Source: Rossellomorea marisflavi
GTDB lineage: Bacteria; Bacillota; Bacilli; Bacillales; Bacillaceae_B
Assembly: GCF_022170785.1 (NCBI RefSeq)
Contig: NZ_CP081870.1
Span: forward strand, 3,212,001 to 3,276,000
Direction: 5' to 3'
DNA length: 64,000 nt
Of the stretch, positions 1 to 64,000 are shown piece by piece. Made by a program: the position numbers and the translations under genes. The number at the start of each line of letters is the position of its first letter. The first letter of the stretch is position 1. The notes under the pieces were generated by a model. That model searched no databases, had not been told where the DNA came from, and saw only the letters and a program-made list of their open reading frames with translations.

Positions 1-327
1 TACTGTAATGAAGTCATTGAAGAATCGGTAGTAAACGACGTTTGCATAAAGCAGGAACGACATCAGGAAATTGATGACGAGGAACGCCGCGTTTCGTCCT
101 TTCCCTTTCCAGAAGAGGGCGATCGCAAAGAACAGGAGCGCCGAACTCAGTGGATTGAGGAACAGCAGGAAATGCTGCATGAAATTCTGGATACCCAATT
201 CGAACTCTGATACATATACGGCATAGGTCTTGACCCAGAATAATCCTACGACAATGAAAAAGAACGTAAGCTTACCTGTGCGGAGATCCTCAAACTGTGT
301 TTTAAAGAAGTTTTTTACAAAGTTCAT
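1..327 (-). CDS. ltaS: Lipoteichoic acid synthase LtaS family, N-terminal part (runs off window)
   Basis: This is the first 109 codons of a minus-strand gene whose remainder lies beyond base 1. LtaS-type enzymes are polytopic membrane proteins that polymerise glycerol phosphate from phosphatidylglycerol onto a glycolipid anchor; the extracellular sulfatase-like catalytic domain would lie outside the window. What is visible is the N-terminal membrane region: hydrophobic segments near residues 20-35, 50-65 and 85-100, and the strongly conserved stretch FLLYANVVYYRFFNDFIT just before the edge, which matches Bacillus LtaS paralogues. The ATG follows an AAAGGTG ribosome binding site. LtaS, YfnI and YqgS paralogues cannot be told apart with full certainty from this part, though the resemblance to LtaS itself is close. 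Confidence 0.85.
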   Translation of the reverse strand, partial: MNFVKNFFKTQFEDLRTGKLTFFFIVVGLFWVKTYAVYVSEFELGIQNFMQHFLLFLNPLSSALLFFAIALFWKGKGRNAAFLVINFLMSFLLYANVVYYRFFNDFITV

Positions 328-785
328 ATTTCATCACCTTTTTCAAGTCAACCTGGGTTGAACTTGTATTTTTCGGTTCAAGACCGATTGGATTTATGAA
401 GAGTGTTGCATGAATGTAAAGACCAATTGAATCAACAGAATGTATTATAACAAAAATCATTTTCCTTTGTATAACAATTTAATGTAATTCGTCTCAAATA
501 TGTTTCAAGGGGATTCGACAATTTGTCACAATTGAGGGGGAAAGCTTGTGATGATACACTTCCTTACTATCTGCAAAATGGACGATGCTTATCAAGTTAC
601 AACAATGTACTAGCTCTGCTACAAATATCCAAGAGCGAATTGTCATCAGAAGAGGTATTTCCCCCATTTTACAAAGCCCAAACAATTTTTACATGAGAAA
701 AATATACCAAACTCATTATATGTGCCAGGGAGGATAATAGGACAAACCGGAAAGGGATGAGGCCCTGCTTGGCCCCATCTCCCCT
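328..785. other. Intergenic region with ltaS promoter element
   Basis: No convincing gene. On the minus strand a TATAAT-like -10 element (plus-strand ATTATA at 444-449) lies about 115 bases before the ltaS start, with a poor -35. A short palindrome, TCAACC-TG-GGTTGA, sits just before the ltaS ribosome binding site. An open frame of 63 codons at 494-685 has no ribosome binding site or recognisable sequence. The right end carries the hairpin after the HAD gene. Confidence 0.4.
754..783 (-). terminator. Hairpin after the HAD phosphatase gene
   Basis: GC-rich arms GGGATGAGGCC (754-764) and GGCCCCATCTCCC (771-783) lie directly after the stop codon on the minus strand. The T run after it is only three bases, so termination may be weak. 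Confidence 0.4.
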
Positions 786-1607
786 TTATACACGCGTGAA
801 TTGCTTCAATATGAATTTCTCGACAACTTCTGCGACTCCGTCTTCCATGTTCGATGGGGCCACATAATCGGCTATCTCTTTAATATCATCCGGTGCATTG
901 CCCATGGCGACACCAAGACCGGCAAACTCCAGCATCGTCAGGTCATTATAACTGTCCCCGACTGCGATCACCTCTTCAGCTGTGATCCCCATCGTGTTGA
1001 TCAGCCTATCCAGACTCGCCCCTTTTGTAACTCCTGGCTCGGTCAGTTCAAGGAAGAACGGCTTCGATCTCATGGCGCTGAGCTCTCCGTCAAGCTCCTC
1101 CTGAAGTTGCTTCTCCACTTCCGCCAACCTATCTGCATCCTTCAGCATCAGGGCTTTGACGGCAGGGCGATCGACCGCCTCCTTGAAGCTTGGGACGACC
1201 TTCACAGGGAGTCCGGTAAGATTGGCTTCAATATCGGCATACTCATTTTCCTCTTCGACGATGATAGCATCATCCACATAGGTAAGGATGCCCACATCTT
1301 CCCGCTTGCTGATGTCATAAAGGCGGTGAAGCGATTCTGTTGATAGAGTCCTGCTGTACAGTTCTTCGCCTGTTTCGCAGTTGATGACCTTGGATCCGTT
1401 GAATGAAAGAATATAGCTGCCATAACGGGCCAACTCCAGTTCCTCCGCCACCCACTTCATACCATAAGTGGGACGTCCTGAAGCAAGGACCACCTTCACG
1501 CCTTCCTGCTGTGCCAGCAAGAGGGCTTCTTTTGTGCGCGGGGAAATGGACTGGTCGTCCCTTAAGAGAGTGTCATCCAAATCGAGAACGATCATTTTGT
1601 ATGTCAT
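786..1607 (-). CDS. Cof-type HAD-IIB family phosphatase
   Basis: A 273-residue soluble protein of the haloacid dehalogenase superfamily, Cof/YidA-like subgroup IIB, whose members dephosphorylate sugar phosphates or similar small phosphoesters. Motif I is LDLDDTLL near residue 8-15, with the nucleophile Asp and the general acid two residues later; motif II is the SGRP stretch near residue 43; motif III is the Lys around 190 (TKGASL); motif IV is GDSYNDLTML near 220. The large C2B-type cap lies between motifs II and III. The length is typical. The ATG is preceded by AAAGGAAG at eight bases. It lies directly downstream of nagR on the same strand with its own start signals. The natural substrate cannot be read from the sequence. 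Confidence 0.85.
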   Translation of the reverse strand: MTYKMIVLDLDDTLLRDDQSISPRTKEALLLAQQEGVKVVLASGRPTYGMKWVAEELELARYGSYILSFNGSKVINCETGEELYSRTLSTESLHRLYDISKREDVGILTYVDDAIIVEEENEYADIEANLTGLPVKVVPSFKEAVDRPAVKALMLKDADRLAEVEKQLQEELDGELSAMRSKPFFLELTEPGVTKGASLDRLINTMGITAEEVIAVGDSYNDLTMLEFAGLGVAMGNAPDDIKEIADYVAPSNMEDGVAEVVEKFILKQFTRV

Positions 1608-1681
1608 ATGATGAACTTCCTTTCACTAGTTGCTAAAGATTGTAGTAGTGTAACACGATTCATGCATGGTGAGAAGACACC

Positions 1682-2407
1682 TTATCGCCGATTCATTTCG
1701 ATCCGGTATTTGTAGCTGTCCCCTCGATAGATCGACCAGACAAGCTCGAACGGCCTTCCATCCTCGAGATGGGTCACACGCTGAATCAAGAGGACAGGCT
1801 GCCCCTCTTCCATCATGAGATGCTGTGCATCCTCATCCGTCACAAGGGCCGCTTCCACGGTTTGCGTCCCATGACTGATCCTCATCTGACGATTTTCTTC
1901 TATATAATGATATAACGATTTTTCGAATATCTTTTGATCAAGCTCAGGGAATAGACTCACTGGGTTATAGCTTGTTTCAACAGCAAGCGGCTCTTGATCG
2001 GCAAGACGGATCCTTTTCAGCTTGTAGACGGGATCGCCCGGCGAAATGGCGAGCGCTTCTGCCACTTGATCCCCGGCTTTCACCTGTTCAAAATAAAGAA
2101 GCTTGCTACCGGAAGCCAGTCCGCGCCGTTCCATATCTTCACTGAAGCTCGTCAAACCTTGAAGATTCTGTTCGAACTTACGGTGGGAAACAAATGTACC
2201 GCGGCCCTTTTCCCTGAAGAGGATGTTCTTGTTCACCAGATTGGTCAGGGCTTGGCGCACCGTCATCCTGCTGATCTTGAACTCTTCAGAAAGCTCCCTC
2301 TCGGAGGGCATGATGTCGCCCGGCTTCCACTCCCCGGTTTCGATCTGTTGTTTGAGGTATTCCTCCAGTTGGTAATATAAAGGAAGAGGCGATTGTTTAT
2401 TGATCAT
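1682..2407 (-). CDS. nagR: GntR/HutC-family regulator NagR (YvoA)
   Basis: Repressor of N-acetylglucosamine catabolism. It has an N-terminal GntR winged helix, including SERELSEEFKISRMTVRQAL around residues 35-55 and the wing GRGTFVS, and a C-terminal UTRA effector domain (LQGLTSFSEDMERRG through YRGDSYKY). This layout matches B. subtilis NagR/YvoA, which binds glucosamine-6-phosphate or GlcNAc-6-phosphate. A longer open frame extends to base 2470, but the ATG at 2407 has AAGGAG at ideal spacing and yields the expected start MINKQSPLPLYYQL, giving 241 residues. It is divergent from nagAB, and the intergenic space contains a palindromic operator, so it probably represses nagAB and perhaps itself. 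Confidence 0.92.
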   Translation of the reverse strand: MINKQSPLPLYYQLEEYLKQQIETGEWKPGDIMPSERELSEEFKISRMTVRQALTNLVNKNILFREKGRGTFVSHRKFEQNLQGLTSFSEDMERRGLASGSKLLYFEQVKAGDQVAEALAISPGDPVYKLKRIRLADQEPLAVETSYNPVSLFPELDQKIFEKSLYHYIEENRQMRISHGTQTVEAALVTDEDAQHLMMEEGQPVLLIQRVTHLEDGRPFELVWSIYRGDSYKYRIEMNRR

Positions 2408-2518
2408 CGATCTTCTCCTTCCGGTCCATTCGTTTCCCTTATCGTAGCACATTTGGGATGTATAGACCACTTCTACTTATTCATACAGGCATTTAGTGTC
2501 TTTGCCAAAACCAAACTG

Positions 2519-2549
2519 GTATAGACATCTATACTTTTTGTTGTATAAT
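2519..2549 (+). promoter_or_regulatory. nagAB promoter overlapped by NagR operator
   Basis: A perfect inverted repeat GTATAGA-CA-TCTATAC occupies 2519-2534; it contains the GTNTANAC pattern bound by HutC-type GntR proteins. It covers a -35 element TAGACA (2522-2527), which is followed 16 bases later by a consensus -10 TATAAT (2544-2549). A second half-site, GTATAGAC, starts at 2460. Binding at the palindrome would block RNA polymerase. Confidence 0.75.
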
Positions 2550-2582
2550 GAGAATAACAACGCAACAAAGGAGCGGATACGC

Positions 2583-3785
2583 ATGAACAGCACACCCATC
2601 ATTTTGCTAGGGGGCACCATCTATGGGGAAGACGGGGTCATTCCAGAAGGCTATTTAAAAATCGAGAACGGATTGATCTCCTCTATGGGCAGTAAAGAAG
2701 AACTATCTTCGTTGGAAGGCTGCGAAGTGGTCCATGTGCCTGCGGATCATGCCATCATCCCAGGCATGATCGATGTTCACATACACGGAGCAAACGGAGC
2801 CGATACAATGGACGGTACGAAGGAAAGCCTCGATGTCATGGCAGCCATCCTTCCAGCGGAGGGGACGACCAGCTTCCTTGCCACCACGATCACGGAGAAG
2901 AAAGCAGCCATCGAGGTTGCCTTGAAAAATGTTCGTGACTATATGGAAGGACATCAGCATGCCGGCCAGGCAGAAATCCTCGGCATCCATCTGGAAGGAC
3001 CATTCATCAACCCTGGGCGCGCAGGTGCCCAACCCGTAAAGAGCATCTTGACACCGGACCTTGATGTGTTCATGGATTGGGAGCGATTGTCCGGTGGGAC
3101 CATCAAGCTCGTCACTCTGGCCCCTGAACTCGATGGAGACCACGCCCTGATATCCTACCTGCATAGCAGGGGGATCGTCGCCTCGGCGGGACATACGAGT
3201 GCAACCTATGAACAAATGGAGAATGCCATCGATGCGGGGCTCTCCCACGTGACTCATCTCTTCAATCAGATGAGCGGGCTGCATCACCGGGAACCCGGTG
3301 TCGTCGGAGCCGCTTTTGCCCGCCCGGAACTGATGGTCGAACTGATTGCCGACGGTGTACACGTAAAACCCGAAGTCGTCAACATTGCTTACCGACAGGT
3401 GACGGATGAACGCTTCATCCTCATTACCGACTCCATGAGGGCAAAATGCCTGAAAAATGGACAATACGACCTTGGTGGACAGATGGTCACAGTAAAAGAT
3501 GGAGTGGCCTTGCTCGATCCAGATACCTTGGCAGGAAGCGTCCTGAAAATGGATCATGCCTTCACAAACGTCCAGGACTTCACGGGGGCCGGCATCGTAA
3601 ATGCCATCAGGATGGCCTCTGAGAATCCAGCCAGGCAGCTTGGTGTATTCGACCGCAAAGGAAGCCTGAAGACCGGCAAAGATGCAGACATCGTGATGAT
3701 GGATGCATCACAGAAGATCATGGCGACTTACTGCAAAGGAACACTCGCATATGAAAGGAAGGAGGATTCCCATGAAACTGATTGA
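2583..3785 (+). CDS. nagA: N-acetylglucosamine-6-phosphate deacetylase
   Basis: Cytoplasmic amidohydrolase that removes the acetyl group from GlcNAc-6-phosphate, the first step after PTS uptake and in cell-wall sugar recycling. The 400-residue product has the metal-binding HIHG at residues 66-69, the HLEGPF glutamate ligand near 135, a GHTSATYEQM segment, the HLFNQMSG region, and the TDSMRA catalytic aspartate segment near 280. An open frame runs back to 2496, but ATG 2583 has AAAGGAG at good spacing and aligns with family starts. It is the first gene of nagAB, and its last 14 bases overlap nagB, suggesting translational coupling. Regulation by NagR is inferred from the operator upstream. Confidence 0.95.
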   Translation: MNSTPIILLGGTIYGEDGVIPEGYLKIENGLISSMGSKEELSSLEGCEVVHVPADHAIIPGMIDVHIHGANGADTMDGTKESLDVMAAILPAEGTTSFLATTITEKKAAIEVALKNVRDYMEGHQHAGQAEILGIHLEGPFINPGRAGAQPVKSILTPDLDVFMDWERLSGGTIKLVTLAPELDGDHALISYLHSRGIVASAGHTSATYEQMENAIDAGLSHVTHLFNQMSGLHHREPGVVGAAFARPELMVELIADGVHVKPEVVNIAYRQVTDERFILITDSMRAKCLKNGQYDLGGQMVTVKDGVALLDPDTLAGSVLKMDHAFTNVQDFTGAGIVNAIRMASENPARQLGVFDRKGSLKTGKDADIVMMDASQKIMATYCKGTLAYERKEDSHETD

Positions 3786-4524
3786 AGTGAAGGATTACGA
3801 CGAAATGAGCCAGCGGGCAGCAGACTGTATCATCGAGAAGATCCACTCAACCAAAAAACCCGTCCTTGGTCTGGCAACCGGCGGAACTCCGAAAGGACTA
3901 TATGAAGCCCTGATCCATGACCATGAACAGAACGGAACAAGCTATGGGAATGTGACCAGTTTCAATCTTGATGAATACATCGGCCTCCCTAAAGAGGATC
4001 CGAACAGCTATTATCACTACATGGGGTCGAATCTGTTCAATCATATTGATATCCCGGAAGAAGCCGTTCATTTACCATCCGGTACGAAAGAAGATCTTGA
4101 AGAAGAATGCATGGACTATGACGCCACGATCGAGAAGACGGGTGGAATCGACCTCCAGCTTCTTGGCATCGGGGAAAACGGGCATATCGGATTCAATGAA
4201 CCTGGAACGTCATTTTCTTCAGGGACACATATCGTGGACCTTGCCCAATCTACCAGGGAGGCCAATGCCCGCTACTTCGATTCCCTCGATGAAGTGCCAA
4301 AACGCGCCATCACGATGGGGATCGCCACGATCATGAAAAGCCGGGAGATCGTTCTTCTGGTTTCAGGCAAGGCGAAGCAGGAAGCGATGAAACGATTGTT
4401 CGAAGGAGACATCACGGAGGACTTTCCCGCATCCATCCTCAATCAACACCCGCACGTTACGGTCATTGCAGATGAAGAAGCCCTCGGATTGGTCCATCAG
4501 CTGAAAACGATCGGTCAAAAATGA
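3772..4524 (+). CDS. nagB: Glucosamine-6-phosphate deaminase
   Basis: Converts glucosamine-6-phosphate to fructose-6-phosphate and ammonia, feeding amino sugar carbon into glycolysis. The 250-residue protein shows the NagB/RpiA-like fold signatures: GLATGGTPKGLYEAL near residue 35, FNLDEYIGL with the catalytic Asp near 68, and GIGENGHIGFNEPG near 130 with the active-site Asp/His region. The start lies inside the nagA coding region behind a strong GGAAGGAGG site; the upstream 23 codons of the open frame are nagA sequence in another frame. The C-terminus is slightly longer than the 242-residue B. subtilis NagB. A terminator follows at once. Confidence 0.95.
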   Translation: MKLIEVKDYDEMSQRAADCIIEKIHSTKKPVLGLATGGTPKGLYEALIHDHEQNGTSYGNVTSFNLDEYIGLPKEDPNSYYHYMGSNLFNHIDIPEEAVHLPSGTKEDLEEECMDYDATIEKTGGIDLQLLGIGENGHIGFNEPGTSFSSGTHIVDLAQSTREANARYFDSLDEVPKRAITMGIATIMKSREIVLLVSGKAKQEAMKRLFEGDITEDFPASILNQHPHVTVIADEEALGLVHQLKTIGQK

Positions 4525-4526
4525 AG

Positions 4527-4560
4527 AAGAGGCATCCTAGTAGACGGATGCCTCTTTCTT
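4527..4560 (+). terminator. Terminator of nagAB
   Basis: Perfect arms AAGAGGCATCC (4527-4537) and GGATGCCTCTT (4546-4556) with an eight-base loop, followed by TCTT. It starts three bases after the nagB stop. Confidence 0.85.
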
Positions 4561-4746
4561 ATCAGCGATTAATAAGATAATGGTGGGACGAAAGCGAGGT
4601 AAATCCTACCCTTCTCGTACACCCCTATGGCTGGTGTATTGCTTTTAACCACTTGTGATCAAAAATGACTGATGAATGAATTTTACATTATACTGCGAAT
4701 GGAATAGTCATCTTACACCGACGATTAATATTTTTTCATTTTTGTA

Positions 4747-4775
4747 TTGCAATCTTTCCACTCTGACGTTATACT
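4747..4775 (+). promoter_or_regulatory. Sigma-A promoter of tRNA-Ala
   Basis: TTGCAA (4747-4752), a 17-base spacer and TATACT (4770-4775) lie 42 bases before the tRNA. A short inverted repeat, TCCTCA-GTGAGGA, falls near the likely transcription start. Confidence 0.7.
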
Positions 4776-4817
4776 ATAAAAGTATCCTCAGTGAGGACAT
4801 ACATACATATTCTTCAT

Positions 4818-4890
4818 GGGGCATTAGCTCAGCTGGGAGAGCGCTACGCTGGCAGCGTAGAGGTCAGGGGTTCGAGCCCCCTATGCTCCA
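4818..4890 (+). tRNA. tRNA-Ala (anticodon GGC)
   Basis: Complete 73-base cloverleaf. The acceptor stem GGGGCAT pairs with ATGCTCC and includes the G3-U70 wobble that marks alanine tRNAs. The D arm has GCTCAGCTGGGAGAGC, the anticodon arm CTACG-CTGGCAG-CGTAG with anticodon GGC, and the T arm CAGGGG-TTCGAGC-CCCCTA. The discriminator base is A. The 3' CCA is not encoded, so it must be added after transcription. It has its own promoter and terminator and stands alone between nagB and an unrecognised gene. Confidence 0.97.
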
Positions 4891-4900
4891 TACTTACAAA

Positions 4901-4928
4901 AAGATGAACCCAATGGGTTCATCTTTTT
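4901..4928. terminator. Bidirectional terminator after tRNA-Ala
   Basis: Perfect hairpin AAGATGAACCC-AAT-GGGTTCATCTT with A and T runs on both sides. It can serve the tRNA on the plus strand and the converging gene that ends at 4946. Confidence 0.8.
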
Positions 4929-4945
4929 TCTTTGACGCACTGTAT

Positions 4946-5770
4946 TCATCCATTTTGAGAATGGATTCTTCCTCCTTCTTCGGCCAGCCACTTACCGGTG
5001 ACCCAATCGGCTTCGAGAGCATCCGCATAGTATACATCTACTCGTAATCCTATTCCTTTCCACGGACTTCTTACATTCACCGAGCGGAAATGGGTTTCAA
5101 GCCCCGGAATCGAATAAGCTTTAGGTCCGGGCAACAGCTTCTCCACTTTTGCTCGTTCCGCTGAAGTTCTAAGAGCCAATTGAATGACAGGTTCCCTGGC
5201 TTCTTCATCGTATACCCACTCGAACTTAGGACCCCTTGGGGAATGGCATTCTATTTGCCCACTTTGATACTCCACATCAGTCGTCGGAAGAATGAAAGGC
5301 CATTCATGACCTGGATAGCGATAGAGTGCCGTTCCCTTTGAGAGGTCTTGCTTTAGCCCTTCCCATTGCCTTCGAGGAAGCATATTGACGGGGAGATTGA
5401 CCCCAATATGATCAATACCACTTACAATTTCTCCTAAAAGGTCTTTCACTTCCTCTATCGTCAGAGTCCCGTCATCCACAGTGGATGCAGATCTAGTTAA
5501 TAATGGCGAAAAACGGCCCCCCATAGATGTTTCGATAGGGATTCCTGCATTCCTGTATGAGAACGGCTCCACTCCCTCACCCTCCAACCAGATTCCTGGT
5601 CTGTCCACTTCTGCTCTTCTCAGCATGAGCACAGGTTTTGCCCCCATCGGCGTAACGCTGAATTGAATTCCCTCTTTCCCCTCTACTCCAAGTCCCTTGA
5701 AAAATCCGTACAACTGCTGCGATTCCCTGCATTTCTCCGGAAGAACCAGATTCACCCTGTCTACTCTCAC
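4946..5770 (-). CDS. Unrecognised conserved-looking protein
   Basis: I do not recognise this gene. The open frame extends to 5890, but the first 40 codons look non-coding. A GTG at 5768-5770, eight bases after AAAGGG, gives a 274-residue product beginning VRVDRVNLVLPEK. It has no signal peptide or clear membrane segment; the composition is that of a soluble, mixed alpha/beta protein rich in short strands (VNLVLPEK, IGVNLPVNML, VIQLALRTSAERAKVEKLLPG). The segment SGIDHIGVNLP recalls the start of glyoxalase-fold repeats, but that is only a hint. It ends 18 bases from the tRNA terminator, which can also stop its transcript. Confidence 0.6.
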   Translation of the reverse strand: MRVDRVNLVLPEKCRESQQLYGFFKGLGVEGKEGIQFSVTPMGAKPVLMLRRAEVDRPGIWLEGEGVEPFSYRNAGIPIETSMGGRFSPLLTRSASTVDDGTLTIEEVKDLLGEIVSGIDHIGVNLPVNMLPRRQWEGLKQDLSKGTALYRYPGHEWPFILPTTDVEYQSGQIECHSPRGPKFEWVYDEEAREPVIQLALRTSAERAKVEKLLPGPKAYSIPGLETHFRSVNVRSPWKGIGLRVDVYYADALEADWVTGKWLAEEGGRIHSQNG

Positions 5771-6141
5771 ACTCAACACCCTTTCTACGATCAGTATGAG
5801 CCATCGGAGAAGAATGGTCCGGTCATTTTGGGTCGGGTTCTGACAGGACCCTGTATTACTTTGTACACGCTTCACTAAGAGCGTTCTCACATGTTGTATT
5901 GTCGATCATACTGGGTTGATGCATTGGAATGCTCTTATTAAGCTTTTCCTTTTTACATACACAACGCCCCCATCCGACAGTCCCCTCTTCCCATCGCTCC
6001 TCTATCGACCCTCCATGCGTATTGACAGCATAAAAAATGCCCAAGTCCGTTTAGGTGAACGGCCTTTGGGCTTGACTACATGGTTTATGCTAGGAGGTAA
6101 CAGGTCCCATTTCTTCCCCGATCTATCCCCTCTTTCTTCTA
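5771..6141. other. Intergenic region, no gene seen
   Basis: Short open frames on both strands lack ribosome binding sites and recognisable products. The only clear element is the minus-strand terminator at 6031-6071. Confidence 0.5.
6031..6071 (-). terminator. Terminator of the 6142-6912 membrane protein gene
   Basis: Read on the minus strand: GCCCAA, internal GCCGTT...AACGG pairing, TTGGGC, then ATTTTTT. It lies about 70 bases after the stop codon. Confidence 0.7.
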
Positions 6142-6912
6142 TTATAATTTAGCTCCTTTTAAAACCTGATCATGCCATGATAAACAAAGGTCGATCAGTC
6201 GGGCTACAAAGGATATGACGGTCTTGATAAAAACTATGACAAAAAGGGTATAGACGCCGATATATACATAATCATCCGTTGAGGGGGCCGATTGGTCAAG
6301 ATTGACTGGACTTTTCAAAACCTCTTGATGAAGGACAAAGAGTAGGGTCAGCTGTATGATAGGAGCAAAGATCCTTACTCCTTTCTTCCTCACCATGATG
6401 GCAACAAGCTGATCAATGATCCCCACTGCTACACAACTCATAATCAGAACCGAGGAACGGTCACTCCCCCCTTGGAGGAACGACTTAGCACTGTATTCTT
6501 CTCCACTATTGTAAATCGCAATGAAGATGCTCCCATACTTTTGGAACTGATAGATGAGTGTAATGAGTAACCCTGTTAATACTAACGCAACAATCACATT
6601 GGTTTTTGTCCTTTGTAGGGAACCTTGTTTCCTATTGATCCACATCAGGTTATTGATGTCCCTCTTCTTATCGTAAAGCTTCAGTGATAGCCAAAGAACT
6701 ATCAAACCTGGAAGGAATGAAAGTACGGTCAGTTTTCCAAAGTAGACGAATGGAAATATGAAAATATCCACCTTGAACAGACTGGTCACCAAACCGAACC
6801 CCACTATGATGGAGCACAGGATGAGGCTGTAGCGAATGAAATAATCTTTGAACCTTCTTTTTTTCTTGTCGTCCTCTATCCTAGGTTCATATTTCCCTTT
6901 AGATGTACTCAT
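6142..6912 (-). CDS. Unrecognised polytopic membrane protein
   Basis: A 256-residue protein of unknown function. The N-terminus is highly charged (KYEPRIEDDKKKRRFKDY). It is followed by about six hydrophobic segments: roughly residues 26-46, 52-75, 105-125, 150-172, 180-197 and 210-235. A charged loop, KLYDKKRDINNLMWINRKQGSLQRTK, separates the second and third. No catalytic motif is visible. The ATG has AAAAGGAG at good spacing, and a solid terminator follows, so it is probably a real single-gene unit. The neighbours give no functional clue. Base composition is somewhat lower in GC than the flanking fructanase gene. Confidence 0.6.
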   Translation of the reverse strand: MSTSKGKYEPRIEDDKKKRRFKDYFIRYSLILCSIIVGFGLVTSLFKVDIFIFPFVYFGKLTVLSFLPGLIVLWLSLKLYDKKRDINNLMWINRKQGSLQRTKTNVIVALVLTGLLITLIYQFQKYGSIFIAIYNSGEEYSAKSFLQGGSDRSSVLIMSCVAVGIIDQLVAIMVRKKGVRIFAPIIQLTLLFVLHQEVLKSPVNLDQSAPSTDDYVYIGVYTLFVIVFIKTVISFVARLIDLCLSWHDQVLKGAKL

Positions 6913-7450
6913 GGCATACTCCTTTTAGCAGCAGATTTTCAAAATCCGGGACTCCTCAAGGTTTTTCAATCGGTAGGTCACTTCTATAAGCGACTTCGAT
7001 CGGTCTTCTTTATATATAAAAAGTTTGTATCAGATCTCACCCCTCCAAAAAAAAGCACATTTTACCATTTTTTCGTTATCAAAAGTATAAAAAAGCATCC
7101 TTCAGATGTAAATCCCATCTATCCAAAACAGACCTTTTGGCCCATTATAACGTAACTGATGGTTTTAAAACGTATGTAGCCGATGCATTGGTTCACGTTG
7201 ACATAAATAAGAACAAGTAGGGGTGGGTTCCCATTCGCTTAACTTCCTATCATGGATTCTATACCAGAAGGAAATTCTCACACAAAACCCAGCCATAAAA
7301 ACGGTATCGTCTATGGCTGGGTTCATTGCCTATCTAGTTTGCTGGTTCCATTGGATTTAAGCGACTGGCTTTGTCCGATCACTAGATCCAGCCAATTAAC
7401 CTCGGTTTATTGTAGCTATCTCTCTAATTCAAAGGTTGAACGTTCCGGAT
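6913..7450. other. Intergenic region of about 540 bases
   Basis: It separates the 6142-6912 gene from the broken fructanase gene. It holds AT-rich sequence, likely with the promoter of the membrane protein gene, and one hairpin at 7286-7323. I see no supported coding region. Confidence 0.45.
7286..7323 (-). terminator. Hairpin after the GH32 gene
   Basis: Twelve-base arms AACCCAGCCATA (7286-7297) and TATGGCTGGGTT (7312-7323). On the minus strand it is followed by TTTTG only. It lies 128 bases after the GH32 stop. Confidence 0.45.
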
Positions 7451-9649
7451 CTAATGGGCTTCGATCATCCTCCATCTCGCTGCTTGAGTAACCCCGACTT
7501 CACCAAGCTCGACTTCCTTGGTCATGGGATCTTCCGAAGGACGAAGCGATCGTCCACTGTTGATGGCGTTGAGGCTGTATGAACCATCTCCATGCGGGGT
7601 CAGCCTCCACTGCTGATTTTTGTATCCCAGGTAGTCCCATAGCTGAACCGCATCACCCTTCGAACTTCCCGAGGCGTCAAGTGCCTTGCCCGTGTCTGTA
7701 GTCGTCACCTTATAGCCTCCTTCAGGGAGAGCGTGAAAATCCCATAGCTGAAGAGGACGCCCCATCACCACCTTGGACCCGTTCTGTGCTGAAGGATTAG
7801 TGGATAGTCCACGGCTACCTTCCTGGATAGCATAGGTATCTATGCTATCCACAATCGTTTCTCCAACGAGCTTGCCTCCTTTGCTTTTTGCCGTGATGAT
7901 GCTACGACCGCTCCCCTTCAACGTAATCTCTGCCTCTCCTTTTTTCGTTTCCTTCACGGCGACCACTTCCTGATTGGAAGACGACCAAGAGATGGCGGAT
8001 TTAGAGGTTGGTCTGACTGACAGGGTATGGGATTCACCTCTCCGCAAGGCTATGCGGTCATGATCCATCTGCAAATGGTCTTTACCGCCTTCTTTCCACA
8101 CATTTTTCAAAGGATGCACATTGAACTGATGGACCTTCACCTTCCCGTTTGTGACCAGGAGGCTCATTCCGTCACTCGCCCCATCAGGGAAGATGAGGTT
8201 CGAGAAGGCAACCTCCCCGTCCCCTGCAAATACCTCCACTGAAGACCCATCCACAAACATCCGCAGTTTCAGACGTCCATCGATGAGATCAAGCTCCGCT
8301 TCATGCCTTTTGGAAAATTTATCGGAGAAGTCGATTTCTCCGGATTTGGAGCGATCGAAGTAGATCTTCCCTTCTGACCGGTTAAAGCCAATCATTGTCT
8401 CTTGGTCACGGGATTTTCTTAGTCCGATTTCAAAGGCTGTATCTTCCCCGATCATCTCAAGATCGGCTACGATTTCATACGCAATCCCCGTTTCTTGGCT
8501 GAGCGGATCTTCGGAATCAGGGGTCAAGGTGATCCCCCCAAAGGTTTTGGTGCCGTCCCTCAAACCCTTTAGTTCATCCACTTCACTTTGCACCATCCTG
8601 ACATCACCTGAAGCGTTTGTTTTTAAACTCCATTCACGCGGAAGGCTCATCTGTCCGTTCCACGGGGAGGTCGGGTAGGCGAAGGGATAATCCCAATTGC
8701 TCATCCATCCGATGGAAATCCGGCGACCGTCCTCGTCCGGGATATCCGCGAAAGACATCGTCGCATACATTTCCTTCCCGAATTCCTGTTTCAGCACCGT
8801 TCCTGCTGGATGATCGCTTACGAATTTCTCCCCATCGAATGAACCGATGAAATACTCTGTATCGGACCCTTCCGTTTTGGGATTCGCCCCCATGCTGATG
8901 GAAAGGACCCACTTTTGATTGTCTTCATCACCATCTACAGGCAACTTGAAGAAATCTGGGCATTCCCAAACTCCCCCTCTAACATAGTCACCGTATCCAA
9001 ATGACTCGATCATTTCCCAATCAAGGAGATTCTTCGAGGTAAAGAATCTGATGTGGTCCCCACCGGAGATGACCATGACCCATTGATTCCTGTCTTCATC
9101 CCGAACCACTTTCGGATCCCGGAAATCCCAACCGGCACTGCCATAAAACTCTCCTATGTTCGGAATGATCGGATTCCCATCATAGAACTGCCACGTTCTC
9201 CCCTTGTCCCTGCTATAGGCCATCCCGACCTTCTGATCTCCATTTGGTTTTGAGGGATTGAAAGACGTATAGTATGCGATCATTCCAGAGCCCTCCACAG
9301 GGAATAGACCAGTAGAATTATCGTGGTCGATCACAGCAGATCCGCTCCAAGCGTGACCCATCTCATTCCAGGGGATGGCGATGGGCAGCCTCTTCCAATG
9401 GACCAAATCAGTGCTCACGGCATGCGCCCACTTCCCCCCGTCTTGATGAAATAGGTGATACTCCCCCTCGTAATACACGAGCCCATTTGGGTCACTCGCA
9501 TACCCCCTTGCTTGGCTATAGTGATATTGTGGACGATACAGCTCGTTGAAATAGTCTTCATGCGGCGTTGCATACACATTCTGAAAGATGGCACTGCCGT
9601 TATAGGTGTTCAAACCGAATCTCCCTCCGGAATAGGCAGTATCAGTCAC
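7451..9649 (-). pseudogene. GH32 fructanase (levanase/inulinase type), 3' part of a frameshifted gene
   Basis: This frame encodes the catalytic half of a secreted beta-fructofuranosidase acting on levan or inulin. Counting from the GTG at 9649, the nucleophile Asp lies in SDPNG (residue 53), the transition-state Asp in FRDP (178), and the acid/base Glu in WEC (229). A GH32 C-terminal beta-sandwich follows (about 375-510), then a bacterial Ig-like domain (about 515-600) and a C-terminal ricin B-type lectin domain with QLWD and QQWR repeats (about 620-732). No signal peptide or good ribosome binding site precedes the GTG. The frame stays open to about 9667 and joins the upstream ORF if one base is restored there. 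In the current sequence the enzyme cannot be exported as one chain. Confidence 0.85.
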
Positions 9650-11061
9650 GTCGATGACCGGTTCGTCGTATCATCCACATATACTTTGATGGAGGATCCG
9701 ACAGCGTGGAGCTCGACGTGGTGGGTCGCGCCAGGAGCAAGGTCACGCTCCATCTCCCCGATGGTGCGATCCCCTTCCAGATCAAGAAGTCGAACCCGTC
9801 CAAGGTTCGGATCGAGCTGAAGCATATAGCCGGAAACACCGTTGCTCCGGAAGATCAATCCAGCCGTTCCGTAGGGGGAATCCTCATGGATGGTTACATC
9901 CCCTTCCAAGATAAAAACATCCTCTTTGGTGGTGGACATGCGGAAGGCATTGTCTTCTCCATCACTACTCCCAATCACCCCCTGCAGGTGCGAAAGCCAC
10001 TCTCCCCGTTCCGAAGTCCAGCCTTCAAGGTTCCCCTCCAGCCCGCTCACCCTCACATCCTGTAATACGGTTCCTGTATCAGCTGTGACCCCCAGGTATC
10101 CTTCAGACGGGTCCAAGTGTTCTTCGATGAGGAGCGGCTCGTCCCCTTCCTGCCAAAAGACCTTCACCTTCTCACCTTCATCCACGATCTTGACGTGGTA
10201 GAGGATATCTTCCTGAATCTTGACCGATACCGATTGAAGGGTCTTTTCACTCTTACTATCCATCAACAGGATCTGATCTCCCTTTCCGTCGACTTTTATT
10301 CTCAATCCTTTCCTTCCTGCTGCATCACCCCTGAAGATCAGTGATGCCGACGAGGCGGCTTGATTCAGATGCAGCCTGGCCTCAAATGCCACACTCCCCG
10401 CCTTCGTTGCAGACATAAGGGGTCGATCTCCCCCTTCTGATTCTAGACCATCCTTCGTCAGCTTCCAGCCCTCCAACTCCACACCATCAAGGTTCGAACG
10501 CCACTCGTTCACGGTTGCCTGGCGGAAAAGACCTTTCCCTTTATCAACAAGGAATCCGTAATGTCCCGTGATGGCACCGGTCTTCACTCTGTCCATTACC
10601 TGTTGGCCATCCACCCACAGACTTGTGGTTCCACGTTCGGTTCTCAGCATGATGGAATAGTCCTTTTTGGACTTGAGGGTATGCCTCACCTTTTCCAGGA
10701 CCTTTTCATCGCTCCTGGATATGAGGGAGATACCATTCCCCTTCACATCTAATTGAACCTCAAATCCCCCCACTCCCCGTTCATCTGCCCCTAGGAGGAA
10801 GGAGGCGAGTTCTTCAGCGGTGATGGTTGATTCATACTCTGCATATCCTCCCCGCTTATCCACTGACACCATGAGCGCCGGGGATTTTTTCATGGCTTCC
10901 CCCTTCATTTTTCCTTCCTGCTCCTGCTTCCATTTCCCCGACAGCTGGGTATAGCCGAAGATGACATTGCCCTCCTTTGCGGCCGAACTACGTAATCCGG
11001 AATACGTCCATAATGAGCACAGCATCAGAATGACCCCCATCCATTTGAATTTGTTCATCAT
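9646..11061 (-). pseudogene. GH32 fructanase, 5' part: signal peptide and lectin-like beta-sandwich domains
   Basis: This frame encodes about 471 residues: a Sec signal peptide (MMNKFKWMGVILMLCSLWTY, then SGLRSSAA), then two or three concanavalin-like/LamG-type beta-sandwich domains, the last being the type that precedes GH32 catalytic domains (GWTSERGEWL... YMLQLDPNLGRVRLLDL... SIKVYVDD). It stops at TGA in the sequence ACG TGA, while the next frame continues with PVIDVTDTAYSGGRFGLNTYNG, the usual continuation. Without the lost base the whole gene would encode 1203 residues (7451-11061). The start is one of three adjacent ATG codons behind GGGAGGGAG; the middle one is given. A cre box lies just upstream. 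Confidence 0.85.
9664..9667 (-). other. Frameshift point in the GH32 gene
   Basis: On the minus strand the sequence GATGATACGACGAACCGG reads D-D-T-T-N-R in the upstream frame. One added base after GATACGAC gives D-D-T-T-E-P-V-I-D-V, which rejoins the downstream frame exactly. The total length 7451-11061 plus one base is divisible by three. Confidence 0.8.
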
Positions 11062-11079
11062 CATTCTCCCTCCCATTTA

Positions 11080-11093
11080 TTAAAGCGCTTACA
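11080..11093 (-). promoter_or_regulatory. cre (CcpA) box before the GH32 gene
   Basis: Minus-strand TGTAAGCGCTTTAA matches the cre consensus TGWAANCGNTNWCA at 13 of 14 positions. It lies just upstream of the ribosome binding site, fitting catabolite repression of a fructan-degrading enzyme. Confidence 0.7.
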
Positions 11094-11163
11094 TTAACAC
11101 TTTATCAAACAGAAGGCTGACCGGATTCTACTCATTTCGGAACATGACGTTTAATTTTTTCCG

Positions 11164-11198
11164 ATAAAAAAACGTCCCGGCTATGCTTCCGGGACGTT
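11164..11198 (-). terminator. Terminator of cstA
   Basis: Arms AACGTCCCGG and CCGGGACGTT with an eight-base loop; on the minus strand a run of seven T follows. It begins ten bases after the cstA stop. Confidence 0.85.
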
Positions 11199-11207
11199 TC
11201 GCACCTT

Positions 11208-13010
11208 TTAAGCCGACCTGCGCTGCATGGCAAGGGCCGGGTTGTTCCAATTCTGGATCCAGTTTTTAATGGCCGTGATGATGATGATCAGGCCGAGTAT
11301 GAGCATCACGATGGAAAGAATCCCATTGAGCACATTGTATCCAGACGCCGCTTGATTCAAGTATACGTTCTTGACCATCCAGTAGCCGGCATAATTGACG
11401 GTCACATACAGATAGGCAAGCGGGATCAAACAGGTGAGCATGTATCTTCTCTTGTCCGCGACCTTGAGGATGATGGTCGCTCCGATGATCAGTCCAATCG
11501 AAGCCATGAGCTGATTGGATACCCCGAAGAGGGCCCAGACGGAACCGATATCACCCGAGAAGAGAAGATATCCCCACAGGAGGCAGGCGAGGGCACTCGC
11601 AAAGATGTTACCAGGTATCCAATCCACCCGCTTCAGCGGTTTGTAGAATGCTCCTCCGAAGTCTTGGATCAGGTAACGTGCCACCCGTGTACCGGAATCA
11701 ATCGCCGTCAAGATGAACAGGGCTTCAAACATGATGACGAATTGGAAGAAGAACGAAGCCAGTTTATCGAACCAGGCAATGTCGGTGAAGATATAGGTCA
11801 TCCCGACCGCGAGCGTGACCGCACCGCCCGTCCTTCCTTCAAGATTGAGCCCGATTTCTTCACTCAGCTTCGGAAGGTCGACCGTGGACATCCCGAGCGT
11901 CTTGAAAACTTCCGGAGTGGCGTTGATGGCGAAGTAGTCACCCGGATGAAGGGCAGTGGCCGCAACCAATGCCATGATCGCCACCACACACTCCACCAGC
12001 ATCGCACCGAAGCCAACCGATTTGATATCACGCCAGCGGTCAAGCATCTTCGGTGTCGTTCCCGATCCGACGAATGCATGGAATCCGGAAATGGCACCGC
12101 AGGCAATAGTGATGGAAATGAACGGCCACACCGGACCATTCAGGACAGGACCTCCTCCGTGGATGAATTCTGTAAAGGCCGGCATCTGAATGGAAGGATT
12201 CACAACGAACACTCCCGCAATCAGGGCTACGAAAACCCCGATTTTCATGAAGCTGCTCAGATAATCACGCGGTGCCAGAAGCAACCAGACCGGCAGAGCC
12301 GCTGCAAAGAATGCATAGATTGGAAGAATGATGGATAGCGTCTTCACATCAAGTGTGAGCAGATCCCCAAGCTTGGTATCCTGGATGTAAGGACCCACGA
12401 AGACAGCAAGCATGATGAGTAGGAACCCGACGATGGAAGCACCCTTCAGGTTACCTGTCTTGCGGTGATATAGACCGACACCCATGGCAATCGGGATCGT
12501 GATCCCAACAGCGAACGTTCCCCAGGGATTCCGCTCCAGCGCATGAAGGACGACCATGGAGAGACCCGCCATCGTGATGGTGATGATGAACAACATGGCA
12601 AGCCCCGTACAAAATCCCGCTACCGGTCCAAGCTCCTTTTTGGCGACTTCAGCAAGGGATTCACCGTTTTGCCGCATGGAAGCAAAAAGGACGACGGCAT
12701 CATGGACGGCCCCTCCGATCACGGCACCGATCAAGAGCCAAAGCAGGCCGGGCAAGTATCCGAACTGGGCGGCCAGGATCGGTCCAACCAAGGGACCTGC
12801 AGCAGCGATGGCTGCGAAATGATGCCCGAATGTCACCCATTTACTGGTCGGGACATAATCCTTTCCATCCTCCAGCTCATGGGCCGGGGTCTTTCTCTTT
12901 TTCTCCATTTCTTCTAATTTCAAGACTTTCACAGCCATGAATGTACCGTAAAGCCGGTAAGCAATCATCAGAATACAAATCGAACCGATCACCATCGTAA
13001 TGGCATTCAT
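11208..13010 (-). CDS. cstA: Carbon starvation protein CstA (pyruvate/peptide carrier)
   Basis: A 600-residue polytopic inner membrane carrier of the CstA family, members of which take up pyruvate (E. coli BtsT, CstA) or peptides during carbon limitation. The conserved N-terminal block WVTFGHHFAAIAAAGPLVGPILAAQFGYLPG is complete, as is GAVIGGAVHDAVVLFASMR. Around fifteen further hydrophobic segments follow, with the SGFHAFVGSGTTPKML motif near residue 305 and the CstA C-terminal five-helix region. Length agrees with B. subtilis CstA. It lies immediately downstream of lytS-lytT on the same strand, and related LytTR systems control pyruvate carriers, so the three probably form one sensing and uptake module. 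A cre box lies in its promoter region. Confidence 0.93.
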   Translation of the reverse strand: MNAITMVIGSICILMIAYRLYGTFMAVKVLKLEEMEKKRKTPAHELEDGKDYVPTSKWVTFGHHFAAIAAAGPLVGPILAAQFGYLPGLLWLLIGAVIGGAVHDAVVLFASMRQNGESLAEVAKKELGPVAGFCTGLAMLFIITITMAGLSMVVLHALERNPWGTFAVGITIPIAMGVGLYHRKTGNLKGASIVGFLLIMLAVFVGPYIQDTKLGDLLTLDVKTLSIILPIYAFFAAALPVWLLLAPRDYLSSFMKIGVFVALIAGVFVVNPSIQMPAFTEFIHGGGPVLNGPVWPFISITIACGAISGFHAFVGSGTTPKMLDRWRDIKSVGFGAMLVECVVAIMALVAATALHPGDYFAINATPEVFKTLGMSTVDLPKLSEEIGLNLEGRTGGAVTLAVGMTYIFTDIAWFDKLASFFFQFVIMFEALFILTAIDSGTRVARYLIQDFGGAFYKPLKRVDWIPGNIFASALACLLWGYLLFSGDIGSVWALFGVSNQLMASIGLIIGATIILKVADKRRYMLTCLIPLAYLYVTVNYAGYWMVKNVYLNQAASGYNVLNGILSIVMLILGLIIIITAIKNWIQNWNNPALAMQRRSA

Positions 13011-13067
13011 CTCTCAAACCTCCCGTTGACGATTAAGTAGGTTCACTATATCAAATAAAACGCTTAC

Positions 13068-13081
13068 TGCTAGCGTTTTCA
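13068..13081 (-). promoter_or_regulatory. cre box before cstA, within a hairpin
   Basis: Minus-strand TGAAAACGCTAGCA fits the cre consensus at 13 of 14 positions. It is part of an inverted repeat AAAACGCT-AGCAGTA-AGCGTTTT (13057-13079), which could also act as a terminator after lytT. It sits 58 bases before the cstA start. Confidence 0.6.
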
Positions 13082-13135
13082 TTATGAGAGACCTGCAAAT
13101 CGGATTGACCTGCAGAATTCGAGGGTTGAAATGCA

Positions 13136-13873
13136 TCAGAAGCCGATCAGCTGCTTCAGCTCTTTCACATAGGTCCGGCTCACGGGTACTTTGGAGCCGT
13201 CTTTCATGATCAGGTTGTACGTTGAATTGAACCAGGGCTGTATCTCTTCAATGCATGTCAGCTGGATGATATAGCTTCTGTGCACCCTGAGGAAAGCAGG
13301 GGAGTCCAACCGTTTCTCCACCACGGATAAGGGCTCCGGTATCTGATAGACCGAGTCCACTGTCTTCAGTTCGGTTCTCCCTTCTGACGTACCGATATAC
13401 ACGATTGCGTCTTTATCAATCAGGAAGATCCTCTCATCCGTCGCGATGGCGAACTTCCCTGTATCGAGGTTCGGCCTGCTTTTCTTTTCTTCGACGGGTA
13501 TCGACCGCTGCATCATCGACCGCACCTTGGCAATTGTCTGACGCACGCGCCCCTCCCCGAACGGCTTCAACAGATAGTCCACTGCATTCAGTTCAAAAGC
13601 TTCCAGGGCAAACTCATCATACGCCGTTGCAAAGATGATAAAAGGAGGCTGATCCATCTTGTTGATCTCCGTCGCCAGCATAAGGCCGCTTTCCTCGGAC
13701 AGCTCGATGTCGAGGAACAGGATGTCGGGCCTATGTGAGCGGATCTGCTCCAGGGCATCTTCCACGTCCCCTGCTTGTCCAGTGACTTCCACCTCATGGG
13801 TGCGCTTCAGTAGGTAGGCGAGCTCATCCCTTGCGAGTGGCTCATCGTCTACTATAAATGCATTCAGCTTCAT
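13136..13873 (-). CDS. lytT: LytTR-type response regulator LytT
   Basis: A 245-residue response regulator. The CheY-like receiver spans about residues 3-120, with the acidic pair in IVDDEPLARDE, the phosphoacceptor Asp in ILFLDIELSEESG, and the conserved Lys in DYLLKPF. The C-terminal LytTR DNA-binding domain spans about 145-243, including RVHRSYIIQ and IQPWFNSTYNLIMKDGSKVPVSRTY. It is very close to B. subtilis LytT, which with LytS controls pyruvate uptake genes. Its start overlaps the lytS stop by four bases, and AGGAGG lies at good spacing. The adjacent cstA gene is the obvious candidate target. Confidence 0.93.
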   Translation of the reverse strand: MKLNAFIVDDEPLARDELAYLLKRTHEVEVTGQAGDVEDALEQIRSHRPDILFLDIELSEESGLMLATEINKMDQPPFIIFATAYDEFALEAFELNAVDYLLKPFGEGRVRQTIAKVRSMMQRSIPVEEKKSRPNLDTGKFAIATDERIFLIDKDAIVYIGTSEGRTELKTVDSVYQIPEPLSVVEKRLDSPAFLRVHRSYIIQLTCIEEIQPWFNSTYNLIMKDGSKVPVSRTYVKELKQLIGF

Positions 13874-15627
13874 GATTGCAAACCTCCTGTACTCTCATAG
13901 GGAATCCGGATGGATATCTCCGTACCCGTCCCTACTTTACTCGTGATGACAAATCGTGCGCGGTGACTGTAGATGCCATCCAACCTTTCCATTATGTTCA
14001 CAAGCGCCGTCCCTGTCCCGTGCTTGGATGCGACGGTTTTGTTCCCGAGTATCATGCGCTTTTCTTCGGGAATCCCATTCCCGTTGTCCGAGACCCTTAT
14101 ATGGAGGTCGCTCCCCTCGATCGTGATCCTCACGAGGACATCCCCCTTCTCCCTTCTGCGGGTGAAGGCGTGACGGATGCTGTTCTCGACGAGAGGCTGG
14201 AGGACAAACGGGGGCACGAGCCTTGCTTCAAGTCCCCGCTCCACTTCCCATGAAACCTCGTATCGATCGGGAAATCTCGCCTGCTCAAGGGAAAGGTAGG
14301 CTTTCACATGCTCGATTTCCTTCTCAAGAGGAATGACCAGATTCCGGGCTCCCTGCAGATTGCTGCGGAAGAAGTGACTGAGCTCCTGCAGCAGCTCCCT
14401 CGCCTTTTCCGGCTGTGTCCGGCAGAGGACGGAAATCGTGTTGATCGAGTTGAATAGGAAATGCGGGTGGATCTGCGCCTGAAGGGCCTTTACTTCAGCG
14501 TCCTTCAGGAGCTTCAGCTGCTCTTCGGCATCCGCATGCTCAAGCTGCGTCGAGAACAGCTTGGCCAACCCCTCTGCGAGCTGCTGCTGCACTTCCGTCA
14601 GGGATGCAGGATCATGGAAGTACAGTTTCAACGTTCCCACCGTTTCCCCATGCACTTTCAACGGAAGAACCACTGCAGCCAAAAGGGGGCAGTCTTCATT
14701 CCGGCACAGGATTTCCTCCCTGCTCTTCGCCATGAGGACCTCCCCTTGCTTCAATACTTTTTTCGTCAGTTCGGTGGCGAATCCCTTCGTTGGCTTGTGG
14801 TGATCCTCAGCAGACCCTACATGGGCCAGGACCCCTTCAGAATCTGTGATGGCAATTGCATCGGCCTCGGTCAGGTCAAGCATGATCCTGGCAACTTCCT
14901 GACAAGATTCTCCGTTCAATCCCTTACGAAAATAGGGGAGCGTCCGGTCAGCAATCGTAAAAGCTTTCGTTGTCTGCAAGGCCCTCGTCTTCTCCTGCTC
15001 CCGTACGATATTCTGGATGATCAGCATGAACAGGAGCATCCCGAGTCCATTCACGACGATCATCGGGAATGCAATGACCTCAACCAGCCGGAAAGCTCGG
15101 CTGAAGGGATCTGTTAAGGCAAGGATCAGAAGCATCTGAATCGCTTCCATCGATACCCCCACGCCAACTGCGTAACCGGCCGTAATGGATTTTCTTTTTT
15201 TCCTCCATAGACCAAGATAGCCTGCCGCGCCCCCTGCCAGTACCGCAGAGACGGCACAGGCAGTGGCGGTGAATCCCCCAAGGAAGTAGCGGTGGATCCC
15301 CGATATGAGACCAACTCCGATCCCCACGACGGGACCTCCGAGGAGACCCCCTATCGTTATCCCCATGATCCGTGTGTTGGCGATGGCGCTATCCGGCTCC
15401 ACTTCCATCAGCCATGTATTGCCCGTGATGGTTTCCGGAAAAATCTTTATGCCGGTATAATTGCTCACAACGCCGAGGAGGCCGAAGATCAGGATCAACA
15501 ATACTTTATCCCTTCCCCCTTGATGTTGTTCAATGAGCTTCCTGAATGATTTCACTTGCGAGAACAAGAAGGCGGCAATGAGGACGATGCCTACTCGCTC
15601 GATCATCAGTGGAATGAGGTGGATCAT
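13870..15627 (-). CDS. lytS: Sensor histidine kinase LytS
   Basis: A 585-residue membrane kinase of the LytS/YehU class. Residues 1-195 are a 5TMR-LYT membrane sensor (QVKSFRKLI... GVVSNYTGIKI... GLISGIHRYF). A GAF-like domain spans about 215-365. The His_kinase domain has the phosphorylated His in LQAQIHPHFLFNSINTI near residue 390. The ATPase domain has an N box (PLVENSIRHAF) and G boxes (DNGNGIPEE and GTGTALVNIMERL). All catalytic motifs are intact. In this class the membrane domain has been linked to pyruvate sensing. It is the first gene of the lytS-lytT unit, which is followed by cstA. Confidence 0.93.
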   Translation of the reverse strand: MIHLIPLMIERVGIVLIAAFLFSQVKSFRKLIEQHQGGRDKVLLILIFGLLGVVSNYTGIKIFPETITGNTWLMEVEPDSAIANTRIMGITIGGLLGGPVVGIGVGLISGIHRYFLGGFTATACAVSAVLAGGAAGYLGLWRKKRKSITAGYAVGVGVSMEAIQMLLILALTDPFSRAFRLVEVIAFPMIVVNGLGMLLFMLIIQNIVREQEKTRALQTTKAFTIADRTLPYFRKGLNGESCQEVARIMLDLTEADAIAITDSEGVLAHVGSAEDHHKPTKGFATELTKKVLKQGEVLMAKSREEILCRNEDCPLLAAVVLPLKVHGETVGTLKLYFHDPASLTEVQQQLAEGLAKLFSTQLEHADAEEQLKLLKDAEVKALQAQIHPHFLFNSINTISVLCRTQPEKARELLQELSHFFRSNLQGARNLVIPLEKEIEHVKAYLSLEQARFPDRYEVSWEVERGLEARLVPPFVLQPLVENSIRHAFTRRREKGDVLVRITIEGSDLHIRVSDNGNGIPEEKRMILGNKTVASKHGTGTALVNIMERLDGIYSHRARFVITSKVGTGTEISIRIPYESTGGLQS

Positions 15628-15720
15628 GTCCCCCCTCCTTTCAGTCGTTTATGCCTATCTATCTTACGTCATCCTTCACTCTCCGACAACGGGAAAATAA
15701 AAGGCTTTCATTAACACTTT

Positions 15721-15748
15721 AACCCCTCACTTGAATCAGTGAGGGGTT
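15721..15748. terminator. Hairpin between the EamA gene and lytS
   Basis: Perfect 11-base arms AACCCCTCACT and AGTGAGGGGTT with a six-base loop. The T-rich side is on the plus strand, although the gene that would use it (EamA, ending at 15762) is on the minus strand, so efficiency is uncertain. Confidence 0.5.
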
Positions 15749-15761
15749 TATTATCAAAAAA

Positions 15762-16640
15762 TCAGCTTATCATTCTTCGGGTTTTATGCTCCCGTGGGGA
15801 GATTGTGGCAAGCATCCCAGCAAAAATCAGGATGATACCTGCCCATTGAAATCGATCCGGCCGGAATCCTGACAGTAGGATATCAAGTAAAATTGCGACA
15901 GCGGGATCAATGAAAACCATGAAGGAAATGGTCTTGGCTGTCAAATGGCGTAGACTTTGAAAGAATAACAGGTACACAAAACCGGTGTGCACCACCCCTG
16001 TGAAAATTGAATACCCCCATTGCTCTCTACTTAGAGAAAAATAAACTGTGTAATCAACGAAGGGCAACAAGATAAGGAGCCCTATCACCATCTGGAGGAA
16101 GGTGACCAAATACAGGCTTGATTTCGTCATACTTTTCCCTAACAACATGGTGGCGGCATAGAAAAAAGCAGCCATCACCCCCCATGCTATCCCTTCCCCG
16201 CCCAAGACGGGATGGCCACCGGCTTTCAGTCCCATGATGGAGATTGTACCGATGAAACAAAGGGAGAGGGCAAGGAACGTCCGCGTGGTCCACTTCTCCC
16301 TGAATAAGAACCTCCCTGCTATCAGGACGAATATGGGAGCAAGATGATACAGGGAGATCGCAATCGTTACGGATGTTTTTTCAAAAGATGCGTACAGACA
16401 GATCCAGTTTAATAGATTTGCCACGGCGCATAATAAGATCATGCCCATTTCTCTCCGGTCCAACTTATCCATTCCGCCCTCTCGCTTAACAAGCCAAACA
16501 ACAAACAGGAGCAGGGCTGCACACAGAAGGCGGACGGCAATCAATTCTATGTATGGCAATCCGGTGAGTTTCGAGAAAAAACCGACGGATCCAAATAAGG
16601 CCATCGCCAAAGCGAAACGGAGCAATGAAGCTTGATGCAT
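15762..16640 (-). CDS. EamA/DMT-family transporter
   Basis: A 292-residue membrane protein with ten predicted helices made of two EamA repeats (about residues 8-135 and 150-285), the layout of drug/metabolite exporters such as RhaT/YdcZ relatives. Features include the early GSVGFFSKLTGLPYIELIAVRLL segment and the FFQSLRHLTAKTISFMVFIDPAVAILLD segment typical of the second repeat. The open frame begins at 16679, but ATG 16640 with GAGGAAG seven bases upstream is the better start. It lies 16 bases after the OYE gene and is probably co-transcribed with it. Substrate unknown; export of a product related to the oxidoreductase is only a guess. Confidence 0.85.
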   Translation of the reverse strand: MHQASLLRFALAMALFGSVGFFSKLTGLPYIELIAVRLLCAALLLFVVWLVKREGGMDKLDRREMGMILLCAVANLLNWICLYASFEKTSVTIAISLYHLAPIFVLIAGRFLFREKWTTRTFLALSLCFIGTISIMGLKAGGHPVLGGEGIAWGVMAAFFYAATMLLGKSMTKSSLYLVTFLQMVIGLLILLPFVDYTVYFSLSREQWGYSIFTGVVHTGFVYLLFFQSLRHLTAKTISFMVFIDPAVAILLDILLSGFRPDRFQWAGIILIFAGMLATISPREHKTRRMIS

Positions 16641-16656
16641 TCTGGCTTCCTCTTTT

Positions 16657-17796
16657 CTACGGATGTGCCGGTAGCCCATCCCTTTTCAAAATGTTGTTCC
16701 ACATAAGCTCAGGGATGACAAGTCTATGCCGACCATTCCGGGGGAGAAACGTATTGATATCACTCTGACGTCCACTTTGCACCTTTTCCATCCAGTCAGG
16801 CTCCATCAGGATTTCCCTTCCCAATCCAAACAGGGGCACTCCTTTTTTAATGACGGCAATGGCTTCATCAGGTGTATGGATGGACCCGAGGGTGAGAAAG
16901 CTTGTCCTTACTCCAATAACATCACGGAAAATCTCGGTCCGTGTCATGTTCAAGGTCGATCCGCTTCTCGGCATGGACCATACATTCTTTACGGAAAGAT
17001 GGAGGTACGATAACCCTTTATCTGCCAATGCATCGACTAGTTCGATCGTATCGTCCATTTTCAATCCCGATTTCTCCGGTTCTTCCGGGGAGAAACGGTA
17101 CCCGATAATAAATCCTTCCCTAGCATACAGGTCACGTACCCGCTTGATTTCATCAATGACTGCTTCTGCAAACCTCATCCGCTTCAATCGTGTCCCACCC
17201 CAGTGATCGGTTCGATGATTGGAAAATGGAGAGAAGAACTGCTGAATCAAATATCCGTTGGCTCCATGGATTTCCACTCCGTCGAAACCAGCTCGGATGG
17301 CGATATGAGCAGCTTGTCCAAAATCCCTGATCGTCTCCAGGATTTCCTCGTGCGTCATCTCTCTGGGATGATATTCCCATCCACATCTTTCATACACTGT
17401 TGCTGTTACACCGCTTGGGCTGACGAGGGGCTCCCCATGGGTATACCCCGGAAGACTTTCACTCCCACCGTGATGTAATTGAAGGATCGCCTTAGCTCCC
17501 TTCTCCTTGATGATGGTAGAAAGCTTCGTTAGACCATCGATTGCTTCCTCCCCATATGCTTTCATCTGTCGGGGAAAGCTGGTGGCGACGGGGGAAATGG
17601 CGGCTGCAGCCGTGATGAACATCCCTGCCCCCCCAGCCCTTCTACCGTAATAAGCAAACTCTTCTTCTGACACTCTGCCATCCTCACACCCTGAATAGGT
17701 CGTCATGGGAGCGATCACAAGCCTGTTCTTAAGAATCGCATTGGGTGAAAGTACATAGGGTGTCGTCAATTCAAGATACTGATTGTTCAATTTCAT
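16657..17796 (-). CDS. NADH-dependent flavin oxidoreductase (Old Yellow Enzyme family, YqiG-like)
   Basis: A 379-residue FMN-dependent TIM-barrel enzyme that reduces activated C=C bonds or similar electrophiles. The sequence shows [14 protein letters not shown] near residue 25, AILQLHHGG near 100, and the family signature [19 protein letters not shown] near 170, followed by RTDHWGG. It lacks the extra Fe-S/NAD domain of 2,4-dienoyl-CoA reductases, so it is the short form, closest in appearance to B. subtilis YqiG. It is divergent from the LysR gene at 17921 and leads a two-gene unit with EamA. Regulation by that LysR protein is inferred from the divergent arrangement. Confidence 0.88.
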
Positions 17797-17920
17797 CCAT
17801 CTCCTATCTGGTTTTTGTTCTATTAATAGTGTATTCTTCTATTTAACATAAGGGAAATGAATGTTAATTATCTTTACCATTAGAGATTTTCATGTATAAC
17901 ATTATAAGGAGCGTGCTCAC

Positions 17921-18790
17921 TTGAATTCATTTCAACTCAAGGTGCTATTAAAAGTAATAGATAACGGAAGCTTCACCAGGACAGGGGACCAGATTGGTTT
18001 AACCCAGTCCGGCGTCAGCCATATCATCACAGCGCTGGAGAACGAACTGGGCATCGCGTTATTACACAGAGCTCGTACTGGATCTTCATTGACGGCAGAG
18101 GGGCAAACTGTTATTGCCCATATGCGGGAAATTGCTGGCCACATGGAACAGATTGAACAGAAAGTGGCTGCCCTCAATGGATTGACCATTGGGAGACTGT
18201 CAATCGGGAGCTTTCCCAGTTTTTCTGCACGGTATATTCCTACATTGCTTGCGCTATTCAAGGAACAGTTCCCAACAATTGATGTCCACCTTTATGAAGG
18301 AGGATATGAAGACATCCGCAAGTGGGTCCAAGATGGAACGGTCGACATCGGATTCACCGCCCTTCCTGTTCATAAAGTGGATTTCATCCCCTTACTGGAA
18401 GACCCCCTTTATGTAGTGATCCCTAAAGGACATTCCTTTTTTGGTAGAGGCACAGTCCATGTAGAAGATATGACCGGCCAATCGTTCATTATGCTACGCT
18501 CGGGATGCGAAACACTTATCGAGGAAGCATTTAAACAACATGGCGTCTCCCCATCCATCTCGTATGATATCAAGGACAATCAGACCGTCATTTCAATGGT
18601 GTCCAAGAACCTTGGCATTAGCATCATGCCCAATCTTGCACTTCCTGAGGAATCGATGGATCTCTACTATGCATCCCTCGAACCGCAATTGGTAAGGAAC
18701 ATCGGTTACATTACAAGGAAGGGAAAAGCCCCTTCTCCTCTAGCGTTGGAGTTCATGAACATAATCGATCATTGTTTTCCTGATCATTAA
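17921..18790 (+). CDS. LysR-family transcriptional regulator
   Basis: A 289-residue LysR-type regulator. The N-terminal winged helix (residues 1-60: FTRTGDQIGLTQSGVSHIITALENELGIALLHR) is followed by a coiled linker and a periplasmic-binding-protein-like effector domain (about 88-285). The start is TTG, nine bases after AGGAG; ATG codons further in would cut the helix-turn-helix. It is divergent from the OYE-EamA pair across 124 bases, the usual arrangement for LysR control of a neighbouring operon. The effector is unknown. Confidence 0.9.
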   Translation: MNSFQLKVLLKVIDNGSFTRTGDQIGLTQSGVSHIITALENELGIALLHRARTGSSLTAEGQTVIAHMREIAGHMEQIEQKVAALNGLTIGRLSIGSFPSFSARYIPTLLALFKEQFPTIDVHLYEGGYEDIRKWVQDGTVDIGFTALPVHKVDFIPLLEDPLYVVIPKGHSFFGRGTVHVEDMTGQSFIMLRSGCETLIEEAFKQHGVSPSISYDIKDNQTVISMVSKNLGISIMPNLALPEESMDLYYASLEPQLVRNIGYITRKGKAPSPLALEFMNIIDHCFPDH

Positions 18791-19106
18791 CGTCTTTTAA
18801 AAGACGGTTAAACGTATGGATTAAGAAAGCTACAGGAATCATGCACCCGTCTATCTCTACAAGAGTGGACTCTCGGGCGCACCTCAATATTCCTCTATCG
18901 ATAGATCAAAAGGATTAAAGATCCATCATTTGGGTATATGGTAATTGTTTCATAATCAGTTTGTCGAGATACATTCCTTGTATCCATTTGCTACCCCACA
19001 GATGTCATGCATCTTGAAAGCTGAGAACCACACTCTTCCATTGCGAATACAGTAACATTGAGACTCTGTTAACCTGAGATCAAGGAATGCTATGAGGGAG
19101 AATGAT
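18791..19106. other. Intergenic region with a 16-base palindrome
   Basis: A perfect palindrome CGTCTTTTAAAAGACG (18791-18806) follows the LysR stop directly; it has no T run, so it may be a weak terminator. The rest shows no gene. Confidence 0.4.
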
Positions 19107-19346
19107 ATGCTATTGACTAAAGAAAAACCCAAGAAATTAATTAGATTTATTTTGCTATTTTTCCCAATTCTCATGGGTATTATGGGCACCACCACTTTAG
19201 TTGTACTTGTAACATGGTTAATCCCGCCCAAAGACCTCCTATCCCAACTTCCTGCCATTATTCTTATCGCTATTGTCATTTATGTCCCCTGCATCATCTC
19301 CCTCTTGGTCCGTTACTCCTTCTTCAAGAAGGAGGAGGGCTCCTGA
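19107..19346 (+). CDS. Small two-helix membrane protein, unknown function
   Basis: A 79-residue product with a basic N-terminus (LLTKEKPKKLIR), two hydrophobic segments at about residues 14-36 and 44-68, and a charged tail ending RYSFFKKEEGS. The frame is open from an ATG at 19092, but ATG 19107 has GAGGGAG six bases upstream and is preferred. It precedes a lipoprotein gene by 105 bases on the same strand. Family not recognised. Confidence 0.5.
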   Translation: MLLTKEKPKKLIRFILLFFPILMGIMGTTTLVVLVTWLIPPKDLLSQLPAIILIAIVIYVPCIISLLVRYSFFKKEEGS

Positions 19347-19451
19347 GGATGGAGGAGGCATCTGCTTGACGATTCATTTCCATCATGACACCGTAGCACT
19401 AAGAAAAGGTTGTAACACATCGATTCAGAAATTGAAATCAGGAGGAAACCT

Positions 19452-19832
19452 ATGAATAGTAAGCGGATGCTGGTGGTTATCCTCTCCACATTAATCATAG
19501 TCGGATGCAACCAACAAACAACCAAACACGTCAAAAAAGAAGAACCAAAAGAAGTCAGCCTCGACCCCACCAAGCTGCTTCCCATCGGCACGGTGGTCAA
19601 GCTTTCAAACATGGATAAATCGGTGATGATCTACGGCTACAATCAAATTCAAGTAAGTACAAAAAATCAATTCGACTATATTGGGGTTCCATATCCCGAA
19701 GGCAATATATCTGCTGATTACAACGTGTTTTTCAACCGCAATCTAATTGAAGAGGTCTTACATAACGGCTACGTCACGGATGAGGATAAAAAGATCCGAG
19801 AAGAAGCCGATCGTGAGGGGAATGCGTATTAA
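19452..19832 (+). CDS. DUF4176-like lipoprotein
   Basis: A 126-residue predicted lipoprotein. The signal ends in the lipobox IIVGC (Cys near residue 19), followed by a polar linker rich in Lys and Thr. The region LLPIGTVVKLSNMDKSVMIYGYNQI... YIGVPYPEGN resembles the DUF4176 domain, small beta-rich proteins often seen around type VII secretion loci, though none is nearby here. The tail is charged. AGGAGG precedes the ATG. A bidirectional terminator separates it from the converging GH16 gene. Function unknown. Confidence 0.65.
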   Translation: MNSKRMLVVILSTLIIVGCNQQTTKHVKKEEPKEVSLDPTKLLPIGTVVKLSNMDKSVMIYGYNQIQVSTKNQFDYIGVPYPEGNISADYNVFFNRNLIEEVLHNGYVTDEDKKIREEADREGNAY

Positions 19833-19868
19833 CCTTCCTGTAATAACCACACCATCGCCCAATAACCT

Positions 19869-19906
19869 GAAAAAGGAGAATGTGGACCGTCCACCATTCT
19901 CCTTTT
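19869..19906. terminator. Bidirectional terminator between lipoprotein and GH16 genes
   Basis: AAAAGGAGAATG-TGGAC and GTCCA-CATTCTCCTTTT arms with one bulged base, A/T runs on both sides. Confidence 0.75.
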
Positions 19907-19932
19907 CTTTTTCCTTGTATAGCCCCCACCTG

Positions 19933-20598
19933 TCAGGAAAGCGGCTGAAATTCAAACCGGTCCACAATGATCTCCATTCCTTCAGCAGGAGCTTTTCCGT
20001 CCATGAGCCACAGGTTGATGCCCACTTTTTCTCCCCTGCTGTCCGGGACGTCCCCTGTGTATTCCCAGTCCTGGATCTTGAACCACTCAAGCGGCGACGG
20101 CAGGTCCATGTAATGCCCGTGCAGGGACATGAACCGTATGCTACGGGGCGTCCACTTGAACGTGTGGGTCGAACAGTTTCCGTTCAATTTCATGGGGAAC
20201 GAGTGGAGATTTCCCGGTTCTGAATAGGGCTGTACTACATACTGCGCGTTGTGGCCTCCCGGATTTCCCCATTTGGCAAATTCGATATCGATTTCACGAT
20301 GGTGTTGCTCAGGTGAGTTTTCATCATAGGTGAATAAGCCAAGTACACCGTTCAGGTCCATCCGGTCCGGTCTTCCTTCCAGCCAAAACCGGTACGTCCC
20401 ATACCCCAGTGTCTCGCTCAGCGTCACCTCGGCACATCTCCATGTGTTCTTGTGTTTCGTGATTCGTAAATGAAGACGTCCATCCCGGTCCACCCCTGCA
20501 TTTTCCCCGGCAAAGTAATTCGGTCCAGGTCCGGTCTTCCTTGCACCGTTCTTCACGATCCACTCATATCCGCTCCACTGCAACGTCTTTTTAGTCAA
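19933..20598 (-). CDS. Glycoside hydrolase family 16 protein
   Basis: A 221-residue beta-jelly-roll protein of the GH16 type, whose members cleave beta-1,3 or beta-1,3-1,4 glucans and related galactans. The catalytic signature EIDIEF is present (nucleophile and acid/base Glu at residues 102 and 106, Asp 104 between them), flanked by sandwich strands (YGTYRFWLEG, THTFKWTPRSIRFM, INLWLMDG). There is no signal peptide, which is unusual for a polysaccharidase. The best start is TTG at 20598, seven bases after AGGGGG; the ATG at 20619 has its Shine-Dalgarno sequence directly abutting. It may be an intracellular enzyme or a carbohydrate-binding relative; substrate not readable. Confidence 0.78.
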   Translation of the reverse strand: MTKKTLQWSGYEWIVKNGARKTGPGPNYFAGENAGVDRDGRLHLRITKHKNTWRCAEVTLSETLGYGTYRFWLEGRPDRMDLNGVLGLFTYDENSPEQHHREIDIEFAKWGNPGGHNAQYVVQPYSEPGNLHSFPMKLNGNCSTHTFKWTPRSIRFMSLHGHYMDLPSPLEWFKIQDWEYTGDVPDSRGEKVGINLWLMDGKAPAEGMEIIVDRFEFQPLS

Positions 20599-20800
20599 CT
20601 GTAGTCCCCCTTCTTTCATTCCTTACTGGTATCGTATGAAGGAGCTCTTTGATCCGAAGGGGTGTTTGTCCCGTCTTCCATCACATTCTGCGATTAGGTT
20701 TATCGTCATGGGTCATTGGGTACTGGGTTTACAGTAAATTATTGGATAACCTTGTCCACGGAATCCCTACATACGAGATCCACCCAAAGGAGATGAAAGC

Positions 20801-22168
20801 ATGAAGAAAAGATGGTTATTCCCCCTTATTCTAGTGTTCATTCTTTCTGGATGCCAGAGCGAAAAACAGCCCGTCGGGAAGAAAGAAAAAGCGGCACCAG
20901 CGGCACCCCAGGAGACCAAAGTGGAAAAGGTGTCTTCCCAAACAACGGAAGAACTGATTGACCAAACGAACGGCGAGATCTATGAGAAGCATATCCCTTC
21001 CGATGACAACCAAAACGCGGCCAGATCCGCTTCAGAGGATGCAGCATATGAGTATCTCGATCACATCAAAAAAGAAGATACCGGGGACTGGGATGCGGAA
21101 CGATGGGCGGCCTCCATCACCGAGAATCTCAGGGCCGGCTATAAGGAAAAAGCAGGAGAGCTAAAAAACTATGAGGTGGTATTTGATGAAATCAAGCTTC
21201 CCGATGGACGCCTCCTCCAGGACGTCGACCTTGAAGAACTGACGGAAGAACAAAAAGAAGTCAATATTGCACTCCTCATCGACTCCAGTGGCAGCATGAA
21301 AGCGGAAGTGGACGGTGAAAGCAAGATGGAACTGGCAAAGGAAAGCCTTGAAAACTTCGCCGGTGAACTTCCCGAAGGCGCACATGTCTCCTTGATCGCC
21401 TTCGGCCACAAAGGAACCGGATCGGACAGCGATAAGGAAATGAGTTGCAAAGCCGTTGAATCCTTTTATCCGATGGAGGAATATGACAAGGGGAAATTTG
21501 CAAGCGCCTTGGACGGGTTCGACCCTAAAGGATGGACTCCACTTGCTGAAAGCATCCTCCTTGCCAATGACCAGTTCTCGAAGGATGCCCAGAACTTCAT
21601 CTACGTGGTGAGCGATGGCATCGAAACCTGTGACGGCGACCCTGTCGAAGCCGCGAAGAAAGTGAAGAAAGACAATACCGACGTCCAAGTCAACATCATC
21701 GGCTTCGACGTCGACTCCAAAGCCGACGACCAGCTTAAAAACGTCGCACGGGCAGGAGGCGGGAAGTACACTTCCGTCAAAACGAAACAAGAGCTCAAAG
21801 ACATTGAAACCTCCTGGAAGGACAGCATCAGCGAAGGGACGTGGATCTGGTGGAAATCAGGCAACTTCAGCAACAATATCTGGACATCCGTCGATCATTA
21901 TAATAATCTTCGTGACCTTTACAGTTCTTACCTTACTATGAGGAATCTCGAGCACGACCGATTCCTTGATGCAGTCAATGCCCTTTTAGACGATGAACTG
22001 ATTGACCTGGACAAGAAACAGGAAATCCTTACGATCTTGGATGAACGAAACCAGAAAATCAAGGATTACATGAGCGGTTTGGAATCAGATAAAAAGGACG
22101 AAATCGAAGAAACGTCCGATGATCTGAAGAAAAAAGTGGATGAGATCGAGAAAAAGTTCAGAGACTGA
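20801..22168 (+). CDS. VWA-domain lipoprotein
   Basis: A 455-residue surface lipoprotein. The signal peptide ends in LSGC (Cys 18). A low-complexity Lys/Pro/Gln linker follows, then a helical region (about 50-150) and a von Willebrand factor A domain (about 152-345) with an intact metal-ion adhesion site: DSSGS at 161-165, a Thr in WTPLAES, and SDGIETC. The C-terminal 100 residues are predicted helical and very charged, probably coiled coil (LDKKQEILTILDERNQKIKDY). It resembles B. subtilis YwmC/YwmD lipoproteins extended at the C-terminus. It has its own terminator and lies alone; a binding or scaffolding role at the cell surface is inference. Confidence 0.8.
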   Translation: MKKRWLFPLILVFILSGCQSEKQPVGKKEKAAPAAPQETKVEKVSSQTTEELIDQTNGEIYEKHIPSDDNQNAARSASEDAAYEYLDHIKKEDTGDWDAERWAASITENLRAGYKEKAGELKNYEVVFDEIKLPDGRLLQDVDLEELTEEQKEVNIALLIDSSGSMKAEVDGESKMELAKESLENFAGELPEGAHVSLIAFGHKGTGSDSDKEMSCKAVESFYPMEEYDKGKFASALDGFDPKGWTPLAESILLANDQFSKDAQNFIYVVSDGIETCDGDPVEAAKKVKKDNTDVQVNIIGFDVDSKADDQLKNVARAGGGKYTSVKTKQELKDIETSWKDSISEGTWIWWKSGNFSNNIWTSVDHYNNLRDLYSSYLTMRNLEHDRFLDAVNALLDDELIDLDKKQEILTILDERNQKIKDYMSGLESDKKDEIEETSDDLKKKVDEIEKKFRD

Positions 22169-22174
22169 CCCCGG

Positions 22175-22201
22175 AAGTGCCGTTCAAGCGGCACTTTTTT
22201 T
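22175..22201 (+). terminator. Terminator of the VWA lipoprotein gene
   Basis: AAGTGCCG-TTCAAG-CGGCACTT followed by five or more T, seven bases after the stop. Confidence 0.85.
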
Positions 22202-22305
22202 CATTTCCAGCTTAACTTGGCTAATGGGAATTCGTGAAAAACCCCGCATTCCTAAATGGATAATCATGGTATAATGTTTTTCATACATAAAGGAGGAATC
22301 CCAGC

Positions 22306-22857
22306 ATGACCACCTATCCGACATTCACCACAACAAGACTCACTCTCAGACAGCTCCACCAAAAAGACGCACAGGCCCTCTTCACCCTTTACACTTCACC
22401 CGAGGTGCTGACCTACTTTGGCATGGAGCCACTCGAATCCATCGCCAAGGCTGAAGGGATCATCGAAGCGAGACAGGAAGCCGCAGGACTTGCCCCTATG
22501 CGCTGGGCCATCACCGATCAGGGGGACAACCTCATAGGCACATGCGGCTTCCATGCAACCTCCGTACCACACAAACGCTGTGAAATCGGCTATGATCTCT
22601 TGCCAATCCACTGGGGGAAAGGGTATATGACGGAAGCTTTACAGCCCGTCATCGACTATCTGTTCCGTGAAGTAGGTGTCGTCAGGGTCGGCGCGGTCAT
22701 CATTCCGGAGAACGCGGGATCTTCACGCGTCGTGGAGAAGCTTGGATTCACAAGGGAAGGACTGCTCCGTGACTACATCATGCAAGATCAGCTGTCGCAT
22801 GATGTATACAGCTACAGCATGCTGAAGAAAGAATGGGCAGACGGAGTTATGAGTTAA
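22306..22857 (+). CDS. GNAT-family N-acetyltransferase (RimJ/RimL-like)
   Basis: A 183-residue acetyl-CoA-dependent acetyltransferase of the Acetyltransf_3 class, which modifies protein N-termini, ribosomal proteins or small amines. Typical elements are TTRLTLRQLHQKDAQALFTLY at the start, the core strand IGTCGFH, the acetyl-CoA-binding region EIGYDLLPIHWGKGYMTEAL, and the C-terminal VVEKLGFTREGLLRDY. AAAGGAGG precedes the ATG. It lies 49 bases before the K+ channel gene and may share its transcript. Substrate unknown. Confidence 0.88.
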   Translation: MTTYPTFTTTRLTLRQLHQKDAQALFTLYTSPEVLTYFGMEPLESIAKAEGIIEARQEAAGLAPMRWAITDQGDNLIGTCGFHATSVPHKRCEIGYDLLPIHWGKGYMTEALQPVIDYLFREVGVVRVGAVIIPENAGSSRVVEKLGFTREGLLRDYIMQDQLSHDVYSYSMLKKEWADGVMS

Positions 22858-22906
22858 CCCCGATTCGGCAATAATGGTCAGTGCAGATAAAAAGGAGCTG
22901 GTACCC

Positions 22907-23896
22907 ATGCAACAACTCATCCACGGCTTTTTGCGCTGGCCGCTTGTCATCCGGATCTTGATCATGGCCCTTGCCGTCATGAGCACCTGCGGCGTCATGA
23001 TCCACTATCTCGAACCGGACACCTTCCCCTCATTTTTTGACGGGATCTGGTGGGCCGTCATCACCACTTCGACTGTAGGATACGGAGATTTTGTCCCCAA
23101 GACGGCTGAAGGGAAAACCCTGGGCATCCTTCTCATCCTGGTAGGGGCAGGGTTTCTCTCTACCTACTTCGTCATGCTGGCAACGGAGACCGTGACGACT
23201 CAGAATGGATATATGGAGGGGAAGACCGCTTATAAAGGCAAGGGGCACGTCATCATCATCGGGTGGAACGAACGCACCCGTGAAATCATCCATCAGCTCA
23301 CATCCCTGCAATCAAGCTGCGATGTGATCCTCATCGATGATTCCCTTCAGAAGAATCCTTATCGCAACAACCATGTTCATTTCGTCAAAGGTTCACCCTT
23401 CAAGGACGCCATCCTCCAAAAGGCCAATTTAAGTGAAGCAAAAATCGCCCTTGTCACATCAGATCAGAACAAGGACGAGATGACGTCGGATATGAACACG
23501 ATCTTGAGTCTGCTTGCCATTAAAGGAAACCAGCCTTCCCTTCATACTGTCGTGGAAGTCCTTCAGAAGGACCAAGTGGAAAATGCGAAGCGGGCCGGAG
23601 CGGATGAAGTCATCCAGACGAATATGCAGACCAGCCTCGTCATGATGAACAGCATCATCTCCCAAGGAATGTCTAGAACGATCCTTAAGCTCTTGAATCA
23701 TCTGAAAGGCAACAACCTGAAGCTGATCTCCGTCATGGATGAGCACGCGGGGTCGACCTTCCAGTCCCTCAGCGCCCAATTACTGAAGGAAAGAGTCATC
23801 CTTTTAGGCATCAAAAAAGGGGAAAACACGTTAGTGAATCCCCCCATGGACGTTGTGGTAGAGACCACAGACGAACTGCTTGTTATATCCAATTAA
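22907..23896 (+). CDS. yugO: YugO-type two-helix potassium channel with RCK domain
   Basis: A 329-residue ion channel. Two membrane helices (about 13-33 and 70-92) flank a pore loop with the K+ selectivity filter TVGYGD at residues 56-61. A cytoplasmic RCK/TrkA-N domain begins near 107 (KGHVIIIGWNERTREIIHQL) with a nucleotide-binding Rossmann core, and a TrkA-C-like end follows. Length and layout match B. subtilis YugO (KchA), required for potassium signalling in biofilms. ATG 22907 has AAGGAG nine bases upstream; the longer open frame from 22874 is not needed. In B. subtilis the gene follows mstX; here an acetyltransferase gene is upstream. Its stop overlaps that of converging yugN. Confidence 0.9.
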   Translation: MQQLIHGFLRWPLVIRILIMALAVMSTCGVMIHYLEPDTFPSFFDGIWWAVITTSTVGYGDFVPKTAEGKTLGILLILVGAGFLSTYFVMLATETVTTQNGYMEGKTAYKGKGHVIIIGWNERTREIIHQLTSLQSSCDVILIDDSLQKNPYRNNHVHFVKGSPFKDAILQKANLSEAKIALVTSDQNKDEMTSDMNTILSLLAIKGNQPSLHTVVEVLQKDQVENAKRAGADEVIQTNMQTSLVMMNSIISQGMSRTILKLLNHLKGNNLKLISVMDEHAGSTFQSLSAQLLKERVILLGIKKGENTLVNPPMDVVVETTDELLVISN

Positions 23897-24306
23897 TGAA
23901 GCAGGGACTGCTCGAGTTCTTTCACGAGCTCCCTGCCTACTTCGATATATTCTTCAGGAAAGCTGGCATCGGAATCTTGGGGCTCCGAGAACTGATTGAA
24001 GGACCCCGACAGATTCCCGGTGGAAGCATGGTCATCCAGTCCTATCTGATATTTATGGGACAGGAGGAACGGCTTCCCGAATTTGACCGTCGCCCCCCTT
24101 GAATCCAACTGACCATCCACCGAAGTGAACGGCAGCCTCAGGAACTGATACCCCACTTCATCATCGATCTTATAATCGAAATATCCATGATCATAATCCC
24201 AATTCCCACCGATGGAGTATCCCAGGGGCTTCAACTCCTGCTCCAATTTGTAAAGCTGATAATGTTTCCCTTCAAGGCTTGATGAAATCTCGATCACATC
24301 ATCCAT
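23893..24306 (-). CDS. yugN: YugN-like family protein
   Basis: A 137-residue soluble protein matching the YugN-like family, found next to yugO and pgi in Bacillus. Recognisable parts are YKLEQELKPLGYSIGGNWDYDHGYFDYKID and FGKPFLLSHKYQIGLDD. The function of the family is unknown. The last codons overlap the end of yugO by four bases in the convergent orientation, so no terminator separates the two. Confidence 0.82.
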   Translation of the reverse strand: MDDVIEISSSLEGKHYQLYKLEQELKPLGYSIGGNWDYDHGYFDYKIDDEVGYQFLRLPFTSVDGQLDSRGATVKFGKPFLLSHKYQIGLDDHASTGNLSGSFNQFSEPQDSDASFPEEYIEVGRELVKELEQSLLH

Positions 24307-24358
24307 CCCCTTTCATTTTAGGGATAGTTTCTCCTTATAGCGGGAAAACATGTAGGTC

Positions 24359-26173
24359 TTACAGGTTGACTGCCACATCGTATTCCTTCAACCATTCATT
24401 CACCTGGATCAAGTAATCGAATAACGACTTCACCATGGTCGTGGATTGTTCTTTGTCATCGATCATGGCACGCACTTTATCCGCATCGATCAAGTTGAGG
24501 ATCGGTGACTGTGGATCATTCAGGATCGACAGCATCCAGTCTTTCACGCCTTCATAGTAGGCCTCATCCTTCGTACTCGGATACGCACTCTTCCTCCGAT
24601 TGCGCACATCGTCCGGAAGATAATCCTTCAGTGCACGACGCAGGATTCCTTTTTCGATATCATCCACATTTTTCATTTCAAACGGGATGTTCCAAAGATA
24701 CTCCACTAGGCGATAATCACAGAATGGCACACGCACTTCAAAGCCTGTCATCATGCTAGCACGGTCTTTCCGGTCGAGCATGAACGGTAGGAAACGCGTG
24801 ATGAACATGAAGGACATCCTTCTTTGCTTCGCCTCGATGTCGGACTCTCCTTCAAGGACCGGAAGCTCCTTCAGTGCTTCCTGATAGCGCTGTTTGCGAT
24901 AGTCCTCTATATGGAGCTGGTCGAGAAGATCGTCCTTCATGACGTCAGCGATCCCACCAATATTGAGTAGCCATGGGAAGACGCCCGCGTCCAGATATTC
25001 CTCCTGATGGAACCAAGGATAGCCGGAGAACACTTCATCTGCCGATTCCCCTGATAGAGCGACGGTAGCCGTCTTTTTCATTTCGGTGAACAGGAGATAA
25101 AGGGACGTCTCGATTTCACCGACTCCAGGCAAGTCCCTTGCTTTCATCGGAGTCAACAGGTTATCAACGAGCTTTTTCGCGTCAAAGACGATGGACGTAT
25201 GATCGGTGCCCACATGTTCCGAAACACGTTTTACCCAAGGTTCGTCAAGATCCCTGCGCAGGAAGTCCTCCTCGAAATCCGCTTCGTTATTCACAAAGTC
25301 GATGGAATAAGATGACAGGGTCTTATCTCCGTATTCACGACCGGCAATTGCAGTCAAGCCACTGGAATCCAGTCCACCGGATAACATCGTGGTGAGCGGC
25401 TTATCCGCGATAAGCTGACGTTTCACTGTATCTTCAAGGATTTCCTTGATTGTATTGACGGTTGTATCCATATCATCCGTATGTTTCTTGCTTTCAAGGG
25501 TCCAATATTGGACGTCTTTTTTACCTTGTTCATTGTAGATCATGTAATGACCGGCACGGACTTCACTGATATTCTTGAAGATCGCTTGACCTGGTGTTCT
25601 CATAGGTCCCATGCCGAACAGCTCGGAAAGTCCTGTTTGATCGATTTGTGCATCTACCTCCGGATGGGCAAGTAGCGCTTTGATCTCGGAACCGAAGAGC
25701 AATCCATTTCCCTCTTTTGTAAAGAAAAGTGGTTTCACTCCTAGATGATCACGCCCAAGCATGAGTTGTTTCTTCTCTTCATCCCAGATCCCGAATGCGA
25801 AGATCCCGTTGAAGTGACGAACACACTCTTCTCCCCACTCAAGATAAGAGTGAAGCAAAACTTCTGTATCAGAGCTTGTGTTGAAGGTGTGACCTTTCTC
25901 CGTCAATTCTTCTTTAAGCTCCAGATAGTTATAAAGCTCACCATTATAAGTAAGAGCGATTTGATGATGGTTGTTTTGATAAAGCATGGGCTGTTTCCCG
26001 CCATTCGGGTCGATTACGATGAGTCTACGATGACCAAGGGCTGCATTCTCGCTCACCCACGCACCTTCTGCATCCGGTCCCCTATGTTCAATGGCATCGG
26101 TCATGGATTTTAAAATATGCTGTTGTTCTCGTAAGTCTTTTTTCCAATCAATCCACCCTGCAATTCCACACAT
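24359..26173 (-). CDS. asnO: Asparagine synthetase (glutamine-hydrolysing), AsnO-like
   Basis: Makes asparagine from aspartate, ATP and glutamine. The N-terminal nucleophile is Cys 2 of MCGIAGW, which fixes the start at 26173 although the frame is open to 26356. The class II amidotransferase domain (1-190) has RGPDAEG, HRRLIVID, YNGELYN and SSDTEVLL. The synthetase domain has the pyrophosphate loop SGGLDSSG near 255, and SGESADE and RKDRASM later. The 604-residue protein resembles B. subtilis AsnO, the sporulation-linked paralogue, more than AsnB. It is downstream of pgi but separated by a terminator and a 440-base leader, so it should have its own promoter. Confidence 0.9.
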   Translation of the reverse strand: MCGIAGWIDWKKDLREQQHILKSMTDAIEHRGPDAEGAWVSENAALGHRRLIVIDPNGGKQPMLYQNNHHQIALTYNGELYNYLELKEELTEKGHTFNTSSDTEVLLHSYLEWGEECVRHFNGIFAFGIWDEEKKQLMLGRDHLGVKPLFFTKEGNGLLFGSEIKALLAHPEVDAQIDQTGLSELFGMGPMRTPGQAIFKNISEVRAGHYMIYNEQGKKDVQYWTLESKKHTDDMDTTVNTIKEILEDTVKRQLIADKPLTTMLSGGLDSSGLTAIAGREYGDKTLSSYSIDFVNNEADFEEDFLRRDLDEPWVKRVSEHVGTDHTSIVFDAKKLVDNLLTPMKARDLPGVGEIETSLYLLFTEMKKTATVALSGESADEVFSGYPWFHQEEYLDAGVFPWLLNIGGIADVMKDDLLDQLHIEDYRKQRYQEALKELPVLEGESDIEAKQRRMSFMFITRFLPFMLDRKDRASMMTGFEVRVPFCDYRLVEYLWNIPFEMKNVDDIEKGILRRALKDYLPDDVRNRRKSAYPSTKDEAYYEGVKDWMLSILNDPQSPILNLIDADKVRAMIDDKEQSTTMVKSLFDYLIQVNEWLKEYDVAVNL

Positions 26174-26609
26174 TTCTATACGCCTTCTTTCTCGAATGTT
26201 AAACCGATCGCTCGGTCTAACAAGATGGTAAACCCTCTCCTTCAACGCAGTCAAAGAAAGATATTCCGTTTTAACGAAATGGCATCCATGGTCTATGGAC
26301 GCTTCCATCATTATCCTAAAGATGTGTGCCTGCAGTCTTACTGATCCACGCTTCAAAAAGACATAGGTTTCTTACAACTTAAGGTAAATAACTTTACGGG
26401 ACACGAATGAGTTTCGAGCAAAGTCGCTATCATTCACTACGTTCCTTAAAAGGCTGTTCATGTGAAAAATCCAGGGAAACGTTCTTCCCCCGTGCAGACC
26501 CTCTCTTTTCATGGTGGAAGGCACTTCCGTATCGCTGACGCTTGGTCTCACCCATTGTTCCAAAGGTCTCTTTGGCCTGTTCTCCAATCAACGGCCTACC
26601 CAGGAGTAC
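26174..26609. other. Long leader upstream of the asparagine synthetase gene
   Basis: More than 430 bases without a supported gene; a 71-codon minus-strand frame at 26372-26587 lacks recognisable sequence. I looked for a T-box antiterminator motif and a leader terminator and did not find convincing ones. The promoter of asnO should be here. Confidence 0.4.
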
Positions 26610-26650
26610 AAAAAAAACCGAACGAATTCGATCGTGTCGAAATCGTTCGG
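26610..26650 (-). terminator. Terminator of pgi
   Basis: Arms CCGAACGA (26618-26625) and TCGTTCGG (26643-26650); on the minus strand a T7 run follows. Confidence 0.8.
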
Positions 26651-26694
26651 CTATTCTATTGACCGGAACGTGTTTGTACCGGTCTATTTCTGCA

Positions 26695-28044
26695 TTATTT
26701 CAAGCGTTTCTCAAGTTCAGCTTTCTTTTCTTCGAATCCAGGTTTCCCAAGAAGGGCGAACATATTCACTTTGTAAGCCTCTACCCCAGGCTGATCAAAT
26801 GGATTGACGCCAAGAAGATAACCGCTCACAGCACATGCCTTCTCGAAGAAATACACAAGGTATCCGAACGTATACGCGTCCATGGCAGGGATTTCGACGA
26901 TCAGGTTCGGAACGCCTCCATCTGTATGGGCGAGCAAAGTTCCTTCGAATGCTTTGTTGTTGACGAAATCGATGGTTTGTCCTGCAAGGTAGTTCAGGCC
27001 GTCAAGATCGCTGTACGCTTCTTCGATCACAAGCTCATGGCGTGCTTCCTGAACCTTCACGACGGTTTCAAAGATATCGCGGCGACCTTCTTGTACATAT
27101 TGTCCAAGTGAGTGAAGATCAGTCGAGAAGTTTGCAGATGAAGGATAGATCCCTTTTTGGTCTTTTCCTTCGCTCTCACCGAAGAGCTGTTTCCACCACT
27201 CAGCGAAGTATTGAAGACCTGGCTCATAGTTGATGAGCATTTCAATGGTTTTGCCTTTGTTATACAGAACGTTTCGCACGGCTGCGTATTGGTAGGCCGG
27301 ATTCTCGGAAAGCTCTGATTGACCGAAGTCTTCCCTTGCCTTTGCTGCTCCGTCCATCATCGCTTCGATATCCACACCGCTAACGGCAATCGGCAGGAGA
27401 CCTACAGCCGTCAGAACAGAATAGCGACCGCCGACATCATCAGGCACGACGAATGTTTCATAGCCTTCGTCATTCGCAAGGGTCTTAAGGGCACCTTTTG
27501 CTTTATCCGTTGTTGCATAAATGCGTTTGCGCGCTTCTTCTACTCCATACTTCTCTTCAAGCATTTTGCGGAAGATACGGAAGGCGATCGCCGGCTCGGT
27601 TGTTGTACCGGATTTCGAGATGACATTGATAGAGAAGTCTTTGTCTTCAAGGAGATCCATCAAGTCTTTCATGTAAGTGGAGCTGATGTTTTGTCCAAGG
27701 AAGAGGACCTGTGGTGCTGAACGCTTTTCTTTTGAAACGGTATTGAAGAAGCTGTGATTGAGCATTTCAATGGCAGCTCTTGCTCCAAGGTAAGATCCAC
27801 CAATTCCGATGACAAGAAGGATATCGGAATCTTTGTTAATCTTTTCTGACGCTTTTTGAATGCGGGCAAATTCTTCTTTATCATAATCGACAGGAAGATC
27901 GATCCATCCAAGGAAGTCGCTTCCTGCACCTGTTTTTTCATGCAGGGCGTGATGTGCCGCTTTGACGGCATCACTCAGATATGTAATTTCATGTTCACCA
28001 AAAAAGGATAACGCATTTGAATAATCAAAACGAATGTGTGTCAT
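26695..28044 (-). CDS. pgi: Glucose-6-phosphate isomerase
   Basis: Interconverts glucose-6-phosphate and fructose-6-phosphate in glycolysis. The 449-residue product is nearly identical in layout to B. subtilis Pgi. It shows [14 protein letters not shown] near 75, the SIS-domain signature [16 protein letters not shown], the catalytic Glu in GESEGKD near 285, and the catalytic Lys in [14 protein letters not shown] near 425. Start 28044 is preferred over the ATG six bases upstream because the GGAGG site would abut the latter. It is followed by a strong terminator. The nagB product fructose-6-phosphate and this enzyme meet in the same pathway, but the genes are not linked transcriptionally. Confidence 0.97.
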
Positions 28045-28169
28045 AACCATCCTCCGATTGTTTTATTTTGCTTCTATCTCACTTTATCGAATCCGGTCAT
28101 CATAATCAAGAAACGCAGATGACTGAAAACGCATTCATTCAAAAGTTTTTATGTGATCACTGTATTTCT

Positions 28170-28198
28170 TAAAATAGCCGGTCCAAAACAGGACCGGC
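28170..28198 (-). terminator. Terminator of the YugJ-like dehydrogenase gene
   Basis: GCCGGTCC-TGTTTT-GGACCGGC on the minus strand, then TATTTTAAG. It begins nine bases after the stop. Confidence 0.65.
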
Positions 28199-28206
28199 CA
28201 TGAGTA

Positions 28207-29376
28207 TTATAGGGATGCGCGCAGGATGCTGAGCGTATCCTCTTTGTTCAATTTATGGTTGTTGAAGTTACCGAATTCGCCGTTGGCCATTGCTTTATCA
28301 GCAATGAGGTCAAGCTTGCTGTCGTCGATATCATAGTCAGCCAAGCGTGAAGGGGCACCGATGCTGGACCAGAATTCACGAAGCTTCTCGATTCCTTCAA
28401 GCGCCACTTCTTCCTGTGTTTTGCCTTCAGGATCGACATTCCATACGCGCTCAGCCAGCTGTGCAAAACGGGCAGGGTTCACTTTCAGGTTGTGCTTCAT
28501 CCAGTTAGGGAACAGGATGGCCAGACCGCCTGCATGCGGGATGTCGTATACGGCTGATACAGCGTGCTCGATGTTATGGCTTCCCCAGTCACCGTTGTAG
28601 CCCATTTGAAGCATGCCGTTGAGGGCAATGGTTCCAGAGTATAGGATGGTTTCGCGAAGCTCATAGTTCTCAAGGTCGTTGATCAGCTTAGGAGCTGTTT
28701 CAATGACCACTTTCAGTACAGATTCACACATGCGGTCCTGAAGCGGTGTATTGGTAGCATTATGGAAGTACTGCTCGAACACATGGGACATCATGTCGAC
28801 CATTCCGTAGATCGTGTGGTTTTTAGGAACAGTGAATGTGTTTTCCGGATCGAGGATCGAGAATTGCGGGAATGTAACCGGGCTTCCCCAACCGTATTTT
28901 TCATTGGTTTCCCAGTTTGTGATAACGGATCCTGCATTCATTTCAGAACCGGTCGCAGCAAGGGTCAACACGGTACCGAATGGAAGGGCTTCTGAAGCAA
29001 AAGCTTTCTTCGTGACAAGATCCCATGCATCTCCGTCATATTTCGCACCGGCAGCGATTGCTTTGGTACAGTCGATGACGCTTCCTCCACCTACCGCAAG
29101 CAGGAAGTCGATGCCTTCTTCTTTACAGATATCCACACCGCGTCTTACCGTGGTCAAACGTGGATTCGGTTCAACACCGGCAAGTTCGAATACTTCGGCA
29201 TCGATGTCTTTCAAGACAGCTGTTACCTGATCATAAAGGCCGCTTTTCTTGATGCTTCCGCCACCGTAGACGAGAAGTACTTTTTTACCGTATTGAGGAA
29301 CAAGTTCCTTCAGCTGCTCGACTTGACCTTTACCAAAGATCAATTTCGTCGGATTATAAAACGTAAATTCATTCAT
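28207..29376 (-). CDS. yugJ: Iron-containing NADH-dependent alcohol dehydrogenase (YugJ-like)
   Basis: A 389-residue group III alcohol dehydrogenase, butanol-dehydrogenase-like. The N-terminal NAD(P)-binding domain has [13 protein letters not shown] near 38 and [13 protein letters not shown] near 97. The C-terminal metal domain supplies a Asp and three His ligands ([11 protein letters not shown] near 195; [21 protein letters not shown] near 265). In B. subtilis the paralogues yugJ and yugK lie beside pgi; only one copy is present here. It probably reduces aldehydes to alcohols. Own ribosome binding site AGGAGG and own terminator. Confidence 0.92.
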
Positions 29377-29542
29377 TATGAATACCTCCTAAAGAGAATA
29401 TGTTCGTGTTCACCTTTTTTATTATGGATGAGACCCGGCGTAAAATGCAAAGAACTTGCCCAAAAATTTAAAAAGGCTCGCACATATCTATGGACGGTTG
29501 GGGGATAGTAATAGTGAACCATACAATAAGGAGGAAACAACC

Positions 29543-29776
29543 ATGAGTGCTTTACAACGTATTGCATTGGTTCTCACCATCATCGGTGCCGTGAACTGGG
29601 GGCTGATCGGATTTTTCCAATTCGACCTCGTCGCCGCCATTTTCGGAGGACAAGGTGCCGGACTTTCCCGGATCATCTATGGTCTGGTCGGAATTTCAGG
29701 ACTGATCAATCTTGGATTACTTTTCAAACCGACAGAGGAACTGGAACGGGATCACCGTACAGAACCTACACGATAA
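29543..29776 (+). CDS. yuzA: YuzA, DUF378 small membrane protein
   Basis: A 77-residue protein of the DUF378 family with two helices: residues 4-24 (IALVLTIIGAVNWGLIGFF, including the conserved NWGL) and 43-62 (IIYGLVGISGLINLGLLF). A charged tail follows. AAGGAGG lies before ATG 29543; the longer open frame from 29456 is not used. Function unknown. The gene keeps its B. subtilis position beside yugJ and pgi. Confidence 0.88.
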   Translation: MSALQRIALVLTIIGAVNWGLIGFFQFDLVAAIFGGQGAGLSRIIYGLVGISGLINLGLLFKPTEELERDHRTEPTR

Positions 29777-29785
29777 ATGAAATTC

Positions 29786-29823
29786 AAGAAGGCGTCCCCA
29801 CTAGACGGGACGCCTTCTTCTTT
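29786..29823. terminator. Bidirectional terminator between yuzA and the aldehyde dehydrogenase gene
   Basis: Perfect 13-base arms AAGAAGGCGTCCC (29786-29798) and GGGACGCCTTCTT (29807-29819), then CTTTATTT. Confidence 0.85.
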
Positions 29824-31213
29824 ATTTCAGCAGCTTTTTAATGAGCTGCATGCCGAATCTTCCATTCGGATACCGGAAGCTCATATCGAATTTATTCGTC
29901 TGTTTCATGACGCTTTTATAGTGGGAGAATGTGGAGAAGCTGGACTCACCGTGATAGCTCCCCATGCCGCTTTCCCCTACGCCACCGAATGGAAGATAGG
30001 GCGTCACGATATGCATCAGGGTATCATTGATACAGCCCCCGCCATACGAGATATTCCCCGTGATGGCGGCTTCGGTTGCTTCATTGTTTGTGAACAGATA
30101 CAGTGCCAGGGGCTTCGGCCTTTCCGTTACATAGTCAATGACTTCTTCCAGGTTTTCGTACTCGAGCACCGGGAATACGGGACCGAAGATTTCTTCCTGC
30201 ATGACCGGGACAGAGTGATCCTTCGGTGTCATCAGGGTCGGCTCCATCTTCAGGAACGTACGATCGAGCTTCCCGCCTAAGAGGATTTCCCCGTCCTCGA
30301 GATAAGAGGCAATCCTGTCGAAATGCCGTTCATTGATGATGCGACCGTACTTATCATTCTTGAGGGGCTCGGGACCATAAAATGTCACGACGGCTTTCTT
30401 GAACTCCGTGATGAATTGCTCCTTGATGCTCTTATGAAGGAAAAGATAATCCGGGGCGATGCAGGTCTGTCCTGCATTCGTGACCTTCCCGAAAGCGATC
30501 CGCTTGGCTGCAAGGGCGATATCCGCCGTCTCGTCCACGATGCAGGGGCTTTTCCCACCAAGCTCGAGGGTGACAGGGATCAAGCGTTTGCTTGCCGCTT
30601 CCATGACGACCTTCCCGACAGGTACACTCCCCGTGAAGAAGATATAGTCAAACGGTTGGTCAAGGAGATGACCCGTTGTTTCCACTCCTCCTTCAATCAC
30701 TTTCAGCACATGTCCGTCAAAGCGGGCGGAGATGATCCGCTCAAGAAGACGTGATGTATGGATGGTAAGCTCCGAAGGCTTGATGATGGCCGTGTTCCCT
30801 GCTGCGATGGCACCGATCACAGGGGCAAGGGCAAGCTGGATCGGGTAATTCCACGGTGAGATGATCAGCGTGACCCCATAGGGTTCCGGTACCGAATAAC
30901 TTTTAGACCCGATATGGGTCTTGGCTACCTTTACTTTTTTCGGTTCTGCCCACTCATCTATGTGTTTGAGCACGAAGCGTATCTCTTCCAAAAGGATGCC
31001 GATCTCCGTTGCATAGGTCTCCATTTCAGACTTGTTCAGATCCATCTGCAGGGCGTGAATGATGTCTTCCTCATGATCCTTGATCATCTGATAGAGCGTT
31101 TCGAGGGTTTCTTTCCTGATGGAAATGGATCTCGTATGTCCATTCTTGAAAAAGGACTTTTGATTCTGTATGGCATGCTTTACCGCTTCAAGGGATGTTT
31201 CTGCAATGTTCAT
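29822..31213 (-). CDS. Aldehyde dehydrogenase, YwdH-like
   Basis: A 463-residue class 3-type aldehyde dehydrogenase that oxidises (fatty) aldehydes with NAD(P). Visible motifs are SPWNYPIQLALAPVIGAIAAGN near 120, FTGSVPVGK near 195, the general base Glu in [11 protein letters not shown] near 218, and the catalytic Cys in NAGQTCIAPDY near 252. The C-terminus SFRYPNGRFGMQLIKKLL is longer and more basic than in soluble relatives, as in membrane-attached fatty aldehyde dehydrogenases. Closest in appearance to B. subtilis YwdH. Transcribed alone. Confidence 0.9.
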   Translation of the reverse strand: MNIAETSLEAVKHAIQNQKSFFKNGHTRSISIRKETLETLYQMIKDHEEDIIHALQMDLNKSEMETYATEIGILLEEIRFVLKHIDEWAEPKKVKVAKTHIGSKSYSVPEPYGVTLIISPWNYPIQLALAPVIGAIAAGNTAIIKPSELTIHTSRLLERIISARFDGHVLKVIEGGVETTGHLLDQPFDYIFFTGSVPVGKVVMEAASKRLIPVTLELGGKSPCIVDETADIALAAKRIAFGKVTNAGQTCIAPDYLFLHKSIKEQFITEFKKAVVTFYGPEPLKNDKYGRIINERHFDRIASYLEDGEILLGGKLDRTFLKMEPTLMTPKDHSVPVMQEEIFGPVFPVLEYENLEEVIDYVTERPKPLALYLFTNNEATEAAITGNISYGGGCINDTLMHIVTPYLPFGGVGESGMGSYHGESSFSTFSHYKSVMKQTNKFDMSFRYPNGRFGMQLIKKLLK

Positions 31214-31311
31214 CTTTCATGACCTCCGATTCACTATGTATCCGCTTTAGCTGTTCTTCCTTCAATCGTACGAACGGAACAGGTGAATGTCAATTTTATA
31301 AAGCGCACATA

Positions 31312-31346
31312 CCAAAAAAAGCGCATCATCCCGAGGGATGATGCGC
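31312..31346 (-). terminator. Terminator of rocG
   Basis: GCGCATCATCC-CGAG-GGATGATGCGC with a T7 run on the minus strand, 15 bases after the rocG stop. Confidence 0.88.
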
Positions 31347-31361
31347 CATGGTATGCGATGG

Positions 31362-32615
31362 TTAGACCCAACCTCTGAATCTTGAGGCTTCAGCCATTTT
31401 GCGCGCTCCCACCATGTAGGCGGCAAGACGCATATTGACTCGGCGGTTCTGTGATGTTTCATAGACATTATTGAACGCTTCGACAAGCTTGATCTGAAGC
31501 TTCTCGTTTACTTCTTCCTCTGTCCAATAATAGCCTTGGTTGTTCTGTACCCATTCGAAGTAGGATACCGTTACACCGCCTGCGCTTGCAAGGACGTCCG
31601 GTACAAGGAGGATGCCACGTTCGGACAGGATCCTTGTTGCTTCGAGCGTGGTCGGTCCATTCGCCGCTTCCACGACGATGGACGCCTTGATATCATGGGC
31701 ATTCTGCTCCGTAATCTGATTCGAGATGGCAGCAGGCACCAAGATATCACAATCCAGCTCAAGGAGCTCCTTGTTGGAAAGTGTATTCTCGAATAGCGTC
31801 GTGACGGTTCCGAAACTGTCGCGGCGGTCCAGGAGGTAATCGATATCGAGTCCGTCGGGATCATGAAGCGCCCCGTGGGCATCCGAGATGGCGATGACCT
31901 TGGCTCCGGCATCATGCATGAACTTCGCAAGGAAGCTACCTGCATTCCCGAATCCTTGGATCACGACACGGGCTCCCTTGATATCGATTCCGCGCTTTTT
32001 GGCCGCTTCGTCGATGCAGATGGTCACACCTTGCGCGGTCGCTTTTTCACGACCCTGTGATCCTCCGAGGACGATCGGTTTACCCGTGATGAAACCAGGA
32101 GAATCATTTTCCCGCAAACGGCTGTATTCATCCATCATCCAGGCCATGATCTGCGAGTTGGTGTACACGTCAGGTGCCGGAATATCCTTCGTCGGCCCGA
32201 CGATCTGGCTGATCGCCCTTACATATCCACGGCTGAGCTTTTCAAGCTCGGTGAAGGACATGGTGCGGGGATCACAGATGATCCCGCCTTTTCCTCCGCC
32301 GTACGGAAGATCGACGATCCCGCATTTCAGGCTCATCCACATGGAGAGCGCCTTCACTTCTTCCTCATCGACCTCAGGGTGGAAACGTACGCCTCCCTTT
32401 GTAGGACCGACAGCATCATTATGCTGTGCGCGATAACCCGTGAAAACCTTGATGCTTCCGTCGTCCATCCTGACAGGGATGCGGACGGTCAGCATGCGGA
32501 TCGGTTCTTTTAGTAATTCGAACATTTCTTCGGAATAGCCCAGTTTGGACAAAGCATCATTGATGACATGTTGTGTAGAAGTAAACAGATTAAGGTTTTC
32601 TCCCATTGTTAACAT
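31362..32615 (-). CDS. rocG: NAD-dependent catabolic glutamate dehydrogenase
   Basis: Converts glutamate to 2-oxoglutarate and ammonia, the last step of arginine, ornithine and proline use. The 417-residue protein has the catalytic Lys region KGGVRFHPEV and LKCGIVDLPYGGGKGGI near 85-110, PAPDVYTNSQIMAWMMDEY, and the Rossmann segment VVIQGFGNAGSFLAKF. It is close to B. subtilis RocG and GudB; RocG is chosen because rocD and rocA lie next to it. It has its own terminator, and a cre box overlaps its promoter region, in line with CcpA repression of rocG in B. subtilis. ATG 32615 (near GAGG) and ATG 32606 are both possible starts. Confidence 0.93.
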   Translation of the reverse strand: MLTMGENLNLFTSTQHVINDALSKLGYSEEMFELLKEPIRMLTVRIPVRMDDGSIKVFTGYRAQHNDAVGPTKGGVRFHPEVDEEEVKALSMWMSLKCGIVDLPYGGGKGGIICDPRTMSFTELEKLSRGYVRAISQIVGPTKDIPAPDVYTNSQIMAWMMDEYSRLRENDSPGFITGKPIVLGGSQGREKATAQGVTICIDEAAKKRGIDIKGARVVIQGFGNAGSFLAKFMHDAGAKVIAISDAHGALHDPDGLDIDYLLDRRDSFGTVTTLFENTLSNKELLELDCDILVPAAISNQITEQNAHDIKASIVVEAANGPTTLEATRILSERGILLVPDVLASAGGVTVSYFEWVQNNQGYYWTEEEVNEKLQIKLVEAFNNVYETSQNRRVNMRLAAYMVGARKMAEASRFRGWV

Positions 32616-32636
32616 TCGCCTCTTTATTATGTGATC

Positions 32637-32650
32637 TGAAACCGTTGTAA
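32637..32650 (+). promoter_or_regulatory. cre box upstream of rocG
   Basis: TGAAACCGTTGTAA matches the cre consensus TGWAANCGNTNWCA at 13 of 14 positions, 21 bases before the rocG start. CcpA acting here would repress glutamate breakdown when glucose is present. Confidence 0.65.
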
Positions 32651-32725
32651 TTGTAACATATAACTGTTACCTAAACCATCAGCATCTACAAAATTTCGAA
32701 AAGATTCCGTCTCTTGCCCACGCTT

Positions 32726-33916
32726 TCAAGAAAGCACTTTCTTGATACGCTCGATTGCCCAGTCCAGATCTTCCTGGGAAATCACAAGAGGTGGGGCGAA
32801 TCGGATGACGGTATCATGGGTTTCTTTACAAAGAAGTCCTTCATCCTTCAGCTTTTCACAATACGCACGTGCAGGTTCATGAAGCTCGACCCCGATGAAG
32901 AGACCACTTCCCCGGACCTCCTTGATGAGGGGGTTCTTGATCTCCTTAAGTTTCCCCATGAAGTACTCGCCCAACTCAAGGGAGCGATCTGCAAGCCTTT
33001 CATCGATGAGCACATCGAGTGATGCGATGGAAACGGCACATGCCATCGGGTTTCCTCCGAATGTAGAACCATGAGAGCCGGGATTGAACACGCCAAGGAC
33101 CGATTCATCCGCCACTACGCATGAAATCGGGAACACCCCTCCACCGAGTGCTTTACCGAGAATGTACATATCTGGATCGACCCCGGCCCACTCACACGCA
33201 AACATCTTACCGGAACGGGCAAGCCCCGCCTGGATCTCATCCGCGATAAAGAGCACATTCTGTTCTTTGCAAAGATCTGCGGCTGCTTTCAAGAAGCCTT
33301 CAGGAGGGAACACAATCCCTGCTTCTCCTTGGATCGGCTCGATGAGGAAAGCGGCGGTATTTGGAGTGATCGCCTCTTTCAACGCGTCAAGATCGCCATA
33401 TGGGATGAGATTGATTCCTGGCAGCATCGGACCGAATCCACGCTTATACTCTTCTTCAGATGATAGGGAAACAGCCGTCATCGTCCTGCCGTGGAAGTTT
33501 CCATTGCACGCGATGATCTCAGCACGGTTTTCTTCTACGCCTTTCACATCATATGCCCAGCGCCTGGCCGTTTTGATGGCCGTCTCGACTGCTTCTGCTC
33601 CCGTGTTCATCGGGAGGGCCATGTCCTTGCCTGTCAGCTCACAGATTTTCTCGTACCATGGTGCCAATTGATCGTTATGGAAAGCGCGTGATGTGAGCGT
33701 CACACGGTCCGCCTGATCCTTCAGCGCCTGGATGATCTTCGGATGGCGATGGCCCTGATTGACTGCAGAATACGCACTGAGCATATCCATATAGCGGTTG
33801 CCTTCGGGATCGGTCACCCATACCCCCTCTGCTTCCGAAATGACAATCGGCAGGGGATGATAATTCCTTGCTCCGTATTTATCTGTTTGATCGATGATCG
33901 CCTGTGAATTCGCCAT
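32726..33916 (-). CDS. rocD: Ornithine aminotransferase
   Basis: PLP enzyme converting ornithine and 2-oxoglutarate to glutamate semialdehyde and glutamate. The 396-residue class III aminotransferase has [18 protein letters not shown] near 43, [17 protein letters not shown] near 105, [14 protein letters not shown] near 138, [21 protein letters not shown] near 225 with the PLP-binding Asp, and the Schiff-base Lys in LGKALGGG near 255. Length is typical of RocD. It is downstream of rocA on the same strand across 84 bases with only a weak hairpin, so rocA-rocD is likely one transcript with rocG separate. Confidence 0.94.
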
Positions 33917-34000
33917 GTATATTCCTCCTTTAAATTCATCGGTACTACCTGTTTATATAAGGATGGAGCCCCTGTCAGACAAGAGCTCCTTCCGTTTTCA

Positions 34001-35545
34001 TTATAGAGTTTCAGATGTTGTTTTCGCTTGTAGATGAAGCAAGAGATAGTCAGGGCCGCCTGCTTTTGAATCCGTACCGGACATATTGAATCCTCCGAAC
34101 GGCTGGTATCCGACGATGGCACCTGTACAACCGCGGTTGAAGTAAAGGTTACCGACGTGGAAGTCCTCTCGTGCCTGTTCGATTTTCTCACGGTTGTTCG
34201 TGATGACCGCTCCAGTCAATCCGTAATCCGTGTTGTTCGCGATCTCAAGGGCATGATCGAAATCCTTCGCCTTGGAGAAGGCTACGACCGGTCCGAAGAT
34301 TTCTTCCTGCATGAGTCGTGCATCAGGAGCAAGGTCGGCAAAGATCGTTGGTTTGACGAAATAGCCTTTCGAGTTGTCTCCCTCGCCTCCGACCATGAGT
34401 TTTCCTTCTTCCTTACCGATTTCGATGTAGCTCATGATCTTATCGAATGATGCTTGATCGATGACCGGCCCCATGAAGTGATCCTGGTCGACAGGGTTTC
34501 CGACTGTAAGTTCCTTCGTCAATTCAACCGCACGTTCCAGCACCTGATCGTATACATCTTCCACGACGACGGCACGTGAACAAGCCGAGCATTTTTGACC
34601 GGAGAATCCGAAGGCAGATGCGACGATGGATTTAGCCGCTAGTTCGATATCGCCTTCTGAATCGACGACGATCGTATCTTTTCCGCCCATTTCAGCGATC
34701 ACGCGCTTCAGCCATTTCTGACCAGGGTGGACTTTTGCAGCCCTTTCGTAGATGCGGATCCCGACATCACGTGATCCCGTGAAGGAGATGAAACGTGTTT
34801 TCGGGTGGTCTACGAGGTAATCCCCGACTTCAGCACCGCTTCCAGGGATATAGTTGATGACGCCTTTTGGAAGTCCGGCCTCTTCAAGTACTTCGATGAA
34901 TTTAGCCGCAACGACAGCTGTCGTGGATGCAGGCTTCAACAATACGGTATTCCCTGTCACGATGGCAGCCACCGCCGTACCGGCCATGATGGCAAACGCG
35001 AAGTTCCAAGGAGAGATGACAACACCCACTCCCAGAGGGATATAGTTGAACTGGTTGTATTCACCAGGACGGCTTTCCACAGGGAATCCATCTTTCAGGC
35101 GCAGCATCTGGCGTGCATAATACTCCATGAAATCAATCGCTTCAGCCGTATCGGCATCCGCTTCATTCCACGGTTTACCCGCTTCTTTTGTCAGAAGGGC
35201 TGAGAATTCATGCTTGCGGCGGCGTACGATGGCAGAGGCACGGAACAGGATATCTGCACGTGTTTCCGGTTTCACTTTCCGCCAGGTCTGGAATGTATCA
35301 TATGCTACGTTCATTGCTTTTTCTGCGAGTTCCTGATCGGCTTTTGATACATTTCCGATCAGTTCTTTATGGTCTGCAGGATTGACTGACACCAATTTTG
35401 CATCAGTAGTCACTCGCTCCCCGCCGATAATCAGGGGATAGTCTTGTCCAAGATAGGCTTCAACTGTTTTTAAGCCTTCTTTATACGCTTTTTGGTTTTC
35501 TTTGTTCGAGAAGTCTGTGAATGGTTCATGCTTGTAAGGAATCAT
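34001..35545 (-). CDS. rocA: 1-pyrroline-5-carboxylate dehydrogenase
   Basis: Oxidises glutamate semialdehyde/P5C to glutamate with NAD. The 514-residue product shows the P5CDH form of the aldehyde dehydrogenase fold: [22 protein letters not shown] near 170, [18 protein letters not shown] near 248, the base Glu in [14 protein letters not shown] near 285, and the catalytic Cys in [13 protein letters not shown] near 318. The C-terminal [23 protein letters not shown] is characteristic of RocA/PutC. It could serve both arginine and proline breakdown, as no putB-type proline dehydrogenase lies nearby. Its promoter region is shared with the divergent rocR-like gene. Confidence 0.95.
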
Positions 35546-35599
35546 ATGGGTGTTGCCCCCTTTTAAACAAAGATTTTTAGTGAGATCTCAGAGGGTTAC

Positions 35600-35660
35600 T
35601 GTCGCAAAACGCAAAAAATATTTGCATTCAGAAAACCCTTACACTTATAATAATGCAAAA
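35600..35660. promoter_or_regulatory. rocA/rocR intergenic control region: GCAAA half-sites and sigma-A promoter
   Basis: Plus strand: TTGCAT (35622-35627), 18-base spacer, TATAAT (35646-35651), a good sigma-A promoter for the rocR-like gene. Around it are several GCAAA half-sites: TCGCAAAACGCAAAAAATA followed by TTTGCATTC (an inverted pair), and ATGCAAAAGATGG further on. These are candidate operator sites. I see no -24/-12 (GG-N10-GC) element facing rocA. Confidence 0.5.
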
Positions 35661-35760
35661 GATGGTTGCTTTTTTCAAGAGTTTTTTGAAAAATTTTTAT
35701 TTTCAAAGTCACCTATGCGACTTGAAAGATAATGGAGTACCAATCGAAGGGGGATTCATC

Positions 35761-37110
35761 GTGCTCGAACGTGAGAAACGCCTATATATGTATGAAGTCG
35801 TGGCCCATCACCTCGAGTCAGGTGTCCACGTCATCGATTCGACCGGACGGACCGTGATTTACAATAGTAAAATGAGGGAAATCGAAGGCATGGAAGTCGA
35901 GGATGTATTGGATAAAAACCTCCTCGATGTCTTTCAATTTCACTCAGAAGAAGAAAGCACCCTTCTTCAGGTGCTCCACACAGGGACACCTACGCTGAAC
36001 GTGAAGCAAACCTATTTCAATAGCAATGGCGTGGAAATTACCACGATCAACGACACATATCCCATTCATTTGGAAGGGGAAATCATCGGTGCGGTTGAAA
36101 TTGCACGGGATGTGACAACATTGGAAAAAATGATGAAGGGCTATGTTCATACACGCCCGGTTCCTCCAGCCTTTCATCGCATCGTGGGGTCGCATCCCCG
36201 AATTCAGGAAGCGCTCTCCGCTGGGAAGAAAGCCGCCCTGTCCACGACTCCAATCCTCATTTGTGGGGAAATCGGTACGGGTAAGGAAATGTTGGCACGA
36301 AGCATCCACTGTGATGGCATACGGAAGGATGCTCCTTTCATCAAGCAGGATTGTTCGTCCATGCCTGGTGAAGATCTATCGATGATCCTTTTTGGTACCG
36401 GTTTCAAAGACGGGGTCATGAACGAAGCCGCAGGTGGGTCGATCTTATTCGATGAACTGAATGCCATGCCCATCCACGTGCAAGAACAATTACTCGACCT
36501 GATGGACAGGAGTTCAATACCTGATGTCCGCCTCATGGCCACGGTCAATGAAGATCCGATCGACGCGGTGGCAGAGGGCAGGCTGTTGAAGGAACTGTAC
36601 TATCGGTTCAGTTCGGCCTCCTTCTTCATCCCTCCTCTCAGGAACAGGCTGGATGATCTGCAGGAGCTTGTACCGAGCTTCCTGGATCGATTCAATCACC
36701 ACTATGCCAGGAACGTCACAGGCATTTCCCAAGAGGTTGAGGAGACGTTCCGTCAATACGACTGGCCCGGGAACGTGAGGGAACTCGAGCACGTGCTGGA
36801 AGGAGCGTATCAGCTCATCGGCTCCCATAAGGTAATCGGATTCAATCACCTCCCATTCGGCTTCCGGCAGCGGATCCATCATTCTCCTGTCGCCGACATC
36901 CACCAGGGCGACTCCGATTTCCTCCACCAGTCAGGAAGCGAACCTAAACCCCTTGAGGTCTTCATGGAAGAAGCTGAGACATACTATATTCAAAAAGCCA
37001 TGAAGCATCACCAATTCAATGTCACCAAGACCGCCAAGGCACTCGGGATGAGCAGGCAGAATCTCCAGTACAGAATCCGCAAATATGGCATCGAGCGCGG
37101 GGGATATTGA
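35761..37110 (+). CDS. rocR: RocR-like PAS/AAA+/Fis activator lacking the sigma-54 contact loops
   Basis: A 449-residue regulator with the order PAS (about 10-120, VHVIDSTGRTVIYNSKMREIEG), AAA+ (about 140-370) and Fis-type helix-turn-helix (about 419-443, NVTKTAKALGMSRQNLQYRI). It aligns through its length with B. subtilis RocR, activator of the roc genes with sigma-54. Walker A (GEIGTGKE, 169-176) and Walker B (SILFDEL, 227-233) are kept. But after LFGT, where RocR has KKGAFTGAVDQPGLFEQ, this protein has only GFKDGVMNE, and the second loop (RRIGDTKDTPI in RocR) is also gone (SSIPDVRL). So it may act without sigma-54. The GTG start follows AAGGGGG at seven bases. It is divergent from rocA. 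Confidence 0.85.
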   Translation: MLEREKRLYMYEVVAHHLESGVHVIDSTGRTVIYNSKMREIEGMEVEDVLDKNLLDVFQFHSEEESTLLQVLHTGTPTLNVKQTYFNSNGVEITTINDTYPIHLEGEIIGAVEIARDVTTLEKMMKGYVHTRPVPPAFHRIVGSHPRIQEALSAGKKAALSTTPILICGEIGTGKEMLARSIHCDGIRKDAPFIKQDCSSMPGEDLSMILFGTGFKDGVMNEAAGGSILFDELNAMPIHVQEQLLDLMDRSSIPDVRLMATVNEDPIDAVAEGRLLKELYYRFSSASFFIPPLRNRLDDLQELVPSFLDRFNHHYARNVTGISQEVEETFRQYDWPGNVRELEHVLEGAYQLIGSHKVIGFNHLPFGFRQRIHHSPVADIHQGDSDFLHQSGSEPKPLEVFMEEAETYYIQKAMKHHQFNVTKTAKALGMSRQNLQYRIRKYGIERGGY

Positions 37111-37161
37111 ATTCTTACGTGAAAAATATGAGGATCGGACAATGTGTTTTAGCCATAAGGA

Positions 37162-37205
37162 AACCCGGATTCCTTTGTCTCAAATAAGGCAAATGAATCC
37201 GGGTT
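37162..37205. terminator. Terminator after rocR, also behind the katA unit
   Basis: Perfect 11-base arms AACCCGGATTC (37162-37172) and GAATCCGGGTT (37195-37205) with a 22-base loop, followed by ATTATG on the plus strand. Confidence 0.75.
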
Positions 37206-37206
37206 A

Positions 37207-37284
37207 TTATGTTGTTTGTGGAAAGCGTAGTCTTGCACGGAAATCATGAGCGTATTTAGATCCGACACTGATCGTGTTGGTCAT
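37207..37284 (-). CDS. Possible 25-residue peptide downstream of katA
   Basis: A minus-strand frame of 25 codons (product begins MTNTISVGSKYAHDF, ends FPQTT) starts 27 bases after the katA stop. A strong AGAGGGGG sequence stands six bases before its ATG. The codons lie in the 3' part of a dispersed intergenic repeat (a second copy is near 53.3 kb), and the other copy has no ribosome binding site and a different reading. So this may be a chance frame inside the repeat or a small peptide that arose from it. It would be co-transcribed with katA and ends at the terminator. Confidence 0.3.
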   Translation of the reverse strand: MTNTISVGSKYAHDFRARLRFPQTT

Positions 37285-37286
37285 TA
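37219..37286. repeat. 3' fragment of a dispersed Bacillaceae intergenic repeat
   Basis: GGAAAGCGTAGTCTTGCACG followed by GAAATCATGAGCG, and further on ACTGATCGTGTTGGTCAT, match the right-hand end of the element at 53205-53360 (AGTCTTGTACGGATATCATG, ACTGATATTGTTCGTCAT). The left half is missing here. Confidence 0.7.
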
Positions 37287-37310
37287 AATACCCCCTCTTT
37301 CGTTTTAGCT

Positions 37311-38771
37311 TTATTGCATATGTTGAAGGTATGGGGTGAGATCGACCCCGATTTCTTTCGAAAGTTCTTTCCCCAATTCCGCATCGGCTCGGAAGAAGTT
37401 GCAGACTGCACGCAAGGCAATGCGCGTATCGATTCCTGCCAGTTCACTTGAAATGTTTTTGACCACCTGGGCTTTCACTTCATCTGGGTAGCTCCTAAAA
37501 ATGTCTCCTGCCTGACCAAAATCATCGGTTTTACGGATCTTGATCCTACCTCTTTCACCAGTGACTGGTTGATGAATCTCTTCATACCCCGGTACTTCCT
37601 CAGGTTCCCCTGAAAAGCTGTTCGGTTCATAGTTCACCGGACTCTTCTGCTGCTTGAACGGCATCCCGCCATCCCGCTGGTTATTGGCTACCTGTGCGAA
37701 TGGACAGTTGATTGGAAGCTGAAGATAATTGGCTCCGATCCGGTAGCGCTGGGTATCGGAATAAGAGAATAATCTTCCCTGCAGCAGTTTATCTTCAGAA
37801 GGAAGCATCCCATTGACCAATACACCCGGGTTGAATCCGGCGGACTCAGTCTCCGCAAATACATTTTCAGGATTCTGGTTGAGGATCATCGTCCCGACAA
37901 AGTGGGCAGGAATATCCTCTTCCGGCCAGTCCTTTGTAGCATCCAGAGGATCGTATGAGAAAGAATCAAGTTCCATCGGATCAAGGATCTGGACGTACAG
38001 ATCCCATTCAGGATAATTCCCTTCCTCAATGGCCTCATAGAGGTCCCTGCTTGCATGGTTGAAGTCCTTACCCTGGATCTCAGCTGCTTCCTCTGCAGAC
38101 AGGTTTCGGACCCCCGCCTTCGGCTTCCACCTCAACTTCACATAAACCGTATTCCCAGCCGCATTCACCCATTTGAATGCATGCACACTCGACCCCCGCA
38201 TTTGGCGATAGTTTGCAGGAATCCCTTCATCGGTGTACAGATGAAGGAGCATATTCGTCGACTCCGGTGACAGGGTCATGAAGTCCCAGTAGCGCTCAGG
38301 TTCCTGAATATTCGTCTGCGGATTCGGTTTAAGGGCATGAACCATATCCGGGAACTTCATCGCATCGCGGATGAAGAAGACAGGCAGATTATTGCCGACA
38401 AAATCCCAGTTTCCTTCTTCGGTGTAGAACTTAACTGAAAATCCCCGGGGATCACGCAGCGTTTCCGGAGAGTGCTGACCATGGATCACAGTCGAAAAGC
38501 GGGCAAATACCGGCGTTTCCTTCCCTTCCTCCTGAAGGAAGGCAGCTTTAGTATACTTCTTCATACTATTTTTCGTGACGAAAACCCCATGGGCCCCCGC
38601 TCCCCTCGCATGGACCACCCGCTCCGGAACCCGTTCCCGGTCGAAATGCGCCAATTTCTCAATTAGTTGATAATCTTCGAGAAGAGTAGGTCCATTACTT
38701 CCAGCCGTTAACGAGTTTTGATTGTCTCCAATAGGGGCTCCTTGATTCGTTGACAGTTTTTGATTTTTCAT
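37311..38771 (-). CDS. katA: Vegetative heme catalase KatA
   Basis: Monofunctional heme catalase decomposing H2O2. The 486-residue protein is a small-subunit clade 3 type, as in B. subtilis KatA. The distal catalytic His is in RVVHARGAGAHGVF near 56, the Asn in GNWDFVGNNLPVFF near 128, and the proximal heme-ligand Tyr in RLFSYSDTQRYRIG near 338. AAAAGAGG precedes the ATG. Two PerR boxes lie directly upstream, so induction by peroxide through PerR is expected. The gene is followed by a small frame with a good ribosome binding site and then a terminator. Confidence 0.97.
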   Translation of the reverse strand: MKNQKLSTNQGAPIGDNQNSLTAGSNGPTLLEDYQLIEKLAHFDRERVPERVVHARGAGAHGVFVTKNSMKKYTKAAFLQEEGKETPVFARFSTVIHGQHSPETLRDPRGFSVKFYTEEGNWDFVGNNLPVFFIRDAMKFPDMVHALKPNPQTNIQEPERYWDFMTLSPESTNMLLHLYTDEGIPANYRQMRGSSVHAFKWVNAAGNTVYVKLRWKPKAGVRNLSAEEAAEIQGKDFNHASRDLYEAIEEGNYPEWDLYVQILDPMELDSFSYDPLDATKDWPEEDIPAHFVGTMILNQNPENVFAETESAGFNPGVLVNGMLPSEDKLLQGRLFSYSDTQRYRIGANYLQLPINCPFAQVANNQRDGGMPFKQQKSPVNYEPNSFSGEPEEVPGYEEIHQPVTGERGRIKIRKTDDFGQAGDIFRSYPDEVKAQVVKNISSELAGIDTRIALRAVCNFFRADAELGKELSKEIGVDLTPYLQHMQ

Positions 38772-38788
38772 ACGAACACCTCTTTTAT

Positions 38789-38803
38789 TTATAATAATTA
38801 TTA
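38789..38803. promoter_or_regulatory. PerR box 1 of katA
   Basis: TTATAATAATTATTA matches the PerR/Fur consensus TTATAATNATTATAA at 14 of 15 positions (the N position counted as matching). It lies 18 bases before the katA start. Confidence 0.8.
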
Positions 38804-38853
38804 TTAAAGTATAGTTTTATTCTATCGATTTCACACTCGTTGTCAACAACTAT

Positions 38854-38868
38854 TTATAATTATTATAA
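38854..38868. promoter_or_regulatory. PerR box 2 of katA
   Basis: TTATAATTATTATAA is a perfect match to the PerR box. Centre-to-centre distance from box 1 is 65 bases, so the pair could flank the promoter. Confidence 0.88.
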
Positions 38869-38888
38869 AATGATAACTTTTAAAATCA

Positions 38889-38922
38889 ACAAAAAAAGAG
38901 ACAACATCGTCCGTTGTCTCTT
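38889..38922 (-). terminator. Terminator of the aldehyde dehydrogenase/DUF779 operon
   Basis: AAGAGACAAC and GTTGTCTCTT arms with a seven-base loop; T7 follows on the minus strand. Confidence 0.85.
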
Positions 38923-38957
38923 ACACTCTATTCTCGCGCTCTATGAAATAGAACACA

Positions 38958-39281
38958 TTATTTTTTCAGAGAGGAAGTGGTGACAAATCTGACCCCGATA
39001 GCGGATTCCAAGGAAAACATGCCACCCCTCCCCTCTTTCACATCCAAAAGGATATCAAAGGCCTTCCAGTACTCATATTGCTCCCGACTCATATAGAACG
39101 GCGCCTGAGAAACGGTACCAACAAGCACATCCCCATCACCGATGAGGAGGTCTCCCTCTTCCAGGCAGATCGGGGCGCTGCCATCACAGCATCCACCTGA
39201 TTGATGAAAGAGGAGAGGACCATGCTTTTCCCGCAGTTTCTTGATCACGCCATCCGCTGCGTCCGTAGCAGAGACTGACAT
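38958..39281 (-). CDS. DUF779 protein, aldehyde dehydrogenase partner
   Basis: A 107-residue protein of the DUF779 family. The family is almost always encoded beside an acetaldehyde dehydrogenase, as here, but its role is unproven; an accessory or maturation function is likely. Conserved features seen are LLFHQSGGCCDGSAPICLEEGDLLIG near residues 24-50, with a Cys pair and a third Cys that could bind metal, and FYMSREQYEYWKAFDILLDVKEGRGGMFSLESAIGVRF. The ATG follows the upstream stop by one base (TAAAATG), indicating tight translational coupling. Confidence 0.9.
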   Translation of the reverse strand: MSVSATDAADGVIKKLREKHGPLLFHQSGGCCDGSAPICLEEGDLLIGDGDVLVGTVSQAPFYMSREQYEYWKAFDILLDVKEGRGGMFSLESAIGVRFVTTSSLKK

Positions 39282-39282
39282 T

Positions 39283-40803
39283 TTAGAAGAAACCTAGTTT
39301 CTTCGGACTGTAGCTGACAAGGAGATTCTTCGTCTGCTGGTAGTGGGAGAGCATCATCTTATGGGTTTCCCGTCCGATTCCGGACATTTTGTATCCACCG
39401 AAAGCCGCATGGGCAGGGTACTGGTGGTAACAGTTCGTCCATACGCGCCCAGCCTGGATATCCCTTCCGAAGCGGTAGGCCGTGTTCATATCCCTCGACC
39501 ACACACCGGCCCCAAGTCCATAAAGGGTATCATTGGCGATCTCCAGCGCTTCTTCTTTCGTCTTGAATGTGGTCACGGAAACGACGGGTCCAAAGATTTC
39601 TTCCTGGAACACCCGCATATCGTTTGTTCCTTTGAAGATCGTCGGTTGGACATAGAAGCCCGTCCCGTGATCACCGTCAAGCTTGTTCTGTTCTCCGCCG
39701 ATCAACACCTCGGCACCTTCGTCTTTCCCGATTTGAATGTAAGAAAGGATTTTGTCGAGCTGCTCTTGGGAGGCCTGTGCTCCGAGCATCGTATCCGTAT
39801 CAAGGGGATTCCCCTGCTTGATTTGTTTGACCCGTTCGATGGCGCGCTCTATGAATTTATCATAAATGGATTCCTGGACCAGGGCCCTTGAAGGACAGGT
39901 ACATACTTCCCCCTGATTCAGCGCGAACATGACAAAGCCTTCCACCGCTTTATCAAGGAAGTCGTCATCCTGGTCCATCACGTCCTCGAAGAAGATATTC
40001 GGGGATTTGCCGCCCAGTTCAAGTGTGACAGGGATGAGGTTTTGAGAAGCATACTGCATAATCAACCTTCCCGTCGTTGTCTCACCTGTGAACGCCACTT
40101 TACCGACACGCTTGCTTTGAGCCAGTGGTTTACCAGCTTCAAGTCCAAAGCCTTGAACCACATTCAAGACGCCCTTCGGAAGAATATCCTTGATGAGATC
40201 CATCAGGACCATGATCGAAGCAGGCGTTTGCTCGGCCGGTTTCAGGACAATACAGTTCCCAGCGGCTAATGCCGGTGCGATCTTCCACGTGGCCATGAGG
40301 AGAGGGAAGTTCCATGGGATAATCTGTGCGACGACCCCGATCGGCTCATGAAAATGGTAGGATACAGTATCTTCATCGATTTCACCGATTGTACCTTCCT
40401 GCCCCCGGATACACCCGGCAAAATACCTGAAGTGATCGATGGCAAGGGGAAGATCCGCAGCCAGCGTCTCACGCACAGGCTTTCCGTTATCCCACGTCTC
40501 TGCCACTGCCAGCATTTCAAGGTTTTCTTCCATCCGGTCGGCAATTTTATTAAGGACGGACGCCCTTTCGGCAACAGTCGTTTTTCCCCAAGCGTCTTTA
40601 GCAGCATGAGCGGCATCAAGGGCCTTTTCCACATCTTCCTTATTGGAGCGTGCAATCCGGGTGAAGACCTTCCCTGTCACCGGCGATACATTATCAAAGT
40701 ACTCACCGCTTACAGGCGGTACGAATTCCCCTCCGATAAAGTTTTCGTACTGATCCTTGAACGACACCTTCGAGCCTTCAGTATTCGGGTTTTGATACAG
40801 CAT
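39283..40803 (-). CDS. exaC: Acetaldehyde dehydrogenase (ExaC/AcoD type)
   Basis: A 506-residue NAD-dependent aldehyde dehydrogenase of the acetaldehyde dehydrogenase II group used in ethanol and acetoin breakdown. Motifs are [23 protein letters not shown] near 165, [16 protein letters not shown] near 240, the base Glu in [12 protein letters not shown] near 262, and the catalytic Cys in [14 protein letters not shown] near 302. The C-terminal [28 protein letters not shown] is typical. A strong AAAGGAGG precedes the ATG, and a cre-like box lies upstream. It forms an operon with DUF779. The name is by resemblance; the true substrate could be another short aldehyde. Confidence 0.88.
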
Positions 40804-40839
40804 TCGACATCCTCCTTTATTTATGTATATTCCTACTAA

Positions 40840-40853
40840 ATAAAGCGCTTACA
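40840..40853 (-). promoter_or_regulatory. cre-like box before the acetaldehyde dehydrogenase gene
   Basis: Minus-strand TGTAAGCGCTTTAT matches the cre consensus at 12 of 14 positions and shares its TGTAAGCGCTTTA core with the box before the GH32 gene. It sits 37 bases before the start codon. Confidence 0.6.
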
Positions 40854-40932
40854 TTCCAATTATACTAGAGACCCTTCGTTTGCCACAAGTATATTAACTC
40901 ATTATTCTATATTTTCAAACATATTAAGACAA

Positions 40933-40957
40933 ATAAAAAAAGCGGCCTTAGCCGCTT
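40933..40957 (-). terminator. Terminator of yugI
   Basis: AAGCGGC-TAAG-GCCGCTT and a T7 run on the minus strand, nine bases after the stop. Confidence 0.85.
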
Positions 40958-40965
40958 CTTTTGTC

Positions 40966-41370
40966 TTACTTCTTGATTAGATCTTCGCGTTTTGATTGCT
41001 CGATCCACTCTTCAAGTTTGTCTTTAAGAGTATTGAAGCCTGCAGGAGTTGTTTCTTCAGCTGCTGCCGGTTTCACACTTCCTTGACGACGTGGTTTCTT
41101 CGCTGCTGCCGGTTGTTCTGCAGGAGCTTCTTGAGTTGCGCGGATTGAAAGGCTGATTTTCCCTTTCGCTTCGTCAACAGAAAGAACTTTCACTTGAACT
41201 TCATCACCAACAGAAAGGTGCTCATTTACGTCTTTAACAAATCCGTGAGTGATTTCTGAAATGTGGACAAGTCCTTGTGTTTCTTCATCTAAAGCAACAA
41301 ACGCACCGTAAGGTTGGATTCCTGTAACTTTACCAGTTACAACTGATCCTGTTTCGAATTTTGTAGTCAT
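40966..41370 (-). CDS. yugI: S1-domain RNA-binding protein, general stress protein 13
   Basis: A 134-residue protein with one S1 RNA-binding domain (residues 6-76: GSVVTGKVTGIQPYGAFVALDEETQGLVHISEI, then KVLSVDEAKGKISLSIR) and a basic, Ala/Pro-rich linker (AAAKKPRRQGSVK). A C-terminal helix (FNTLKDKLEEWIEQSKREDLIKK) follows. This matches B. subtilis YugI/GSP13, a ribosome-associated general stress protein. It is transcribed alone. The position before the alaT region follows B. subtilis order. Confidence 0.93.
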   Translation of the reverse strand: MTTKFETGSVVTGKVTGIQPYGAFVALDEETQGLVHISEITHGFVKDVNEHLSVGDEVQVKVLSVDEAKGKISLSIRATQEAPAEQPAAAKKPRRQGSVKPAAAEETTPAGFNTLKDKLEEWIEQSKREDLIKK

Positions 41371-41590
41371 GGTAACACTCCTAGTATATATATTATTTTC
41401 TCTTTTACACGCAATTGTAGATTATATCACAGTTTTTTGATTTCCGCAAAGTTAATTTCACCGTTCCATTGCAGATCAACCTACAATTGCACTCTCATTA
41501 TGTAGGCTTCCCATACCGATCAATAAATAAAACCTCTTCTGATCAATCTTTATTTATCTAGTATGAAGAAAAGTCTTACAAATGAGCAAA

Positions 41591-41620
41591 CGAAAAAACC
41601 CGGGCCATTGGCCTCGGGTT
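41591..41620 (-). terminator. Terminator of the 41629-41907 gene
   Basis: On the minus strand AACCCGAGGCC-AAT-GGCCCGGGTT with one bulged A, then a T run. Confidence 0.75.
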
Positions 41621-41628
41621 CCGTTTCA

Positions 41629-41907
41629 TTATGACTTGATAAGCCTTTTTTCACGTTGCTTCCGAAGATAAGGTGTCGCGTAGAGATAAAATGCAGCAAG
41701 GTGGGCAAATGCAAAGTTCGCAACGAGCAAGCTCCATAGCGTAACATGTCCCCAGCCTCCGAGTTCAGGCACAACGACGTAGTAGATGAATGCACCCCAC
41801 AGGGCGATGACGAACGGAATATGGGCCACTGCCCACTTTCGGTGTTCTATCCAGAGAAAAAGAGGCGTGGCGGTTGCAATAAATAGGTAAACCATGAATA
41901 CATCCAT
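41629..41907 (-). CDS. Small three-helix membrane protein, unknown function
   Basis: A 92-residue product with three hydrophobic segments at about 3-18, 28-48 and 58-78 and a basic C-terminus (YLRKQREKRLIKS). The start at 41907 is set by GGAGG eight bases upstream; an ATG at 41922 lacks spacing. No family recognised. A cre-like sequence (minus-strand TGAAAGCGTTTCCT, 12 of 14) lies about 25 bases upstream. Its own terminator supports expression. Confidence 0.65.
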   Translation of the reverse strand: MDVFMVYLFIATATPLFLWIEHRKWAVAHIPFVIALWGAFIYYVVVPELGGWGHVTLWSLLVANFAFAHLAAFYLYATPYLRKQREKRLIKS

Positions 41908-42243
41908 TTTGATAACCTCCATTCATATTTTAAGGAAACGCTTTCAATTTTGTCGAAAAAAAGTCTAATTTGTGAACGTTTTGTTACAATTAGTATACTA
42001 CAAACAGATGAAATTTCCACCCCAAAAACCTGATTTTTTTAAAATTTTCAATAATTTAGTGAAAAAGTTATAGGTTGAAACGTTTTCATCCATAATAAGT
42101 GGAGATACACCCATATTTTATCCACTTTTATGTCAGTTAAACCCAGATCACTTATAAATTGAAAATTTCAAAATCCAGTGTACATAGGTATGAAAACATA
42201 GTACGATTGAAAAATCTTATTTTTTTGAAAGGAGGAGCTGTAA
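41908..42243. other. Divergent promoter region before the NSS transporter
   Basis: AT-rich sequence of 336 bases between divergent genes. It contains the cre-like site of the left gene (about 41934-41947), a palindromic TTGAAACGTTTTCAT at about 42075-42089 that is one base short of a cre box, and the AAAGGAGG site before the transporter. No gene seen. Confidence 0.45.
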
Positions 42244-43575
42244 TTGGCTGCAAAACAACAATGGACTTCTAAACTGGGCTTCATCCTGGCTGCTGCAGGT
42301 TCGGCAATCGGACTGGGCGCCATCTGGAAATTCCCCTATATGGCCGGGGCAAATGGTGGAGGTGTATTCTTCCTTCTCTTCATCCTCTTCACGGTCCTGA
42401 TCGGGGCGCCTATTCTTCTGGCAGAATTCATCATCGGACGAAAAGCCGGTGCGGATGCGATTACTTCTTATAAGAAACTTGCTCCCAATTCTTACTGGCA
42501 TCTCATAGGATATTTAGGAACCATCGTCTCCTTCATCATCCTATCTTTTTATAGTGTCGTCGGAGGCTGGATTTTATCCTACCTTTGGAGAAGTGTGACG
42601 GGCTCTTTGAGCGGGAAAACCCAGGAAGGATATGCGGCGCTCTTTGACAGCGTCATATCGAATCCATGGGAAGTCCTGATTGCACAGGGCATCTTCATGA
42701 TCATGACCATCATGGTCGTCCAAGGAGGCGTACAGAAAGGGATCGAGCGGGCGAGCCGGTATATGATGCCATCATTATTCATTTTATTCTTCGTTCTCGT
42801 CATCCGGGCCCTTACGCTGGACGGTGCCATGGAAGGTGTTCGCTTCCTTCTGCTGCCTGACTGGAGCCAGCTGACCGGGAAGACCGTCCTTCTGGCAATG
42901 GGACAGGCCTTCTTCGCTCTTACTGTCGGCCTGTCGGTCATGGTCACCTACGCTTCCTATCTGCCGAAGAATGACAGCATGCCGAAATCGGCGATCAGTG
43001 TGTCCGGATTGAATATCCTGATTTCACTTCTTGCGGGACTGGTGATCTTCCCGGCGGTTTATGCCCTCGGGTTCCAGCCCGACCAAGGACCGGGAATCGC
43101 CTTCGTCGTCCTCCCAGCCGTTTTCAATGAAATGGCCTTTGGCGGATTGTTCTTCACGATCTTCCTTGTCCTGCTCCTGTTCGCGACATTGACTTCCGCC
43201 TTCTCCATCTTGGAGATCGGTGTGGCAGGCTTATCAAAAGGAGCATCCACGAAGCGCGTGAAATTTTCGTGGATGGTAGGGATCCTCGCTTTTGTCGCAG
43301 GGATACCGAGCGCCCTCTCCTTCGGGGTATTGGGTGATATCAAGATTGCGGGACTGAACTTCTTCGACTTTGCCGACAATATCACTTCAAACTTCGGTCT
43401 ACCGATCGGAGCGCTCCTGATCAGTATCTTCATCGGCTATAGACTGAAGAAGGAAGATGTGTGGGACGAAGTAAGGTTGGGTTCAAGCATTTCTCGCGGT
43501 GTGTTCAACGCCTGGATGCTCCTGATCCGCATCATAGTACCTGTTGCAATCCTATTGATTCTGATTACCAATTGA
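42244..43575 (+). CDS. Sodium-dependent transporter, NSS (SNF) family
   Basis: A 443-residue symporter with eleven to twelve helices, of the neurotransmitter:sodium symporter family (bacterial LeuT/Tna relatives; B. subtilis YhdH and YocR). The signature LGFILAAAGSAIGLGAIWKFPYMAGANGGGVFFLLF at residues 11-46 provides the unwound helix 1 with substrate and Na+ sites. GQAFFALTVGLSVMVTYASY marks helix 6. The start is TTG, eight bases after AAAGGAGG. Substrate is probably an amino acid but cannot be read. A terminator and a repeat element follow. Confidence 0.9.
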   Translation: MAAKQQWTSKLGFILAAAGSAIGLGAIWKFPYMAGANGGGVFFLLFILFTVLIGAPILLAEFIIGRKAGADAITSYKKLAPNSYWHLIGYLGTIVSFIILSFYSVVGGWILSYLWRSVTGSLSGKTQEGYAALFDSVISNPWEVLIAQGIFMIMTIMVVQGGVQKGIERASRYMMPSLFILFFVLVIRALTLDGAMEGVRFLLLPDWSQLTGKTVLLAMGQAFFALTVGLSVMVTYASYLPKNDSMPKSAISVSGLNILISLLAGLVIFPAVYALGFQPDQGPGIAFVVLPAVFNEMAFGGLFFTIFLVLLLFATLTSAFSILEIGVAGLSKGASTKRVKFSWMVGILAFVAGIPSALSFGVLGDIKIAGLNFFDFADNITSNFGLPIGALLISIFIGYRLKKEDVWDEVRLGSSISRGVFNAWMLLIRIIVPVAILLILITN

Positions 43576-43581
43576 TTCTTT

Positions 43582-43627
43582 AAAACCCCCTGGGACTGCT
43601 TTTAATGCGGTTTCCCGGGGATTTTTT
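43582..43627 (+). terminator. Terminator of the NSS transporter gene
   Basis: An imperfect GC-rich hairpin (ACCCCCTGGGAC with GTTTCCCGGGGAT) followed by seven T. Confidence 0.75.
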
Positions 43628-43659
43628 TATGCAATGGGGCATGGGGGTAGATTATAGGG

Positions 43660-43722
43660 TTGTACCTGGTAACATTTCGAGGTTTGGTGCCAGGTACAAT
43701 TCCTCCATTCGGTGCCTGGCAC
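43660..43722. repeat. Palindromic intergenic repeat (GGTGCC family)
   Basis: Perfect 10-base inverted repeat TTGTACCTGG (43660-43669) and CCAGGTACAA (43690-43699). It is followed by the self-complementary GGTGCCTGGCAC (43711-43722). GGTGCCTGGCACC-type repeats are scattered between genes in many Bacillus genomes. Confidence 0.55.
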
Positions 43723-43857
43723 GCTCCCCCTGAAACCCCTCCGCATCCATCAATTCCGTAACAGATTGTTCAAGCATGGACGTGCGCGTTTTTTCCATAT
43801 GATGGTATACTAACTATATAGGATATCAACCGCTTTCATATAAAGGAGGAGGACGCC

Positions 43858-44070
43858 ATGTCCCATTTCGGTAAGAATATCAAGAGAATCCGTGAAGAAC
43901 GCCAAATGACTCTGCAGGAGCTTGCGGTGAAGGCAAGGATCGGGACGAATTCACTGATGAAATACGAAGAGGGGGAGAAGATTCCCGACACTCCCACTGT
44001 CCTGAAATTTTCAACGGTCCTGGATGTACCTGCTTCATCACTCCTCGAAGACAGGACCCCCGCTTCCTGA
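43858..44070 (+). CDS. Small XRE-family helix-turn-helix protein
   Basis: A 70-residue protein consisting only of a Cro/C1-type DNA-binding domain: FGKNIKRIREERQMTLQELAVKARIGTNSLMKYEEGEKIPDTPTVLKFSTVLDVPASSLL, with helices 2-3 at about residues 18-38. AAGGAGGAGG stands upstream of the ATG. It has its own terminator and is surrounded by metabolic genes; no phage genes are near. Target genes unknown; SinR/Xre-like regulators of this size often act on their own promoter. Confidence 0.85.
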   Translation: MSHFGKNIKRIREERQMTLQELAVKARIGTNSLMKYEEGEKIPDTPTVLKFSTVLDVPASSLLEDRTPAS

Positions 44071-44163
44071 AACATTTTTTTCACGCAAGGTATAGATCCG
44101 TGAAAACATGGTCATACTGAAAATAAGCTTTCTAAGTATTCCCCCTTTTGTTTTCATTTTGAT

Positions 44164-44191
44164 GGACGCCTTCAAGGCGTCCCTTTTTTTT
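44164..44191 (+). terminator. Terminator of the XRE gene
   Basis: GGACGCC-TTCAA-GGCGTCC followed by a T8 run. Confidence 0.85.
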
Positions 44192-44198
44192 GCATGCA

Positions 44199-44228
44199 AA
44201 AGGCCGTACCCTCTTCGGTACGGCCTTT
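44199..44228 (-). terminator. Terminator of alaR-alaT
   Basis: Perfect arms AAAGGCCGTACC and GGTACGGCCTTT; the minus strand continues TTGCATGC. It begins at the alaT stop. Confidence 0.75.
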
Positions 44229-44230
44229 CT

Positions 44231-45403
44231 TTAGTTTGAATGGTTTTCGACGAATCGTTTCAGGCGCTTTACGGCCTCCTGAAGCTGTTCCATGCTCGAG
44301 GCATAGGAGCACCGGACAAACCCTTCCCCGCCTTTCCCGAAGACGTTTCCAGGCACGACGGCAACTTTCTCTTCAAGGAGCAGCCTTTCGGCAAATTCCT
44401 CAGAGGATAGTCCCGTCTTCCGGATGGAAGGAAAAGCATAGAACGCACCGCCAGGGGTGTGGCACTCCAACCCGATCTCATTCAGGGAGTCGACAAAATA
44501 ATGCCTCCTGTGGCGATAGCTCCTTTTCATTTCCGTCACATCCTCCATCCCTTTATCCAGAGCTTCGATGGCCGCGAACTGCGCAGGGGTGGATGCGCAC
44601 ATCATCGCATATTGGTGGATCTTCAGGAGTGCCTGCGCAATCTCAACAGGAGCACAGATGTATCCAAGGCGCCAGCCGGTCATGGCGAATCCTTTTGAGA
44701 ATCCGTTAATGACGATCGTCCGCTCCCTCATCCCTTCAAGGGAGGCGATGGACACATGGTCGGCATCGTAGGCAAGCTCGGAATAGATCTCATCGGACAA
44801 TACGGCAAGATCATGGCGCTTGATCACCTCGGCGAGATCCATGAGATCATCCTTCTCCAGTACGCTTCCCGTTGGATTATTGGGGGAGCATAGGAGGACC
44901 GCCTTTGTTTTATCGGTGATCGCCGCCTCGAGTTCTTCAGCAGTCAGGTTGAATCCGTTTTCCGGTCTCGTCTTGACCGTGACGGCTACACCGCCGGCAA
45001 GTTCCACCAGGGGCACATACGATACAAACCCCGGTTCGACGATGATGACCTCATCCCCTTGATCTACAAGGGCGCGCAGGCTGATATCAAGGGCCTGACT
45101 TGCCCCGACCGTGACGATGATCTCGTCCGAGGGGTCATAGGCAAGTTGGTAACGGGAATTCATGTAGTCCGCGATCCTTTTCCGAAGGTCGAACAGCCCC
45201 GCATTTGCCGTATAGGACGTGTACCCCTGTTCAAGGGACAGGATGGCCGCTTCCCTGACGGTCCAGGAAGTAACGAAATCCGGTTCACCGACACCAAGGG
45301 AGATGACGCCTTCCATCCCTGCTGCAAGATCGAAGAACTTCCGGATCCCAGACGGTTTCAGTTTCTCAACAGATTTGGATACATAACTCGTTTTGATCGT
45401 CAT
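44231..45403 (-). CDS. alaT: Alanine-type aminotransferase AlaT (YugH)
   Basis: A 390-residue PLP-dependent class I aminotransferase converting pyruvate and glutamate to alanine. Motifs are GVGEPDF near 37, YTANAGLFDLRKRIADY near 67, NNPTGSVL near 178 with the PLP-binding Asn, LSDEIYSELAYD near 206, the Schiff-base Lys in INGFSKGFAMTGWRLGY near 240, and the carboxylate-binding Arg in GFVRCSYA near 372. Its first codons overlap the end of alaR by four bases, the same operon as yugG-yugH of B. subtilis. Regulation by AlaR is inferred from that arrangement. Confidence 0.92.
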   Translation of the reverse strand: MTIKTSYVSKSVEKLKPSGIRKFFDLAAGMEGVISLGVGEPDFVTSWTVREAAILSLEQGYTSYTANAGLFDLRKRIADYMNSRYQLAYDPSDEIIVTVGASQALDISLRALVDQGDEVIIVEPGFVSYVPLVELAGGVAVTVKTRPENGFNLTAEELEAAITDKTKAVLLCSPNNPTGSVLEKDDLMDLAEVIKRHDLAVLSDEIYSELAYDADHVSIASLEGMRERTIVINGFSKGFAMTGWRLGYICAPVEIAQALLKIHQYAMMCASTPAQFAAIEALDKGMEDVTEMKRSYRHRRHYFVDSLNEIGLECHTPGGAFYAFPSIRKTGLSSEEFAERLLLEEKVAVVPGNVFGKGGEGFVRCSYASSMEQLQEAVKRLKRFVENHSN

Positions 45404-45900
45404 GGTGATACCACGATCCGCTTATCTTCTTCATAATCCCCGAAGATGGTGCCGTCATGCTTGTATTTCTTTAATTGGAAGTGAGTCGTGGTCGAGAGTA
45501 CCGAATCGATGGTGGACAATTTATCCGATACGAAGTTTGCCACCTCGTTCATCGTGCGTCCCTCCACCGTCACCGATAGATCGTACGCTCCCGACATGAG
45601 ATAGACGCTTTTGACTTCTTTGTACCGGTAGATGCGCTGGGCGACTTCGTCAAAACCTACGCCCCTTTTGGGTGTCACTTTCACGTCGATCATGGCCGTC
45701 ACACCTTCGTGTCCCTCCACTTTGGACCAGTCGACCACTGAATTGTAGCGGACGAGGATATGGTCTTCTTCCATCCTTGCGACCGTTTCTTCCACTTCTT
45801 CTTTCGTAACTTGAAGCATCTTGCTCAAATCTTCATACGTCAGCCTTGAATCCTTTTGAAGGACCCGTAACAGATCCAGTTCCCATTCTCTAAGCTGCAT
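45400..45900 (-). CDS. alaR: Lrp/AsnC-family regulator AlaR (YugG)
   Basis: A 166-residue Lrp/AsnC-type regulator. The N-terminal winged helix covers residues 4-55 (LDLLRVLQKDSRLTYEDLSKMLQVTKEEVEETVARMEEDHIL). The C-terminal RAM effector domain covers about 65-145 (AMIDVKVTPKRGVGFDEVAQRIYRYKEVKSVYLMSGAYDLSVTVEG). It matches B. subtilis AlaR, which activates the alaRT operon and responds to alanine. AGGAGG precedes the ATG. First gene of the two-gene operon. Confidence 0.92.
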   Translation of the reverse strand: MQLREWELDLLRVLQKDSRLTYEDLSKMLQVTKEEVEETVARMEEDHILVRYNSVVDWSKVEGHEGVTAMIDVKVTPKRGVGFDEVAQRIYRYKEVKSVYLMSGAYDLSVTVEGRTMNEVANFVSDKLSTIDSVLSTTTHFQLKKYKHDGTIFGDYEEDKRIVVSP

Positions 45901-46032
45901 GACTCTTCCTCCTCATCACCTGTAAATGGTTTCATTATATCAGAAGCGCAAGCACATTTCTCCTAAAAGTCTGAGTGTTAAAACGAAAGGAGCGGGTAAA
46001 ATAATTGGAACAACGTAAAGGAGTGGCGAACC

Positions 46033-46911
46033 ATGAGAGACCGTGCACAATTTGCCCGATTGAACGGGGCCGAGATCTATTATGAATACGACAGACATCC
46101 TCATTCTTCCGAAACCTTCGTCCTGATTCATGGATTTCTTTCATCCACCTTCAGCTTCAGGCAGCTCCATCCGCTTTTGAAGGCATCCTATAATGTCCTC
46201 TCCATCGACCTTCCACCCTTCGGCAACAGCAGTAAAACAAAGGGATTTGTCTATTCCTATGACAATCTGGCCCAAACCGTCATCGATCTCCTTTCCCAGC
46301 TGGGGATCCAACATATCTATCTTACCGGTCATTCCATGGGAGGACAGATTGCCCTGAATATTATGAAAAAAGCACCTTCCCTCGTCAAGAAGGGGGTCCT
46401 CCTCTGCAGCTCCGGATACTTGAAACGGTTCACATGGCCGGTCCTTACCCTGAGTCGCACACCCTATTTTCATTTGTATATCAAAAAATGGCTCGCCAAG
46501 ACAGGCGTCAGGAAAAATCTCGAAAATGTGGTCTATGATCATGCCATGATCGATGAGGAAATGATGGACGGGTATATGAAACCCTTTCTGCAGGATGATA
46601 TCTTCAAAGCCCTCACCAAGATGATCCGTGACCGCGAAGGCGACCTGTCCAGAGAGGATCTACGAGCGATCCAGACACCATGCCTCCTCATATGGGGTGA
46701 GCATGACAGGGTGGTCCCCGTATCGACAGGTAAACGACTGAATGAAGATCTTCCCCTTTCCTCCCTGATCGTCCTGAAAGACACGGGGCATCTCGTTCCA
46801 GAGGAGAGGCCCGATGCAGTCATGAGCCACATCCGATCGTTTCTCGAAGTCGGTCTCCCGGAAGGAAGTCCCGCACAGGTGGAATTCGGCCTCTCCCCTT
46901 CTCATATTTAA
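46033..46911 (+). CDS. yugF: Alpha/beta hydrolase YugF
   Basis: A 292-residue alpha/beta-hydrolase-fold enzyme. The nucleophile elbow is GHSMGGQ near residue 98 (Ser 100), the oxyanion HGFLSS near 37, the acid Asp in LIWGEHDRVVP near 230, and the catalytic His in DTGHLVPEE near 258. The triad is complete. Closest by order and appearance to B. subtilis YugF, whose substrate is unknown; esterases and C-C hydrolases share this form. AAAGGAG precedes the ATG. It lies between alaR (divergent) and patB. Confidence 0.88.
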   Translation: MRDRAQFARLNGAEIYYEYDRHPHSSETFVLIHGFLSSTFSFRQLHPLLKASYNVLSIDLPPFGNSSKTKGFVYSYDNLAQTVIDLLSQLGIQHIYLTGHSMGGQIALNIMKKAPSLVKKGVLLCSSGYLKRFTWPVLTLSRTPYFHLYIKKWLAKTGVRKNLENVVYDHAMIDEEMMDGYMKPFLQDDIFKALTKMIRDREGDLSREDLRAIQTPCLLIWGEHDRVVPVSTGKRLNEDLPLSSLIVLKDTGHLVPEERPDAVMSHIRSFLEVGLPEGSPAQVEFGLSPSHI

Positions 46912-47004
46912 GAGAGGGGGACCGGCTGAATCAAATCAGTTCCATCTTTTCCACTGAACTTTTATGATGGAAGAGTAAACGACAATTCCTAAGGGGGAGT
47001 TCAC

Positions 47005-48168
47005 TTGAGTTCATTTGAGCATGTCATTGACCGCAGAGGTTCTTCATCGGTGAAATGGGACAGGACAAAAGAAGTCTTTGGTTATGGGGATGTGCTGCCC
47101 ATGTGGGTGGCAGATATGGACTTCGCACCGCCTGAGCCTGTGATTGAAGCATTGAAGAAAAGGATGGAACACCCGATATTCGGCTATACATACGCAGGAG
47201 CATCCACTGCCGGCTCCATCAAGGAGTGGATGGCCAAAAGACACGGGTGGGAAATCGAATTATCATGGGTGCAGTACAGTCCAGGGGTGGTCCCCGCACT
47301 GGCCACCATCATCCAGGCCCTAACGGAGCCAGGTGATAAAGTACTCATTCAATCACCTGTTTACCCTCCTTTCTTCAACCTGGTGAAGGAAAATGGGCGG
47401 GTGGTGGAGAATGCCCAGCTCGTGTATCACAACGGGGAGTACTCCATCGATTTCACAGCTTTCGAAAAAGCCCTTCAAAATGGGGTGAAATTATTCCTAC
47501 TATGCAATCCGCATAACCCCGGGGGGCGTGTCTGGACGAAGGAAGAGCTGACCCGTATCGCTTCCCTGTGCAAAGAATACGGGGTCGTCATCGCATCCGA
47601 TGAAATCCACTCTGACTTGATCTATCGCCCACACCGCCATGTCCCGATTGCATCCCTTCCCGAAGGTGATGCCGATGCGATCATTACGTGCATCGCACCG
47701 AGCAAGACGTTCAACCTGGCCGGTCTGCAGGCTTCGGCCATGATCACGAAGAACGAAGAAATCCGCAATAAAATTGCGGGCATTCATGCCAAACAGGGAT
47801 TCTTCACGTTGAACGCCCTCGGGATCAGCGCCATGGAAGCGGCTTACCGTCACGGAGAAGAATGGCTGGAAGATGTCATAGCGTATCTCGAGGAAAATGT
47901 CGCCCTCACAAGGGCCTATCTGAAGGAGCATCTCCCATCCCTGCATCTTGTCGAACCTGAAGGAACCTATCTGCTCTGGATCGACTGCAGCAAGACGGGT
48001 CTTTCTGACGAAGATCTGAAGGACCGTCTATTGAGAAAAGGGAAACTGGCCCTAGAAGAAGGAACGAAATATGGAGAGGGAGGAGAAGGGTTCGTGCGGA
48101 TGAATATCGCATGCCCGAAAGAAACACTCCTCGAAGGTCTCGACCGTCTGAGAACGGCCCTCACGTGA
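47005..48168 (+). CDS. patB: Cystathionine beta-lyase PatB (MalY/PatB family)
   Basis: A 387-residue PLP enzyme that splits cystathionine, and probably other cysteine S-conjugates, to homocysteine or thiol, pyruvate and ammonia. It shows LPMWVADMDFAPPEPV near 30, CNPHNPGGRVWTKEEL near 165, ASDEIHSDLIYRPHRHVPIAS near 197, the Schiff-base Lys in IAPSKTFNLAGLQASAM near 232, and FVRMNIACP near the end. Length equals B. subtilis PatB. The start is TTG behind AAGGGGGAG. In B. subtilis patB is followed by kinB and kapB; here kinB is missing. Confidence 0.93.
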   Translation: MSSFEHVIDRRGSSSVKWDRTKEVFGYGDVLPMWVADMDFAPPEPVIEALKKRMEHPIFGYTYAGASTAGSIKEWMAKRHGWEIELSWVQYSPGVVPALATIIQALTEPGDKVLIQSPVYPPFFNLVKENGRVVENAQLVYHNGEYSIDFTAFEKALQNGVKLFLLCNPHNPGGRVWTKEELTRIASLCKEYGVVIASDEIHSDLIYRPHRHVPIASLPEGDADAIITCIAPSKTFNLAGLQASAMITKNEEIRNKIAGIHAKQGFFTLNALGISAMEAAYRHGEEWLEDVIAYLEENVALTRAYLKEHLPSLHLVEPEGTYLLWIDCSKTGLSDEDLKDRLLRKGKLALEEGTKYGEGGEGFVRMNIACPKETLLEGLDRLRTALT

Positions 48169-48170
48169 AC

Positions 48171-48214
48171 AAAATAAAAATGACTGCCAGGTATGGCAGT
48201 CATTTTTATTTTTT
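48171..48214. terminator. Long bidirectional terminator between patB and the SodC-like gene
   Basis: A 19-base perfect stem: AAAATAAAAATGACTGCCA, loop GGTA, then the exact complement. A and T tracts on both sides make it work in both directions; it slightly overlaps the stop of the converging gene. Confidence 0.88.
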
Positions 48215-48718
48215 CCCGATGGTTCCGCAGGCAATGCGCTCCCCGGAGTCGCCCGATGGCTGGGTCATGCCGTCATCGGCGCTTTCATCAATGACCAGCG
48301 AGGTCCCGTCCTTGGTCATGAGGGAGGTCTTGCCCTTTGAAAGGGTTACCTGAGGAGCCATGATCGTTGCTTTCACGCTCCCATCATCCCCGACAATGAG
48401 ATTGGGTAGATCCCCTGCATGGGGACCTTCAGGATGGAGAAGTCCATGCTTCTTCTCGAGGGGATTGAAGTGATTTCCCGCCGAAGCGAAATCAGGCCGT
48501 TTACATGAGCTCTTCTCATGGATATGGATAGCGAGGTCGCCCGGCGGAAGCCCCTCAAGGTCAAGGGCGATCTCCACCCCATCTGCTGTTTCCTCGAGAA
48601 TCGCAGTACCGATGGAGTCCCCGACCCCGTTCTTCATGTCAACTTTCACTTTCGTCGGCTCTTTCAGGACGCATCCTGACAAAAGAAGCGCCGTGATTCC
48701 GATCAAGAATAGTTTCAT
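48206..48718 (-). CDS. yojM: Superoxide dismutase-like lipoprotein (YojM/SodC family) with a lost copper ligand
   Basis: A 170-residue lipoprotein (lipobox LSGC, Cys 16) with a Cu/Zn superoxide dismutase fold. Expected metal ligands are mostly present: His 65 and 67 (HIHEK), bridging His 83 (GNHFNP), His 91, His 100 and Asp 103 (GPHAGDLPN), and the disulfide Cys 72/Cys 164. The fourth copper ligand, normally His in LVIHE, is Asp 144 (LVIDES). B. subtilis YojM is a documented SOD relative that lacks copper ligands, so this is probably a non-dismutase or altered-metal protein outside the cell. The start at 48718 has GGAGG eight bases upstream; the frame is open to 48751. Confidence 0.88.
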   Translation of the reverse strand: MKLFLIGITALLLSGCVLKEPTKVKVDMKNGVGDSIGTAILEETADGVEIALDLEGLPPGDLAIHIHEKSSCKRPDFASAGNHFNPLEKKHGLLHPEGPHAGDLPNLIVGDDGSVKATIMAPQVTLSKGKTSLMTKDGTSLVIDESADDGMTQPSGDSGERIACGTIGKK

Positions 48719-48796
48719 CAGCCGTTCCTCCACGTTCATACTCCTCACCATTGTTGACGAGCGATGAGAAAAATATTCGCGGAAGCGGTGATTTTG

Positions 48797-48994
48797 TCAG
48801 TCCTGCTGGCGGCGTGACGCCTCCTCTTCCATCTTCTTCGTCTTCAGCTCTTCACGCTTCGAGATGCGGATGATCAGCCGGAATGTGAGGACGGCGGCAA
48901 TCATGAAAATGAACATCGTGATGCCTGCAGGGATATATTCACTTTTATCTTCAGGAAAATACAAGAATAGATTAAGGACAAAGAATGATAACAT
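48797..48994 (-). CDS. Small single-helix membrane protein
   Basis: A 65-residue product with a hydrophobic N-terminal stretch (LSFFVLNLFLYF), one strong helix at about 26-46 (ITMFIFMIAAVLTFRLII), and a very charged C-terminal tail (KREELKTKKMEEEASRRQQD) likely in the cytoplasm. Start 48994 follows AAAGGGG; the frame is open to 49012. Family not recognised. A cre box lies just upstream. Confidence 0.55.
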   Translation of the reverse strand: MLSFFVLNLFLYFPEDKSEYIPAGITMFIFMIAAVLTFRLIIRISKREELKTKKMEEEASRRQQD

Positions 48995-49012
48995 CGAAAC
49001 GCCCCTTTCCAA

Positions 49013-49026
49013 TTAAAGCGATTACA
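49013..49026 (-). promoter_or_regulatory. cre box upstream of the small membrane protein gene
   Basis: Minus-strand TGTAATCGCTTTAA fits the cre consensus at 13 of 14 positions, 18 bases before the start codon. Confidence 0.5.
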
Positions 49027-49107
49027 ATCATGTTCATTATAGCAATCTTCCCTCTCGTACACCATGCCGGATCGGGAAGGAATGTCACAAATCCTTGAAC
49101 GCCGTAT

Positions 49108-49131
49108 AAGAAAGACCCGGATTTCTCCGGG
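49108..49131 (-). terminator. Terminator of the cyclophilin lipoprotein gene
   Basis: CCCGGA-GAAA-TCCGGG then TCTTTCTTAT on the minus strand, with a stable GNRA-type loop. Confidence 0.75.
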
Positions 49132-49137
49132 CCCCTG

Positions 49138-49854
49138 TCACTTCACGACTTTGATGCTTTTGATGATTACGTCTTCTTTCGGAGCATCCTGCTCCCCGAC
49201 TTCTACCGCTGCGATTTCATCCACAACGTCCATCCCTTCGATCACCTGACCGAAAACGGTATGCTTTTGATCGAGCCACGGTGTACCTCCATTTTTCATG
49301 TACGCTTCGATGACCTCTTTAGGGAATCCAGCCGATTTCATCTGCTCTTCAACCTTGGAGTCGACTGCTTTATTCTGTACAATGAAGAATTGGCTTCCAT
49401 TCGTATTGGGACCTGAATTCGCCATAGAAAGGGCCCCGCGAAGATTAAAGAGTTCTGGAGAGAACTCATCCTCGAACGGTTTCCCCCAGATGCTTTCACC
49501 ACCCATTCCGGTTCCCTCAGGGTCTCCCCCCTGAATCATGAAATCATTGATGACCCGGTGAAACTTGAGGCGGTCATAGTACCCTTTCTCACTGTGGGTC
49601 AGGAAGTTCTCGACGGCTTTCGGTGCTTGATCCGGGAAGAGCTTGATCGTGATCGTTCCCATGGAGGTTTTCATCTCTACAAGCTTCTCATTCCCCTTTA
49701 CTTCCTTTGTGAGCTGGGGATAGGTGACGTTCGCGTCCGACGACTGTTCCTTCTTCGGCTCTTTCTTGTTTTCTGAACTTTTGTCGTTATCTTGTCCACA
49801 GGCTGCCAGCACGAGGGCCAGGCCGACCAGTAAGACCAAAATCCACTTCTTCAT
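49138..49854 (-). CDS. Cyclophilin-type peptidyl-prolyl isomerase lipoprotein
   Basis: A 238-residue lipoprotein (signal [19 protein letters not shown], Cys 19) with a polar linker of about 40 residues and a cyclophilin domain (about 58-235). The domain has [19 protein letters not shown] with the catalytic Arg/Phe/Gln pattern, [16 protein letters not shown], and [17 protein letters not shown]. It should catalyse proline isomerisation in proteins folding outside the membrane. It is not the parvulin PrsA nor the cytoplasmic PpiB, although its domain is PpiB-like. Single-gene unit with terminator. Confidence 0.92.
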
Positions 49855-49949
49855 ATATGTACCTCCAGGTGTTACATTGTATATAGCGTATTCTCAAACA
49901 TTTCCACCTATTATTATAATCGAGTTCATCTTCTGTTAGGAGGGGTTTT

Positions 49950-50348
49950 ATGAAAAATATCCAAATTGGTGATTATGTCACGGCCTTTTATAAGACAGGC
50001 ACCTATATCGGAGAGGTGACGGGGGAACGCCCGGGGAGTTATGTGGTGAAGGTACTGGCCGTTGTGAAGCATCCGCGCCAGGGAGATCTTCACAACCCGG
50101 GAAAAGTGGACGTACCGCTCTTTCATGAGAGAAAAGCACTAGCTTTCCGTGAACAGTCAAACATTCCCGATAAAATGGTCAAGCCATATGAAGGGACAAT
50201 TCCCGAATACAACGAATCATTACTTACTGCTTTCAAGGAATTCAAGGAGAAACTCTCCGTCGACCCGACGCCCCATGATGTGAAAAGCCTTGAAGCACTG
50301 TCCGAAATCCAGAAGGAATATGCCTTGATGTACGGAATTGAGTTTTGA
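49950..50348 (+). CDS. kapB: Kinase-associated protein KapB
   Basis: A 132-residue protein resembling B. subtilis KapB, a lipoprotein-independent partner needed for KinB activity in the sporulation phosphorelay. It starts with a small SH3-like beta barrel (IGDYVTAFYKTGTYIGEVTGERPGSYVVKVLAVVKHPRQGDLHNP) and ends in helices (LLTAFKEFKEKL, VKSLEALSEIQKEYALMYGIEF). TTAGGAGGGG precedes the ATG. In B. subtilis kapB follows kinB directly; no sensor kinase gene of that kind is present in this window, so KapB either acts on a kinase encoded elsewhere or has another job. Confidence 0.88.
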   Translation: MKNIQIGDYVTAFYKTGTYIGEVTGERPGSYVVKVLAVVKHPRQGDLHNPGKVDVPLFHERKALAFREQSNIPDKMVKPYEGTIPEYNESLLTAFKEFKEKLSVDPTPHDVKSLEALSEIQKEYALMYGIEF

Positions 50349-50352
50349 CGAA

Positions 50353-50386
50353 AAGGACCTGATCGCTCATCGGCGGTCAGGTCCTT
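50353..50386. terminator. Terminator between kapB and kapD
   Basis: Perfect 10-base arms AAGGACCTGA (50353-50362) and TCAGGTCCTT (50377-50386), loop of 14 bases; placed between converging genes. Confidence 0.75.
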
Positions 50387-50388
50387 CA

Positions 50389-51009
50389 TCATGCAAGCTG
50401 ATTATAGAATTTCGAAAGGTCGATCCGGTCTCCGATGGTGGTGGGCTCGGCTTTTTCGAGGTATTTTTTATCCTTTTCCACCAGATGATAGATATGCTGG
50501 GTCGTCATGGCGTCATCAAGTGCTTTGTGATGTTTCCCCACACCCTCACGTCCGTATTCCTGCACGGCCTTCCACAGCCCCGTCTGGTTCTGATCACCGA
50601 AGAACCGCTTATATTCCATGGAAAGGTCAACGAATCGTGCATGGAAAGGGAAGGCCATCCCAAGGCGAGAACAGCTGTCCCTGAGCACCTTCATGTCCAT
50701 ATTCCCCCAGGTGACCACTTCCTTTACGCCCAACTGGTCCAATGACGTGAAATAATCATGCATCTCTTTGAACGAACGTCCCCCATCTACATCGGCCTGA
50801 GTGATGGATAAGAACCTTTTGCATCGATTCGTAAGCCTAGGGAAGAAGACCGGCTTGATATAGCAGGAAAAGGTGTCGATGACTTTCCCTCCGTTCACCA
50901 CGACCACACCGGTCTCGATGATTTCCGGATGAAAATCCTTCGGGACCTTCTGCCGCTCGGGCATTGAAAACTCAAAATCAATGAAAACAAGCTGTCCCTC
51001 ACTTCCCAT
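50389..51009 (-). CDS. kapD: KapD, DEDDh 3'-5' exonuclease-like inhibitor of KinA pathway
   Basis: A 206-residue DEDDh exonuclease-fold protein: FIDFEFSM near residue 9 (motif I DxE), a central VTWGNMDMKVLRDSC (motif II Asp), and HKALDDAMTTQHIYHL near 172 (motif III HxAxxD). It matches B. subtilis KapD, reported to inhibit the KinA route to sporulation, presumably by nucleic acid processing. AAGGAGGGG precedes the ATG. It converges with kapB across a terminator. Confidence 0.9.
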   Translation of the reverse strand: MGSEGQLVFIDFEFSMPERQKVPKDFHPEIIETGVVVVNGGKVIDTFSCYIKPVFFPRLTNRCKRFLSITQADVDGGRSFKEMHDYFTSLDQLGVKEVVTWGNMDMKVLRDSCSRLGMAFPFHARFVDLSMEYKRFFGDQNQTGLWKAVQEYGREGVGKHHKALDDAMTTQHIYHLVEKDKKYLEKAEPTTIGDRIDLSKFYNQLA

Positions 51010-51256
51010 TTCAACCCCTCCTTGTTTGGTCGTATCCCGCTATCCCATCCTGGCGCGGGACCCCTGATGGTGTATTCTTCTATTATATCATGTTTATTTC
51101 CTGAATTATGACTATTTCCTCCCATCTCCACTGAAACTTCACTCATATAGCCATCAGGGTAAAAAGAACCATCCACTACACGGAAATGCTTCTTTATTAA
51201 TTGGTTCCATTGGATTATCATGGGAGAATAAGATTACGAGAAAAGTAGAGGGTTTC

Positions 51257-53107
51257 ATGAGAACTTTTGCAGGATATATCGCCATCAGTTGTATCGTTGC
51301 CGTCTTTTTCACCACCTTGTTTTTTTCCGCCGGGGAAGTGAAGAAAGCCGGTGAATTCCAAGATGCACTGGAATCAAAGGTAAATAAGGAGCATATGAAC
51401 GTAAACCGCACGTCCCTGATGAAGGATGCGGACGGTCGGGTGTTTTCCGAGATCAACCGCCCATTCAGGCTTTACACGGAGGATGAGGACATACCTGACT
51501 TTGCGAAGGATATCATCATCACGAGTGAAGATCAGAATTTTTACGAACATGTTGGATTCGATGCCGGTGCGATCCTTAGGGCAGTGGTGAAAAACCTTGT
51601 TTTCACCCATATCCAGCAGGGAGGCAGCACCATCACCCAACAGCTCGCCCGCAATATGTACCTGGGTCAGGAAAAGACGTATAACCGGAAGCTGACAGAG
51701 CTCTTCTACGCCGGTCAGATCGAAAAAAATCTGACCAAGGATGAGATCATGGAAATGTATTTGAACGTGATTTACTTCAGTAATGGCGTGTACGGAATCG
51801 GAACGGCTTCCCAGTATTATTTCAGCAAGCCCGTGACCGAACTCAACCAAGGGGAAATCTCCTTCCTCGCTTCCATCCCGAATAACCCGGGGAAATATGA
51901 TCCGATCAAGCACTTCGATGAAACGAAAAAACGTCAGGAGCGGTTGCTCGAGCTTCTGGTCACATCGGAGAAACTCACGGAGAAAGAGGCCGTGAAGATC
52001 AAAAAGACCCCAATCCATTTAAAGGTTAAGAAAGCAGTTGAAGAATATCCGGACTATGCCTTTTATGTCGAACACGAACTGAAGGAACTGATCGGAGAAA
52101 AAGAAGGGTTCGCAGACGAGCTTGCAGATGCCGGATCTGAAGAAGAGCGGGACGGGATCCTGAAGGAATGGGATGAACGGTTCCATGCCGTGATTTCTTC
52201 CGGCGTCATCATCAACACCGCCCTGGACCCCGCCATGCAGAAGAAAAGCACGAAAGCACTGAATGATACACTTGAGTCTACTGAACTAGAGGGAGCGAGT
52301 GCTTCCATCGACAACAAGACCCGTAAGATCGTTGCCATCACAGGCGGAAAAAACTATAAGGAATATAATTTCCACCATGCCTTCCAAGCGTTCAGGCAGC
52401 CAGGGTCCGCCATCAAACCGCTCCTGGTCTATGGTCCCTATATGGAGAAGTTGCACCCCTCCCTGCAGGAAACGATTGATGGAAATCAATACTGCATCAA
52501 GGGATACTGCCCCGTGAACTACGGGAATGCGAGTCCCGGCATGGTGACGATCAGTCAGGCATTCGCCCAATCGTATAACGGTCCCGCCCTTCGCATGATG
52601 GAAAAGGTGGGCGTGGATCAGGCCTTCGGATTCATCCGCCCGTTCCACTTCCAAAAGGTAAGCAAGGAGGATAAGACCTTTGCGGCTTCAGTCGGAGGAT
52701 TCACCTATGGGATGAGCCCCCTTGAAATGACGAATGCCTATACGTCCTTCATCGACGGGAAGTATACACCGGCAAGGGCCATCACCGACGTGACGGATTC
52801 CGAGGGGAACCTCCTGTATCAATGGAAGGACAACGCAACGGAAGTTTGGTCGAAATCCACCACTGCTCAAATGAGATCGCTCCTTCATCAAGGAGCGGTT
52901 AGCGGGACTGGCAAACCTGCCTATGTCTCCAGGCCCTATGTGGGGATCAAGACGGGGACGACCAACCAATATCATGATTTTTGGGTCATGGGCCTCACCG
53001 ATCGCTACACCACAGGGGTCTGGGTCGGCCATGATACACCTGAAAACATGAGCAGCATAGAATCATGGCGGCCTGGACACAGGATTTGGAAGCAGATCAT
53101 GAAATAA
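51257..53107 (+). CDS. pbpD: Class A penicillin-binding protein (PBP4/PbpD type)
   Basis: A 616-residue bifunctional peptidoglycan synthase. It has an N-terminal anchor helix (IAISCIVAVFFTTLFFS), then a GT51 glycosyltransferase domain (about 60-235) with the catalytic Glu in TSEDQNFYEHVGFD and QGGSTITQQLARNMYL. The transpeptidase domain has SxxK in QPGSAIKPLL near 380, SxN in QSYNGPALRM near 435, and KTGTT near 572. Length agrees with B. subtilis PbpD (PBP4). It lies next to kapD as in B. subtilis. A weak ribosome binding site (AAAAGTAGAGGG) precedes the ATG. Own terminator. Confidence 0.94.
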   Translation: MRTFAGYIAISCIVAVFFTTLFFSAGEVKKAGEFQDALESKVNKEHMNVNRTSLMKDADGRVFSEINRPFRLYTEDEDIPDFAKDIIITSEDQNFYEHVGFDAGAILRAVVKNLVFTHIQQGGSTITQQLARNMYLGQEKTYNRKLTELFYAGQIEKNLTKDEIMEMYLNVIYFSNGVYGIGTASQYYFSKPVTELNQGEISFLASIPNNPGKYDPIKHFDETKKRQERLLELLVTSEKLTEKEAVKIKKTPIHLKVKKAVEEYPDYAFYVEHELKELIGEKEGFADELADAGSEEERDGILKEWDERFHAVISSGVIINTALDPAMQKKSTKALNDTLESTELEGASASIDNKTRKIVAITGGKNYKEYNFHHAFQAFRQPGSAIKPLLVYGPYMEKLHPSLQETIDGNQYCIKGYCPVNYGNASPGMVTISQAFAQSYNGPALRMMEKVGVDQAFGFIRPFHFQKVSKEDKTFAASVGGFTYGMSPLEMTNAYTSFIDGKYTPARAITDVTDSEGNLLYQWKDNATEVWSKSTTAQMRSLLHQGAVSGTGKPAYVSRPYVGIKTGTTNQYHDFWVMGLTDRYTTGVWVGHDTPENMSSIESWRPGHRIWKQIMK

Positions 53108-53128
53108 ATAAGTGTTTAAGTCATAGTA

Positions 53129-53166
53129 AAACCCGAACTATCTTGCCTGAGATAGTTCGGGTTTTT
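53129..53166 (+). terminator. Terminator of pbpD
   Basis: AAACCCGAACTATCT and AGATAGTTCGGGTTT arms with a six-base loop and T tail. Confidence 0.88.
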
Positions 53167-53204
53167 GATTTGTTTCATGACCATTACTATTTACTTGTTC
53201 CTAG

Positions 53205-53360
53205 CGGTTGATTGGAGTGCAAGACGAAGACTTCTGCGGGAAGTGTAGCTGATGTGAGACCCCGCAGGCTTGCCGAGGAGGCTCACGGTCTACCCGCGCG
53301 CAGTCTTGTACGGATATCATGAGCGGGATAAAGAAGCCATACTGATATTGTTCGTCATGA
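53205..53360. repeat. Dispersed Bacillaceae intergenic repeat, full-length copy
   Basis: The element is bounded by inverted ends GTGCAAGAC (53217-53225) and GTCTTGTAC (53303-53311). Internal complementary blocks are CTGCGGG / CCCGCAG and GTGAG / CTCAC around GACCCCGCAGGCTTGCCGAG. This pattern belongs to an abundant repeat found between genes in many Bacillaceae. Its right end recurs at 37219-37286. It lies between pbpD and yufK and contains no gene of its own. Confidence 0.8.
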
Positions 53361-53394
53361 CCATTTTTGTTTTGTCCCAATCTCTTTTTCATGT

Positions 53395-53970
53395 TTACAG
53401 CTTGACCTCCGATATGATCGGGAGGCTAGCCATCAGGCCGTTGTAAAGTCTAATAAGAACGAAGAAAATCGTCAGGATGAGGGCGGCCCATGAGAAAAGC
53501 TGCATGGTGACGACACCAAGCAGGCCGGCTTTGGTAAGGGAAGAGCTGATTTTATTCACAAAATAAAAGAAGTAAACCGCCGAGGTCAAAACAAAGATGG
53601 CGATCAATCCCTTGAATGATTGCAAGCTGAGGACGGAAACCAGTCCTCCGATAAAATAGATCATCGAACCCGGACGGACTTTATTATACAGTTCACCCTC
53701 TGAATCAATTGAGAAGAACAGCATGGAAATGCCGTTGATCGTCTCTGCGATGAGTTTCAGGGCAGATAGAATCATAAAGAAGACCATCATAAGCAGAATA
53801 AGGATGGCCAGCTTCAGCTGCATTTCGGAAAGGAATTCGCTCATTCCCGCATAGACGCCGATCTTTTTGGAAAGCGTTTCGAACACGCCCACCCCGTAAA
53901 CCGAAAACGTCAGGCTGAACAAAAGGATGGACAAAATAGGCAGATAGCTCGTTAAATATGTATTCTTCAA
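53395..53970 (-). CDS. yufK: YufK family membrane protein (DUF5366)
   Basis: A 191-residue membrane protein with five hydrophobic segments: about residues 8-28, 50-72, 98-115, 118-138 and 152-175. No catalytic motif is visible. Position just before the mrp operon and general appearance fit B. subtilis YufK, of unknown function. The start is TTG, six bases after GAGAGG. Transcribed opposite to mrp. Confidence 0.72.
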   Translation of the reverse strand: MKNTYLTSYLPILSILLFSLTFSVYGVGVFETLSKKIGVYAGMSEFLSEMQLKLAILILLMMVFFMILSALKLIAETINGISMLFFSIDSEGELYNKVRPGSMIYFIGGLVSVLSLQSFKGLIAIFVLTSAVYFFYFVNKISSSLTKAGLLGVVTMQLFSWAALILTIFFVLIRLYNGLMASLPIISEVKL

Positions 53971-54092
53971 AAAGTACCTCTCCCGTGATCAATCTGTGCA
54001 TTCTCATCATAATCGTTTATGAGCAGATTGAAAAGGGTAAAGGTACCAAGTGTACAGGTCGAAAGTCCCTCCACTTCAAGAGCTGACTTCCC

Positions 54093-54341
54093 TCATTCAA
54101 CAGCCGATTCCGACTCGATTATGTGTCGGTCCCTGTCGATCACCTTGATGTATTGACGCGGTTTGAATTCAACAGGTACCAAAGTATCTGAACCTTCCCG
54201 CTCGTACCCGATTGGAAGATAATTCGTTCCTTCCCCGCTTTCGACCGATTCCAGATCGATTTGATCCCTCGAATCCACCACGACGGCCATCATGAGCAAT
54301 CCTGTGAAAATGGCACATGCAATCAGCAACTTTTGCTTCAT
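54093..54341 (-). CDS. Small secreted or membrane-anchored protein
   Basis: An 82-residue product with an N-terminal hydrophobic helix (KLLIACAIFTGLLMMAVVV, about 4-22) and an acidic extracellular part (SRDQIDLESVESGEGTNYLPIGYE), ending in strands (VPVEFKPRQYIKVIDRDRHII). Start 54341 follows AAGAGGTGA; the frame is open to 54350. No family recognised. Upstream and divergent from mrpA. Confidence 0.6.
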   Translation of the reverse strand: MKQKLLIACAIFTGLLMMAVVVDSRDQIDLESVESGEGTNYLPIGYEREGSDTLVPVEFKPRQYIKVIDRDRHIIESESAVE

Positions 54342-54623
54342 GGATATCACCTCTTGAATAGGATGCTCACATTGGTGATAAACTATTCCAAAACATGATT
54401 CACGGCACGGAATGTGCTTTTTTTTTCGACGAGATTTTCCGTTTCTCTACATATTTAATAACAAGGGGCAAAACCCTTATACAATGGGCGTCCGACTAAT
54501 GCAAGGTGCTTTTTTTTACGTTATAATGCTCAATAGGTGCACTGTTCGGTCGCAGAAGGCTCTAGTGACTATCTTAATTCAACAATTACCTACATAATCT
54601 GATGTATTCAAGGGGGGTTTTTT

Positions 54624-57029
54624 GTGACACTGCTACACTGGGCAATCTTATCGCCTTTTTTATTCGCCATACTGATTCCGTTCCTGTATAAGGCGTTCCG
54701 CAAGATCCACACCGGCTGGTTCGTCCTGATCCTGCCCGTAGTCCTGTTCGTCTACTTCTTCCGCTTCATCTCATTGACGAAGAATGGGGGTACGGTAACG
54801 GAAACCGTCAATTGGATGCCTTCCTTCGGTATCCAATTCACCGCGTATGTGGATGGTCTCGGCCTCCTGTTCGCCATGCTCATCACAGGAATCGGGGCGC
54901 TTGTCGTCCTGTACTCGATCTACTACCTGGATAAGGCAAAAGAACAGCTACATAACTTCTATGTCTATTTACTCATGTTCATGGGGGCCATGCTCGGGGT
55001 CGTGCTATCGGATAACCTGATCACCCTCTATATGTTCTGGGAGTTCACTTCCATTTCTTCCTTCTTACTGATCGGATATTGGTATCAGAAGGAACGTTCG
55101 AGATACGGAGCACTGAAATCGATGCTCATCACCGTATTCGGGGGCCTTTCCATGCTCGGGGGAATCATACTCCTCTATCTCATGGGTGGTACATTCAGCA
55201 TCAGGGAACTGGTGGGGATGAGCGATCAGTTGGTAACGGACCCGCTATTCATGGGGGCACTGATCCTGATCCTTCTTGGGGCATTCACCAAATCTGCCCA
55301 GTTCCCATTCCATATCTGGCTGCCTGATGCCATGGAAGCACCGACTCCAGTCAGTGCCTACCTTCACTCAGCCACGATGGTCAAAGCAGGGATCTATCTT
55401 GTAGCCAGGATGAGTCCAATCTTTGCCACTTCGGGTGTATGGATCTGGCTTGTTGGCGGAATCGGATTATTCACCGTGTTCTGGGGTTCATTCAATGCTG
55501 TCCGTCAAAAGGATCTGAAAGGGATCCTTGCCTTCTCCACAATCAGTCAACTGGGGATGATCATGTCCTTATTGGGTATTGGAGGAGCAGCGCTTCATTA
55601 CAATCAACTGGACGAAAACATTTATATGGCTGCAACCCTTGCGGCCGTGTTCCATCTGATCAATCACGCAACATTTAAGGGAAGCCTGTTCATGGTCGCA
55701 GGAATCGTCGATCACGAAACCGGGACAAGGGATATCCGTAAGCTCGGCGGACTGATGAGCTTCATGCCCATCACCTTCACCATTGCCATCATCGGAGCAT
55801 TCTCCATGGCGGGGCTGCCTCCATTCAACGGCTTCCTCAGTAAGGAGATGTTCTTTACTGGAATGATCAATGTTCTTAGCCTTGATATCTTCAACTTTGA
55901 AACGTTCGGGGCGCTTTTCCCGGTGCTGGCCTGGGTGGGAAGCATCTTCACCTTCGTCTACAGCATGATCCTCGTCTTCAAGACGTTCACAGGGAAGTAT
56001 CAGCCTGAGAAGCTCGAGAAGAAACCGCATGAAGCACCGATAGGGATGCTGATTTCTCCGATCATCCTTGCTTCCCTGGTAGTCATTTTTGGTTTCTTCC
56101 CGAACATTTTATCGGATCGGATCCTTGCTCCAGCAGTAGAAGCCATCGTACCGAGTCTGATTGCCGACGGACAGACCGTGAAGACGGAAATCTCCTTCTG
56201 GCACGGCTTCAGTCCGGAGCTGTTCATGACGATCGGTGTCATAGCCATCGGAGTGATCTTGTATCTTACCCTTTCAAAATGGGAGAAGATCTATCGGGTA
56301 TTACCGCAAAGGCTTTCCCTTAATTCCTTATATGATGGAGGATTACGTGGGAGCGAACGTGGGGCTTACAGTTTCATGAACGGACATATGACAGGGTTCA
56401 TCCGCACTTACCTTGTTTATATCTTTACGTTCTTTGTCGGGATCTCCCTCTTCAGCCTCTGGTGTAACAATGCCTTCTCCCTGGAGATGGACGAAATGGC
56501 CCCGATCGGGATCTATGAGGTGGCTGTCGCACTCCTTCTTGTGGTCAGTACCGTCATGATCCTGTTCGCGAAGTCTCGCCTGACATCCATCATCCTGTTG
56601 GGCGCAACCGGTTATACGGTATCCTTGTTCTTCGTGGTGTTCAGGGCTCCAGATCTTGCCCTGACACAGCTCGTCATCGAGACCGTGTCGGTTGCCCTAT
56701 TCCTCCTTTGCTTCTACCACCTGCCAAAATTGAGCAGGCATGAAGAACGCATGGGCTTCAAGCTTGGGAATGCAGTGATTGCCCTAGGCGTCGGTGTGAC
56801 CGTGACACTGTTTGCCATCTCGGCTTACAGCACGAAACTATTTGATTCGATTTCAGAGTATTACATCAAGAACGTTTATGAGGAAGCGGCCGGTAAGAAT
56901 ATGGTCAATGTCATCCTCGTCGACTTCCGTGGCTTCGATACATTGTTTGAGATCACCGTTCTTGCCATCGCATCTCTCGGGATCTTCGCTATGATCAAAC
57001 TGAGGATGACAAGGAGGGATGAAGGATGA
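54624..57029 (+). CDS. mrpA: Na+/H+ antiporter subunit MrpA
   Basis: Largest subunit of the multi-subunit Mrp antiporter that exports Na+ in exchange for H+, giving salt and alkali tolerance. The 801-residue protein has about 21 helices. The N-terminal two thirds is homologous to complex I NuoL (MFWEFTSISSFLLIGYW near 137, the proton-channel segment FTKSAQFPFHIWLPDAMEAPTPVSAYLHSATMVKAGIYL near 222). The C-terminal part holds the MrpB-like DUF4040 region with ILLGATGYTVSLFFVVFRAPDLALTQLVIE. Length equals B. subtilis MrpA. The start is GTG after GGGGGG. First gene of the seven-gene operon; its stop overlaps mrpB by four bases. Confidence 0.96.
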   Translation: MTLLHWAILSPFLFAILIPFLYKAFRKIHTGWFVLILPVVLFVYFFRFISLTKNGGTVTETVNWMPSFGIQFTAYVDGLGLLFAMLITGIGALVVLYSIYYLDKAKEQLHNFYVYLLMFMGAMLGVVLSDNLITLYMFWEFTSISSFLLIGYWYQKERSRYGALKSMLITVFGGLSMLGGIILLYLMGGTFSIRELVGMSDQLVTDPLFMGALILILLGAFTKSAQFPFHIWLPDAMEAPTPVSAYLHSATMVKAGIYLVARMSPIFATSGVWIWLVGGIGLFTVFWGSFNAVRQKDLKGILAFSTISQLGMIMSLLGIGGAALHYNQLDENIYMAATLAAVFHLINHATFKGSLFMVAGIVDHETGTRDIRKLGGLMSFMPITFTIAIIGAFSMAGLPPFNGFLSKEMFFTGMINVLSLDIFNFETFGALFPVLAWVGSIFTFVYSMILVFKTFTGKYQPEKLEKKPHEAPIGMLISPIILASLVVIFGFFPNILSDRILAPAVEAIVPSLIADGQTVKTEISFWHGFSPELFMTIGVIAIGVILYLTLSKWEKIYRVLPQRLSLNSLYDGGLRGSERGAYSFMNGHMTGFIRTYLVYIFTFFVGISLFSLWCNNAFSLEMDEMAPIGIYEVAVALLLVVSTVMILFAKSRLTSIILLGATGYTVSLFFVVFRAPDLALTQLVIETVSVALFLLCFYHLPKLSRHEERMGFKLGNAVIALGVGVTVTLFAISAYSTKLFDSISEYYIKNVYEEAAGKNMVNVILVDFRGFDTLFEITVLAIASLGIFAMIKLRMTRRDEG

Positions 57030-57448
57030 AGACGAATGATGTAATTCTCCAAACCGTAACGAAAGTAACTGTGTTCATTATCATCCTGTTCTCCCTTCGC
57101 CTCTTCTTCTCCGGTCACTATACTCCAGGAGGAGGCTTCATCGGGGGACTCATGACAGCAGGAGCCCTCGTCCTGCTGCTCCTGGCATTCGACCTGAAGA
57201 CAGTTGCGAATATCCTGCCCATCGATTATAAGATCGTAACGGCAATCGGCCTTCTGTTCGCCATCGGGACGGCGGCAGGGGCACTATTATTCAATGTACC
57301 GTTCCTGACGCACGCGTTTGACTATTTCACCCTGCCGATCATCGGGAAGACGTCCCTTCACACGGCAGTCCTGTTCGATACCGGGGTGTATCTCGTCGTC
57401 GTCGGCGTCACGATGACCATCATCCAAACGATTGGGGTGAGCGATTAA
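57026..57448 (+). CDS. mrpB: Na+/H+ antiporter subunit MrpB
   Basis: A 140-residue subunit with four helices. The family signature GHYTPGGGFIGGLMTAGALVLLLLAFD at residues 29-55 is intact, and the Glu/Asp-lined C-terminal helix VLFDTGVYLVVVGVTMTIIQTIG is present. AAGGAGGGATGAAGG precedes the ATG. The start overlaps mrpA by four bases and the stop overlaps mrpC by one base, showing tight translational coupling inside the antiporter complex. Confidence 0.96.
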   Translation: MKTNDVILQTVTKVTVFIIILFSLRLFFSGHYTPGGGFIGGLMTAGALVLLLLAFDLKTVANILPIDYKIVTAIGLLFAIGTAAGALLFNVPFLTHAFDYFTLPIIGKTSLHTAVLFDTGVYLVVVGVTMTIIQTIGVSD

Positions 57449-57789
57449 TGGAATTATTAATGGCCATTGTCATTGGGATCCTGTTCACCTGTGCAGTGTA
57501 TCTCATGCTTTCAAAAAGTTTACTTAGGATCATCATCGGCACCGCTGTTTTGAGCCATGGCGCCCACCTTCTCATCTTGACGGTGAGCAGCCTGAAGAGA
57601 GGGGCAGCCCCGCTGCTCGGACAGCATGCGGAATCCTACGTCGATCCGTTACCGCAGGCACTGATCCTGACAGCGATCGTCATCAGCTTCGGTGTAACGG
57701 CCTTTTTCCTGGTCCTCGCCTACAGGGCCTATCAGGAGCTCGGTACCGATAATATGGATCAGTTGAGAGGAAACGAAGGAAATGATTAA
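57448..57789 (+). CDS. mrpC: Na+/H+ antiporter subunit MrpC
   Basis: A 113-residue three-helix subunit homologous to NuoK of complex I. Visible are helix 1 (LLMAIVIGILFTCAVYLML), helix 2 with RIIIGTAVLSHGAHLLILT, and helix 3 with DPLPQALILTAIVISFGVTAFFLVLAYR, the latter being the most conserved MrpC segment. The stop overlaps mrpD by eight bases. Length matches B. subtilis MrpC exactly. Confidence 0.96.
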   Translation: MELLMAIVIGILFTCAVYLMLSKSLLRIIIGTAVLSHGAHLLILTVSSLKRGAAPLLGQHAESYVDPLPQALILTAIVISFGVTAFFLVLAYRAYQELGTDNMDQLRGNEGND

Positions 57790-59263
57790 TTTATTGATTC
57801 TACCGATACTCATACCACTTATCACGGCAACGATTCTCATGTTCTTTAGCAAACAGGTGAAGACGCAGCGGACGATCGCAGCGGTTTCCACCATCGGAAC
57901 CGTTATCGCATCCGTCATCCTCGTTATCACGGTTTCAAAAGAAGGAATCCAGACCTTGAACCTGGGGAGCTGGACGGCACCATTCGGAATCACGCTTGTA
58001 TCCGATATGCTCTCTGCCCTTCTTGTACTCACTACGAGCATCATCACCCTGCTGGTGACCCTCTACTCCTTTAAGTCGATTGGACGCGACAGGGAACGAT
58101 TCTATTATTATCCTGTTGTCCAATTTCTTTTAGTCGGGGTGAACGGCGCCTTCACAACAGGGGACATCTTCAATCTGTTCGTCTTCTTTGAAGTGATGCT
58201 CATGAGTTCCTATGTTCTCATCGTCCTCGGCGGGACAAAGGTCCAGCTCCGGGAAGGGATCAAATACATACTGGTGAACGTTATTTCATCAGCCTTGTTC
58301 GTCATTACCGTTGCCTACCTGTATTCAGTCGTCGGCACCCTGAACATGGCGGATATCTCACAGAAGATCGCAAGCGTGGAGCAACCAGGCATCCTGACAG
58401 CCATCGCCATCCTGTTTTTGATTGTTTTCGGCCTGAAAGGCGCCATATTCCCGCTTTACTTCTGGCTGCCAGGCTCATACTACGCACCTCCGACCCCGAT
58501 CCTGGCCTTATTCGGAGCGTTGCTGACCAAGGTTGGCGTCTATTCGATCATCAGGACCTATACGTTGTTCTTCTATCACGATCCAGGGTTCACCCATGAG
58601 ATGCTTGGCATACTGGCAATCCTGACCATCGTTGTCGGATGCGTGGGTGCCATTGGGTTCTGGGATGTGAAGAAGATCATCATTTATAATATCGTCATCG
58701 CCGTCGGGGTCATCCTATTCGGGGTTTCCACAATGAACGGTGAAGCGATGGAAGGCTCCATCTACTATCTCATTCACGATATGATCATCAAGGCCGCTCT
58801 CTTCCTTCTGATCGGCGTCATGATATCCATAACCGGTACGACAGATGTCCGGAAGATGGGCGGTCTGATCAAGGAGTATCCTTGGCTGGGCTGGACCTTC
58901 CTGGTAGCAGCTTTCTCACTGGCGGGCATCCCTCCCCTCAGTGGCTTCATAGGGAAACTATTGATTCTGAAGGGAAGTTTCTCCTCGGAATTCTACGTGG
59001 GGGCTTTCGTCATTCTGGCCTCAAGCCTGGTGGTCCTTTATTCCGTCATCAAGATCTTCCTGAATGGTATCTGGGGTGTACCAAAAGAATACACCGGTAT
59101 CTCTAAAAGTCATGCACGCTATCTATGGGCAACTTCCGCCGTCCTTGTCCTCCTTTCCGTGTTTTACGGTTTGGGCGCAGATGCAATCCGCCCGCTATTT
59201 TCACAGGCGGCCGAAGTACTCGTGGATCCGCAAATCTATATTGACGCAGTGTTAAAGGAGTGA
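57782..59263 (+). CDS. mrpD: Na+/H+ antiporter subunit MrpD
   Basis: A 493-residue fourteen-helix subunit homologous to NuoN/NuoM. Key parts are FNLFVFFEVMLMSSYVLIVLGG near 128 with the essential Glu, LFLIVFGLKGAIFPLYFWLPGSYYAPPTPILALFGALLTKVGVYSIIR near 210 with the conserved Lys, and FSLAGIPPLSGFIGKLLILKG near 375. Length agrees with B. subtilis MrpD. The start overlaps mrpC, with GAAGGAA serving as ribosome binding site. Together with MrpA it forms the ion-conducting membrane arms. Confidence 0.96.
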   Translation: MINLLILPILIPLITATILMFFSKQVKTQRTIAAVSTIGTVIASVILVITVSKEGIQTLNLGSWTAPFGITLVSDMLSALLVLTTSIITLLVTLYSFKSIGRDRERFYYYPVVQFLLVGVNGAFTTGDIFNLFVFFEVMLMSSYVLIVLGGTKVQLREGIKYILVNVISSALFVITVAYLYSVVGTLNMADISQKIASVEQPGILTAIAILFLIVFGLKGAIFPLYFWLPGSYYAPPTPILALFGALLTKVGVYSIIRTYTLFFYHDPGFTHEMLGILAILTIVVGCVGAIGFWDVKKIIIYNIVIAVGVILFGVSTMNGEAMEGSIYYLIHDMIIKAALFLLIGVMISITGTTDVRKMGGLIKEYPWLGWTFLVAAFSLAGIPPLSGFIGKLLILKGSFSSEFYVGAFVILASSLVVLYSVIKIFLNGIWGVPKEYTGISKSHARYLWATSAVLVLLSVFYGLGADAIRPLFSQAAEVLVDPQIYIDAVLKE

Positions 59264-59270
59264 TGTACCC

Positions 59271-59747
59271 ATGGCTTTTCAAATCTTATTGAACTTTATC
59301 CTGGCATTTGTCTGGATGTTCCTATCCGTCTCCTTTACCGCTCCTTCATTCATTGTCGGCTATCTGCTCGGCTTGTTGATCATCCTTGCCATGAGGCGAT
59401 TCTTCCCGGATCGCTTCTACCTTTGGCGGGTGGTGGCTTCCATCAGCCTGCTGTTGTTATTCCTGAAGGAACTCATCAAAGCAAACGTAGATGTATTGAA
59501 AACGGTCCTTAAACCCAAACTCGATTTCCAGCCGGGGATCTTTGCATACGAGACCAATCTGAAAAAGGATTGGGAAGTCACCTTGCTTGCCAATCTGATC
59601 ACGCTGACACCAGGGACACTTGTGATGGATGTTTCCATGGATAAGAAGATCCTCTATGTGCACGCCATCGATCTTCCCGATAAAGACGCGGTCATCGATG
59701 ATATCCGCAATTCTTTCGAAAAAGCCATCATGGAGGTGAGCCGCTGA
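59271..59747 (+). CDS. mrpE: Na+/H+ antiporter subunit MrpE
   Basis: A 158-residue subunit with two to three N-terminal helices and a cytoplasmic C-terminal domain. The segment ANLITLTPGTLVMDVSMDKKILYVHAIDLPD near residues 105-135 is the family hallmark. AAAGGAG precedes the ATG. The stop overlaps mrpF by one base. Unlike MrpA and MrpD it has no complex I homologue; it is needed for full assembly of the complex in B. subtilis. Confidence 0.95.
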   Translation: MAFQILLNFILAFVWMFLSVSFTAPSFIVGYLLGLLIILAMRRFFPDRFYLWRVVASISLLLLFLKELIKANVDVLKTVLKPKLDFQPGIFAYETNLKKDWEVTLLANLITLTPGTLVMDVSMDKKILYVHAIDLPDKDAVIDDIRNSFEKAIMEVSR

Positions 59748-60031
59748 TGCTTGAGATCATCATCCGTATCACCCTGATCTGTGTGTCCCTTTCCATGCTG
59801 GGACTCATTTACCGGGTCATCAAGGGACCTACCACCCCCGACAGGGTTGTGGCGTTGGACGCCCTAGGGGTAAACCTGATTGCCATCGTTGCACTCGTCT
59901 CCATGCTGATCGATTCCGATGCCTTCCTGGAAGTCATTCTATTGCTCGGAATCCTCGCCTTCATCGGGACGGTGTCATTCTCCAAATTCCTTGAGAAAGG
60001 AGCGATCATCGAACGTGACCGAAATCGTTAA
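59747..60031 (+). CDS. mrpF: Na+/H+ antiporter subunit MrpF
   Basis: A 94-residue three-helix subunit. The conserved RVIKGPTTPDRVVALDALGVNLIAIVALVSMLIDSDAFLEVILLLGILAFIGTVSFSKFLEKG is present; the Asp in PDRVVALD is the family's key acidic residue. In B. subtilis MrpF has also been linked to bile salt efflux. It overlaps mrpE by one base and mrpG by 17 bases. Confidence 0.96.
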   Translation: MLEIIIRITLICVSLSMLGLIYRVIKGPTTPDRVVALDALGVNLIAIVALVSMLIDSDAFLEVILLLGILAFIGTVSFSKFLEKGAIIERDRNR

Positions 60032-60374
60032 CTATATTATCGGATTCTTTCTTCTTGCAGGCGGATTCCTCAGCCTAGTGGCATCGTTCGGAGTGCTCAG
60101 GCTTCCTGATGTTTACACACGTAACCATGCGGCTTCGAAAAGTGCCACACTCGGAATCATGTGTATTCTGCTCGGGACATTCCTTTATTTCTATATTGTG
60201 CATGGCATCTTCAATTCCAAGGTCCTACTGGCCATCGTGTTCATCTTTGTCACTGCGCCGGTCGGTGGTCACCTCATCGCCCGCGCAGCCTATCATTCAG
60301 GGGCTAAACTCTGGGATAAAAGTGTTCGGGATGACCTGAAGGACAAGGAAAAATATGATCGACAACATTCATAA
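60015..60374 (+). CDS. mrpG: Na+/H+ antiporter subunit MrpG
   Basis: A 119-residue three-helix subunit closing the operon. The conserved GGFLSLVASFGVLRLPDVYTRNHAASKSATLGIM stretch runs from about residue 16, followed by helix 3 and APVGGHLIARAAYHSGAKLWD. The start is GTG 60015 inside mrpF, with AGGAG 12 bases upstream, which is somewhat far; no better in-frame start is visible. A strong bidirectional terminator overlaps its stop region. Confidence 0.94.
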   Translation: MTEIVNYIIGFFLLAGGFLSLVASFGVLRLPDVYTRNHAASKSATLGIMCILLGTFLYFYIVHGIFNSKVLLAIVFIFVTAPVGGHLIARAAYHSGAKLWDKSVRDDLKDKEKYDRQHS

Positions 60375-60414
60375 AAAAAGCGAAAGCCGTCTCGAGATGG
60401 CTTTCGCTTTTTTT
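60373..60414. terminator. Bidirectional terminator at the end of the mrp operon
   Basis: AAAAAAAGCGAAAGCC, ten-base loop, GGCTTTCGCTTTTTTT. It serves mrpG on the plus strand and the nitroreductase gene on the minus strand, whose stop it touches. Confidence 0.88.
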
Positions 60415-61039
60415 ATTTACCGATATATGTAACAAACTCACTGACGGGCTTCCGGTAGCCCCGGGGTTTTCGGCTTTCTCTCTTTTCTTTCCCAACAGAG
60501 ATCATCATGACGACTTCGTACCGATCCTCTATGTTCAGGATTTCCTTGACCTTTTCCGCATCGAACCCGATCATGGGGCACGTGTCCCAGCCCTTTTCCT
60601 TGGCAGCAAGCATGAAGACCATGGAAGACAGGGACGCATTACGGATCGCTTCATCCCGTTGGAATCCACTACCTTTCCCTTCATAGAAAGAGGTGGTATT
60701 CTCGACCATACCAGAGAATTCTTCTTCATTCACGATTTTCAGCATCTTCAATCCCCGATAAATTTCTTCTGCTGACTCGTACGCTTTTTTATCTCCCAGG
60801 AGCAAAACGACCGCTGAAGCAGATCGTACTTTATGCTGCCCCATGGCTGCACCCTGAAGCTCCTCTTTCACTCTCTCATCTGTCACGACGATATACCTCG
60901 TATGCTGAAGGTTGAACGCAGATGGCGAAAGCTTGACCAACTCAAAGATTTCATTCATTTCGTTAGATTGGATCGGATGATCAGGAAGAAAATTCGATGC
61001 CGAGCGACGTTCTTTCATCAATTCTGTAAAACCGGTCAT
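60413..61039 (-). CDS. Nitroreductase family protein (YodC-like)
   Basis: A 208-residue FMN-dependent NAD(P)H oxidoreductase of the nitroreductase fold. The N-terminal ERRSASNFLPDHPI binds the FMN phosphate, LSPSAFNLQHTRYIVV near 37 is the family motif, and the C-terminal GWDTCPMIGFDAEKVKEIL, then VVMMISVGKE, closes the flavin site. It resembles B. subtilis YodC. Likely role: reduction of quinones or nitro compounds; the natural substrate is not known. AAGGAG precedes the ATG. Converges with mrp over a shared terminator. Confidence 0.9.
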   Translation of the reverse strand: MTGFTELMKERRSASNFLPDHPIQSNEMNEIFELVKLSPSAFNLQHTRYIVVTDERVKEELQGAAMGQHKVRSASAVVLLLGDKKAYESAEEIYRGLKMLKIVNEEEFSGMVENTTSFYEGKGSGFQRDEAIRNASLSSMVFMLAAKEKGWDTCPMIGFDAEKVKEILNIEDRYEVVMMISVGKEKRESRKPRGYRKPVSEFVTYIGK

Positions 61040-61351
61040 GCTTTCACTCCTTCATTTATCTTGAATTCAAGATAACTATACCGAATAGGCAGAATATTGT
61101 CAAATCAATCCTCCAGTAGCTCTTTCATCAGACATGAAGAAACATTTAAAAAGTACAATATATTATGGTACCGTTCGTTTAGATTATTAAACCTGGTTCA
61201 GCGATTCAATTAGTGATTGAGTTAAATTAAGCTTGAATTTTCACCCAAACCTCATAACCAGACTTACAATTTATGTTAAAATTCACATATATGAAGATAT
61301 ATGAAGTTCAATGAATTTAATAAATAAAAATACTACATTGGAGGATTAATT
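61040..61351. other. AT-rich intergenic region
   Basis: The region holds the nitroreductase promoter on the left and, from about 61130, distinctly AT-rich sequence continuous with the next gene. A direct repeat ATATATGAAGATATATGAAG is seen near 61289. No gene seen. Confidence 0.45.
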
Positions 61352-62191
61352 GTGAATATCATTGATACAGTCCACAGTTTTCTAAGGAGATTTCAGCCTA
61401 ATACCGATTTTTTAAAAGAATATTATAATGAATATCCTGATATCTTTTATGAGTATTTTTCTTATCACTGTAAAGATACTGATGAAAGGCTTAGCCAATC
61501 GATTGAAAAATACCCTTCTTCGATATCTACCATTAAACAAGTTCATAAGAACTTAATTCCTATTATTGAAGAGATTACTGAAAAATATTACAAGATTTAT
61601 CAAGTCACTTTCCCGATTGAAGTTAATTTAATTGTCGGTGGTTATGGCTCTAACGCATACACACATCGACAAATAATACCCAATATAACCTTTGCATTAG
61701 AAAGATTATCGCCTGTTACTGATCATTTAAAAACGATAGTTGCTCACGAATTCGGACACGCAACGCAAAATATTCTTTCAAATCGTTCAGGTATTGAATG
61801 GAAAAATGTAAATTGGAATAGCCCTCTTACTTGGTTACATCAAGAAGGTGCAGCAACACATTTTTCTAGAAAAACGGTAAGTCATTTAAATCCTTCTGTA
61901 TATTTTCATTTTAATGATGAAGGTTCCGATTGGATTTCCTTTGCAAAGTCTAATTCGGAAAATATTAAAACTCAGTTTGCGCAGGATTTCTCAGATGCAA
62001 CACCACTTGAAATGTTTCGAGAATGGTTTTCAATAAATGGTGGGGAAAAGTTTGGACATAGTAGATTAGGTTATTTTCTTGGTGATATGTTTTTTCAGAG
62101 CCAAATAAAAAAGTCATGTGAAATAAAGGCAATCATTGCTTGGAAAGAATTTAACTTTGAAGAACAAGTTAAAGATTGGCTACTACAATGA
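61352..62191 (+). CDS. Predicted zinc metalloprotease-like protein with HEFGH motif
   Basis: A 279-residue protein I do not recognise at family level. It has a zincin active site: VAHEFGHATQN with His 132, Glu 133 and His 136, followed by a possible third ligand, Glu 165, in WLHQEGAATHFSR. This is a gluzincin-like spacing, similar to the DUF2268 type of predicted proteases. The N-terminal third is helical (LKEYYNEYPDIFYEYF, IIEEITEKYYKIY). There is no signal peptide or membrane helix, so it is probably cytoplasmic. GGAGGATTAATT precedes the ATG. Base composition and codons are clearly more AT-rich than all neighbours, suggesting recent acquisition. Confidence 0.72.
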   Translation: MNIIDTVHSFLRRFQPNTDFLKEYYNEYPDIFYEYFSYHCKDTDERLSQSIEKYPSSISTIKQVHKNLIPIIEEITEKYYKIYQVTFPIEVNLIVGGYGSNAYTHRQIIPNITFALERLSPVTDHLKTIVAHEFGHATQNILSNRSGIEWKNVNWNSPLTWLHQEGAATHFSRKTVSHLNPSVYFHFNDEGSDWISFAKSNSENIKTQFAQDFSDATPLEMFREWFSINGGEKFGHSRLGYFLGDMFFQSQIKKSCEIKAIIAWKEFNFEEQVKDWLLQ

Positions 62192-62333
62192 ATGGTTAGA
62201 AATGCGTATGCCTATAGTGTTATTAGATACGCCTTTCACCTTCATTAACATTTTTGATTCACCTATTATTCAACTCAAATTCATTGGAATTAACTTTTTG
62301 ATGAAAAACGCATTTTAACTTATTACTCCAAAG

Positions 62334-62355
62334 AAAAAACCCCCGTCACCGGGAG
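62334..62355 (-). terminator. Terminator of the YdaT-like gene
   Basis: Minus-strand CTCCCG-GTGA-CGGGGG followed by a T6 run. Confidence 0.75.
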
Positions 62356-62364
62356 TTCTCCTTC

Positions 62365-62733
62365 TTATTGCTGATATAAATGATTTTCAACCGATCCATC
62401 CTCCTTATACACCACAAGGGTGCCGGAATGGTCCGTTGCATATCGCTTTGCTCGCTCCAACAGCTTTTCCTTCGTCTCTTCTACCATGATGGCCCGCTCT
62501 CCATCGGCTTTTTTCAGCTGCCAGCCATCATCATGGACAGTGACGTGATACTCTGCCTTATCGGTTTGCGTACCCTCCTCGGACTTGTGGGCCCGATCCG
62601 TGGCAATGGCGATCGCCCTGCCCTCTTCATACCCTTCATCAAGCAGGGCATTTCCGATCTCGATGGCTTTATTCCGGACATCAGAGGGCAGATTCTTCAG
62701 TGATTCGGGATAATCTTGTTTCGACCAGCTCAT
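62365..62733 (-). CDS. ydaT: YdaT-like stress protein with DUF2188 domain
   Basis: A 122-residue soluble protein. The N-terminal part SWSKQDYPESLKNLPSDVRNKAIEIGNALLDEGYEEGRAIAIATDRA is very like B. subtilis YdaT. The C-terminal DUF2188 domain (EYHVTVHDDGWQLKKADGERA... GTLVVYKEDGSVENHLY) is the small beta-rich repeat of unknown function. YdaT belongs to the general stress regulon in B. subtilis, and a candidate sigma-B promoter is present here. The start at 62733 has GGAGG seven bases upstream; the longer frame from 62856 runs through menI. Confidence 0.82.
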   Translation of the reverse strand: MSWSKQDYPESLKNLPSDVRNKAIEIGNALLDEGYEEGRAIAIATDRAHKSEEGTQTDKAEYHVTVHDDGWQLKKADGERAIMVEETKEKLLERAKRYATDHSGTLVVYKEDGSVENHLYQQ

Positions 62734-62769
62734 GTTCATACCTCCGTAGTAAGTGGGATTATCTATCCT

Positions 62770-62794
62770 TTTCCCCCACCTGTCACGGCTAAAC
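62770..62794 (-). promoter_or_regulatory. Candidate sigma-B promoter of the ydaT-like gene
   Basis: Minus-strand GTTTAG, 13-base spacer, GGGAAA resembles the sigma-B consensus GTTTAA-N12-14-GGGTAT. The -35 part overlaps the menI stop codon. It is located 37 bases before the start codon. Confidence 0.5.
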
Positions 62795-63178
62795 GTTCTT
62801 TTTGGGTACAACAGCCATTGTACAACGTGACACGCAGATGAGATCGTCTGCCTCATCGGTGATCTTGATGTCCCATACCATGGTGGTTCGTCCCTGGTGC
62901 AGGACGGTCGCCGTCGCTGTCACCTCTCCGTCTTTTTTCGCCTTGATGTGATTGGCATTGATCTCTAGACCGAAGCATATCTCCTTATCGAGATCAATCA
63001 GTTCCACAGCCCCGACGCTTGCGACGGTTTCTGCAAGAGCGACGGATGCTCCTCCGTGGAGGAATCCAAAAGGCTGCCTCGTCTGCTCATTGACGGGCAT
63101 CGTCGCCACGATCCTGCCTTTTTCTACCGTGTTGAATTCAATGCCCAGTGCACTGATCAATGTGTGATCAAGTTTCAT
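62789..63178 (-). CDS. menI: Hot-dog thioesterase MenI/YuxO (1,4-dihydroxy-2-naphthoyl-CoA hydrolase)
   Basis: A 129-residue PaaI-type hot-dog thioesterase. Typical motifs are TRQPFGFLHGGASVALAETVASVGA near residues 33-57, with the conserved HGG and catalytic Glu, and GLEINANHIKAKKDGEVTATATVLHQGRTTMVWDIKI. It matches B. subtilis YuxO, assigned to the menaquinone pathway, which lies between comA and the mrp operon there. In this window comA does not follow within the available sequence; a small unknown gene and a transporter do. Specificity for DHNA-CoA is inferred from the orthologue. Confidence 0.88.
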   Translation of the reverse strand: MKLDHTLISALGIEFNTVEKGRIVATMPVNEQTRQPFGFLHGGASVALAETVASVGAVELIDLDKEICFGLEINANHIKAKKDGEVTATATVLHQGRTTMVWDIKITDEADDLICVSRCTMAVVPKKNV

Positions 63179-63343
63179 ATTCCTTCACCCCTTCCCCATA
63201 CTCTTCGACCTCGCGAGTCAAAATCCTTTATCTGCTTAGTAGGTCCAGATTCAGCCTATCACAAGGTGGCAGGAAGATGAATGAATAAATGCAACGCCTC
63301 TTTCATACGTTTACGTAGATGATGTCAGAGAAAGGAGTGTTCC

Positions 63344-63715
63344 ATGATGTATCGTTTCCATCCTTTCCATGGGAACAGACCGTCGCCTCAATCGTATATG
63401 AACCAGCAGCGGGTGCTCCCTGCAACCGCCCCCGATACGCTGATGGCTTCGGCCGGGAAGACCCTTAGCTTAATGGACGATGCCAAATTGGTTCTCGCGC
63501 GCATCAACAGCTCAAGGGAATTTGCCTCCAAGCTGATGACCGCCGCTCAACAATCCAATCTGCCTGAAGTACATAGATTGCTTCAGACGATCCCTACGCG
63601 CGTACAGCCGGTCGTATCCTTCAATCCTGATGGTGTGAGATTCGTATTTGATGAAAAATTGGGTCAGGTGGATTGCTGTCATTTGATTGTATCCGTCAAG
63701 TGGAATGAGTTTTGA
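63344..63715 (+). CDS. Uncharacterised small protein
   Basis: A 123-residue protein. The N-terminus is rich in His, Pro, Phe and Gln (MYRFHPFHGNRPSPQSYMNQQ), followed by a helix (LMASAGKTLSLMDDAKLVLARINSSREFASKLMTAAQQ) and a beta-rich end with DGVRFVFDEK, then VDCCHLIVSVKWNEF. No signal peptide or membrane helix. The order of a Pro/His-rich head and a compact tail recalls spore-associated proteins of Bacillus, but this is a guess. AAAGGAG lies at good spacing before the first ATG, and a strong terminator follows. Confidence 0.7.
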   Translation: MMYRFHPFHGNRPSPQSYMNQQRVLPATAPDTLMASAGKTLSLMDDAKLVLARINSSREFASKLMTAAQQSNLPEVHRLLQTIPTRVQPVVSFNPDGVRFVFDEKLGQVDCCHLIVSVKWNEF

Positions 63716-63757
63716 AAAGCCGAAGGAAGCCGGAGATCCTGCTTCCTTCGGCTTTTT
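63715..63757 (+). terminator. Terminator of the 63344-63715 gene
   Basis: AAAAGCCGAAGGAAGC, ten-base loop, GCTTCCTTCGGCTTTTT: a 15-base perfect stem. Confidence 0.9.
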
Positions 63758-63798
63758 CCATACAGTTGATCCAGGGGAGGATACGTTCTCGATTTCTA

Positions 63799-63830
63799 CA
63801 AAAAAAAGAACCTCCGAAGAGATTCTTTTT
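63799..63830 (-). terminator. Terminator of the YuiF-like antiporter gene
   Basis: Minus-strand AAGAATCTC-TTCG-GAGGTTCTT with one mismatch and a following T8 run; the stable TTCG loop supports it. Confidence 0.75.
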
Positions 63831-64000
63831 TAAAAGATCATGGCCGCAATCCAACCGAAGGCCACAAGAGGGATGTTATAGTGTAGGAATGTAGGGACAC
63901 ATGTATCCCAAATGTGGTTGTGCTGTCCATCGGCATTCAAACCTGCGGTCGGCCCCAGTGTACTGTCCGACGCAGGTGAACCGGCATCTCCTAGGGCACC
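63830..64000 (-). CDS. yuiF: YuiF-type Na+/H+ antiporter, C-terminal end (runs off window)
   Basis: The last 56 codons of a minus-strand gene that begins beyond base 64000. The sequence [20 protein letters not shown], then [20 protein letters not shown] and a final hydrophobic helix [16 protein letters not shown], fits the C-terminus of the YuiF/NhaC-like Na+/H+ antiporter family. The frame is in phase at the window edge and ends in TAA followed by a terminator. Name assigned from memory of that family; substrate unknown. Confidence 0.7.

Follow-up and report, generated by a model that had tools for sequence, protein, structure and literature searches.

The RocR-type regulator encoded beside rocA-rocD-rocG of Rossellomorea marisflavi has lost both of its sigma-54 contact loops. 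It belongs to a single clade of GAFTGA-less regulators, in which the divergent roc operon has exchanged its -24/-12 promoter for one of sigma-A type, P1, with RocR-type dyads at fixed positions inside and just downstream of it. On these sequence comparisons the regulator is very likely uncoupled from sigma-54. We consider, with moderate confidence, that this former enhancer activator acts from inside the sigma-A promoter as a repressor relieved by inducer.

The regulator and its locus

The window (the whole stretch of 64,000 nucleotides that was analysed) carries the regulator gene head to head with rocA-rocD-rocG (Table 1). The open reading frame of 449 aa, from its GTG to its stop codon, lies where it had been placed beforehand. 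Pfam recognised, in order, PAS, Sigma54_activat (about 92-93 bits), an AAA lid and HTH_8, and none of the NCBIfam models reached its cut-off with the window regulator. Following LFGT, GFKDGVMNE stands where the GAFTGA loop is expected, and SSIP stands for the pre-sensor loop; the original prediction, which described both losses together with retention of Walker A (GEIGTGKE) and Walker B (ILFDEL), was correct on each of these points. It had missed that the first arginine finger, an R at the fourth place of its segment in 54/54 loop-intact relatives, is lost as well. Thus, of the motifs for ATP hydrolysis, the sequence has Walker A, DE and the second R, and lacks the first R. Sequencing error as the source of the short loops was considered unlikely and dropped, since R. 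marisflavi JCM 11544 (L017, 99% identical) has the same loops. Whether close relatives share the deletion had been left to be checked: the other Rossellomorea relatives in the alignment are likewise devoid of GAFTGA, each with a loop of its own, and the loss, as judged from the alignment, is clade-wide over many related genera and not peculiar to the window genome. An AlphaFold model of the protein was middling (mean pLDDT 75, pTM 0.59); its AAA+ core resembles ZraR, NtrC1 and NtrX, and the model added nothing further.

Table 1. Features of the roc locus, in coordinates of the window
Feature	Position	Strand	Evidence or remark
terminator-like hairpin after rocG	31320..31347	-	12 such sites in window vs 7.4 expected
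rocG-type glutamate dehydrogenase	31362..32615	-	Pfam ELFV_dehydrog; no NCBIfam model over cut-off
rocD, ornithine aminotransferase	32726..33916	-	TIGR01885 above cut-off
rocA, L-glutamate gamma-semialdehyde dehydrogenase	34001..35545	-	TIGR01237 above cut-off
RocR dyad 2 (TGCAAATATTTTTTGCG), centre 44 bp downstream of dyad 1	35610..35626	-	pattern, conservation
P2 candidate -35 TTGCAT, weak, for regulator, overlapping dyad 2	35622..35627	+	inference from sequence; pair not picked by consensus scan
P2 candidate -10 TATAAT, overlapping P1 -10, just upstream of dyad 1	35646..35651	+	inference from sequence
P1 -10 hexamer CATTAT, 17-bp spacing (other reading: TATTAT at 20 bp)	35650..35655	-	
RocR dyad 1 (AGCAACCATCTTTTGCA), inside -35/-10 spacer of P1	35654..35670	-	pattern, conservation
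P1 -35 hexamer TTGAAA toward rocA	35673..35678	-	TTGAA in 63/63 loci
RocR-derived regulator, 449 aa, PAS - AAA+ - lid - Fis-type HTH, GTG start	35761..37110	+	ORF, Pfam, alignment, tree
PAS domain, residues 17-121, presumed effector sensor	35809..36123	+	Pfam PAS_4, PAS, PAS_9
Walker A GEIGTGKE, kept	36265..36288	+	also kept in 70/71 GAFTGA-less relatives
L1 loop remnant FGTGFKDGVMNE, replacing FGTKKGAFTGA..ERPGLFEQ	36391..36426	+	alignment
Walker B SILFDEL, DE kept	36439..36459	+	DE not kept in 38/71 GAFTGA-less relatives
pre-sensor (L2) loop remnant SSIP	36511..36522	+	alignment
arginine-finger segment GRLLKELYYRF, first R lost, second R kept	36577..36609	+	alignment
Sensor II motif WPGNVREL, kept	36763..36786	+	alignment
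Fis-type HTH (HTH_8, residues 402-442) with SRQNLQYR	36964..37086	+	Pfam, alignment

The genome itself (4.31 Mb, two contigs) encodes sigL, and its four strongest sigma-54-activator domains scored 227-248 bits as against 93 for the window regulator, so that both sigL and other regulators with a sigma-54-activator domain, whose presence was to be ascertained, were found. The same genome also encodes a 456-aa PAS-type regulator (L002:1057-2427; G000:C1, about 3800484) with GAFTSS at the GAFTGA position and intact Walker motifs, which may be a second loop-modified enhancer-binding protein.

Some variation in locus layout was seen among relatives. In several Rossellomorea species (L023, L024, L025) what appear, by eye, to be the last rocA codons lie between P1 and rocD, as if rocA had been deleted from the operon and P1 now drove rocD-rocG. 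In loci of the Geobacillus family (L040, L176, L242, L244) the regulator and rocA stand about 1.5 kb apart, with what seems to be a further gene, perhaps for a permease, between them; a separate P1 whose dyads are altered precedes rocA there, and only dyad-like remnants are left upstream of the regulator. The RocR gene of Neobacillus terrae (L047, match 6001-7377), whose loop reads GTFTGA, seems to be broken, with frames of 164 and 215 aa against about 460 expected.

Promoters and dyads upstream of the roc genes

Relatives were collected by a scan of named genomes, which gave 33 loci, and by a search of 150 genomes of the own order, in which regions were taken from the 74 genomes with matches at E <= 1e-70. 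Together with 25 loci from the promoter scan described below, the comparison set consisted of 125 RocR-type regulators, of which 54 have a GAFTGA-like loop and 71 lack one. Duplicates (L050, L051, L053, L054, L019, L163, L171), the frameshifted L047 and a paralog group (L124-L156) were removed before counting. Promoters were counted only where the regulator faces a divergent roc gene at a distance of 30-700 bp, which applied to 63/71 GAFTGA-less and 35/54 loop-intact regulators, the other 19 loop-intact regulators being outside the count.

Ahead of the divergent roc gene, 35/35 loop-intact loci and none of the 63 GAFTGA-less loci had a near-perfect -24/-12 element, whereas the sigma-A-type P1, TTGAA[AT]-N17-CAT[TC]AT, was common to 63/63 GAFTGA-less loci and found in 0/35 loop-intact ones; since the tree needs one change only, these counts reflect a lasting association after one event and not independent trials. 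The best -24/-12 scores were 13.2-14.4 of a possible 14.4 in the loop-intact loci, reached by 0/200 shuffles for 34 loci and by 3/200 for L122, and 7.5-11.9 in the GAFTGA-less loci, among them 24 loci of family f49 with a best score of 9.5. Mismatches to the P1 pattern numbered 4-8 in loop-intact loci and 0, 1 or 3 in 54, 8 and 1 GAFTGA-less loci, respectively. The pattern occurs once in the 64-kb window (0.01 expected). In the own genome, the pattern without ATTAT matched one place without mismatch, one more with one mismatch and eight with two. By consensus alone P1 was unremarkable, being one of two promoter-like sites in 35500-35800 against 0.9 expected, with seven in 29700-37400 against 8.4, and its weight therefore rests on conservation.

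Scanning 398 genomes of the class for the promoter alone, at <=1 mismatch, detected P1 in 36 genomes: five belong to the own order and 31 to f49, a family of another order, possibly Planococcaceae, from which 38 genomes had been sampled; the reversed control gave no hits. Of the 37 places 30 were fetched; six of the others lie in as many f49 genomes, and the seventh is a further place in G226 with one mismatch. All 30 had a RocR-like regulator and 29 also had rocA or its start (L219 showed no rocA in the stretch taken, and L211 the first 22 rocA residues only). The notion that P1 is absent from the remaining seven f49 genomes was dropped, as a RocR-like hit lies beside rocA in all seven, with P1 variants whose -35 reads, mostly by eye, TTGCAA, TTGATT or TTGCAT. 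Among the eight GAFTGA-less regulators outside the promoter counts, P1 lies beside the regulator in five (L036, L039, L157, L166, L219). The pattern was absent from the regulator's own upstream region in three of the Geobacillus family (L040, L041, L176), and two genomes of this family have P1 at rocA itself. Copies of rocA away from the regulator (L238, L240, L250, L251; in the loop-intact genomes G110 and G119, plus G044) had neither P1 nor -24/-12 within 330 bp, and no rocA was found in G020 at E <= 1e-150.

The predicted operators are of one type, 17-bp TGCAA-N7-TTGCA-type dyads, in 32/35 loop-intact and 63/63 GAFTGA-less loci. Over the 35 loop-intact loci 65 dyads were counted, where 1.2 would be expected; they begin 47-254 bp ahead of the -24 TGG. 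In the GAFTGA-less loci dyad 1 begins at +8 from the start of the -35 hexamer, in the spacer, in 62/63 (the exception being L044), and dyad 2 at +51 (7 loci) or +52 (56 loci) in 63/63, so that their centres are 43-44 bp apart. Further dyads in these loci comprise two upstream of -35 (L092, L230) and three farther downstream. The dyad occurs once in the own genome, at the roc locus. A wider regulon, sought with this dyad, was not clear in the 21 genomes with hits: of 57 hits (27 in the control), 20 lay at roc and 37 elsewhere against 27 expected. Two loop-intact loci deserve mention. In the sigma-54-type locus L102, TGTAAGGGTTTTC stands directly before the -24/-12 upstream of rocA, and the same string TGTAAGGGTTTTC sits between both dyads in most own-order P1 promoters. 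Upstream of rocD in L167 a dyad is flanked in a P1-like manner (AGAAAAGAAGCAACCATATTTTGCATCAT), which may show a sigma-A promoter arising over an enhancer dyad.

One clade, sigma-54 and the decay of the motor

In a tree of 109 regulators with the loop columns excluded, the 47 GAFTGA-less rows formed one clade (100/99), nested among loop-intact, mostly roc-linked regulators and adjoining L045, L158 and L161. The clade was kept (100/98) in a second tree of 79 rows, containing 30 own-order and 12 f49 members of it, the latter being 12 of the 25 f49 regulators read; neither tree contained a named B. subtilis RocR row. One change of state suffices, and several independent loop losses were therefore dropped as an explanation. 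The protein is a RocR by descent, and it lacks both the GAFTGA loop and the -24/-12 target promoter of a sigma-54 activator.

Sigma-54 (PF04552) was over cut-off in 24/54 genomes of GAFTGA-less lineages outside the window's genus and missing in 30/54, as against 44/44 loop-intact genomes in which it was present; all 25 genomes of the window's genus have it. The 30 genomes comprise 25 of the 38 from f49, plus G095, G126, G101, G130 and G157. A second sigma-54 model, PF04963, was over cut-off in 0/18 of these genomes that were re-tested, with one sub-threshold; sub-threshold sigma-54 matches stood at 21.2 bits in G465 and 21.7 bits in G481. The loop region was read in 22 of the 30 (5 own-order, 17 f49); four are represented by a hit beside rocA only and four by a promoter hit only. 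Where a genome has no sigma-54, its regulator cannot be a sigma-54 activator. Uncoupling of arginine/ornithine catabolism from sigma-54, as the original prediction had it, is supported by the single clade, by the promoter switch and by the distribution of sigma-54.

Motor motifs have eroded unequally. Walker A, Walker B DE and the two arginine fingers are intact in all 54 loop-intact regulators, whereas among the GAFTGA-less ones Walker A survives in 70/71, DE in 33/71, the first finger in 13/71 and the second in 32/71. The least changed of these, L159, has a NAYPGA loop and all remaining motifs, and its promoter is already P1. DE was lost in several own-order lineages (e.g. L162, L165, L172, L092, L098, L094) and is kept in 22/22 within the window's genus; all 25 f49 regulators read have lost loop, DE and both fingers and retain Walker A. 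In the HTH, SRQNLQY is found in 70/71 GAFTGA-less but only 8/54 loop-intact regulators. At PAS identity of 50-60%, loop-intact pairs (685) share 76.4% identity in the AAA+ core and GAFTGA-less pairs (1101) 37.0%, whereas HTH identity is 47.6% in the former and 60.1% in the latter. Since AAA+ identity falls and HTH identity rises at equal PAS identity, conservation has moved from the motor to the DNA reader. That the ATPase had been kept for another use can therefore be upheld only in part: Walker A persists almost throughout, and the window protein has DE and the second finger besides, but DE and the fingers are lost in most of the clade, and AAA+ core and lid are the least conserved parts of its members.

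Proposed mode of action and relation to known systems

We propose that an ancestor gave up the GAFTGA loop and that P1 took over from the -24/-12 promoter of its divergent roc operon. Dyads of the type that stand as enhancers upstream of -24 in loop-intact loci thereby came to lie within the promoter: dyad 1 fills the -35/-10 spacer, and dyad 2, at about +15 to +34, lies in the early transcribed region. Bound at dyad 1, a dimer would obstruct the -35 and -10 elements; dyad 2 overlaps what may be the -35 of the promoter that serves the regulator. The dyad centres lie 43-44 bp apart almost without variation, suggesting that the bound dimers touch. Dimers on the two dyads would most likely shield P1 as well as the regulator's divergent promoter and thereby repress the roc operon and the regulator's own gene alike. 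Ornithine or arginine, sensed by PAS, may relieve this repression. The AAA+ domain would be left as an ATP-binding or oligomerising scaffold for which hydrolysis is dispensable. Repression of both promoters is favoured because of the dyad positions and their nearly fixed spacing. It has against it that an inducer-activated activator must turn into an inducer-relieved repressor, and the retention of Walker A, plus Walker B DE in this genus, also counts against the model, as does the missing P1 pattern upstream of the three Geobacillus-family regulators.

The inversion of effector logic would not be needed if the regulator were a sigma-A activator, bound to dyad 1 in an over-long 20-bp spacer and distorting the DNA or touching RNA polymerase, with dyad 2 cooperative and the inducer acting as in B. 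subtilis RocR; this is possible, though we think it unlikely. Spacers of such length would suit activators that distort the spacer, MerR for one, and 20 bp is little more than dyad 1 takes up. The -10 of P1 can be read in two ways. TTGAA-N20 with A-11/T-7 fits 62/63 loci, and in most loci TATTAT at 20 bp matches a -10 hexamer more closely (5.02/6 on average, compared with 4.0/6 at 17 bp). At 17 bp, however, A-11/T-7 is present in 63/63: the 20-bp hexamer of L049 loses T-7, and two Geobacillus-family rocA promoters (L242, L244) have CATAAT at 17 bp and AATATA at 20 bp. These promoters together with L049 favour the 17-bp reading, in which P1 has the normal form of a sigma-A promoter and is predicted to depend on sigma-A. 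Dyad 2, moreover, lies downstream of the start, in the transcribed region, an unusual place for an activator site; this, the 17-bp spacing and the CATAAT hexamers were all counted for repression. There is precedent for such activation in the GAFTGA-less NtrC of Rhodobacter capsulatus, which activates via sigma-70 (cited in the available text of PMC10274813).

Continued sigma-54 activation through the degenerate loop, from a cryptic -24/-12 near rocA, is extremely improbable. The genome does encode sigL, and the modelled AAA+ core looks like those of NtrC1, ZraR and NtrX, but the best -24/-12 score between rocA and the regulator was 10.1, matched by about half of the shuffles, and a scan of the whole window gave hits no more often than shuffles and none in this intergenic region; relatives with the same promoter occur, besides, in genomes without sigma-54 over cut-off. 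Only slightly less improbable is a decaying regulator on its way out, leaving rocADG effectively constitutive. The poorly conserved AAA+ domain and the long branch of the window protein (0.51-0.54 changes per column) would agree with it. Within the genus, however, PAS and HTH are on average 90.4% and 91.1% identical (22 rows), conservation of the HTH exceeds that seen in loop-intact relatives, and dyads 2 and 1 persist in 63/63 and 62/63 loci, respectively.

The repressor proposed here would be part of a larger history, on which our judgement is evenly balanced: over two orders of Bacilli, regulator and promoter would have switched together once, from sigma-54 activator to dual-operator repressor, the motor being dismantled stepwise (GAFTGA, then L2 and the arginine fingers, then Walker B) and sigma-54 then being lost from many genomes. 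The RocR proteins of B. subtilis and B. thuringiensis share with the window regulator the domain order and the divergent placement beside roc genes, and the window regulator is nested in loop-intact roc-linked regulators. It differs from them in that GAFTGA and the pre-sensor loop are gone and that the dyads lie inside a sigma-A-type promoter without -24/-12. The SigA-promoter suppressors of B. subtilis rocDEF, reportedly first studied by Zaprasis et al. in 2013, likewise moved a roc operon from sigma-54 to sigma-A. They are laboratory point mutations that switch on a cryptic SigA promoter before rocDEF (available text of PMC9245794) and leave RocR in place, with no joint change of regulator and promoter; by analogy, they show a route by which the switch could begin. 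For B. thuringiensis RocR, both GAFTGA and a sigma-54 target promoter are described in the accessible part of PMC4428206.

Loss of GAFTGA as such has precedents. NtrC of Caulobacter and R. capsulatus has no GAFTGA and regulates sigma-70 promoters; it resembles the present case in L1 loop loss combined with a sigma-70-type promoter (here predicted), and differs in being a two-component response regulator of Alphaproteobacteria, for which the portion of PMC10274813 that was available describes no matched promoter replacement. In the RocR clade, by comparison, decay of the motor has gone further, and many genomes have no sigma-54 over cut-off. TyrR, DhaR and HupR have a defective GAFTGA and are reported to be sigma-70 dependent, and VpsR and YplP, defective likewise, have been argued not to depend on sigma-54 (PMC3162934, in part). 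All five are relatives of enhancer-binding proteins, as is the window regulator, but with other regulons and sensors, and neither a dyad moved into a conserved promoter nor a clade-wide stepwise loss of the motor is described for them in that part of the source. A defective GAFTGA with a sigma-70-type target promoter, which defines the TyrR-like class, is found here through the conserved P1, with sigma-A dependence predicted. No GAFTGA-less RocR is described in the available text of PMC6615313, PMC4348106, PMC13198045 and PMC12316311, and literature searches, within whose reach most subscription papers did not fall, gave no report of such a RocR or of P1. Thus the class of GAFTGA-less derivatives of enhancer-binding proteins was already known; the RocR clade belongs to it and adds a matched promoter replacement with progressive motor loss over two orders.

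Single enhancer-binding proteins without GAFTGA are known, but few natural series show regulator and promoter leaving sigma-54 together. Here one operon allows the comparison of a loop-intact sister group, the near-intact L159 (NAYPGA, P1 present) and increasingly degenerate relatives. If our reading is true, these form a natural series from an ATP-driven activator to a repressor that has no motor left but retains the ATP pocket. The family also holds a warning for annotation, as the Pfam sigma-54 interaction domain is well over cut-off in these regulators, yet many of the genomes are without detected sigma-54. For the organisms concerned, the findings predict a sigma-54-free, possibly sign-inverted control of arginine catabolism.
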